Assembly (NCBI GenBank): GCA_016868105.1 | Contig: VGIA01000010.1 | Span: forward strand, 1 to 39,749 | Origin: Betaproteobacteria bacterium | GTDB lineage: Bacteria; Pseudomonadota; Gammaproteobacteria; Burkholderiales; SG8-39 | DNA length: 39,749 nt | Reading direction: 5' to 3' | Part shown: positions 1-39,749 of the stretch, one piece after another | Position numbering within the stretch: position 1 is the first letter of the stretch | Layout of the letters: each line of letters starts with the position of its first letter | Made by a program: the position numbers and the translations under genes | The notes under the pieces: model-generated | Database searches by the model: none | Seen by the model: the letters and a program-made list of their open reading frames with translations, nothing else | Told to the model about the DNA's origin: nothing

Positions 1-242
1 TCGCCGAGGCGGTGCTGTCCTACATCGGCGTCGGCGTCGACCCCTCCACCAGCAGCTTCGGCACCATGATCAACTCCGCGCGCATGGAGATGTCGCGCGA
101 GCCCGTGGTCTGGTGGGCGCTGGCCACTGCCTTCGGCTTCATGCTCGTGCTGGTGCTGGCGGCGAACCTGTTGGCCGATGCGGTGCGCGATGGTTTCGAT
201 CCCCGGGTGCGCGTGAGCGCGCTGGCGAAGGCGGCGGCATGA
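1..242 (+). CDS. ABC transporter permease, DppC-like (3' end only)
   Basis: C-terminal end of an inner-membrane permease of the peptide/nickel ABC family. The reading frame is open from position 3 and its start lies left of the window. The first visible residues, EAVLSYIGVGVDPSTSSFG, match the cytoplasmic EAA-type loop of DppC/OppC permeases, which contacts the ATPase. A hydrophobic helix follows (ALATAFGFMLVLVLAANLLA), then the short DAVRDGFDPR tail typical of these proteins. The stop codon TGA (240-242) overlaps the ATG of the ATPase gene (239), so the two are translationally coupled. The substrate cannot be told from this fragment; family members move di- and oligopeptides, nickel, glutathione or opines. 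Confidence 0.9.
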   Translation, partial: AEAVLSYIGVGVDPSTSSFGTMINSARMEMSREPVVWWALATAFGFMLVLVLAANLLADAVRDGFDPRVRVSALAKAAA

Positions 243-2254
243 GCGAGAACACCCTGGCCGTCGAGGGGCTGGCGATGCGGATCGACACCGCAGCCGGCGA
301 GTTGCGGGCGGTGGACGGCATCGACCTGGAGCTGCGCAAGGGCGAATGCTTCGCCCTGGTGGGCGAATCCGGGTGCGGCAAGTCCATGACCGCGCTGTCG
401 CTGCTGCGCCTGCTGCCCGAGGCGGGACGGATCGCCGCGGGCCGCGTGCTGCTGGAGGGTCACGACCTGCTCGCGCTGCCGGAGGCGGCGATGCGGGCGG
501 TGCGGGGCCGGCGCGTGGCGATGATCTTCCAGGAACCCGCCACGGCGCTCAACCCCGTGCTGACGGTCGGGCGCCAGATCCTGGAGGTCATCGACCGGCA
601 CCTGGGCCTGGGCGCGGAGGAGGCCAAGGCACGAGCGCTCGCGCTGCTGGACTCGGTGGGGATCCCGGACGCGGCGCGGCGCTTCGAGGAGTACCCGTTC
701 CAGCTCTCCGGCGGCCTGAAGCAGCGCGTCATCATCGCCGCCGCACTGGCGGCCGATCCGGAGGTACTGGTGGCCGACGAGCCGACCACGGCGCTCGACG
801 TCACCATCCAGGCGCAGATCCTGGAGCTGCTCGCCAGGCTCCAGGCCGAGCGCGGCATGGCGCTGCTGCTGATCACGCACGACCTCGCCATCGTGGCGCA
901 GATGGCGCACCGGGTCGCGGTCATGTATGCCGGCCAGATCGTGGAACTGGCCACGCGCGAGCAGTTCTTCCGCGCCCCGCAGCACCCGTACTCCCGCAAG
1001 CTGTTCGACGCCGTGCCCACGCCGGAGAAACGCCCGGGCGAGCTGGCGGTGATTCCCGGGCAGGTGCCCTCGCTGCTGGGCGAGTTCCGCGGCTGCCGTT
1101 TCGCCGCGCGCTGCGACCAGGCCTTCGAGCGCTGCAAGTGGGTGGCGCCCGGCCTGGTGGCGCTCCCCGGGGGGCACCTGTCGCGCTGCCTGCTGCGGGA
1201 GAAGGGGCCGGCCGCGCCGCCGGGCGAGGTGACCGTGCTCGCCGGCAAGCGCAGTTCGTCCGCCGGCGAGGGCGAGGTGCTGCTCGAGGTGGCAGCCCTC
1301 AAGGTCCATTTCCCGATCCGGCGCGGACTGTTCAAGCGCACCGTCGGCCACCTCAAGGCGGTCGACGGCGTCTCGCTGCAGATCCGCGAGGGCCGTACCC
1401 TGGCGCTGGTGGGCGAGTCCGGATGCGGCAAGACCACCGTGGGCAAGGCCATCCTGCGCTTGCTCGCGCCCACCGGTGGCACCGTACGCTACGGCGGGGA
1501 AGACCTGGCCGCGCTATCCGGCGAAGAGCTGCGACTGCGGCGCCGCGCGATGCAGATCGTGTTCCAGGACCCCTATGCGTCGCTCAATCCGCGCATGCGC
1601 GTGGGCGACATCCTGGCCGAGGGGATGCGCGCGCTGGGGGTGGGCGGGGAGGAGTCCGGGCGCGCGGCGAAGATCGGCGCCCTGCTCGAGCAGGTGGGAC
1701 TGCCGCGCGAGGTGGTGGCGCGCTACCCGCACGAGTTCTCCGGCGGCCAGCGCCAGCGCATCGCGATCGCGCGCGCGCTCGCGGTGGAGCCCCGGCTCAT
1801 CATCTGCGACGAGCCCACCAGCGCGCTCGACGTCTCGGTGCAGGCGCAGATCCTCAACCTGCTGCGCGAGCTGCAGGCCAGGCTGGGCCTTGCCTACCTG
1901 TTCATCACCCACAACCTGTCGGTGGTCGAGTACCTCGCCCACGAAGTCGCGGTGATGTACCTGGGGCGGATCGTGGAGCAGGGAACGGTGGAGGAGGTGC
2001 TGGGCTCACCGCGGCATCCGTACACCGAGGCGCTGCTCTCCGCGGTGCCGCAGATCGACGGGCGGCAGCGCAGGGTGCGCCTCGCCGGTGACCTGCCCTC
2101 GCCGGCCAACCCGCCCGCGGGCTGCCATTTCCACCCCCGCTGCCCGAAGGCGCTGCCGGAATGCGCGCGGCACTGGCCGCAGAGCACGCGGCTGAGCCCG
2201 ACGCGGACGGTGAATTGCCTGCTCTACCGCTCGAGCACGGCGAGCAACCACTGA
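239..2254 (+). CDS. Fused double ABC ATPase of a peptide-type transporter (DppD-DppF/GsiA-like)
   Basis: A 671-residue protein with two complete ABC ATPase domains in tandem, replacing the usual separate DppD and DppF. Domain 1 has Walker A GESGCGKS at residues 42-49, the signature LSGGLKQR near 156 and Walker B VLVADEP. It ends in an oligopeptide-type C-terminal region (CRFAARCDQAFERC). Domain 2 has Walker A GESGCGKTT near 392, signature FSGGQRQR near 500 and Walker B LIICDEPTSALD, with a second Cys-containing tail (GCHFHPRCPKALPEC). I chose the ATG at 239 because it overlaps the permease stop and begins directly before the first ABC domain. An upstream in-frame ATG at 113 would add 42 residues inside the permease gene. 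It should energise the permease just upstream. The first signature reads GGLKQ rather than the commoner GGMRQ, which is minor. Confidence 0.95.
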   Translation: MSENTLAVEGLAMRIDTAAGELRAVDGIDLELRKGECFALVGESGCGKSMTALSLLRLLPEAGRIAAGRVLLEGHDLLALPEAAMRAVRGRRVAMIFQEPATALNPVLTVGRQILEVIDRHLGLGAEEAKARALALLDSVGIPDAARRFEEYPFQLSGGLKQRVIIAAALAADPEVLVADEPTTALDVTIQAQILELLARLQAERGMALLLITHDLAIVAQMAHRVAVMYAGQIVELATREQFFRAPQHPYSRKLFDAVPTPEKRPGELAVIPGQVPSLLGEFRGCRFAARCDQAFERCKWVAPGLVALPGGHLSRCLLREKGPAAPPGEVTVLAGKRSSSAGEGEVLLEVAALKVHFPIRRGLFKRTVGHLKAVDGVSLQIREGRTLALVGESGCGKTTVGKAILRLLAPTGGTVRYGGEDLAALSGEELRLRRRAMQIVFQDPYASLNPRMRVGDILAEGMRALGVGGEESGRAAKIGALLEQVGLPREVVARYPHEFSGGQRQRIAIARALAVEPRLIICDEPTSALDVSVQAQILNLLRELQARLGLAYLFITHNLSVVEYLAHEVAVMYLGRIVEQGTVEEVLGSPRHPYTEALLSAVPQIDGRQRRVRLAGDLPSPANPPAGCHFHPRCPKALPECARHWPQSTRLSPTRTVNCLLYRSSTASNH

Positions 2255-2350
2255 CCGAGGTCCTCGGGCAGGGGCGCGAGCCGGTGAAAAGAGCAGCCCC
2301 GCGCAGTCGGTGCCGACTCCCGGTCGCCAGAATACTGCACTGCAACAGGA

Positions 2351-2410
2351 TTCAAGATATGACTTTAAATAAATTAATCTATACTATGATTTACTGATAA
2401 TTTTCTTAGT
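2351..2410. other. AT-rich island between convergent genes
   Basis: This 60-base stretch has 11 G or C, against a strongly GC-rich surrounding. It lies between the convergent ATPase gene (ends 2254) and mltD (stop at 2384-2386) and includes the last codons of mltD, giving its Lys/Ile/Ser-rich tail. Of the rest of the 129-base gap, a short GTCGG/CCGAC dyad near 2305-2318 is the only structure seen. The island could unwind easily and help end transcription, or be a scar of an insertion. No terminator hairpin with a T-run is visible. Confidence 0.5.
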
Positions 2411-3958
2411 TGTAAGTGGTTTGGGTTTGCCTCCAGCAGGCTTCCTGATGGGCGTTCCGGAGGGTGCCGCCCCGGTCTGGATTTTGAGGGTCTGGCCAAC
2501 CTGGAGCCGGCCGATGGGATTCCAGCGCCGCAGGTCCTCGACGCTGACACGGTAGTGGGCGGCGATGGAAGCGAGAGTTTCGCCCGGCTTGACCCGGTGC
2601 GCCGAGGTTCGCGGCTGCGGGGTGGGGATCGGGGGCGCGTACATGATCGGCAGGCGCTTGCCCGAGGCCGCGGCACTGTTCGTGGGCACCACCAGCAGCG
2701 CGGGGACAGCCCGGTTGCGCGGCGTGATGCCGTTGACCTCTTTCAGTTGCGCCAGGCCGACGCTGAAACGCCGCGCGATCGCCTCCAGCGTCTCGCCCTT
2801 CTTCGGCGAGTAGGTCTGCCACGACACCAGCCCCTTGTCGTCGTGCTTGATCAGGTTGGCGTGGAACACCTCCACCCGGTCGGCGGGCAGGACGATGCGG
2901 GGGTTGACGTTGACCGGTATCAGCGGACGGTTGAAGCCCGGGTTGAGCGCCAGGAACTCCTCCACCGGCATCTCGGCCAGGCGCGCCGCCAGGCGCACGT
3001 CGATGTCGCGCGTCTTGGTTACGGTGGCGAAGTAAGGCTGGTTCGGGATCGGGTCGAGGTCAAGGCCGAACACCTTGGGGTCGGCGATGATGGCCTTCAG
3101 TGCCTGCAGCTTGGGCACGTAGTGGCGCGTCTCCTGCGGCATGTTGATGCTGGAGTAATCCAGCGGCAGCCCTGCGGCGCGGTTCTTCTCCAGCGCGCGC
3201 GCCACGGCGTTCTCGCCCCAGTTGTAAGAGGCGAGAGCGAGGTGCCAGTCGCCGTGCATGTCGTAGACATCCTTCAGATACTCCAGCGCCGCTGCGGTGG
3301 AGGCGACGATGTCGCGGCGGGCGTCGTACCACCAGCTTTGCTTGAGATCGTAGCGTTTGCCGGTGCCGGGGATGAACTGCCACAGGCCGGAGGCGTGGGC
3401 GCGCGAGTAGGCCATCGGGTTGAAGGAGCTCTCCACCATCGGCAGCAGCGCGAGTTCCGTTGGCAGGCCGCGGCGCTCGATTTCCTCGACGATGTGGAAC
3501 ATGTAGATCCGGCTGCGGTTGAACACGCGCCTGAGGTAGTCCGGTCGCGCCGCGTACCAGGCGATCTTCTCGCGCACCAGGGGCCCGTCGAGGTCCGCCA
3601 TCGCGAACCCGTCCCGGATGCGCTGCCAGACGTCGTCGGCGCGCAGCGTGCGGTCCACTGTCGCGATGCGCGGCCCGAGGCGGAGCTCCTCGCGCGAGCC
3701 TTCGAACGGCACCAGGCTGGCGGCCTCGAGCGGCTGGGCCGGGGCCGACGCAGGGACCGCAGGCGCATCGCGAAAGACGAGCACCGGCGAGTCGGGCTGG
3801 TGGCGCGAGGCGGGCGCCGGGACCGCGGGCGCCGGGAACGCGGGCACCTGGGCCACGGGCGCCGGGGCCACGGGCGCCGGGGCCGCGGGGGACTGCGGCA
3901 GCGACTCGCAACCGGCAAGCGCGAGCAGGGCAAGCGTTCCGAGCGCGAGCCGGAGCAT
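2384..3958 (-). CDS. mltD: Membrane-bound lytic murein transglycosylase D
   Basis: Lipoprotein lytic transglycosylase of 524 residues that cleaves peptidoglycan glycan strands to 1,6-anhydromuramyl products in the periplasm. The N-terminus is a lipoprotein signal with a lipobox LALAGC (Cys17), followed by a Pro/Ala-rich linker built from PAPVA-like repeats (about residues 24-50). The SLT domain carries the catalytic Glu176 in VESSFNP, then GLWQFIPGTG and ASYNWGENAV. Two LysM peptidoglycan-binding repeats close the protein (SPKKGETLEAIARRFSV and VKPGETLASIAAHYRV). It is somewhat longer than E. coli MltD (about 450 residues), mainly through the linker. It lies 19 bases downstream of gloB on the same strand, so it is probably co-transcribed. 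The last residues (KKIISKS) are encoded in the AT-rich island. Confidence 0.95.
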   Translation of the reverse strand: MLRLALGTLALLALAGCESLPQSPAAPAPVAPAPVAQVPAFPAPAVPAPASRHQPDSPVLVFRDAPAVPASAPAQPLEAASLVPFEGSREELRLGPRIATVDRTLRADDVWQRIRDGFAMADLDGPLVREKIAWYAARPDYLRRVFNRSRIYMFHIVEEIERRGLPTELALLPMVESSFNPMAYSRAHASGLWQFIPGTGKRYDLKQSWWYDARRDIVASTAAALEYLKDVYDMHGDWHLALASYNWGENAVARALEKNRAAGLPLDYSSINMPQETRHYVPKLQALKAIIADPKVFGLDLDPIPNQPYFATVTKTRDIDVRLAARLAEMPVEEFLALNPGFNRPLIPVNVNPRIVLPADRVEVFHANLIKHDDKGLVSWQTYSPKKGETLEAIARRFSVGLAQLKEVNGITPRNRAVPALLVVPTNSAAASGKRLPIMYAPPIPTPQPRTSAHRVKPGETLASIAAHYRVSVEDLRRWNPIGRLQVGQTLKIQTGAAPSGTPIRKPAGGKPKPLTTKKIISKS

Positions 3959-3977
3959 GCCCGAGGCTAGGGTGCCG

Positions 3978-4742
3978 TCACGAGCGGTTCTTCCACTCGC
4001 GGATGGCGGTGAACACGCCCACCGGGTCGCCGATGCGGGAGCCCAGGTACTTGTTCGCGGACTCGATCACCGGCGGCTCGGCGCAGCGCAGGAAGGGATT
4101 GGTGGCGCGCTCCTCGCCCAGCGTCGAGGGCAGCGAGGGCTTGCCGGCGGCGCGCAGGTTCCGCACGCGTTCCTCGCGCGCCGCGAGGGCGGCGTTGCCG
4201 GGATCCACCTTGCGCGCGAATTCGATGTTGGCCAGGGTGTACTCATGCCCGCAGTAGAGCCGTGTCTGGTCCGGCAGCGCCGCCAACTTCCCCAGCGAGG
4301 CCAGCATTTGCGGAGGCGTGCCTTCGAACACGCGGCCGCAGCCGCAGGCGAACAGCGTGTCGCCGCTGAAAAGCGATCCTGCGCCATAATAGGCCACATG
4401 CGCGCGCGTATGCCCCGGGATGTCGAACACGGACAGGACAAGGCCGAGCTGCGGGAGTTCCACGCCATCGCCTTCCCCGACCGGGTGCGTCAGCTCGGGA
4501 ATGGGCTCGCCCTTCGGGCCGTGCACCGGGACCTTCGCGTCGCGCACCAGTTCGGCGATGCCGCCGACGTGGTCCGGGTGATGGTGCGTTGCCAGGATGG
4601 CGCACAGCGTGAGGCCCTCCTCGTCAAGGTATCGGCGCACCGGGGCGGCCTGTCCCGGATCCACCACGGCGGCGAAGCTGCCCTTGCGCAGCGTCCACAT
4701 GTAGTTGTCCCTGAAGGCCGGTAGCGGAACGATCTGGAGCAT
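3978..4742 (-). CDS. gloB: Hydroxyacylglutathione hydrolase (glyoxalase II)
   Basis: Metallo-beta-lactamase-fold enzyme of 254 residues that hydrolyses S-lactoylglutathione to D-lactate and glutathione, the second step of methylglyoxal detoxification. The binuclear metal motif THHHPDH is at residues 52-58, with further ligands His111 (PGHTRAH), Asp128 (FSGDTLF) and His166 (CGHEYT). The C-terminal glyoxalase II region contains TNPFLR. Length and start ([14 protein letters not shown]) fit the family closely. Its start codon (4742-4740) overlaps the ATG of the divergent methyltransferase gene (4741-4743) by two bases. gloB and mltD form a two-gene unit. Confidence 0.96.
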   Translation of the reverse strand: MLQIVPLPAFRDNYMWTLRKGSFAAVVDPGQAAPVRRYLDEEGLTLCAILATHHHPDHVGGIAELVRDAKVPVHGPKGEPIPELTHPVGEGDGVELPQLGLVLSVFDIPGHTRAHVAYYGAGSLFSGDTLFACGCGRVFEGTPPQMLASLGKLAALPDQTRLYCGHEYTLANIEFARKVDPGNAALAAREERVRNLRAAGKPSLPSTLGEERATNPFLRCAEPPVIESANKYLGSRIGDPVGVFTAIREWKNRS

Positions 4743-5541
4743 GGATCGGCAATCCTTCGCTTCGAATGGCGCGGCCAAGTATAACGGCGCGAAGGGGCCG
4801 CGCTCGGCCCAGCTCGCCGACTGGTTCACCACCCCGCAGGGTCGCCACGTGCTGGCGTGGGAACTGGCGCAGTTCGCGAGCGCAACCGAGGACGTGTTCG
4901 GCTTCCGCGCGCTGCAGGCCGGCCTGCCCGGGATCGATTTCCTCGCCGGCAACCGCATTCCGTTCCGTTTCTCGGTCGCGATCGAGCCGGGTGCGGCGCT
5001 CGCCGCCGACCCGCTCCAGCTGCCGCTTGCCGGCCAGAGCGTCGACCTGCTGGTGCTGCCCCACGCCCTGGAGTTCAGCGCCGATCCGCATCTGGTGCTG
5101 CGCGAGGCCGAGCGCGTGCTGATGCCCGAGGGGCAGCTCGTGATCTCCGGGTTCAACCCGCTTTCGCTGTGGCGCCTGCGCCAGATGGCGATGGGCGAAA
5201 CCAGGCGCACGGCCGCCGGCGCGCCCTGGGACGGCCGCTTCATCGGGCTGCCGCGTCTGAAGGAATGGCTGCGCCTGCTTGGCTTCGAGTTGAACGGCGG
5301 GCGCTTCGGCTGCTATGCGCCGCCGTTTGCGAGCCCGGCATGGCTGCAGCGCTTCGAGTTCATGGAGAGGGCCGGCGCGCGCTGGTGGCCCATCATGGGC
5401 GGCACCTACGTGGTGCGCGCGGTCAAGCGGGTGCACGGCATGCGCCTGATCACGCCGGCCTGGCGGCGCGAGCGCGCGCGGCGGCGCGCGCTGGCCGCGG
5501 TATCCCAGCGCAACGGCTCGGCACGCCACCGGCATGAGTGA
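4741..5541 (+). CDS. Class I SAM-dependent methyltransferase-like protein
   Basis: A 266-residue protein of the Methyltransf_11-like family commonly found between gloB and rnhA in betaproteobacteria. The second half of a Rossmann methyltransferase is clear: [18 protein letters not shown] (motif II/post-I region), [19 protein letters not shown] (strand 4-5 region) and the [11 protein letters not shown] segment. The glycine-rich SAM motif I (GxGxG) is not recognisable in the N-terminal part. The ATG at 4741 gives a short leader before the conserved [10 protein letters not shown] segment. No later ATG, GTG or TTG lies between them, so this start is kept although it overlaps the gloB start codon. 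The stop overlaps rnhA by 8 bases. The substrate is unknown. Confidence 0.85.
4778..4783 (-). promoter_or_regulatory. Candidate -10 box for gloB-mltD
   Basis: Read on the minus strand this is TATACT, one mismatch from TATAAT, 35 bases upstream of the gloB start. No good -35 hexamer is seen at 16-18 bases. If real, it lies inside the first codons of the divergent methyltransferase gene. On the plus strand the same spot reads TATAAC (4780-4785). Confidence 0.35.
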
Positions 5542-5974
5542 GGACGTGGTCGAGCTCTACGCCGACGGCGCCTGCAAGGGCAACCCCGGGTGCGGTGGCT
5601 GGGGCGTCGTCCTGCGCGCCCGCGGGCGCGAGAAGGAGCTCTACGGCGGCGAGGCGGCCACCACCAACAATCGCATGGAACTGCAGGCGGTCATCGAAGG
5701 CCTGTCGGCGCTCAAGCGCCGCAGCCGGGTGAAGGTCTACACCGACTCGCAGTACGTGCAGAAAGGCATCTCGGAGTGGATTCACGACTGGAAGCGGCGC
5801 GGCTGGCGCACCGCCGCAAGGGCGCCGGTGAAGAACGCCGACCTGTGGCGGGTGCTGGACGAAGTCGCCGGCGGCCACGAGGTGGAGTGGCACTGGGTGA
5901 GGGGGCACGCCGGGCACCCGGAGAACGAGCGCGCGGACGCGCTGGCGAACAAGGGCGCCGGGGAGGCCGGCTGA
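5534..5974 (+). CDS. rnhA: Ribonuclease HI
   Basis: Cytoplasmic endonuclease of 146 residues that degrades the RNA strand of RNA:DNA hybrids. The metal-binding tetrad is complete: Asp11 ([11 protein letters not shown]), Glu49 (NNRMELQA), Asp71 (VYTDSQYV) and Asp135 (NERADALAN), with the catalytic His125 in [11 protein letters not shown]. The basic handle helix ([10 protein letters not shown]) is present. The start overlaps the methyltransferase stop by 8 bases, and dnaQ begins one base after its stop. This rnhA-dnaQ pairing is widespread in Proteobacteria. Confidence 0.97.
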
Positions 5975-5975
5975 C

Positions 5976-6683
5976 ATGGCGGCGCGGCAGATCGTGCTGG
6001 ACACCGAGACCACCGGCCTGGACGCGAGCAACGGCGACCGGGTGGTGGAGATCGGCTGCATCGAGCTGCTCAACCGGCGGGTGGGCGAGCGCGGCTTCCA
6101 CCAGTACCTGAATCCGGAGCGCGACATCGAGGAGGGCGCGGCCAAGGTGCACGGCCTGACGCTGGAGTTCCTCTCCGACAAGCCGCGCTTCGCCGACATC
6201 GCCGCCGAGTTCCTCGACTACCTCGCCGGCGCGGAACTGATCATCCACAACGCCGACTTCGACGTCGGTTTCCTGGACGCCGAACTCAAGCACGCCGGGC
6301 TGGGCGCGCTCAGGGGCCACGTCTCGGGCGTGGTGGACACGCTGTCGATGGCGCGCGAGCTGCACCCGGGCAAGCGAAATTCCCTGGATGCGCTGTGCGA
6401 GCGCTACGCCATCGACAACGCGCACCGCACCCTGCACGGCGCGCAGCTGGACGCGCGCCTGCTGGCGGATGTGTACCTCGCGATGACGCGCGGGCAGGAG
6501 AGCCTGGTCATCGAACTGGACACCCCGGCCGCGGCGGCGGCCGCGGCAGCACGCCTGGACGCCTCGAAACTCGAGGTGCTCAAGGCAAGCAAGGAGGAGG
6601 AGGCCGCGCACCAGGCCTACCTGGATGCGCTGGACAAGGCGGCCAAGGGCGGCGCCAGCGTCTGGCGCAAGCTGCAGCCCTAG
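5976..6683 (+). CDS. dnaQ: DNA polymerase III epsilon subunit (3'-5' proofreading exonuclease)
   Basis: Proofreading subunit of the replicative polymerase, 235 residues. The DEDDh exonuclease motifs are intact: Asp9 and Glu11 in LDTETTG (Exo I), Asp96 in HNADFDVGF (Exo II), and His154 and Asp159 in HGAQLDARLLAD (Exo III). The exonuclease domain ends near residue 175. A linker with a run of eight alanines (185-192) leads to a Lys/Glu-rich C-terminal helix, where epsilon normally binds the alpha subunit. It starts one base after rnhA. The alanine run is encoded by GCG/GCC repeats and is likely to vary in length between relatives. Confidence 0.96.
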   Translation: MAARQIVLDTETTGLDASNGDRVVEIGCIELLNRRVGERGFHQYLNPERDIEEGAAKVHGLTLEFLSDKPRFADIAAEFLDYLAGAELIIHNADFDVGFLDAELKHAGLGALRGHVSGVVDTLSMARELHPGKRNSLDALCERYAIDNAHRTLHGAQLDARLLADVYLAMTRGQESLVIELDTPAAAAAAAARLDASKLEVLKASKEEEAAHQAYLDALDKAAKGGASVWRKLQP

Positions 6684-6789
6684 ACCGCCAGCCGCTCCAC
6701 ATTGTGTTCCATGACGGCTCAGTTCCGGGTTCGCGGCCAGGCCCAGGCGAGCACGATGGGGTGGCTGCGGCGGACAGGTTTCCTGGATT

Positions 6790-6795
6790 TATACT
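6790..6795 (+). promoter_or_regulatory. Candidate -10 box for the acyl-CoA synthetase gene
   Basis: TATACT ends 8 bases before the ATG at 6804. Transcription from it would begin within a few bases of the start codon, leaving almost no leader. No Shine-Dalgarno sequence is visible in front of that ATG. No convincing -35 hexamer stands at 16-18 bases; a GACA-containing hexamer at 6771-6776 is too close. The 120-base gap from dnaQ holds nothing else recognised. Confidence 0.35.
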
Positions 6796-6803
6796 TGCCC
6801 AGT

Positions 6804-8453
6804 ATGAGCGCCACCGCCAACCCCTACGATCGCGACCTGGCGAAGAACCCGGCGAACCATGCCCCTTTGACGCCTCTGGGATTCCTGGAGCGCGCCGCGT
6901 ACGTGTACCCCAAGCGCACTGCCGTCATCCACGGCAGGCGCCGCTTCACCTGGCAGCAGACCCATGCCCGCTGCCGCCGCCTCGCTTGCGCGCTGGCGAA
7001 GCGCGGGCTGGGCAAGGGCGACACCGTCGCGGCCATGCTGGCCAACACCCCGGAGATGGTCGAATGCCATTTCGGCGTGCCGATGGCCGGCGCGGTGCTC
7101 AACACCCTCAACACGCGCCTCGATGCCGAGGCCATCGCCTTCATGCTGGACCACGGCGAGGCAAAGTTGCTGATCACCGATCGGGAGTTCTCCCCCACCA
7201 TCGAGAAGGCGCTGCAGCTCGCCAGACACAGGCCCTTCGTGGTGGACGTGGACGACAGCGAGTACCGCGGGGAAGGCAAGCGCCTCGGCGAAACCGACTA
7301 CGAGAAATTCATCGCGGCGGGCGATCCCGCGTTTGCCTGGAAGCTGCCGGATGACGAGTGGGATGCGATTTCCCTCAATTACACCTCCGGCACCACCGGC
7401 GACCCCAAGGGCGTGGTCTACCACCACCGCGGCGCGTACCTGAACGCGGTGTGCAACATCATCACCTGGGGCATGCCGCAGCACGCGGTGTACCTGTGGA
7501 CGCTGCCCATGTTCCACTGCAACGGCTGGTGCTTCCCCTGGACCATGGCGGCCAATGCGGGCACCAACGTCTGCCTGAGGAAGGTGGAGGCGAAGGCCAT
7601 CTTCGATGCCATCCGCACGCACAAGGTGTCGCACTACTGCGGCGCGCCGATCGTGCACTCGACGCTGATCAACGCCCCGGCCGAGCTGCGCCAGGGCATT
7701 TCCCATCGCGTCCACGGCATGGTGGCCGCCGCCGCGCCGCCGGCGGCGATGATCGAGGGCATGGAGCGCCTGGGCTTCGACATCACCCATGTCTACGGCC
7801 TGACCGAGGTCTACGGCCCGGCCACGGTCTGCGCCAAGCACGAGGAGTGGAACGCGGTGGACATCGCCGAGCGCACGCGCCTCAACGGCCGCCAGGGCGT
7901 GCGCTACCTGATGGAGGAGGGGCTCACCGTCATGGACCCGGAGACCATGCGGCCGGTGCCCGCCGACGGCGAAACCATGGGCGAGATCATGTTCCGCGGC
8001 AACATCACCATGAAGGGCTATCTGAAGAATCCGGCTTCCACCAGCAAAGCCTTCGCCGGCGGCTGGTTCCATTCCGGCGACCTTGCGGTCATGCAACCCG
8101 ACGGCTACATCAAGATCAAGGATCGCTCCAAGGACATCATCATTTCGGGCGGGGAGAACATCTCGTCCCTGGAGGTGGAGGACGTGCTCTACCGGCATCC
8201 GTCGGTGCTCGCCGCCGCGGTGGTGGCCAAGCCCGACGCCAAGTGGGGCGAGACGCCCTATGCCTTCGTCGAACTCAAGCCCGGCGCGAGCGTGACCGAA
8301 GCCCAGATCGTCGCCTTCTGCCGGGAGCACCTGGCGCACTTCAAGGCGCCCAGGGCGGTGGCCTTCGGCGAGCTGCCCAAGACCTCGACCGGCAAGATCC
8401 AGAAATTCGTGCTGCGCGAGAGGGCGAAGGCCACCGGCGCGATCGACACCTAG
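6804..8453 (+). CDS. Acyl-CoA synthetase (AMP-forming), DmdB/medium-chain family
   Basis: ANL-superfamily ligase of 549 residues that activates a carboxylic acid with ATP to an acyl-AMP and then to acyl-CoA. The P-loop TSGTTGDPKG is at residues 194-203, the adenylate-forming motif YGLTEVYGPA follows, the hinge region contains SGDLAV...IKDRSKDIIISGGENIS, and the catalytic lysine is Lys531 in TGKIQK. The sequence resembles the branch that includes 3-methylmercaptopropionate-CoA ligase (DmdB) and medium-chain fatty acid ligases; the substrate cannot be fixed. The start MSATANPYDRDL was chosen because this N-terminus is typical of the family. In-frame ATGs upstream (6702, 6756) would add unmatched sequence. 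A crotonase gene follows after 8 bases. Confidence 0.92.
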   Translation: MSATANPYDRDLAKNPANHAPLTPLGFLERAAYVYPKRTAVIHGRRRFTWQQTHARCRRLACALAKRGLGKGDTVAAMLANTPEMVECHFGVPMAGAVLNTLNTRLDAEAIAFMLDHGEAKLLITDREFSPTIEKALQLARHRPFVVDVDDSEYRGEGKRLGETDYEKFIAAGDPAFAWKLPDDEWDAISLNYTSGTTGDPKGVVYHHRGAYLNAVCNIITWGMPQHAVYLWTLPMFHCNGWCFPWTMAANAGTNVCLRKVEAKAIFDAIRTHKVSHYCGAPIVHSTLINAPAELRQGISHRVHGMVAAAAPPAAMIEGMERLGFDITHVYGLTEVYGPATVCAKHEEWNAVDIAERTRLNGRQGVRYLMEEGLTVMDPETMRPVPADGETMGEIMFRGNITMKGYLKNPASTSKAFAGGWFHSGDLAVMQPDGYIKIKDRSKDIIISGGENISSLEVEDVLYRHPSVLAAAVVAKPDAKWGETPYAFVELKPGASVTEAQIVAFCREHLAHFKAPRAVAFGELPKTSTGKIQKFVLRERAKATGAIDT

Positions 8454-8461
8454 GAGGAAAA

Positions 8462-9256
8462 ATGAGCGCCGTTCCCGAGACCGAAGGCCCCGTGCTGCTG
8501 CGCGAGGACCGCGACGGCCTCGCCACGCTGACGCTGAACCGGCCGCAGCAGATGAACCTGCTCACCTCGGAGATGCTCTGGGCGCTGCAGTCCGCGTTCG
8601 ACGCCATCGCGGGGGACAAGTCCATCCGTGTCGTCGTGCTCACCGGCACCGGCAGGGGCTTCTGCGCCGGCCACGACCTGAAGGAGATCAAGGCTCTGGG
8701 CGAGCAGCAGAAGATCTCGGCGTTGTTCGATCAGTGCAGCCGCATGATGGCCGCGATCCCCAGGCTGCCGCAGCCGGTGATCGCGAAGGTGCAAGGGGCC
8801 GCCGCCGCCGCCGGCTGCCAGCTGGTGGCGCAGTGCGACCTCGCCGTCGCCGTGGACACGGCGAAGTTCGTCACCTCCGGAGTCAACCTGGGATTCTTCT
8901 GCTCCACGCCCGGGGTGGCCATCGGCCGCAACCTGCAGCGCAAGCACGCCATGGAAATGCTGCTCACGGGCGAGCCGATCAGCGCCCAGCGCGCCATGGA
9001 ATGGGGCCTGGTCAACCGCATCGTCCCGGCCGCGGCGCTCGATGCCGCGACGGAGGAGTTGGCGCGCAAGCTCGCCGCCAAGCCCCCGGCCACGGTCGCC
9101 GCCGGCAAGCGCGGCTTCTACCAGCAGATGGACCTGAACCTGGAGCAGGCCTACGCCCTCGCGGACAAGGTCATTGCCTCGGATTTCGCGCACCCGGAAG
9201 GGCGGGAAGGCATGAATGCCTTCATCGAGAAGCGCGCGCCTTCCTGGAACAAGTAG
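8462..9256 (+). CDS. Crotonase-fold protein, ECHDC3-like, without catalytic glutamates
   Basis: Enoyl-CoA hydratase/isomerase-superfamily protein of 264 residues. An excellent Shine-Dalgarno sequence AGGAGG (8452-8457) overlaps the stop of the synthetase gene and sits 4 bases from the ATG. The CoA-binding and oxyanion-hole regions are recognisable (GFCAGHDLKEI at 67-77 and GAAAAAGCQL at 112-121). The two glutamates that activate water in true hydratases are both missing: Gln120 in place of the first and Gly140 (TSGVNLG) in place of the second. The GCQLVAQCDLAVA...FCSTPGVAIGRN pattern is that of the ECHDC3 group, whose chemistry is poorly defined. It should be co-transcribed with the synthetase, but classical hydratase activity is doubtful. 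Confidence 0.88.
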   Translation: MSAVPETEGPVLLREDRDGLATLTLNRPQQMNLLTSEMLWALQSAFDAIAGDKSIRVVVLTGTGRGFCAGHDLKEIKALGEQQKISALFDQCSRMMAAIPRLPQPVIAKVQGAAAAAGCQLVAQCDLAVAVDTAKFVTSGVNLGFFCSTPGVAIGRNLQRKHAMEMLLTGEPISAQRAMEWGLVNRIVPAAALDAATEELARKLAAKPPATVAAGKRGFYQQMDLNLEQAYALADKVIASDFAHPEGREGMNAFIEKRAPSWNK

Positions 9257-9470
9257 CCGCGGTTCCTCCTCATCCGCAACCCGGCGGCCGGGGGCGGCCG
9301 CGCCCTGCGGTGGGCTTGGCTGGCGCTGTTCGTGCTCGCGGGGATGAGCATCGGCAGCTCGGTGCTGTGCTGGGCGGCGGCGTTCGCCTTGAGGCAGACC
9401 AGGTGCAGGAATGTGTATCGGCAGGGATGTCTGCAGCAGGCCAGCAGCAGCTCAAGGCGGACTTCGAGCG
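9257..9470. other. Convergent intergenic gap, no confident gene
   Basis: The 214 bases between the convergent crotonase and acyl-CoA dehydrogenase genes hold no gene I can name. A 6-bp GC hairpin (9284-9289 with 9296-9301) lacks a T-run. One plus-strand frame could encode a short hydrophobic helix (ATG at 9344 inside ALFVLAGMSIGSSVLCWAAA), but it has no Shine-Dalgarno site and runs antisense into the next gene. Confidence 0.4.
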
Positions 9471-10643
9471 CTAGAACGACCGCGGCAGCCCGAGCACATG
9501 CTCGGCGACGTAGGACAGGATCAGGTTGGTTGAGATCGGCGCCACCAGGTACAGGCGCGTCTCGCGGAATTTGCGCTCCACGTCGTACTCTGCGGCAAAG
9601 CCGAAGCCGCCGAAGGTCTGGATGCAGACATTGGCCGCTTCCCACGAGGCCTTGGCGCACAAATGCTTGGCCATGTTGGCCTCGGCCCCGCAGTGCTTCT
9701 TCTGGTCGAACAGCGCCGCAGCCTTGTAGCGCATCAGGTTGGCGGCCTCGATCTCCGTGTAGGCCTCGGCGATCGGGAACTGCACGCCCTGGTTCTGGCC
9801 GATGGGGCGGTCGAACACGACGCGCTCCCGGGCATAGCGCGTCGCCTTCTCGATGAACCAGTAGCCGTCGCCGATGCACTCGGCGGCGATCAGGATGCGC
9901 TCGGCGTTGAGGCCGTCCAGGATGTACTTGAACCCCGAGCCTTCCTGGCCGATCAGGTTCTCCGCCGGGATCTCGAGATTGTCGAAAAACACCTCGTTGG
10001 TCTCGTGGTTCACCATGTTGCGGATCGGCTTCAGGGTCATGCCGCGGTGCAGGGCCTCGCGCTTGTCGACGATGAAGATGGACATACCCTCGGACTTCTT
10101 CTTCACCTCGGCCAGCGGCGTGGTGCGCGCGAGCAGGATCATCAGCTCGGAGTGCTGCAGGCGCGAGGTCCAGACCTTCTGGCCGTTGACCACGTAGTGG
10201 TCGCCCTTTTTCACCGCGACGGTCTTGATGCGCGTGGTGTCGGTGCCGGCGGTGGGCTCGGTGACGCCCATGGACTGCAGGCGCAGCTCGCCCGAGGCGA
10301 TACGGGGCAGGTACTTCTTCTTCTGCTCCGGCGAGCCGTGCCGCAGCAGGGTGTTCATGTTGTACATCTGGCCGTGGCAGCAGCCGGCGTTGCCCCCGGA
10401 GCGCGTCACTTCCTCCATGATCACCGAGGCTTCGGTGAGGGTGAGCCCCGAGCCGCCGTACTCCTCCGGGATCAGCGCCGCCATCCAGCCCGCCTTGGTG
10501 AGGGCATCGACGAAGGCTTCCGGGTAGTCGCGCCCCTCGTCCACCTTCTGCCAGTAGGCGGAGTCGAACTGCAGGCACAGCCCGCGCACGCCTTCGCGCA
10601 GGGCCTGGTGGCTGGATTCGGCGGGGATCATGGAGTTGCTCAT
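9471..10643 (-). CDS. Acyl-CoA dehydrogenase with a relocated catalytic base
   Basis: FAD-dependent acyl-CoA dehydrogenase of 390 residues that would form an alpha,beta-double bond in an acyl-CoA and pass electrons to EtfAB. FAD- and substrate-binding motifs are present: MGVTEPTAGTDTT (125-137), VVNGQKVWTS (151-160), RYARERVVFDRPIG (269-282) and QTFGGFGFA (342-350). The usual C-terminal catalytic Glu (YEGT motif) is replaced: the aligned segment is VAPIS (367-371). A glutamate does occur at 248 in DGLNAERI, which aligns with the base used by isovaleryl-CoA and long-chain dehydrogenases. The start MSNSMIPAES was chosen as the family-like N-terminus; upstream codons look non-coding. It is the last gene of the minus-strand operon, 26 bases after the mandelate-racemase-like gene. 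The substrate is unknown. Confidence 0.9.
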   Translation of the reverse strand: MSNSMIPAESSHQALREGVRGLCLQFDSAYWQKVDEGRDYPEAFVDALTKAGWMAALIPEEYGGSGLTLTEASVIMEEVTRSGGNAGCCHGQMYNMNTLLRHGSPEQKKKYLPRIASGELRLQSMGVTEPTAGTDTTRIKTVAVKKGDHYVVNGQKVWTSRLQHSELMILLARTTPLAEVKKKSEGMSIFIVDKREALHRGMTLKPIRNMVNHETNEVFFDNLEIPAENLIGQEGSGFKYILDGLNAERILIAAECIGDGYWFIEKATRYARERVVFDRPIGQNQGVQFPIAEAYTEIEAANLMRYKAAALFDQKKHCGAEANMAKHLCAKASWEAANVCIQTFGGFGFAAEYDVERKFRETRLYLVAPISTNLILSYVAEHVLGLPRSF

Positions 10644-10669
10644 GGCGGGTTCCGTTGCGCTCGTCTGGG

Positions 10670-11821
10670 TCAAATGTACCCCGGCCCTTCGATGGCCGGG
10701 TGCTTGAGGAGGAAGGCCTCGTCCACCTCCACGCCCAGGCCGGGCCGCTCGAGCGGCAGCACGGTGCCCTTGCCATCCCATTCGCAGGCGGGCGAGCAAA
10801 GTTCATCCCGGAACTTGTTGGACCTGGACACGTCAGCCTCGAAGTAGCCGCCGTTGTCGATCGCGGCCAGGAAATGGATCGAGATCGCATGGTTGAGGCC
10901 GGTCATGGAGCTGTGCGGATGCACCGGCAGCTTGTAGGCCGAAGCCATGGCCGCGATGCGCAGCGTCTCGGTAAGGCCGCCGGTCTTGGACAGGTCCGGC
11001 TGCAGGATGGTGATGCTGCCGTCCTCGATGACGCGGTTGAATTCGTAGCGGGTGTAGTGGTTCTCGCCCGCCGCGAGCGGCGTGCGGCCGAAGCCGCGCG
11101 CCAGCCGGTAGCTGCGGTGGTCGTGCGCCGGGAAGGGTTCCTCCAGCCAGGCGACGTTCAGCTCGTCCATGCCCGGCATCACCTGGCGCACGTCCTCCAC
11201 GCTGTAGCCGGTGTTGGCGTCGGTGAGGATCACCAGTTCGTCGCCCACCGCCTTCCTCACCGCCCTGATCCGCTCCAGGTCGCGCTTAGGGCGGTCGCCG
11301 ACGCGCAGCTTCACCGCCTTGTAGCCGGCATCCAGGTGCTTCCCCAGTTCGGCCAGCAGCTCGGCCGGCGGCTGGAAGCCGAGCGACACCCCGCCGGCGT
11401 AGGCGGGCAGCGGGCGGCGGGAACCACCAAGCAGACGATACAGGGGCATGGCCGCCGCTTTGCCCCTGATATCCCACAGCGCGCAGTCGATGCCGCTCAT
11501 GGCGAGACAGGTGCCCGCGCCCATGCCGTGGCTGGCGAGCTGCTTGTCGTAGATTCTCCTCCACACCCCGACCACGTCGGCGGCGTCCATGCCGAGCACC
11601 AGCTGCTTCAGCGTGGTCTCGATCAGCTTGGCCACCGCGGTGTGGGCGCGGCCGTGGTGCGACTCGCCCCAGCCCACCAGGCCGCCGGCGGTGGTGACCT
11701 TCACCACCACCGCGTCGCGCTTGATGGCGGTGCCGATGCCCAGCGCCACCCGGCTCTCGGGCGGGATCGGGAACGAGGTGGGGAACGCGCGGATGTCGAT
11801 GATCCTCAGGTCCTTGCTCAT
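10670..11821 (-). CDS. Mandelate racemase/muconate lactonizing enzyme family protein
   Basis: Enolase-superfamily enzyme of 383 residues; such enzymes abstract the proton alpha to a carboxylate and then racemise, dehydrate or cycloisomerise. The metal ligands are Asp201 (LTDANTGY), Glu227 (WLEEPF) and Glu253 (AAGENH). The general-base side carries Lys168/Lys171 (GYKAVKLRVG) on one strand and an HPHSS segment (His301, His303) after QPDLSKTGG on the other. That His arrangement resembles the mandelate racemase subgroup, where many members are acid-sugar dehydratases. The start overlaps the dehydrogenase stop as ATGA (11821-11818). Its partner in the operon is a 2-hydroxyacid dehydrogenase, so a hydroxy-acid substrate is likely. 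The exact reaction is not inferable. Confidence 0.9.
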   Translation of the reverse strand: MSKDLRIIDIRAFPTSFPIPPESRVALGIGTAIKRDAVVVKVTTAGGLVGWGESHHGRAHTAVAKLIETTLKQLVLGMDAADVVGVWRRIYDKQLASHGMGAGTCLAMSGIDCALWDIRGKAAAMPLYRLLGGSRRPLPAYAGGVSLGFQPPAELLAELGKHLDAGYKAVKLRVGDRPKRDLERIRAVRKAVGDELVILTDANTGYSVEDVRQVMPGMDELNVAWLEEPFPAHDHRSYRLARGFGRTPLAAGENHYTRYEFNRVIEDGSITILQPDLSKTGGLTETLRIAAMASAYKLPVHPHSSMTGLNHAISIHFLAAIDNGGYFEADVSRSNKFRDELCSPACEWDGKGTVLPLERPGLGVEVDEAFLLKHPAIEGPGYI

Positions 11822-12795
11822 GACCTGTCTTCGAACCTGGCAGTGAATCGGTCCCAGACTTCCGGGTTGGCGAAATGCGTCGGGCGCTCGCCGGCCAGCA
11901 TCCTCAGCGTGTCCTCCGCGGCCTGCCGGCCCATGCGGCGGCGCGATTCCTTCGTCATGCCCGCCAGGTGCGGGGTCAGCACCACGTTGTCCAGGGCGAA
12001 ATAGGGATGGCCCGGCTCCAGGCGGTAGTGCTCGTAGACATCCAGCATGGCCCCGCCAATGCGCTGCTCGCGCAGGGCGTCCACCAGCGCCGCCTCCTCG
12101 ATCACCGGGCCGCGACCGACGTTGATCAGCCATGCGGTGGGCTTCATGCGGGCAATGCGCTCGGCGTTGAACAGGCGATGCGTCTGCGGGGTGAGCGGGG
12201 CGCTGATGACGATGAAATCCGATTCCGCCACCAGCCGGTCGAGGTCCGCAGGCTGGGCTTGCGGCGGCAGCCGGTCCAGGCGCCGCTGGTTGCCCAGCAC
12301 CCGCATGCCGAAGCCGTCACGCAGCATTTTCGCCAGGCGCCCGCCGATGCCGCCGACACCGACCAGGCCTGCGGTCAGGCCCGAGATCTCGTGCGCGTGC
12401 GCGCCCAGGCGCCGCGCCGCGTCCCAGGGGCCGCTGCGCAGGGCAGCGGTGATCGCGGTGACGTTGCGCGCGAGCATCAGGATCGCCATGACGCAGTACT
12501 CGGCCACCGACTGGACGTTGCCGCCGGGCAGGTGGCCGACGGCGACGCCGTGCGCGGTGGCGGCGGCCAGGGGCACCAGGTCGGTGCCGGTGCCATGGAT
12601 CAGGGCCGCGCGCAGCCCGGGCGCGGCCTGGAAGATGTCGTCGGGCACGCGGCTGCGGGTGATCAGGGCGTCCGCGCTGCTCGCGGCGCGGCGGATCTCC
12701 TCCTGCGAAGCCTCGTCAAGCTGCATAACCTCCGCATGCTCGCGCAGGTGGGCTTCGCCCGTTGGGTCGATCGGGTCGATGACGAGGACGCGCAT
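11818..12795 (-). CDS. D-isomer-specific 2-hydroxyacid dehydrogenase
   Basis: A 325-residue NAD(P)-dependent dehydrogenase that interconverts a 2-hydroxyacid and a 2-oxoacid. The Rossmann motif GVGGIGG is at residues 145-151. The catalytic triad is Arg228 (INVGRGP), Glu255 (LDVYEHY) and His276 (TPHLAG). At the end of the second Rossmann strand the sequence is GNQRR, not the acidic residue of NAD enzymes, so NADP(H) preference is a reasonable guess. It starts 2 bases after the CoA-transferase stop and ends with an ATGA overlap into the mandelate-racemase-like gene. Relatives include phosphoglycerate, glyoxylate/hydroxypyruvate and other reductases; specificity is open. Confidence 0.92.
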   Translation of the reverse strand: MRVLVIDPIDPTGEAHLREHAEVMQLDEASQEEIRRAASSADALITRSRVPDDIFQAAPGLRAALIHGTGTDLVPLAAATAHGVAVGHLPGGNVQSVAEYCVMAILMLARNVTAITAALRSGPWDAARRLGAHAHEISGLTAGLVGVGGIGGRLAKMLRDGFGMRVLGNQRRLDRLPPQAQPADLDRLVAESDFIVISAPLTPQTHRLFNAERIARMKPTAWLINVGRGPVIEEAALVDALREQRIGGAMLDVYEHYRLEPGHPYFALDNVVLTPHLAGMTKESRRRMGRQAAEDTLRMLAGERPTHFANPEVWDRFTARFEDRS

Positions 12796-12797
12796 GG

Positions 12798-14021
12798 CTA
12801 GAGGATCCCGCCCGCCTTGAGCTTCTCGATCTGCGCCTGCGACTTGCCAAGCAGGTCCTTCAGCACCTCCTCGGTGTGCTGCCCCAGCATCGGCGGCGCG
12901 AGGCGGTACTCAACCGGGGTTTTCGACAGCCGCAACGGGCTCGCCACCACCGGCGCCACGCCGCCCAGGGGATGGGGGATGTCCACGCGCAGCTTGCGGT
13001 GCTGCACCTGCGGGTCCTCGAACACTTCCTTCATGTTGTTGATCGGGCCGCAGGGCACCGTGGCCGCTTCCAGCATCTCGATCCACTCGCGCTTGGTGCG
13101 GGTGCGCATCACCTCGGCGATAAGCGGGACCAGCTCGGCGCGGTGGATGATGCGTTGCGACATGGTCTTGAAGCGGGGCTCCTCGGCCAGCTCGGCGCAG
13201 CCCGCGACCTGGCAGAAGCGCTCGAACTGGCCGTCGTTGCCGATCGCCAGGATGATGTGGCCGTCGGCGGCGGGGAACACCTCGTAGGGCACCACCTGTG
13301 GGTGCGCGTTGCCCCAGCGCACCGGGATCCGGCCCGAGGCGAAGTAGGACACGATCTGGTTGGCGTTGAAGGCGACCATGGTGTCCAGCAGCGCCGCATC
13401 GATGTACTGGCCTTCCCCGGTGCGTTCGCGGTGGGTGATCGCGGCGAGAATGGCGACGCTGGCGTACATGCCGGTGAGGATGTCGGTGATGGCGATGCCC
13501 ACCTTCTGCGGCCCGGCGCCGGGCTGGCCGTCGCGCTCGCCGGTGATGGACATCAGCCCGCCCATGCCCTGGAAGATGAAGTCGTAGCCGGGGCGCGGCG
13601 CGTAGGGGCCGTCCTGGCCGAAACCGGTGACCGAGCAGTAGATGAGGGAGGGGTTGACCGTCTTCAGCTGGTCGTAGTCCAGGCCGTATTTCTTCAGCGC
13701 GCCGACCTTGTAGTTCTCCACCAGCACCTGGCACCTGGCGGCCAGCTCGCGCGCGATGGCCTGGCCCTCGGGCTTGGCGATGTCCAGGGTGATGGACTTC
13801 TTGTTGCGGTTGACCGAGAGGTAGTAGGCGGCCTCGCCGGTGTCCTTGCCGTCGCGGTCCTTCATGAACGGCGGCCCCCAGCTGCGGGTGTCGTCGCCGG
13901 CGCCTGGCCGCTCGACCTTGATCACCTCCGCGCCGAGGTCGCCCAGGTTCTGCGCCGCCCAGGGACCGGCGAGCACGCGCGACAGGTCAAGGACGCGGAT
14001 ATGGGAAAGCGGGCCGGGCAT
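12798..14021 (-). CDS. Class III CoA-transferase (CaiB/BaiF family)
   Basis: A 407-residue family III CoA-transferase, which moves CoA between carboxylic acids through an enzyme-bound aspartyl anhydride. The catalytic residue is Asp180 in AITDILTGMYAS. The N-terminal fold is typical (LDLSRVLAGPWAAQNLGDLG, then VIKVERPG and SVNRNKKSITLD), as is VENYKVGALKKYGL. The start MPGPLSHIRVLDL matches the family; codons upstream are unrelated. It lies 10 bases after the AidB-like gene and 2 before the hydroxyacid dehydrogenase. Characterised relatives use succinyl-, acetyl- or formyl-CoA with oxalate, carnitine, benzylsuccinate, mesaconate/citramalate or itaconate; the last groups fit the neighbouring LeuCD-like and lyase genes best. 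Confidence 0.93.
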   Translation of the reverse strand: MPGPLSHIRVLDLSRVLAGPWAAQNLGDLGAEVIKVERPGAGDDTRSWGPPFMKDRDGKDTGEAAYYLSVNRNKKSITLDIAKPEGQAIARELAARCQVLVENYKVGALKKYGLDYDQLKTVNPSLIYCSVTGFGQDGPYAPRPGYDFIFQGMGGLMSITGERDGQPGAGPQKVGIAITDILTGMYASVAILAAITHRERTGEGQYIDAALLDTMVAFNANQIVSYFASGRIPVRWGNAHPQVVPYEVFPAADGHIILAIGNDGQFERFCQVAGCAELAEEPRFKTMSQRIIHRAELVPLIAEVMRTRTKREWIEMLEAATVPCGPINNMKEVFEDPQVQHRKLRVDIPHPLGGVAPVVASPLRLSKTPVEYRLAPPMLGQHTEEVLKDLLGKSQAQIEKLKAGGIL

Positions 14022-14031
14022 GAGGCGCCTG

Positions 14032-15744
14032 CTAGTGAGAAATGGCCAGGAGGAGCTTCTCCAGGACCTGCGGCGCCACCGGCGTTTCCGGCAGCAGCGC
14101 CGAGGACATCGCGGGGTCGATGCCGGCGCTGTCGCGGCGCAACGGGTCGCGCGGCGCCAGGCGATGGAGGTAGGCGAGCAGCGCGAGCAGGTGCCGGCGG
14201 CAGTCGCCACGCTCGCCCAGGCGCGTGCCTTCGTCGGCCAGCAGCGCGGCGGCGACGGCGTAATACAGGCCGGTCGCGGCCTGGCGCGCATGGGACTCCA
14301 GATCCGCCGCGGCCGTGGCCTGAGCGAACTCCGCCGCCTTGTCCAGCGAGGCGGCCAGGCGCGCCGCCAGCAGGCGCGGCGCGCGCTCGATTCTCTGCTT
14401 CAGCTCGGGGAGCAAGGCCTCCAGGGCACCTTCCTTGCGGATCGCCCGCAGCACGTCGAGTGCGACGATGTTGGACGAGCCCTCCCAGATGGAGCCCAGG
14501 TGCGCGTCGCGCACCAGGCGCGGATCGGACCATTCCTCGGTGTAGCCGACCCCGCCGCGCACCTCCATGGCATCGCCTGTCACCTTGCGCGCATCGCGGC
14601 AGGCGCGGAACTTGATGAGCGGCGTGAGCAGGCGCACGCGGCGCCGGGCGGCCTCGTCGCCGGCGTCGGCCCTGGCCAGTTCCAGCGCGGTGTACAGCAC
14701 CATGCTGCGCGCGGCCTCGGTGGGCAGCATCAGCTTCAGCAGCTGCCGGCGCAGCAGCGGCAACTCGATCAGCGGTTTGCCGAAGGCCCGGCGGTTGCGC
14801 GCCACGAACAGCGCCTCGGTCAGGGCCCGGCGCATCATGCCGGCGGCTCGCATGCCGTTGGAGAGGCGCGACATGTTGATCATGTCGGCCATCTGCACGA
14901 AGCCGCGCCCGGGGTCGCCGACCAGGTAGGCGCTCGCCCCTTCGAGCCGGGTCTCGCCGCTGGGCATGCCACGCGTGCCCAGCTTCTCCTTCAGGCGCAC
15001 GATGCTGTAGCTGTTGGGCGTGCCATCGGGCAGGGTGCGCGGCATCAGGAACAGCGACAGGCCGCGGGTGCCCGCGGCCGCCCCTTCCGGGCGTGCCAGC
15101 ACCAACGCAAGGCCGGCGTCGGCATTCGAACAGAACCACTTGTCGCCATGGAGCTTCCAGGCGTGGCCATCCTTCAAGGCGCGCGTCTCGGTGCCGCCGA
15201 CATCCGAGCCCGCCTTGTGCTCGGTCATGAACATGGCGCCCTGGGTGAGCGCGTCCATGTCCTGCGAGGTGAGCGCGGGCAGGTAGCGCGCCACCAGTGC
15301 CGGATCGGCGAACTTGCGGATGGTGCGGGTGAGGGCGTCGGTCATGGACAGCGGGCAGCAGACGCCGAACTCCGCCTGCACGTAGAGGTAGGTCAGGGCG
15401 TACTTGGCCACCGGCGGCAGCGGTTGCGGCCAGCCCAGCACGCCGCTGCGGTGCGACATCGCGGCGAGGCCGAACTCGCCGAAGGCCACCTCCTCGAGGC
15501 GCCGGTAGGAGGCGTGCTTGTCGATGCGCTGGCCGGCCAGCTGTGGCGGGTTCTTGTCGGCGGCCAGCGCCAGCTCGTCCAGTTCCGCCCCGGCCATCGC
15601 GCCCAGGCGCTCGAAATGCGGCATGAGGTGCGCCGCCAGCGCCGGCTCCAGGTGCAGCTCCAGCAGGCTGCGGAAGCCCCGATCGGCCTCGAACAGGTTC
15701 AGGCCGCGGGAGTCCGGAACGCCCTCGGGGGCGCGCAGGCTCAT
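14032..15744 (-). CDS. AidB-like acyl-CoA dehydrogenase family protein
   Basis: A 570-residue flavoprotein that resembles E. coli AidB more than ordinary acyl-CoA dehydrogenases. Shared features are the N-terminal NPPQL segment, CCPLSMTDALT, the FAD-binding MTEHKAGSDVGG, LHGDKWFCS, RLKEKLGTRGMPSGE, the GGVGYTEEWSDPRL loop, and Glu421 in SIWEGSSNIVALDVLRA. A roughly 130-residue helical C-terminal part follows, as in AidB. AidB itself binds DNA and is linked to alkylation resistance. Here the gene sits inside a catabolic operon between leuD-like and CoA-transferase genes (ATGA overlap with leuD at 15744-15741), so a metabolic role in oxidising an acyl-CoA seems more likely. That role is inference from context. 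Confidence 0.9.
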   Translation of the reverse strand: MSLRAPEGVPDSRGLNLFEADRGFRSLLELHLEPALAAHLMPHFERLGAMAGAELDELALAADKNPPQLAGQRIDKHASYRRLEEVAFGEFGLAAMSHRSGVLGWPQPLPPVAKYALTYLYVQAEFGVCCPLSMTDALTRTIRKFADPALVARYLPALTSQDMDALTQGAMFMTEHKAGSDVGGTETRALKDGHAWKLHGDKWFCSNADAGLALVLARPEGAAAGTRGLSLFLMPRTLPDGTPNSYSIVRLKEKLGTRGMPSGETRLEGASAYLVGDPGRGFVQMADMINMSRLSNGMRAAGMMRRALTEALFVARNRRAFGKPLIELPLLRRQLLKLMLPTEAARSMVLYTALELARADAGDEAARRRVRLLTPLIKFRACRDARKVTGDAMEVRGGVGYTEEWSDPRLVRDAHLGSIWEGSSNIVALDVLRAIRKEGALEALLPELKQRIERAPRLLAARLAASLDKAAEFAQATAAADLESHARQAATGLYYAVAAALLADEGTRLGERGDCRRHLLALLAYLHRLAPRDPLRRDSAGIDPAMSSALLPETPVAPQVLEKLLLAISH

Positions 15745-16337
15745 GGTTTCGCCAGCCACGGCGTCTCGCTGCGCTGCCGCGCCTCGTAGGCGGCAATCGC
15801 GGCCTCGTGCTGCAGCGTGAGGTCGATTTCGTCCCAGCCCTTCAGCAGGCATTCCTTGCGAAACGGATCCACCTCGAAGTGCTCGAGGCTGCCCTCGGGC
15901 AGCGCGACGGTCTGCGCCGCCAGGTCGATGACCAGCTTCGTGCCCGGCCTCGCCGCGAGCAGCTGCCGGATCTGCCTCACCCGCGGCGCCGGGAGGATCA
16001 CCGGCAGCGCCCCGTTCTTGAACGAGTTCTCGAAGAAAATGTCGCCGAAGGAGGGCGCGATCCAGGCCCGCAGGCCGGCGCCCGCGAGCGCCCAGACGGC
16101 GCCTTCGCGGGAGGAGCCGCAGCCGAAGTTCTCCGCGGCGACCAGGATCTTGGCCGACCTGTAGGCCGGATCATCCAGCACGAAGCCGCCGGCTTCGCGC
16201 AGGTCGTGGAAGAGATAGTTGTGATAGCCGGCCGAGCGCGGCAGGCGCAGGAAGCGCGCCGGGATGATGCGATCGGTGTCCACATTGGCGATGTCCAGCG
16301 GCGCGGCGACGGCCTCCAGCCTGGTGAACGGTTCCAT
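15741..16337 (-). CDS. leuD: LeuD-like small subunit of an isopropylmalate-isomerase-family hydro-lyase
   Basis: Swivelling small subunit of 198 residues that pairs with the LeuC-like protein encoded 13 bases upstream. Family marks are NVDTDRIIPARFL, ENFGCGSSREGAVWAL (substrate-binding Ser/Arg loop) and FFENSFKNGALPV. In leucine synthesis LeuCD isomerises 2- to 3-isopropylmalate through 2-isopropylmaleate. Betaproteobacterial leucine genes normally sit in a leuC-leuD-leuB cluster; here no leuA or leuB is present and the neighbours are catabolic. It is therefore probably a paralogue acting on another 2-alkylmalate or alkylmaleate. The stop overlaps the next gene as ATGA. The gene symbol names the family, not a proven role in leucine synthesis. 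Confidence 0.9.
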   Translation of the reverse strand: MEPFTRLEAVAAPLDIANVDTDRIIPARFLRLPRSAGYHNYLFHDLREAGGFVLDDPAYRSAKILVAAENFGCGSSREGAVWALAGAGLRAWIAPSFGDIFFENSFKNGALPVILPAPRVRQIRQLLAARPGTKLVIDLAAQTVALPEGSLEHFEVDPFRKECLLKGWDEIDLTLQHEAAIAAYEARQRSETPWLAKP

Positions 16338-16350
16338 GCTCAGTACCCGG

Positions 16351-17712
16351 TCATGGCGCCAGCAGCTTGCGCACGTCGGTGATGCATCCGGTGACCGCGG
16401 CCGCCGCGGCCATCGCAGGGCTCATGAGGTGGGTGCGCGCGCCTTTGCCCTGGCGGCCCTCGAAATTGCGGTTCGAGGTCGAGGCGCAGCGCTTGCCGGC
16501 ATCCACCAGGTCGCCGTTCATGCCCACGCACATGGAGCAACCCGGCTCGAGCCATTCCAGGCCCGCCTCGCGGAACACCTTGTCGAGGCCCTCGGCTTCG
16601 GCGGCCTTCTTCACCAGGCCGGAACCGGGCACCACCATCGAGGGGATGACCGCCTTCCTGCCCTTCACCACGGCGGCCACGACGCGCAGGTCCTCCAGGC
16701 GGCTGTTGGTGCAGGATCCGATGAACACGCGGTCCATGGCGAGGCCCTCCAGGCGCTGCCCGGGCTCCAGGCCCATGTACTTGAGCGCATCGGGCTTGCC
16801 CTCCGGGACGAGGGCGCTGACCGCAAGCGCGTCCTCGGGGCTGGTGCCCCAGGTGACCATCGGGGCGATCGCGCCGGCCTCCAGATCCACCTCGCGGTCG
16901 AAGCGCGCGTCAGCGTCCGTAGGCAGTTCGCGCCAGCGCGAGAGGGCACGGTCCCAGTCGGCGCCAGCGGGCGCGAAGGGCCTGCCCGCGAGATAGGCGT
17001 AGGTGGTGTCGTCGGGGGCGATCATGCCGCAGCGCGCGCCGGCCTCGATGGACATGTTGCAGATGGTGAGGCGCGCTTCCATCGACAGCGCGCGGATGGC
17101 GCTGCCGGCGTACTCCAGCGCGTGGCCTGCGCCGCCCGCGGCGCCGATCCTGGCGATGATGGCCAGGATGAGGTCCTTGGAAGCGATGCCGGGGGCCAGT
17201 GTCCCGCTGACGTTGATCCGCAGCGTCTTGGCGCGTCGCGCCCAGAGCGTCTGGGTGGCCAGCACCTGGGCGACTTCCGAGGCACCGATGCCGAAGGCGA
17301 TGGCGCCGAAGGCGCCGTGGGTGGAGGTGTGCGAATCGCCGCAAACCAGCGTCACGCCGGGCTGGGTGAAGCCCTGCTCGGGGCCGACCACGTGCACGAT
17401 GCCCTGGCGCGCGTCGTCCATGCTGAAGTGACGGATGCCGCCGGCGCTGGCGTTGGCGAGCAGCGATTCCATCTTGCCGCGCACCTGCGGATCGGGGATA
17501 TTGAGCCGATCCCGCGTCGGCACGTAATGGTCCGGAGTGGCCAGGCACAGGTCTGGCCGGCGCAGCTTGCGCCCGGCATGGCTGAGGGCCTCGAAGGCAT
17601 GGAAGCTGCCGTCGTGGATCAGGTGCCGGTCGACGTAAAGCAGGCTGCGGCCGCCGGGGCCGCAGGCCACCTCGTGCGCGGCCCAGATCTTCTCGTACAG
17701 CGTGCGGCCCAT
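16351..17712 (-). CDS. leuC: LeuC-like large subunit, [4Fe-4S] hydro-lyase
   Basis: Aconitase-superfamily large subunit of 453 residues. The cluster cysteines are Cys334 ([11 protein letters not shown]), Cys392 and Cys395 (GCSMCVGMN). Other hallmarks are [21 protein letters not shown] and FGIGASEV. The N-terminal loop reads TPDHYVPT where the biosynthetic enzymes usually have DHN(V/I)(P/S)T, and the protein is slightly short, both consistent with a diverged substrate. It lies 9 bases after the isocitrate-lyase-family gene and 13 before the LeuD-like gene. Expected chemistry is reversible hydration of a cis-alkene diacid such as citraconate, dimethylmaleate or isopropylmaleate. Confidence 0.92.
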
Positions 17713-17721
17713 GCGCGGCGG

Positions 17722-18660
17722 TTATCTGCGCACCGGCATGTGCCCGATCGAGTCGGCGTACTTCTGCATCGCTTCCTCGCCCAGGTATTCCTGCTCCAGG
17801 GCGCGGAGGCGGTCGAAGCCGGCGAAGGTGTGCAGGTCGCCCAGCGGGTGCTTGCTGAATTCGGCGATGAACCGCGCCTCGGCCATCGGCCCTTCGTCGC
17901 GCAGCTTCACCGCAAGGTCGTGCATCGCGGCGAGCGACACGCGCAGGAGCGCGCCGGCGGAAATGGTGATCGCGATCCTCAGCGCTTTCATCTCCTGCAG
18001 CGAAAAGCGCGGCGAGACGCCGGTCATGTTGTAGAACACCGGTCCCTTCACCTCGGCGCAGACGCGCTTCACCTCCTCCACCGAGGCCGGGCCCTCGACG
18101 AAGGCGAGGTCGGCGCCGGCCTCAAGCAGCGCATTCGCGCGCCGGATCGCCTCCTCCAGCGTGCCGCCGGAGGCGCCGCGCGCGTCAGTGCGGGCGATGA
18201 GCACGAAGTCCGGGTCCAGTTCCCTGCGGGTGTCGTCCGCGGCGCGCATCTTGCCCACCGCCTCCTCCAGCGGCACCACCAGCCGCCCGGCGACGTGGCC
18301 GCAACGCTTGGGGCTGACCTGGTCCTCGAGGTGGATGCCGGCGAGGCCGGCGCCGATGAACTCGCGCACCGTGCGGATGACGTTGAGGGCATTGCCGTAG
18401 CCGTTGTCGGCGTCCGCGATCACCGGCAGCTTCACGGCCTGGGCAATGTAGCGCGCGTTGGTGATGACCTCGCTCATGGTCACCAGGCCGGCGTCAGGCA
18501 GCCCGGTGAGGGACAGCGAGGTGCCGTAACCGCTCATGTAGATGGCGGGGAAGCCGGCGTTCTCGAGCACGCGGGCGCTCATGGCGTTGAAGCAGCCGGG
18601 AACGAACAGGGTCGGCCCGGCCCTGAGCAGCTCGCGCAGGCGGGTGGATTGGCGTTGCAT
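17722..18660 (-). CDS. Isocitrate lyase/PEP mutase superfamily lyase (methylisocitrate or dimethylmalate lyase-like)
   Basis: A 312-residue TIM-barrel protein of the isocitrate lyase/PEP mutase superfamily. The catalytic lyase motif KRCGH is present with Cys120; decarboxylases and mutases of the superfamily lack this cysteine. Metal-binding residues are in IADADNGYG (Asp83, Asp85) and GIHLEDQ (Glu112), followed by VLIARTDAR. It should cleave a C-C bond in a substituted malate, giving pyruvate or glyoxylate plus a short acid. The C-terminal half (YNMTGVSPRFSLQEMKAL) is unlike PrpB, so methylisocitrate is not assured. The start codon shares its A with the TctC stop (TGATG at 18660). Its position directly upstream of LeuCD-like genes suggests hydratase and lyase act in sequence. 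Confidence 0.9.
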   Translation of the reverse strand: MQRQSTRLRELLRAGPTLFVPGCFNAMSARVLENAGFPAIYMSGYGTSLSLTGLPDAGLVTMSEVITNARYIAQAVKLPVIADADNGYGNALNVIRTVREFIGAGLAGIHLEDQVSPKRCGHVAGRLVVPLEEAVGKMRAADDTRRELDPDFVLIARTDARGASGGTLEEAIRRANALLEAGADLAFVEGPASVEEVKRVCAEVKGPVFYNMTGVSPRFSLQEMKALRIAITISAGALLRVSLAAMHDLAVKLRDEGPMAEARFIAEFSKHPLGDLHTFAGFDRLRALEQEYLGEEAMQKYADSIGHMPVRR

Positions 18661-19610
18661 CAATCCACCTTCGCGCCGGAGTCTTTCACGACCTTGCTCC
18701 AGAGCTGGAGCTCGCGCTCCAGCAGCGCGCGGAACTCCGCCGGGGTGTTGGCCACGAGCTCGGCGCCCTGCTGCGTCAGGCGGGTCCTGACCGAGGCGGT
18801 GTTCAATGCCTTGACCGCGGCCGCGTGCAGCACGGCAATCACCTCCTTCGGGGTCCCGGCGGGTGCGACCAGGCCGTACCAGGTGTCCGAGGCGTAGCCC
18901 GCAACGCCCGCCTCGGCGAGGGTCGGGATCTCCGGGGCCACGGGGGAGCGCCGGCTGCTGGTGAGGCCGAAGGCTTTCAGCTTGCCGGCCTTGATCAGCG
19001 GCAGGGTCGGCAGCAGGCCATCGACGGACAGCTGGACCTCGCCCGCCACCAGGTCCTGGCGCGACTGCGTGCTGCCGCGGTAGGGGATGTGGACGATGAA
19101 GATGCCGGTCATGGACTTGAACATCTCCATGTTCAGATGCGTCGCCGAGCCGGTGCCAGCCGAGCCGTAGTTCAGCCTGCCGGGATTGTTCTTCGCGTAC
19201 GCCACCAGTTCCCTGACCGTGGCGGCCGGCACCGAAGGGTGCCCCACGATCAGCTGGTGGGTGTTGGCGATCACCGTGATCGGCTCGAAATCCTTGATCG
19301 GGTCGTAGCCGACCTTGGGGCGCAGCGCGGGATGGATCACGTGCGAGGGGCTGGCCGAGAGCAGGGTATAGCCGTCGGGCGCGGCCTTGGCGACCGATTC
19401 GGTGCCGATGATGCCGCCGGAGCCCGGCCGGTTCTCGACCAGGAAGGTCTGGCCCAGGATCTTCGCCATCTCCTCGCTCACCACGCGCGCCAGCGTGTCG
19501 CCGGTCCCGGCCGCGGCCAGCGGTACGATCACGCGCACCGGCTTGGCCGGGTAGGCCTGCGCCACGGCCAGCAGCGGCGCGCTCAGGAGCAGGGCGGCGA
19601 TCAGTCTCAT
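18660..19610 (-). CDS. Tripartite tricarboxylate transporter receptor (Bug/TctC family)
   Basis: Periplasmic solute-binding protein of 316 residues. The signal peptide (MRLIAALLLSAPLLAVAQA, cleavage after residue 19) is followed by the family opening YPAKPVRVIVPLAAAGTGD, then VENRPGSGGIIGT, ADGYT-like APDGYTLL and AGKLKAFGLTSS. Bug proteins bind carboxylates and small organic acids. No TctA or TctB membrane subunit lies in the window, which is common for these orphan receptors in betaproteobacteria. ATGA overlap with the SDR upstream and TGATG with the lyase downstream place it firmly in the operon, so its ligand is probably the pathway substrate. Confidence 0.94.
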   Translation of the reverse strand: MRLIAALLLSAPLLAVAQAYPAKPVRVIVPLAAAGTGDTLARVVSEEMAKILGQTFLVENRPGSGGIIGTESVAKAAPDGYTLLSASPSHVIHPALRPKVGYDPIKDFEPITVIANTHQLIVGHPSVPAATVRELVAYAKNNPGRLNYGSAGTGSATHLNMEMFKSMTGIFIVHIPYRGSTQSRQDLVAGEVQLSVDGLLPTLPLIKAGKLKAFGLTSSRRSPVAPEIPTLAEAGVAGYASDTWYGLVAPAGTPKEVIAVLHAAAVKALNTASVRTRLTQQGAELVANTPAEFRALLERELQLWSKVVKDSGAKVD

Positions 19611-20512
19611 ACCGGATCCCAGGAGAATACGTCCTGCGAACGGTCCAGCGCATAGAACTGCGCGCGCAGGGCGGGGATGACCTGCTCGCCGATGCTCTCC
19701 GGGGTCCAGCCTTCCGAGCGATGCACCGAGCGCAGCGGCCGGCTCTGGCCCATGAGGAAGATCTCGTTGGCCCGCACCGCGAAGATCTGCCCAGTGACCT
19801 CCTGCGAGGCGTCGCTGGCCAGGTACACCGCGAGCGGGGCGATTTTGGCGGTCTGCATGCTCTTGAGCTTCTCCACCCGCGCCTTCTGGTCCGGCGTCTC
19901 CGCCGGAATGGTGCCGATCATGCGGCTCCAGGCAAAGGGCGAGATGCAGTTGGAGGTGACCTTGAACTTCGCCATGTCCAGCGCCATGGACTTGGACAGC
20001 GCCGCGATGCCCAGCTTGGCCGCGGCATAGTTGGCCTGGCCGAAGTTGCCGATCAGGCCGGAGGTGGAGGTCATGTTGATGTAGCGGCCCGAGTTCTGGC
20101 TCTTGAAGTAGGGCGCCGCGGCGCGCGAGACGAAGAAGGTGCCGTTCAGGTGCACGTCGATCACGGCCTTCCATTCCTCGACCGACATGTTGAAGAAGAA
20201 GCGGTCGCGCAGGATGCCGGCGTTGTTCACCACCACGTCGAGGCGGCCGAAGGCGTCGATCGCGGTCTTGACGATGCGGTTGGCGGACTCCCAGTCGGCG
20301 ACGCTGTCGGTGCTGGCCACGGCGCTGCCGCCGGCGGCCTCGATCTGGTCCACCACCTTCTGCGCCGGGCCGGCGTCCTGGCCTTCCCCGGACACCGAGG
20401 CGCCGATGTCGTTGACCACCACCTTGGCGCCGCGCGCGGCCATGGCGAGCGCGAAATCGCGGCCGATGCCGTTGCCGGCGCCGGTGACGATGACAACCTT
20501 GTCTTTCAGCAT
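19607..20512 (-). CDS. Short-chain dehydrogenase/reductase, 17beta-HSD4/MFE-2-like
   Basis: A 301-residue SDR. The cofactor motif TGAGNGIG is at residues 10-17, and Asp35 at the end of the second strand (VVVNDIG) predicts NAD+ use. NNAG is at 96-99. The catalytic set is Asn123, a Ser in STSG (149-151), Tyr162 and Lys166 (NYAAAKLG). The sequence resembles the 3-hydroxyacyl-CoA dehydrogenase domain of peroxisomal multifunctional enzyme type 2, with a C-terminal extension of about 60 residues (QSRPLRSVHRSEGWTPESIG) as in that group. A 3-hydroxyacyl-CoA or related alcohol substrate is likely. It lies 7 bases after the class II aldolase gene, and its stop overlaps the TctC start. Confidence 0.92.
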   Translation of the reverse strand: MLKDKVVIVTGAGNGIGRDFALAMAARGAKVVVNDIGASVSGEGQDAGPAQKVVDQIEAAGGSAVASTDSVADWESANRIVKTAIDAFGRLDVVVNNAGILRDRFFFNMSVEEWKAVIDVHLNGTFFVSRAAAPYFKSQNSGRYINMTSTSGLIGNFGQANYAAAKLGIAALSKSMALDMAKFKVTSNCISPFAWSRMIGTIPAETPDQKARVEKLKSMQTAKIAPLAVYLASDASQEVTGQIFAVRANEIFLMGQSRPLRSVHRSEGWTPESIGEQVIPALRAQFYALDRSQDVFSWDPV

Positions 20513-20519
20513 CGAGGAC

Positions 20520-21299
20520 CTACTCCCTGAAGGATGGATCGCGGCGCTCGAGCATGCGCAGCATCGCCGGCCACTCCAGCTCGGTGATGCTGCGGCGCTG
20601 GCCAGGCTTGTAGCGCTCGTGGGTGAGCGCCACGGTCTTCGCCTCCGGGTGGTTGAGCTCGGTGTTGGCCGCCAGCGCCATCATCTGCGCCTGGCAGGCC
20701 CTCTCCAGCCAGTGCATGGTGACGAAGGCCTCGCAGGTCGTGGCCCCCGCGGCGAGCAGGCCGTGGTTGCGCAGGATCAGCGCAGCGCCGGCGCCCAGGT
20801 CCCGCACCAGGCGCTGTTGCTCGTCCAGGTCCACCGCCGGGCCCTCGTAGTCGTGGTAGCCGATCTGGCCGAAGAACATGGCGTTCTGGGTGAGCGGCAG
20901 CAGGCCGCACTTGAGCGCGGACACCGCCATGCCGGCCGGCGAATGGGTGTGGATGACGCAGCCGACGTCAGGCCGGGCGCGGTGGATGGCGCTGTGGATG
21001 ACGAAGCCGGCGCGGTTGATGCCGTAGCCGGTGCCGGAATCCAGCACGATGTTGCCCTCGAAGTCGATCTTCATCAGGCTCGAGGCGGTGACCTCCTCGT
21101 AGGCGTAGCCGTAGGAATTGATGAGGAAGTGGCCTTCCTCGCCCGGGACGCGCGCCGAGACGTGGTTGTAGACGAGGTCGTTCATGCCGAACAGGGCGAT
21201 CAACCGGTAGGTGGCGGCGCAATCCACCCGCGCCTGCCACTCCGTGGCGCTCACCTTGCCGCGCAGGGATGCGATACGAACCTGGGAAAGGTCGCTCAT
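20520..21299 (-). CDS. Class II aldolase/adducin family protein
   Basis: First gene of the minus-strand operon; 259 residues. The metal-binding histidines lie in IHTHSPAG (His117, His119) and LRNHGLL, the arrangement of fuculose-phosphate aldolase relatives. Other family segments are [16 protein letters not shown] and [20 protein letters not shown] strong Shine-Dalgarno sequence GGAGGAG (21306-21312, minus strand) lies 6 bases from the ATG, fixing the start. Many bacterial members of this adducin-like branch have no known substrate; aldol cleavage or decarboxylation of a hydroxy-oxo acid is possible. The 122 bases upstream separate it from the divergent etfB. Confidence 0.9.
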
Positions 21300-21360
21300 G
21301 TGAAACTCCTCCGTGCCCGGATTGTCTCACTGTGCGCACGCTTCGGGCAGGGTGTGTTTC

Positions 21361-21376
21361 AAACGAAAGCCCGTTT
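21361..21376. promoter_or_regulatory. Candidate operator dyad in the etfB/operon divergent region
   Basis: Inverted repeat AAACG-N6-CGTTT, 11 bases upstream of the etfB -10 box and about where its -35 would lie. It is reminiscent of TetR-type fatty-acid regulators such as PsrA, whose sites pair AAAC with GTTT, but the spacing differs. A repressor here could affect both etfBA and the divergent catabolic operon. Confidence 0.3.
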
Positions 21377-21387
21377 ACCCGCAAGGC

Positions 21388-21393
21388 TATAAT
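21388..21393 (+). promoter_or_regulatory. -10 box of the etfBA promoter
   Basis: Perfect TATAAT, 28 bases before the etfB ATG, giving a predicted leader of about 20 bases. No strong -35 hexamer is seen at 16-18 bases (GAAAGC region). No clear Shine-Dalgarno site precedes etfB. Confidence 0.6.
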
Positions 21394-21421
21394 TCGGCCC
21401 TCTTTCCCCTCCATCCGGCCC

Positions 21422-22171
21422 ATGAAAATCCTGGTCAGCGTCAAGCGCGTGGTCGACTACAACGTCAAGGTGCGCGTCAGGGCCGACGGCAGCGGGGTCG
21501 AGACCGCCAACGTCAAGATGTCCATGAACCCGTTCGACGAGATCGCGGTCGAGGAAGCGGTGCGGCTGAGGGAGGCCGGCGTCGCCACCGAGATCGTGGT
21601 GGTGTCCTGCGGCGTGCAGGCCTGCCAGGAGACACTGCGCACCGCGCTCGCCATCGGCGCCGACCGCGCCATTTTGGTGGAAACCGACGCCGAACTGCAG
21701 CCGCTGGCGGTGGCCAAGCTGCTCAAGGCGGTGTGCGCGAAGGAGAATCCCCAACTCGCGATCCTGGGCAAGCAGGCGATCGACGACGATTCCAACCAGA
21801 CCGGCCAGATGCTGGCCGCGCTGCTGGGCTGGCCGCAGGCGACCTTCGCCTCCAAGGTGGTGGTGGCCGGCGGCAAGGCGCAGGTGACCCGCGAGGTGGA
21901 CGGCGGCCTGGAGACCCTGTCGCTCAGGCTGCCGGCGGTGGTGACCACCGATCTGCGCCTGAACGAGCCGCGCTACGTGACCTTGCCCAACATCATGAAG
22001 GCGAAGAAAAAGCCGCTGGAGGTGCTCAGGCCCGATGGGCTCGGCGTGGACGTGGCGCCGCGCCTGAAGACCCTGAAGGTGCTCGAGCCGGCCAAGCGCA
22101 AGGCCGGCGTGAAGGTACCCGACGCTTGTGCCCTGGTGGACAAGCTGCGCAACGAAGCGAAGGTGATCTAG
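21422..22171 (+). CDS. etfB: Electron transfer flavoprotein beta subunit
   Basis: Beta subunit of 249 residues that binds AMP and, with EtfA, accepts electrons from acyl-CoA dehydrogenases. The N-terminus [19 protein letters not shown], the [14 protein letters not shown] segment, [12 protein letters not shown], and [18 protein letters not shown] (dehydrogenase-recognition/AMP-binding region) are all characteristic. [13 protein letters not shown] near the C-terminus contains the recognition-loop continuation. The length is exactly typical. etfA follows with no gap (TAG then ATG). Candidate promoter elements stand upstream at 21388-21393. Confidence 0.97.
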
Positions 22172-23110
22172 ATGGCCAACCTGGTCCTGGCGGAACACGA
22201 CGGCAAGGCCGTCCGCAAGTCCACCCTGAACACCGTCGCCGCGGCGCAGAAGATCGGCGGCGACATCCATGTGCTGGTCGCCGGTCACAGCTGCGGCCAA
22301 GCGGCCAAGGCGGCGGCACAGATCCCCGGCGTGGCCAAGGTCCTGCACGCGGACGGGCCGGCGCTGGCCGACGAGCTCGCGGAGAACGTGGCGGCGCTTG
22401 TGGTGTCGCTCGCTAGGGGCTACAGCCACGTGCTGGCGCCGGCCACCGCCAACGGCAAGAACGTGCTGCCGCGAGCCGCGGCGCTGCTCGAGGTGCAGCA
22501 GATCTCGGACATCATCGCCGTGGAGAGCGCCGATACCTTCGTGCGCCCGATCTACGCCGGCAACGCGCTTGCCACGGTGCAGTCCTCGGACGCCGTCAAG
22601 CTCATCACGGTGCGCACCACGGGGTTCGACGCAGTGGCGGCCACCGGCGGCTCGGCGGCGGTGGAGAGCGTCGCGGCGCCGGCCGACAGCGGGATGTCGG
22701 GCCTCGTCGGCCGCGAAGTGGCCAAGTCCGAGCGCCCCGAGCTCACCTCGGCGCGCGTCGTGGTCTCGGGCGGCCGCGGCATGGGCTCGGGCGAGAACTT
22801 CAAGCTGCTGGAGCCGCTGGCCGACAAGCTCAATGCCGCGATGGGCGCCTCGCGCGCCGCGGTGGACGCCGGTTTCGTGCCCAACGACTGGCAGGTGGGG
22901 CAGACCGGTAAGATCGTCGCCCCGGAGCTCTACATCGCGGTCGGCATTTCCGGCGCCATCCAGCACCTGGCCGGGATGAAGGACAGCCGCGTCATCGTCG
23001 CCATCAACAAGGACGAGGAAGCGCCCATTTTCTCGGTGGCCGACTACGGCATCGTGGGCGACCTCTTCCAGGTGGTGCCTCAGCTGGTGGATGAGCTGAA
23101 GAAGGGCTAG
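22172..23110 (+). CDS. etfA: Electron transfer flavoprotein alpha subunit
   Basis: Alpha subunit of 312 residues, carrying the redox-active FAD of the heterodimer. The N-terminal domain starts [20 protein letters not shown]. The C-terminal FAD-binding domain is clear: [49 protein letters not shown] and [21 protein letters not shown]. It begins directly after etfB and is followed 13 bases later by an acyl-CoA dehydrogenase gene, a common betaproteobacterial trio. EtfAB should serve the three acyl-CoA-dehydrogenase-type proteins in this window and deliver electrons to ETF-QO encoded at 25256-26890. Confidence 0.97.
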
Positions 23111-23123
23111 CAAGAAGAACAAC

Positions 23124-24923
23124 ATGAGCACCTACGTCGCGCCGCTGAAGGACATGAAGTTCGTGCTGAACGAGCTGGCCGGACTCGCGCAAGTGGCCAG
23201 GCTGCCCGGCTACGCGGATGTCACCCCGGATACGGTGGAGGCGATCCTCGAGGAAGCGGGCAAGTTCGCCAGTGGCGTGCTGGATCCCCTGAACCACAGC
23301 GGGGACCGGGAAGGCGCGCACTGGACGCAGGCCGGGGTGAAGACCCCTAAGGGCTTTCGCGAAGCCTACCGGCAGTACATCGAAGGCGGCTGGCCGGCGC
23401 TGCCGTTCCAGCCCGAGTGGGGCGGGCAGGGCCTGCCCAAGCTGGTGGCCACCGCGGTCGAGGAGACGCTCACCTCGTCCAACATGTCGTTTTCGCTGTG
23501 CCCGCTGCTCACCCAGGGCGCGATCCACGCCCTGGAGCTGTGCGGCTCGGAGGCCCTGAAGAAGACTTTCATGGGCAAGATGATCGCCGGGGCCTGGACC
23601 GGCACCATGAACCTGACCGAGCCGCAGGCGGGCTCGGACCTGGCGCTGGTGCGCTCGCGAGCCGTTCGCGCATCTACCGAGCACGGCGATCACTACCTCA
23701 TCTCCGGGCAGAAGATCTTCATCACCTACGGCGACCATGATCTCACCGACAACATCGTGCACCTGGTGCTGGCGCGTACGCCGGATGCCCCCGAGGGCGT
23801 GAAGGGAATTTCCCTGTTCGTGGTGCCCAAGTTCCTGGTGAAACCCGACGGCTCGCTCGGCGAGCGCAACCGCGCGACCTGCGCCTCCATCGAGCACAAG
23901 CTGGGCATCCATGCCAGCCCGACCGCGGTGATGGTGTTCGACAACGCCGTGGGCTACCTGGTGGGCGAGGAGAACAAGGGCCTGTCCTACATGTTCGTGA
24001 TGATGAACGCGGCCCGCTTCAGCGTCGGCCTGGAAGGCGTGGCCATCGCCGAGCGCGCCTTCCAGCGCGCGCTCGGCTACGCGCGCGAGCGCGTGCAGGG
24101 CAAGGAACTGACCGGCGGCAGGACCGTGCCCATCATCCAGCACCCGGACGTGCGCCGGATGCTCATGCTCATGAAGTCGCAGACCGAGGCGGCCCGGGCG
24201 CTCGCCTACGTCGTCGCCGGCGCCATGGACGCCGCCGCGCGGCACCCGGACAAGGACAGCCGCGCCCGCAACCAGGCCTTCGTCGACCTGATGATCCCGG
24301 TGGTCAAGGGCTGGAGCACGGAGAGCGGCATCGAGGTCGCATCCCTAGGCGTCCAGATCCACGGCGGCATGGGCTTCGTCGAGGAGACCGGCGCCGCGCA
24401 GCACCTGCGCGATGCGCGCATCACCACCATCTACGAAGGCACCACCGGCATCCAGGCCAACGACCTGGTGGGAAGAAAAATCGCGCGCGAGGGCGGGGCG
24501 ACGGTGAAGGGCTGGCTGGGAATGCTGCAGCAGTTCGATGGCGAACTGGCGAACTCGGGCAATGCGGACCTCCAGGGGCTGCGCGCGGCCCTTGCCGCCG
24601 GCGCCAAGGGCGTTGCGCAGTGCGTCGAGTACCTGCTTGCGACTGCGGGCAAGGATCCCAACGCGGCATTCTCGGGCGCGGTGCCGTTTCTCAAGCTCAT
24701 GGGCATTACCGCCGGCGGCTGGCAGATGGCGAGGGCGGCGCTGGTTGCCCAGAGAAAGCTGGCAGCCGGAGACGGCGAGTCGAAGTTCTACGTCGCCAAG
24801 ATCGCCACCGCGTGCTTCTATGCCGACCACGTGCTGTCGCAGGCACCGGGTCTCGCCGCCACCGTCACCGGCGGCGCCGCCGCGGTGATGGCGCTGGAGG
24901 AGGAGCAGTTCCTGGCGGCCTGA
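23124..24923 (+). CDS. Acyl-CoA dehydrogenase, DmdC/FadE5 type
   Basis: Large acyl-CoA dehydrogenase of 599 residues with the extra N- and C-terminal helical domains of the FadE5/DmdC group. Visible features are MSTYVAPLKDMKFVLNEL, the FAD-contact motif MNLTEPQAGSDLALV, LISGQKIFITYGDHD, SHKLGIH-like EHKLGIHASPT, QIHGGMGFVEETG, and the catalytic base Glu438 in TTIYEGTTGIQANDL. DmdC oxidises 3-methylmercaptopropionyl-CoA; many homologues act on ordinary medium- or long-chain acyl-CoAs. It follows etfA by 13 bases, so dehydrogenase and electron acceptor are made together. It ends 6 bases from the convergent DUF962 gene. Confidence 0.93.
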   Translation: MSTYVAPLKDMKFVLNELAGLAQVARLPGYADVTPDTVEAILEEAGKFASGVLDPLNHSGDREGAHWTQAGVKTPKGFREAYRQYIEGGWPALPFQPEWGGQGLPKLVATAVEETLTSSNMSFSLCPLLTQGAIHALELCGSEALKKTFMGKMIAGAWTGTMNLTEPQAGSDLALVRSRAVRASTEHGDHYLISGQKIFITYGDHDLTDNIVHLVLARTPDAPEGVKGISLFVVPKFLVKPDGSLGERNRATCASIEHKLGIHASPTAVMVFDNAVGYLVGEENKGLSYMFVMMNAARFSVGLEGVAIAERAFQRALGYARERVQGKELTGGRTVPIIQHPDVRRMLMLMKSQTEAARALAYVVAGAMDAAARHPDKDSRARNQAFVDLMIPVVKGWSTESGIEVASLGVQIHGGMGFVEETGAAQHLRDARITTIYEGTTGIQANDLVGRKIAREGGATVKGWLGMLQQFDGELANSGNADLQGLRAALAAGAKGVAQCVEYLLATAGKDPNAAFSGAVPFLKLMGITAGGWQMARAALVAQRKLAAGDGESKFYVAKIATACFYADHVLSQAPGLAATVTGGAAAVMALEEEQFLAA

Positions 24924-24929
24924 GCGGCG

Positions 24930-25244
24930 CTAGAACTTGATCTTGCCCACCAGGTGGTCCTTCCACATCACCCAGTCCCCGGCGAAGCTGTAGAAGGGGT
25001 GCTTGAAGGTGGCGGGGCGGTTCTTCTCGAAGACGAAGTGCCCGACCCAGGCAAAGGCATAGCCGCACACCAGCGCCGCCAGCAGCCACCAGAAGTTGAG
25101 CGTCGAGAACGCGTGCAGCACGAATACCAACCCCAGCGTGGTGCCGACGAAATGCAGCCGCCGGCAGCTGCGGTTGGCATGCTCCGAGAGGTAGAAGGGA
25201 TAGAACTCCGCAAACCTCGAATAGCGCTTGGCTGGCTTGGCCAT
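24930..25244 (-). CDS. DUF962/Mpo1-like small membrane protein
   Basis: A 104-residue protein of the DUF962 (YGL010w/Mpo1-like) family. The histidines conserved in the family are present: His22 and His31 ([15 protein letters not shown]), His69 (AWVGHFVFEKNRP) and His82 (ATFKHPFYS). Two hydrophobic segments (about 33-47 and 52-68) suggest membrane insertion. Yeast Mpo1 is an iron-dependent dioxygenase in the alpha-oxidation of 2-hydroxy fatty acids from phytosphingosine; bacterial members are mostly uncharacterised. It lies 11 bases downstream of the ETF-QO gene on the same strand, which hints at a link to fatty-acid oxidation. Confidence 0.88.
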   Translation of the reverse strand: MAKPAKRYSRFAEFYPFYLSEHANRSCRRLHFVGTTLGLVFVLHAFSTLNFWWLLAALVCGYAFAWVGHFVFEKNRPATFKHPFYSFAGDWVMWKDHLVGKIKF

Positions 25245-25255
25245 GGTGCCTCCTC

Positions 25256-26890
25256 CTACATGTTCGGGTAATTGGGCCCGCCGCCGCCCTCGGGCGTGAC
25301 CCAGACGATGTTCTGCGTCGGGTCCTTGATGTCGCAGGTCTTGCAGTGCACGCAGTTCTGCGCGTTGATCTGCAGGCGGGGATTGGCGCCGCCCTCGTCG
25401 CGCACGATCTCGTAGACGCCCGCCGGGCAGTAGCGCTGCTCGGGTGCGTCGTACCGTTCCAGGTTGACGTTCACCGGGACCGAGGCGTCCTTCAGCGTGA
25501 GGTGGATCGGCTGATCCTCGCCGTGGTTGGTGGCGGAGAAGGACACGCTGGTGAGGCGATCGAACGTAAGCACTCCGTCTGGCTTCGGATAGGCGATGGG
25601 CTCGACCTGCGCCTTTCTTTTCAGCGTTTCATGGTCGGCGTGGTCGTGGCGCAGGGTCCAGGGCGCCTTGCCACCGAACACCACCTGGTCGATGCCGACC
25701 ATCAGGGTGCCGGTGTACAGGCCCCTGGACATCCAGGGCTTGAAGTTGCGCGCCCGGTACAGCTCGTCGAACAGCCAGGACTGGCGGAACGTCTCCGGAT
25801 AGGCCGTCAGTTCGTCGCGCGAACGGCCCTGGCCCAGCGCCTCGGCCGCGGCTTCCGCCGCCAGCATCCCGGACTTGATGGCGCAGTGGCTGCCCTTGAT
25901 GCGCGAGGCGTTCAGGTAGCCGGCGTCGTCGCCGATGAGGCAGCCGCCGGGAAACACCGTCTTGGGCAGCGACTGCAGGCCGCCGGCGGCAATGGCGCGC
26001 GCGCCGTAAGCGATGCGCTTGCCGCCCTCGAGGATGCCGCGGATCGACGGGTGCGTCTTGTAGCGCTGGAATTCCTCGTAGGGGCTAAGGTAGGGGTTGG
26101 CGTAGCCCAGGCCGACCACGAAGCCCACCGCGACCTGGTTGCTCTCCAGGTGGTACAGGAACGAGCCGCCGTAGGTGTCGCGCTCAAGCGGCCAGCCGGC
26201 GGTGTGCAGCACCAGGCCGGGCCGGTGCTGCTCCGGCTTCACCTCCCACAGCTCCTTCAAGCCGATGCCGTAGACCTGCGGATCCACGCCCTTCCTCAGG
26301 TCGAACTTCGCCTCCAGCAGCTTGCCGAGGTTGCCGCGGCAGCCTTCGGCGAAGAAGGTGTATTTCGCATGCAGCTCCATGCCGGGCTGGTAGGCATCGG
26401 TCTTCTCGCCCTTGCGGCTGAGGCCCATGTCGCCGGTGGCCACCCCCTTGACCGCACCGCTCTCGTCGTACAGCACCTCCGCGGCGGCGAAGCCGGGGAA
26501 GACCTCCACGCCCGCGGCCTCGGCCTGCTGGCCCAGCCAGCGCGTGACGCTGCCCAGGCTGATGACGTAGTTGCCGTGGTTCTGGAAGCAGGCCGGCAGC
26601 AGCCAGTTGGGCGTCTTGAGCGAGCCCGATGCAGTGAGGAACAGGAACCGGTCTTCGCTCACCGGGACGTTCAGCGGTGCACCCTTCGACTTCCAGTCGG
26701 GAAACAGCTCGTCGATGGCGCGCGGGTCCATCACTGCGCCCGAAAGGATGTGGGCGCCGATCTCCGAGCCCTTCTCCAGCACGCACACCGAGACCCCGGG
26801 GGACAGTTGCTTGAGGCGGATCGCGGCGGCGAGGCCGGCAGGGCCGCCGCCGACCACCACGACGTCGTACTCCATGGATTCGCGGATCAT
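25256..26890 (-). CDS. Electron transfer flavoprotein-ubiquinone oxidoreductase
   Basis: Inner-membrane-associated FAD and [4Fe-4S] enzyme of 544 residues that passes electrons from EtfAB to ubiquinone. The FAD motif [10 protein letters not shown] starts at residue 14. The cluster cysteines are Cys488 (RYCPAGVYE), Cys513, Cys516 and Cys519 ([16 protein letters not shown]). The end [10 protein letters not shown] is typical. Two starts are possible: MIRESMEYD (26890), favoured because relatives carry a similar N-terminus, or MEYD (26875). Neither has a Shine-Dalgarno site. A perfect -10 box lies 6 bases before the first. The gene order ETF-QO then DUF962 forms a short operon divergent from the thioesterase. 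Confidence 0.96.
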
Positions 26891-26896
26891 GCGCGC

Positions 26897-26906
26897 ATTA
26901 TATGAT
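26897..26906. promoter_or_regulatory. Overlapping divergent -10 boxes
   Basis: On the minus strand 26902-26897 reads TATAAT, placing transcription start close to the ETF-QO ATG at 26890. On the plus strand 26901-26906 reads TATGAT, placing transcription start close to the thioesterase ATG at 26914. The 23 bases between the two genes leave little or no room for leaders, so both messages may be leaderless or nearly so. Confidence 0.45.
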
Positions 26907-26913
26907 TCAGGCC

Positions 26914-27339
26914 ATGGACGAGAAGAGAACGCTGGCGCATGTCGAGCGCATCCCGATTCGCTGGGGCGACATGGACGCGATGGGCCATGTCAACAACACG
27001 GTCTATTTCCGCTTCATGGAGCAGGCGCGCATCAGCTGGTTCGACCGCCTGGTGCCGGAGGATGCGGCCTGGAAGTCCACCGGCATCGTGATCGCGAACG
27101 CGTCCTGCAACTACCAGCGCGCGCTGACCTACCCGGGCACGGTGGAAGTCCGACTCTACGTCGGGGAGCCGGGCGGAGCGAGCGTGCCGACCTTCTACGA
27201 GCTGCGGCTCGAGGGCGATCCGCTTCCCTATGCCGAGGGCGCGGCGGTGGTGGTGTTCGTGGACCTGGTGAGCCAGAAGTCCAAGCGGATCCCCGAGGAC
27301 ATCCGGTCGCGCCTCGAGCGCACGCAAGCGCCGGCATGA
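26914..27339 (+). CDS. Hot-dog fold acyl-CoA thioesterase (4HBT/YbgC-like)
   Basis: A 141-residue single hot-dog thioesterase that hydrolyses acyl-CoA to acid and CoA. The active-site segment [20 protein letters not shown] (Asp19 or Asp21, His25, Asn27) is classic for the 4-hydroxybenzoyl-CoA thioesterase family, followed by [13 protein letters not shown] use the ATG at 26914; an in-frame ATG at 26902 would add four residues but overlaps the -10 box. Its stop overlaps the acetoacetyl-CoA synthetase ATG (ATGA), so the two are coupled, perhaps controlling the balance of free acids and CoA esters. Confidence 0.92.
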
Positions 27340-29258
27340 GCGATTCGCCGCTCTGGCGTCCGAGCCCGGACCGGGCCGCTCAGACCCTGATCGCGCGCTT
27401 CATGGCCGAGGCGGGGCAACAGGACTACGCCGCGCTGCACCGCTGGTCCGTCGAGCACAGCGAGGACTTCTGGAACCGGGTCTGGGAATTTGCGGGCGTA
27501 CGAGGCACCAAGGGGGCGCGCACGCTGGTGAACGGCGAGCGCATGCCGGGGGCGAAGTGGTTCCCGGATGGGCGGCTGAATTTCGCCGACAACCTGCTGC
27601 GCGATCGCAGCGGCAGCGACGCCATCGTGTTCTGGGGCGAGGAGCGCATCCGGCGGCGCCTGAGCCGTGCCGAACTGCATGACCTGGTATCGCGCCTGGC
27701 GCAGGCATTGCGGGCGGCGGGCGTGGGCAAGGGCGACCGCGTCGCAGGCTACCTGCCGAACCTGCCCGAGGGCGTGGCGGCGATGCTCGCCACCGTCAGC
27801 ATCGGTGCCATCTGGTCGTCCTGCTCGCCGGACTTCGGCGTCCAGGGCGTGCTCGACCGCTTCGGCCAGATCGCCCCCAGGGTGTTCTTCTGCGCCGACG
27901 GCTACCTCTATGGCGGCAAGGAGTTCGATTCGTCACAGAAGGCGAGGGACATTCTCGCCGGGCTGCCCGGCCAACCCCGCTGCGTCACCGTTCCCTACAC
28001 CGGGTCGGGCGCGGTGGTGGGCGAGCCCCTGGAGGCGTTTATCGGTCCGTTCGCCGCGGGGCCGGTCGCCTTCGAGCCGGTCGAATTCAACCACCCGCTC
28101 TACATCCTTTACTCCTCGGGCACCACGGGCGTGCCGAAATGCATCGTGCACGGCACCGGCGGCACGCTGCTGCAGCACCTGAAGGAACATCAACTGCACA
28201 GCGACCTGCGGCCCGGCGACCGGCTGTTCTACTTCACCACGCTGGGCTGGATGATGTGGAACTGGCTCGTTTCCGGCCTTGCCTCCGGCGCGACGCTGCT
28301 GCTGTACGAAGGCTCGCCCTTCGTCTCCCGGGGACGCATCCTGTTTGATTTCGCGGACGCCGAGCGCATGACGCACTTCGGCACCTCGGCGAAGTTCATC
28401 GATGCTATCGCCAAGATCAACCTCAAGCCGCGCCAAAGCCACCGGCTGGAACAGCTGCGGGTCATGCTCTCCACCGGTTCGCCGCTGGTGCCCGAAGGCT
28501 TCGACTATGTCTACGGCAGCATCAAGCAGGACCTGTGTCTCGCCTCCATTTCCGGCGGCACCGACATCGTGTCCTGCTTCGTGCTGGGGAACCCCGCCGG
28601 GCCGGTCTGGCGGGGCGAGATCCAGGCCAAGGGCCTGGGGCTCGCGGTGGAGGTCTTCGGCGAGGACGGCCGGCCGCTCAAGTCCGGCAAGGGCGAGCTG
28701 GTCTGCACCCGGCCCTTCCCCGCGATGCCGATCGGGTTCTGGAACGACCCGGACGGGGCGAAGTACCGCGCGGCCTACTTCGAGCGTTTTCCGAACCTCT
28801 GGCGCCACGGCGACTGGTGCGAGGAGACGGCGCACGACGGCATGGTCATCTACGGCCGCTCGGACGCGGTGCTCAATCCGGGCGGGGTGCGCATCGGCAC
28901 TGCCGAGATCTACCGCCAGGTGGAGCAGCTTGAGGAGGTGGTGGAGGCGCTGGTGATCGGCCAGGACTGGGCCGGTGACGTGCGCGTGGTGCTGTTCGTC
29001 AAGCTGAAGGAGGGCCTGGTGCTGGACGAGGCACTGGTCGCCCGCATCAAGCAGCAGGTGCGCGCCAACACCACGCCGCGCCACGTGCCGGACAAGGTGT
29101 TGCAGGTTCCCGACATCCCGCGCACCAAGAGCGGCAAGATCGTCGAGCTCGCGGTGCGCGACCTGATCCACGGGCGGGCGGTGAAGAACCAGGAGGCGCT
29201 GGCCAACCCGGAGGCGCTGGCGTATTTCCGGGGGCGGGCGGAGCTGGCGCAGAGCTAG
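27336..29258 (+). CDS. Acetoacetyl-CoA synthetase
   Basis: ANL-family ligase of 640 residues that converts acetoacetate, ATP and CoA to acetoacetyl-CoA. The N-terminal acetyl-CoA-synthetase-like domain ([13 protein letters not shown] and [17 protein letters not shown]) and the P-loop [10 protein letters not shown] (259-268) are clear. [16 protein letters not shown] is a hallmark of this enzyme. The catalytic lysine is Lys601 in [10 protein letters not shown]. Length and sequence match AacS rather than acetyl-CoA synthetase. It is coupled to the thioesterase gene upstream. It would salvage ketone bodies formed during fatty-acid or amino-acid breakdown, or feed polyhydroxybutyrate turnover. Confidence 0.95.
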
Positions 29259-33397
<4,139 letters not shown>

Positions 33398-33401
<4 letters not shown>

Positions 33402-34639
33402 GCGGTTCCCGGCAACGCATCGCGTTCCGCAACGCGGCGCTGTTCGACAGCCGCGCCGGGGTGATGCGCCCCGGCGCCACGGTGGTGGTGGAAGGGGGCT
33501 TGATCGCCGGGGTCGAGTTCGGCGCGGTGACGGTCGACGACGCGCTGGTGCACGACCTTGCGGGCAGGGCGCTGCTGCCGGGCCTGATCGACGCCCATGT
33601 TCATGTCACCGCGGTCAGCCACGACGTCCTGCGCCTGGCGCTGACGCCACCGTCCCTGATCACTGCGCAGTCCAAGGAAGTCCTGGAAGGCATGCTGGCG
33701 CGCGGCTTTACCTCCGTGCGCGACGCCGCGGGCGCCGATTTCGGCCTCGCCGAGGCCGTGGAGCGCGGCCTGTTCGCCGGCCCGCGCCTGTTCATCTCCG
33801 GCCAGCCCCTGTCGCAGACCGGCGGCCACGGCGACGTGCGGCCCAAGGGCGCACGCAGCATGATCTGCACCTGCGCGGGCCTGGGTCTCTACGGCGCCAT
33901 CGCCGATGGCGTCGGCGAGGTGCGCAAGGCCGCGCGCGACCAGCTGCGCAACGGCGCCAGCCAGATCAAGGTCATGGCCGGGGGCGGGGTGATGAGCCCC
34001 ACCGACCCGATCGAGGGCGCGCAGTATTCGATGGAAGAGCTGCGCGCTGCCTGCGAGGAGGCCGAGGCCGCCGGGACTTACGTCATGGCGCACGCCTACT
34101 CGCCCAGTGCCATCGAGCGCGCGGTGCGCGCCGGGGTGCGCTCGATCGAGCATGGCAACCTGCTGGACGAGGCGGCGGCGCGGACCATGAAGGCCTGCGG
34201 CGCGTTCCTGGTGCCGACCCTGGCGACCTACGCGGCGCTGGCGGAGGAGGCCGGCGGCCTGAACGTTTCGCCAGCGCAGCGGGAGAAGCTGCGCCGAGTC
34301 CAGGACCGCGGCATCGAGGCGATCCGCATCGCCAAGGCCGAGGGCGTGCCGATCGCCTTCGGCACCGACCTGCTGGGCCACATGCACCCCCGGCAGGCGA
34401 CGGAGTATGCGCTGCGGGCGCCGGCGCTCAGCCCGGCGGAAATCCTGCGGGGTGCGACCAGCATCGCCGCCGACCTGCTCCAGCAGCCGGGAAAGATCGG
34501 CGTCATCGCGCCCGGAGCCTATGCCGACCTGGTGGTGGTGGAAGGCGACCCGACGCAGAGCCTGCAAATGCTAACGGCCCCGGGAGTGGGGCCGTTGGCG
34601 GTCATGAAGCAGGGCCGGTTCTACCTCAACCGGCTCTAG
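33398..34639 (+). CDS. Metal-dependent amidohydrolase (imidazolonepropionase/prolidase-like)
   Basis: Amidohydrolase-superfamily protein of 413 residues. Metal and catalytic residues appear in order: His67 and His69 (IDAHVHV), Lys191 ([12 protein letters not shown], the likely carbamylated lysine), His232 (VMAHAYS), His252 (SIEHGNLLD) and Asp324 (FGTDLLG). This Lys-containing group includes Xaa-Pro/Arg/Lys carboxypeptidases and other peptide or amide hydrolases. I choose the GTG at 33398, which forms a GTGA overlap with the ftsB stop and begins at family-like sequence ([13 protein letters not shown]). No signal peptide is seen. Its place in a pyrG-kdsA-eno-ftsB unit is unusual and probably incidental. 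It ends 9 bases from the convergent solute-binding protein gene. Confidence 0.9.
34571..34598 (+). other. Strong hairpin inside the amidohydrolase 3' end
   Basis: AACGGCCCC (34573-34581) and GGGGCCGTT (34588-34596) form a perfect 9-bp stem with a 6-base loop; a G-T and a C-G pair can extend it to 11. It lies about 40 bases before the stop codon, at the junction with a convergent gene. No T-run follows, so a classical terminator is not supported. It could protect mRNA ends or pause RNA polymerase. Confidence 0.5.
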
Positions 34640-34648
34640 GCGGAACCG

Positions 34649-36232
34649 CTAGCTGCCGCCGCCCACGCGCGTGAAGCGCGACTGGTGCCGGTCGTCGGCG
34701 CTATGCACCGCGGTGACGCCCTTTTTCATCGCCCAGGGCCGCAACTGGTGGTGCAGCGGGATGTAATAGGCCTCATCCCGCGTCTTCTCCAGCGCCTCCT
34801 TGAGCAGCGCATCGCGCGCCTTGGGGTCGGTCGCGATCTTGATGGCGTCGATGGTGTTGTCCAGCTTGGGATCGCTCACCCGCCCCTGGTTGAAGTTGCC
34901 GTCCGCGCCCGTGGTCTTGGTGCGCACCAGCGACTGCAAGGTGTAGAGCGCGTCGAAGGTCGCCACGCCCCAACCCAGCAGATAGGCGCTGGAGTCCATG
35001 TTCAGGATCTTGGGGATGAAGTTGGCGAACGGCATGGAATTCAGCTTCACCGTCACGCCCGCCTTGGCCCACATGCCCACCAGCGCCTGGCAGATCTTCT
35101 CGTCGTTGACGTAGCGGTTGTTCGGGCAGTCGAGCGTGACCTCGAAGCCGTTTGGGTAACCCGCTTCCGACAGCAGCTTCTTCGCCGCCGCGACGTCCAC
35201 CTTCGGGAACAGGTCGATCGCCTTGGAGTGGCCGTGCACGCCCGGGGCGACCATGATGCCCGCCGGGATCGACAGGCCGCGCATGGTGACGCGCTTGATC
35301 GCCTCGCGATCCACGGTCATGTTGAGGGCCCGGCGCACGCGCACGTCCTTGAAGGGGTTCTTGCCCTTGACATTGGAGTACTTGAGCTCGTCGTTGTGCT
35401 GGTCCATGCCGATGAAGATGGTGCGCACCTCATGGCCGTCCAGCACCTTGAGCTTCGCATTGTTGCGCAGGCGCTCGACGTCCTGCACCGGCAGGTCGGT
35501 GACCAGGTCCACGTCGCCGGCGATCAGCGCGGCGACGCGGGTGGCGTCGGCCTTGACCGGGTTGTAGGTGACCTCGGTGACGTTGCCATCCAGCTTGCCC
35601 CACCAGCCCTTGTTGACCTCGAAGGCGATGTTCTTGTCCGGCGACCAGCCCTTGATCATGTAGGGGCCGGTGCCGTTGACATTGCGCGAGGCGAAGGTCT
35701 CCTCCTTCTTCTTGTAGTCCTGGACGTTGGTCGACTTGGTCTTCTCGGACCAGGCCTTGCTCATGATGCGGAAGTCGGTGATGTTCCGCAGCAGCACCGG
35801 CACCGGGCCGGAGAGGATGAAGTCGACGGTGAAGTCGTCGATCTTCTTCACTTCCTTGATGCCGGTGACGTAGATCTGCATCGTGCCCTGCGGCTGCTGG
35901 ATGCGGCCGAACGAGAACACCACGTCGTCGGCGGTGAAGGGCGAGCCGTCGTGGAACTTGACGCCCTTGCGCAGGTTGAAGCGGTAATGGGTGTCGGACA
36001 GCTGCTTCCAGCCGGTGGCGAGCGCAGGCTCCACCTTGTAGTCCTTGGTGTAGCGCACCAGGCCCTCGTAGGAGTGCTGCAGGATGGCGTTGGTGGTGGC
36101 ATGGTTTTGCGAGTGCACGTCCAGCGTCAGGATGTCGTTCTGGGCCGCCCATTTCAGCGGCGCGGCCTGCGCGGCGCCGGGGCCCAGCGCGGCGGCGACC
36201 GCAGCGGCCATCAGGATGGATCTGAATGTCAC
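34649..36232 (-). CDS. Peptide/nickel-type ABC transporter solute-binding protein (SBP family 5)
   Basis: Periplasmic binding protein of 527 residues. Translation probably starts at a GTG (36232), which has a perfect AGGAGG (36241-36246, minus strand) 8 bases upstream. The signal peptide VTFRSILMAAAVAAALGPG...AQA would be cleaved before APLKWAAQNDILTLD. Family 5 features are the SYEGLVRYTKDYKVEPALAT segment, WKQLSDTHYRFNLRKGVKFH, DVVFSFGRI and GTGPYMIKGW. No permease or ATPase gene adjoins it. The partial ABC operon at the left end of the window is 34 kb away and on the other strand, so a shared transporter is possible but unproven. Divergent from the dioxygenase-like gene. Confidence 0.94.
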   Translation of the reverse strand: MTFRSILMAAAVAAALGPGAAQAAPLKWAAQNDILTLDVHSQNHATTNAILQHSYEGLVRYTKDYKVEPALATGWKQLSDTHYRFNLRKGVKFHDGSPFTADDVVFSFGRIQQPQGTMQIYVTGIKEVKKIDDFTVDFILSGPVPVLLRNITDFRIMSKAWSEKTKSTNVQDYKKKEETFASRNVNGTGPYMIKGWSPDKNIAFEVNKGWWGKLDGNVTEVTYNPVKADATRVAALIAGDVDLVTDLPVQDVERLRNNAKLKVLDGHEVRTIFIGMDQHNDELKYSNVKGKNPFKDVRVRRALNMTVDREAIKRVTMRGLSIPAGIMVAPGVHGHSKAIDLFPKVDVAAAKKLLSEAGYPNGFEVTLDCPNNRYVNDEKICQALVGMWAKAGVTVKLNSMPFANFIPKILNMDSSAYLLGWGVATFDALYTLQSLVRTKTTGADGNFNQGRVSDPKLDNTIDAIKIATDPKARDALLKEALEKTRDEAYYIPLHHQLRPWAMKKGVTAVHSADDRHQSRFTRVGGGS

Positions 36233-36256
36233 GTTTTGTTCCTCCTCAGGATTGGG

Positions 36257-36277
36257 ATTCCGGGATGTTCCCGGGAT
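36257..36277 (-). promoter_or_regulatory. Inverted repeat in the leader of the solute-binding protein gene
   Basis: ATTCCGGGA and TCCCGGGAT, 9-bp arms (one G-T pair) with a 3-base loop, between the candidate -10 box (36288-36283) and the Shine-Dalgarno site. It could be an operator or a stem at the 5' end of the mRNA. Confidence 0.4.
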
Positions 36278-36282
36278 ACCCG

Positions 36283-36288
36283 AGTCTA
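36283..36288 (-). promoter_or_regulatory. Candidate -10 box for the solute-binding protein gene
   Basis: TAGACT on the minus strand, 50 bases upstream of the GTG start. No convincing -35. It stands back to back with a TATAAT on the other strand. Confidence 0.35.
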
Positions 36289-36300
36289 GCAGACCGGCCC

Positions 36301-36306
36301 TATAAT
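36301..36306 (+). promoter_or_regulatory. -10 box for the dioxygenase-SAF operon
   Basis: Perfect TATAAT, 32 bases before the ATG at 36339, giving a leader of about 26 bases that contains the Shine-Dalgarno sequence AGGGAGG (36327-36333). The -35 region is not consensus-like, which suggests an activator may be needed. Confidence 0.55.
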
Positions 36307-36338
36307 CGGAGGCTCCGGAATCGCCCAGGGAGGCCGGG

Positions 36339-37184
36339 ATGAGGCTCAAGCAAGCGCAGGTGGCACAGTTCGAACGGGACGGGTACCTGTTCTTCCCGGG
36401 CCATTTCAGCCCCTCCGAGGTCCAGGCCCTGGTGGATGAGGTGCCGGCCCTGTATGCCCAGCGCCGCCCGGAGAACGTGCGCGAGAAGACCGGGGACGCG
36501 GTGCGGACCAACTTCGCGGCTCACCTGTACAGCGCCCCTTTCGCCCGCCTCGCCCGCCACCCGCGCATGGTCGAGCCGGTGCGCCAGCTGTTCGGCGAGC
36601 CGGTTTACATGCACCAGTTCAAGATCAACGGCAAGCAGGCCTTCGACGGCGACCTCTGGCAGTGGCACCAGGACTACGGCACCTGGAAGAACGACGACCA
36701 GATGCCGGAGGCACGCGCGATGAACGTGGCCATCTTCCTGGACGAGGTCAACGAGTTCAACGGGCCGCTGATGTTCATCCCGGGCAGCCACAAGCTCGGG
36801 GTGCTGGAGGCGGCGCACGACACCTCCACCACCAGCTACCCGCTGTGGACCATCAACAACGACACCATCCGCAGGCTGACCGAGCGCGGCGGCATCGTCG
36901 CCCCCAAGGGGCCGGCGGGCTCCATGATCCTGTTCCACGGCTGCCTGGTGCACGCCTCGGCCTCCAACCTGTCGCCCTGGAACCGGGTCAGCGTCTACCT
37001 GTCGCTGTGCGCGGTGTCCAACCACATCCGTCGCTTCAAGCGCCCGGGCTACATTGCGCACCGCGACTTCACCCCCATCGAGTGCCTGCCGGACGACTGC
37101 CTGCTGAAGGACTACGTGGTGCCGCTGCCCTGGAAGGACGGCACCCCGGCCGAGGAACTGCGGGGCGCGCTGAAGGCTGCATGA
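36339..37184 (+). CDS. Phytanoyl-CoA dioxygenase (PhyH) family oxygenase, ectoine-hydroxylase-like
   Basis: A 281-residue non-haem iron, 2-oxoglutarate-dependent oxygenase. The iron triad is His110 and Asp112 (WQWHQDYGTW) with distal His205 (GCLVHASASN); Arg216 (PWNRVSVYLS) is placed to bind 2-oxoglutarate. The MHQFKINGKQAFDG strand and NGPLMFIPGSHKLG loop resemble ectoine hydroxylase EctD and related small-molecule hydroxylases more than human PhyH. It should hydroxylate a small polar substrate, which I cannot name. A good Shine-Dalgarno site supports the start. It is coupled by ATGA to the Rossmann-SAF gene and diverges from a peptide-type binding protein gene, so import, hydroxylation and oxidation of one compound is a fair hypothesis. 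Confidence 0.9.
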   Translation: MRLKQAQVAQFERDGYLFFPGHFSPSEVQALVDEVPALYAQRRPENVREKTGDAVRTNFAAHLYSAPFARLARHPRMVEPVRQLFGEPVYMHQFKINGKQAFDGDLWQWHQDYGTWKNDDQMPEARAMNVAIFLDEVNEFNGPLMFIPGSHKLGVLEAAHDTSTTSYPLWTINNDTIRRLTERGGIVAPKGPAGSMILFHGCLVHASASNLSPWNRVSVYLSLCAVSNHIRRFKRPGYIAHRDFTPIECLPDDCLLKDYVVPLPWKDGTPAEELRGALKAA

Positions 37185-38530
37185 ACCTTTACGCCAGGCT
37201 GCTGGAACGAAGGGACAAGCCGCTCCGCGTCGGCCTGATCGGCGCCGGGAAGTTCGCGGCGATGTACCTCGCGCAGGTGCCGCGCACCCCCGGGGTGCGG
37301 CTGGTGCAGATCGCGGACCTCGCGCCGGCGAACGCCAGGGCGAATCTGGAGCGCGTCGGATGGACCGCGGCGCAGATTGCCGCCACCCCCATTGTCGAGG
37401 ACTGGCAGAAGCTGGTCTCGCACCCGGAGATCGACATCGTCATCGAGGCCACCGGCAACCCGGTCGCCGCCGTCGAGCACATCCTGGAGGCCTTCCGCCA
37501 CGGCAAGCACGTGGTGAACGTGACGGTGGAGGCCGATGCGTTCTGCGGTCCGATCCTGGCGCGGCGCGCCGCGGCCGCGGGCGTGGTGTACAGCCTCGCC
37601 TACGGCGACCAGCCTGCGATCATCTGTGACCTGGTGGACTGGGCGCGGGCGGCTGGATTCCCGGTGGTCGCAGCGGGCCGCGGCCACAAGTGGCTGCCGC
37701 AATTCGCGCAGTCGACGCCGGAAACGGTGTGGGGCCACTACGGCCTGACCCCGGAGCAGGCGAAGCTGGGCGGCCTGAATGCAAAGATGTTCAATTCGTT
37801 CCTCGACGGCTCCAAGCCGGCGATCGAGTCGAGCGCGGTGTGCAACGCCACCGGCCTGACCCCGGCGCCAGAGGGCCTGCTGTACCCGCCGGGACCGGTG
37901 GACCGGATCCCGGAGCTGATGCGGCCGCGGTCGGAAGGCGGCGTGCTGCACCACAAGGGCCAGGTCGAAGTGGTGTCGTCGCTGGAGGCGGACGGTACGC
38001 CGATTGCCTACGACATCCGCTTCGGCGTGTTCGTGGTGTTCGAGGGCGAGACCGACTACATCCGACGCTGCTTTTCCGAGTACGGCGTGAAGACCGATGC
38101 CTCGGGCCGCTACGCCTGCCTGTACAAGCGCTGGCACCTGATCGGCCTGGAGGTCGGCATCTCGGTAGCCTCGGTTGGCATCCGTGGCGAGCCCACCGGC
38201 TGCGCCACCGGCTGGCGCGCCGATGCGGTGGCGGTGGCGAAGAAGGACCTGAAAGCCGGCGAAGTGCTCGACGGCGAGGGCGGCTACACCGTGGTGGGGC
38301 GCCTGATGCCCGCGGCCGATTCGCTGGCGCAGGCTTGCCTGCCGCTGGGCCTGGCGCACGGCTGGAAGCTGCTGCGGCCGGTGGCCGCCGGCCAGGCGCT
38401 CAGCTGGAGCGACGTGGCCGTCGAAGAGAACGTGCCGGCCGTGAAGCTGCGGCGCGAGCTGGAGGCCGCGGCGGAGGTGGCAGCCGCCGCAGGTAGTGCT
38501 ACAGCTGCCTATGGGCGGCGCGCGGCGTGA
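37181..38530 (+). CDS. Homoserine-dehydrogenase-like NAD(P)-binding protein with C-terminal SAF domain
   Basis: A 449-residue two-domain protein. The N-terminal Rossmann fold has RVGLIGAGKFAAMYL (GAGKFA at 21-26) and the EATGNPVAAVEHI segment as in homoserine dehydrogenase or Gfo/Idh proteins. The central part (SLAYGDQPAIICDLVDWARA and GRGHKWLPQF) is typical of a widespread but uncharacterised dehydrogenase group. The C-terminal region (about 350-425, AVAKKDLKAGEVLDGEGGY and LLRPVAAGQALSWSDV) is an SAF domain, also seen in altronate dehydratase, sialic acid synthase and FlgA. It starts inside the dioxygenase stop (ATGA). An Ala-rich tail ends the protein. The reaction is unknown. Confidence 0.85.
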   Translation: MNLYARLLERRDKPLRVGLIGAGKFAAMYLAQVPRTPGVRLVQIADLAPANARANLERVGWTAAQIAATPIVEDWQKLVSHPEIDIVIEATGNPVAAVEHILEAFRHGKHVVNVTVEADAFCGPILARRAAAAGVVYSLAYGDQPAIICDLVDWARAAGFPVVAAGRGHKWLPQFAQSTPETVWGHYGLTPEQAKLGGLNAKMFNSFLDGSKPAIESSAVCNATGLTPAPEGLLYPPGPVDRIPELMRPRSEGGVLHHKGQVEVVSSLEADGTPIAYDIRFGVFVVFEGETDYIRRCFSEYGVKTDASGRYACLYKRWHLIGLEVGISVASVGIRGEPTGCATGWRADAVAVAKKDLKAGEVLDGEGGYTVVGRLMPAADSLAQACLPLGLAHGWKLLRPVAAGQALSWSDVAVEENVPAVKLRRELEAAAEVAAAAGSATAAYGRRAA

Positions 38531-38612
38531 GGCTGCGCGCGGTGATGCTGTCCTTCCCGGTCGAGGCGTTGATCGCCTCCAGCATCGCCTTCCTGTCCAG
38601 CCCGCAGGCCGA
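38529..38612 (-). pseudogene. Remnant of a beta-hydroxyacid dehydrogenase gene
   Basis: About 28 codons on the minus strand read SACGLDRKAMLEAINASTGK and then DSITARSL. They resemble the C-terminal helical domain of 3-hydroxyisobutyrate-dehydrogenase-family proteins (the GLDxxxMLExINASxG segment). A stop codon stands directly upstream in the same frame (38615-38613), and the frame ends at a TAG near 38499 without the rest of the domain. The fragment lies directly downstream of the carboxymuconolactone-decarboxylase-like gene, in the same frame, and touches the end of the convergent SAF gene. It is best explained as the leftover of a deleted gene. Confidence 0.5.
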
Positions 38613-38624
38613 TCAAGCCGATGA

Positions 38625-39014
38625 TCACAGGCCGCGTTCCTTGAAGACCTCCCTCGCGCTGCGGAAGCTCTCCACCGCCGCCGGCACGCCGCAGTAGATC
38701 GCGACCTGCAGGAACACCTCGCCGATCTCCTCCTTGGTGAGGCCGTTGTTGAGCGCGCCGTTGATGTGCAGCTTGAGTTCATGGGTGCGGCCCAGCGCCG
38801 AGAGCATGGCGAGGTTGAGCATCGAGCGCGACCTGCGCTCCAGCCCGGGGCGGTTCCAGATCTCGTTCCAGCAGTAGGTATTCAGCAGCTCGACGAAGGG
38901 CCGGTTGAACTCGTCCACGCTCGCCATCGACTTGTCGACGTACTCGGCGCCAAGCACCTCGCGGCGCGTCTTCAGGCCGGCGGCGTAGCGTTCCTGGTGG
39001 CTTCTCTTGTCCAT
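38625..39014 (-). CDS. Carboxymuconolactone decarboxylase family protein
   Basis: A 129-residue protein with the CMD/AhpD-like fold, close to the PcaC type. Recognisable segments are QERYAAGLKTRREVLGAEYVD, LERRSRSMLNLAMLSALGR, HELKLHINGALNNGLTKEEI and EVFLQVAIYCGVPAAVESFR. The redox CxxC of AhpD is absent, in line with PcaC-like members. A strong Shine-Dalgarno AAGGAGGT (39021-39028, minus strand) 6 bases before the ATG fixes the start. PcaC decarboxylates 4-carboxymuconolactone in protocatechuate breakdown, but no other pca gene is nearby, so the substrate is unknown. It lies between two gene remnants. Confidence 0.92.
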   Translation of the reverse strand: MDKRSHQERYAAGLKTRREVLGAEYVDKSMASVDEFNRPFVELLNTYCWNEIWNRPGLERRSRSMLNLAMLSALGRTHELKLHINGALNNGLTKEEIGEVFLQVAIYCGVPAAVESFRSAREVFKERGL

Positions 39015-39089
39015 GCGGGCACCTCCTTGCGGTTCACGTTGGAAGGAATACTTGCCCGGGCGGGGCGGGCGCTGCGGCCTTGGCCGCGG

Positions 39090-39307
39090 TCAGGCGAACG
39101 GCGCCACGGCCTTCATGCCGAGGCGGGCGAACATCTCGCTATCCCGGGCGGCCTCCGGATTGCCGGGCAGGCGCCGGTCTTGACCGACAGCAGGCTGGAG
39201 AGCTGCACGCGATCGGGCTCCAAATGTCCGCGATGCACGACCTGGGGCCGGTGGACCAGTTGCGTGAAGGGCAGCTCCAACAGGGCGAGCACGTTTTTTG
39301 TTTTCAT
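39090..39307 (-). pseudogene. bioB: Internally deleted biotin synthase gene
   Basis: The two ends of BioB are present and the middle is gone. From the ATG at 39307 the frame reads VLALLELPFTQLVHRPQVVH, then EPDRVQLSSLLSVKTGACP, which matches the BioB N-terminus up to the first cysteine of the radical-SAM motif CxxxCxxC. Immediately after ACP the match jumps, in the next frame, to GNPEAARDSEMFARLGMKA, which resembles the BioB segment near the C-terminus (NPEEDKDLQLFRKLG in E. coli), and ends at TGA 39092-39090. The original frame stops shortly after the junction. Most of the usual 320-350 residues is missing, including two of three cluster cysteines, so it cannot make biotin. Confidence 0.82.
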
Positions 39308-39342
39308 GCGCCAAGGATAAACCACCGGGAAGGGGGGCGCGA

Positions 39343-39749
39343 TCAGCCGGTCGGGCGGTGCAGGTAGCGGCCGTGCGGCTTGCCCAGGACCTTGGCGCCG
39401 TCGTACACCAGCTTGCCGCGCAGATAGGTGGCCTTGACCCGCGCCGAGAGCTCGATGCCCTCGAACGGGGTGTAGCCCTGGGTGGACTCGGAGTCCCCGG
39501 CGCGGATGGTCCAGGTTTCCCTCGGGTCCACCAGTGCGAGGTCGGCGTCGAGGCCTTCGGCGATGTCGCCCTTGGAGTTCAGGCCGTAGCGCCGCGCCGC
39601 GTTGTAGCTGGTGAGGCGCGCGATCTGGTTGTAGGACAGTCCGCGCCGGGTGCCCTCGGACACCAGCGCGGGCAGCAGGTACTCGGTGCCGCCGAAGCCG
39701 GATTTCGCCAGCCAGATGTTGCCGAAGTAACGCTTTTGAACTTTCGTCT
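39343..39749 (-). CDS. Cyclic amidohydrolase of the hydantoinase/dihydroorotase family (C-terminal part)
   Basis: The frame is open from the right window edge (first full codon at 39747-39745) to the stop at 39343; the N-terminal metal-binding part is outside. The visible 134 residues include GFGGTEYLLPALVSEGTRRG, the YNAARRYGLNSKGDIAEGLD segment, DADLALVDP, GYTPFEGIELSARVKATYLR and LVYDG, a typical end of dihydropyrimidinase, allantoinase and dihydroorotase-like proteins. TPFEG followed by VKATYLRGKLVY recalls allantoinase and related enzymes. Without the active site the substrate cannot be chosen. It is transcribed toward the bioB remnant. Confidence 0.9.
   Translation of the reverse strand, partial: TKVQKRYFGNIWLAKSGFGGTEYLLPALVSEGTRRGLSYNQIARLTSYNAARRYGLNSKGDIAEGLDADLALVDPRETWTIRAGDSESTQGYTPFEGIELSARVKATYLRGKLVYDGAKVLGKPHGRYLHRPTG

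Follow-up and report, generated by a model that had tools for sequence, protein, structure and literature searches.

The window, a stretch of 39,749 nucleotides from a Betaproteobacteria bacterium (contig VGIA01000010.1), carries a pair of genes for a PhyH-family dioxygenase (here PhyH) and a DRL protein, and the adjacency of the two is maintained across a large number of bacteria from soil and water. The gene pair, the coupling of its members, their recurrence and the family membership of both proteins were observed directly. We judge it slightly more probable than the opposite that the two genes are a catabolic (or salvage) module made as one transcript unit, and from family and fold the substrate is most likely a small amino or organic acid, hydroxylated by PhyH and then passed to DRL. 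The features of the locus are:

34649-36232, minus strand: SBP_bac_5 solute-binding protein (the receptor; Pfam E 2.9e-86), with a GTG start and a signal-peptide-like start.
36241-36246, minus strand: AGGAGG, Shine-Dalgarno site of the receptor gene, 8 nt upstream of the GTG start (from the sequence).
36301-36306, plus strand: TATAAT, which may be the -10 element of PhyH-DRL and lies 32 bp ahead of the ATG of PhyH.
36328-36333, plus strand: GGGAGG, Shine-Dalgarno-like site of PhyH (from the sequence).
36339-37184, plus strand: PhyH-family Fe(II)/2-oxoglutarate dioxygenase, 281 aa (PF05721; PDB matches H11, GriE and EctD; alignment).
37181-38530, plus strand: DRL-type, probably DLO2-like, NAD(P)-dependent oxidoreductase with a C-terminal SAF domain, 449 aa (Pfam; 3upy/3upl by sequence and fold; tree).
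38625-39014, minus strand: PcaC-like carboxymuconolactone decarboxylase family protein, a neighbour also kept in two other loci (L042 and L043).

The genes and coordinates of an initial annotation of this DNA are correct, and the receptor does diverge from a coupled pair, with 106 bp between the divergent starts of receptor and PhyH and the DRL ATG overlapping the PhyH stop (ATGA). The near-perfect Shine-Dalgarno site described for the receptor was likewise found. The same annotation grouped these genes around one divergent promoter region; a sigma-70 search of that region found no hexamer pair, the single TATAAT having no -35 partner, and one promoter serving both directions is not supported. 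TATAAT stands upstream of 2 of the 79 other PhyH genes (L041 and L046) versus 1 of 395 intragenic control stretches, and inspection by eye found it before PhyH in L004 as well. Inverted repeats turned up in the search for a shared promoter, and long opposite-strand reading frames (e.g. 37112-38782, minus strand) were set aside as presumed high-GC shadows.

By tblastn, PhyH adjoins DRL in 61 of the 80 named DRL loci; three of the 19 loci lacking PhyH (L051, L055 and L107) have less than 0.8 kb of upstream DNA. The gap between the two genes is exactly -4 in 21 of 59 named loci, a count made with a gene caller that had no DRL model in L063 and L071 and so covered 78 loci, 59 with PhyH. Among 150 genomes sampled from the order, DRL was present in 40 at E <= 1e-60 (the G105 protein, at 37% and E 3.4e-58, falls under this line and is uncounted), and 22 of the 23 PhyH orthologs (at least 68% identity) were DRL-adjacent, with DRL elsewhere in the genome of the other (G022). 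A sample of 398 genomes from the phylum yielded 18 PhyH orthologs (at least 58%), all within the 36 DRL-bearing genomes; 17 adjoin DRL and one (G242) lies 6.4 kb off. Paralogous matches at 43-44% (second hits in G118, G016 and G165, the only hit in G075) were excluded as orthologs. Pooled, the samples, whose genomes are phylogenetically non-independent (9 of the 18 PhyH genomes in the phylum sample come from genus g185), contain 40 distinct PhyH-bearing genomes, with DRL in all 40 and adjacent in 38.

A pair found in this many genomes is more than chance. The initial annotation had called for a neighbourhood survey, naming a lack of recurrence elsewhere as the finding that would count against the pair; it recurs widely, and the PhyH-SAF pair thus stands as a real unit. 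DRL is commonly present without PhyH, and the confinement of PhyH orthologs to DRL-bearing genomes, with DRL often alone, is consistent with PhyH feeding DRL. On the DRL tree the presence of PhyH is scattered, with 16 changes (at least 10 forced) against a shuffled mean of 27. PhyH and DRL distances are correlated (r 0.63, reached in 0 of 2000 permutations), in a comparison where L056 is represented by the wrong PhyH paralog (26%) and L170 is omitted. Searches of open-licence papers gave no named pathway with this combination, as the initial annotation had supposed, and no description of the PhyH-DRL pair, including in the accessible parts of PMC10663253, PMC12709175 and PMC6449761.

PhyH matches the Pfam family of that name (PF05721) at E 5.3e-36, with 125.3 bits against a gathering score of 22. 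The HxD...H triad reported for it is complete: H110, D112 and H205, together with the distal R216, are invariant in 17 of 17 aligned sequences, one of them a 28% paralog. The closest folds to the PhyH model, in which some stretches (including 100-105 and 209-212) are of low confidence, are those of GriE (Z 28.5) and H11 (Z 27-28), followed by EctD (Z 24-25.7). With identities of 31% to GriE and 36-38% to H11, these two are the nearest solved relatives by sequence and by fold. GriE, a leucine 5-hydroxylase, and H11, a trans-3/4-proline hydroxylase, share the fold, the iron triad and the HQFKIN stretch with the window PhyH; we know of no pairing of either with a DRL protein.

The label "ectoine-hydroxylase-like" holds at the level of the fold, with GriE and H11 closer. 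That PhyH is ectoine hydroxylase itself (EctD) or a hydroxyectoine-pathway enzyme is very improbable. The two share a subfamily, EctD structures match at up to Z 25.7, and the NCBIfam ThpD model scores 175.6 bits, but this lies below its cut-off of 336.5, and no ectABC adjoins PhyH among the neighbours identified. The 17-residue EctD signature, given in the accessible part of PMC5924519 as F-x-W-H-S-D-F-E-T-W-H-x-E-D-G-M/L-P, has as its counterpart in the window WQWHQDYGTWKNDDQMP, which agrees at 8 of the 15 fixed positions, so that the signature fails. On the ThpD cut-off and the signature, an EctD identity was rejected.

The DRL protein contains the Pfam domains DRL_cat (E 3.3e-52; 177.3 bits against a threshold of 27), NAD_binding_3, GFO_IDH_MocA and SAF (36.6 against 21). 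Its earlier description as homoserine-dehydrogenase-like suits the Rossmann domain only; over its full length the protein is related to DXR-II/DRL and matches 3upy and 3upl in sequence as well as fold, with 412 residues aligned to Brucella DXR-II (3upy) at 31% identity and Z 43.9. A Rossmann N-terminus, a DRL_cat middle and a SAF C-terminus are likewise the layout of Brucella DXR-II and of DLO1 and DLO2; work from 2013 distinguished the DLO families as oxidoreductases of no assigned function (PMC3847144). Brucella DXR-II holds fosmidomycin with K191, K193 and T229 and uses R320 as a dimer residue (PMC3847144); all four are replaced in the window DRL, where K191, K193, T229, R320 and Y322 correspond to R167, H169, P213, K316 and W318. 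In the DRL tree, which has long branches, 77 rows including the window split from the DXR-II of NGR234, Rhizobium, Listeria and Priestia, and the window DRL groups with a Cupriavidus necator N-1 plasmid sequence, which has an unannotated record and was taken for that strain's DLO2 entry in PMC3847144.

Unlike Brucella DXR-II, the window DRL has a PhyH partner, and its genome encodes a canonical Dxr (TIGR00243, 469 bits). The DRL_cat domain and fold would also accord with a second working DXR-II supplying methylerythritol phosphate for isoprenoid synthesis beside a bystander PhyH, which we regard as extremely improbable. Such a role would leave the PhyH linkage without explanation, and four earlier-tested DLO members failed to complement a DXR mutant (PMC3847144); it was rejected on the canonical Dxr, the changed residues and the tree, in which DRL is far from the DXR-II references and Cupriavidus N-1 falls on the DLO2 side.

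The receptor, which the initial annotation counted as a member of the set, is probably a neighbour and not part of the conserved module, being retained in close relatives only. Among the 80 named loci it was matched at L041 (71%) and L055 (28%) alone, and it was also found at L004, in the window's genus (85%). Import by this receptor of the compound processed by PhyH and DRL is improbable: the divergent layout recurs at L041 and L004, and at L055 DRL is followed by a dipeptide-type transporter and an amidase, but the receptor is missing at most pair-bearing loci, where relatives have DctP or TctC receptors or none. Its contig also carries no OppB-type permease, all 11 PF19300 matches lying on other contigs, and on this and its rarity at pair loci it was rejected as a core part.

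Flanking genes vary, and no universal transporter or third enzyme was found near the pair among the 61 PhyH loci, where TctC occurs in 9, DctP in 2 and a dehydrogenase in 10. At six of nine loci of genus g185 a same-strand DctP receptor is found at most 3 kb downstream; a suspected TRAP gene at L169 proved to be LysR. A threo-3-hydroxyaspartate ammonia-lyase near the pair at L099, L101, L109 and L116 (two proteins scanned) is suggestive of 3-hydroxyaspartate as the product, but 4 of 61 loci are too few and this candidate was dropped. In a Pelagibacter-like genome (G493; DRL 42%) the neighbours EamA, PBP2 and RodA give no clue to function. A GntR/FCD gene precedes the pair in 38 of the 61 loci with PhyH versus 1 of the 19 without.

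A hydroxylase followed by an oxidoreductase, as first annotated, is the best reading of the pair, judging by families, domains and coupling. PhyH, as a member of the H11/GriE/EctD group, would add a hydroxyl group to a small amino acid in free form or to an organic acid related to it, and DRL, with NAD(P), would oxidise or rearrange the product, as its domains, coupling and co-occurrence suggest. In some genomes a beta-hydroxyacid dehydrogenase, of what we take to be the tartronate-semialdehyde-reductase/3-hydroxyisobutyrate-dehydrogenase superfamily, may take the next 3-oxo/3-hydroxy acid; such genes were found no more than 3 kb from DRL in 19 of 139 wide sequences (not all independent, as named and unnamed loci partly overlap, e.g. 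L046 = G143), 10 of them beside PhyH, and their positions and subfamilies differ between loci. The GntR/FCD regulator of many relatives would turn the pair on when substrate is present; none stands by the pair in the window's lineage, and the best GntR matches of the genome are 26% identical.

This missing regulator weighs against a catabolic module, as do the variable flanks and the low-confidence stretches of the PhyH model. The pair also frequently sits amid housekeeping genes (pyrG-kdsA-eno), a setting that may point to a core or a repair function rather than catabolism. PhyH-family enzymes also demethylate 2'-O-methyl nucleosides, according to the accessible part of PMC12709175, and PhyH might similarly attack an O- or N-methyl group of a small molecule, releasing formaldehyde, with DRL oxidising the freed alcohol or amine-bearing acid. 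We consider this improbable, since GriE and H11, hydroxylases of free amino acids, are nearer in sequence and fold and the neighbours scanned included no recognisable gene for handling formaldehyde.

The proposed hydroxylation and oxidation have counterparts elsewhere. The CsiD-LhgO glutarate module, with its GntR/FCD regulator CsiR, an Fe/2OG hydroxylase and an oxidoreductase that works on the hydroxyl just introduced, resembles the pair on paper; CsiD falls outside the PhyH family and LhgO is a flavoprotein, and no homology is implied. In Bacillus thuringiensis, L-isoleucine 4-hydroxylase IDO and 4-hydroxyisoleucine dehydrogenase hydroxylate an amino acid and then dehydrogenate it, as proposed here, and belong to protein families that are not known to be related to PhyH and DRL.

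DRL could instead act as an isomeroreductase (oxido-isomerase), shifting a carbon branch and the redox state together on the PhyH-hydroxylated acid, a possibility that we rate as unlikely but worth weighing. Ketol-acid reductoisomerase of branched-chain amino acid synthesis, like DXR-II, combines a branch shift and a redox change in one enzyme, and DRL is homologous to DXR-II over the whole protein. The order dehydrogenase, IlvD/EDD dehydratase, DRL in Cupriavidus necator N-1 (L200) and Phaeobacter inhibens (L033), both PhyH-less, recalls the IlvC-IlvD step order. However, IlvD/EDD matches number only 3 in the same 139 partly overlapping wide sequences, and one of the three is distant and encoded on the opposite strand; the fosmidomycin-holding residues are changed, and the Rossmann/MocA-like N-terminus also suits a plain dehydrogenase. 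A tentative and rather unlikely proposal is that the DLO2 branch is a catabolic oxido-isomerase, with PhyH hydroxylating a small (perhaps branched) amino or organic acid, DRL moving the skeleton and the beta-hydroxyacid dehydrogenase finishing; if true, the route would reverse, in spirit, the isoprenoid step of DXR, a skeleton-rearranging degradation from an isoprenoid-pathway fold.

With a regulator and a DLO partner of known chemistry (an amino acid-type 2-oxoglutarate hydroxylase), the question of DLO function becomes testable; once the hydroxylation target of PhyH is identified, the DRL substrate follows. Regio-selective amino acid hydroxylases, if new, would be useful biocatalysts. The pair is present in the culturable genera Variovorax, Ramlibacter, Polaromonas, Limnohabitans and Reyranella, which makes deletion strains realistic.

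The pair, a gene for an Fe(II)/2-oxoglutarate dioxygenase (PhyH) and a downstream gene for a Rossmann/SAF protein related to Brucella DXR-II (DRL), lies in the window, which is contig 10 of a 2.5 Mb genome that is 96% complete in 190 contigs. The gene layout is as follows:

Ahead of the amidohydrolase: pyrG, kdsA, eno and a small ftsB-like gene
33299–34639: amidohydrolase
34649–36232, minus strand: lone SBP_bac_5 receptor, diverging from PhyH
36339–37184, diverging from the receptor: PhyH (Pfam PhyH)
37181–38530, after PhyH: Rossmann/SAF gene, DRL
Downstream of DRL, minus strand: PcaC-like protein
39343–39749, minus strand: dihydropyrimidinase/allantoinase-like gene after the PcaC-like gene, cut by the contig end

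The PhyH and DRL coding sequences overlap by 4 bases (ATGA). For eno and kdsA, the protein families (enolase and DAHP-synthase-type KdsA) were verified in relatives; pyrG and ftsB are presumed names, given from the translations. The receptor is a local neighbour of the pair, and the gap between it and PhyH holds an imperfect inverted repeat (12-nt arms, 3-nt loop, 36254–36280) and a perfect 8-nt repeat whose copies lie 51 nt apart (36256–36322), a possible operator.

Both protein families are already known. The oxygenase matches Pfam PhyH with 125 bits, and its nearest solved proteins by sequence are the proline hydroxylase H11 (206 bits), the leucine hydroxylase GriE (179 bits) and the ectoine hydroxylase EctD (136 and 132 bits). 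Its AlphaFold model (mean pLDDT 74, with weak stretches) resembles GriE (Z 28.5), H11 (Z 27–28) and EctD (Z 24–25.7), with unrelated PhyH enzymes following from Z 21 downward. The iron and 2-oxoglutarate residues H110, D112, H205 and R216 are invariant across the 17 aligned sequences, and comparison with the EctD signature, as printed in the portion of PMC5924519 consulted, showed that the window protein does not match it. Judged by these nearest relatives, the substrate is likely to be a free amino acid or another small acid of that kind.

The SAF protein carries DRL_cat (177 bits), NAD_binding_3, GFO_IDH_MocA and SAF domains, and among solved structures only the two Brucella DXR-II entries, 3upy and 3upl, are strong relatives. 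3upy aligned with the DRL model (pLDDT 85) over 412 residues with a Z of 43.9, the next-best entry reaching 18.9. According to the sections of PMC3847144 consulted, this family comprises DXR-II, which makes methylerythritol phosphate, and the DXR-II-like oxidoreductase groups DLO1 and DLO2, which have no assigned function; four DLO members did not complement a dxr mutant. The window genome encodes a canonical Dxr. A tree of 82 sequences groups the window DRL with a plasmid sequence of Cupriavidus necator N-1 and sets it far apart from the DXR-II references, a placement that carries a long-branch warning. The motif at the former DXR-II lysines is RGHKW in the window clade and KGTKY in a sister set, and PhyH adjoins DRL genes of both types.

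We searched named genomes of bacteria and archaea with an alignment of DRL sequences and used the best 80 loci (65–88% identical) of a larger number of matches. In 61 of these best 80, PhyH lies directly upstream of DRL and is read in the same direction; of 59 measured pairs, 21 have a gap of −4 (the ATGA overlap), the most frequent value. From the PhyH side, 22 of 23 orthologs at ≥68% identity adjoin DRL in an order sample of 150 genomes, as do 17 of 18 at ≥58% in a phylum sample of 398, nine of these 18 genomes coming from one genus, g185. The samples overlap only in the window's own genome, which, counted once, gives 40 distinct PhyH-bearing genomes. The dependence is one-sided: all 40 encode DRL, adjoining PhyH in 38, and DRL itself occurs in 40 of the 150 and 36 of the 398 genomes (by genus in the phylum sample, PhyH in 10 and DRL in 26 of 213). 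Of the two exceptions, one phylum-sample genome has PhyH 6.4 kb from DRL; in the other, G022, the order sample's only ortholog away from DRL (80% identical; C1:2405286-2406119, L179) shares its contig with a distant DRL gene. Mapped on the DRL tree, presence of PhyH changes 16 times, compared with a mean of 27 when the labels are shuffled, and well-supported branches demand at least 10 of the 16; the association has therefore been lost or rebuilt many times and still persists. PhyH and DRL distances also correlate (35 pairs, r 0.63, 0 of 2000 permutations), as common ancestry alone would also produce.

Of the 61 loci with PhyH, 38 have a GntR/FCD regulator ahead of the pair; of the 19 without it, only 1 has one. 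The window has no GntR gene beside the pair, and matches elsewhere in its genome are only 26% identical. A hormone-sensitive-lipase-type alpha/beta hydrolase is close by in 17 of the 61 loci with PhyH and 4 of the 19 without it, and six of nine loci in g185 have a DctP receptor gene after DRL. Among 139 longer stretches around DRL genes, 19 have a beta-hydroxyacid dehydrogenase, either upstream or downstream of DRL and from at least two distant subfamilies; its best NCBIfam match, under cut-off, is 2-hydroxy-3-oxopropionate reductase. PhyH-free DRL relatives adjoin TRAP transporters, small 'putative quinol monooxygenases', a dehydrogenase or an IlvD/EDD dehydratase. Taken together, these neighbours point to catabolism of organic or sugar acids in which PhyH is one feeder of DRL among several. 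On plasmids of Cupriavidus necator N-1 (L200:5347-9341) and Phaeobacter inhibens (L033:9402-13353) the order is beta-hydroxyacid dehydrogenase, IlvD/EDD dehydratase, DRL, which by analogy recalls the IlvC–IlvD pair.

The data establish that the two genes are coupled, which families they belong to, that the pair recurs and that the dependence is one-sided; the chemistry, step order and direction of the route we infer as follows. PhyH would hydroxylate a small acid, either an amino acid or an organic acid, DRL would use NAD(P) to oxidise or rearrange the product, and the beta-hydroxyacid dehydrogenase, where present, would take the next step. Two points make it attractive that DRL rearranges the carbon skeleton rather than simply oxidising: an isomeroreductase is the nearest relative of DRL with a characterised function, and two relatives place DRL beside an IlvD-type dehydratase. 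The DXR-II pocket, however, is altered (Brucella K191, K193, T229, R320 and Y322 align with R167, H169, P213, K316 and W318 of the window), and we consider a rearrangement improbable. We read the pair as a module that would hydroxylate and then oxidise, with an uncharacterised DXR-like protein as the second partner.

In the part of the open-licence literature surveyed, we found no description of the pair as a unit. The portion of PMC6449761 consulted predicts an AphR-controlled operon set of Burkholderia that includes PhyH together with a 3-hydroxyacid dehydrogenase but no DRL; this is unlikely to be the same system. In a Rhodoferax genome, a second, divergent PhyH gene (28% identical; L056:8122-8955) faces the pair. 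A distant DRL/SAF gene on a Deinococcus ficus plasmid (L203:2313-8158) sits within an rfbF-lhgO-SDR-rfbC cluster; some members of the family may therefore use nucleotide sugars as substrates. DXR-II-type genes of Rhizobium sp. N324 (L205), Priestia (L204) and Listeria innocua (L202) adjoin sugar-binding regulators, sugar kinases, sugar transporters or PTS, and the first two are also near subunits of thiamine-dependent 2-oxoacid or acetoin-type dehydrogenase complexes; these neighbours suggest a catabolic use of DXR-II, for example from methylerythritol phosphate through deoxyxylulose phosphate to acetyl-CoA.
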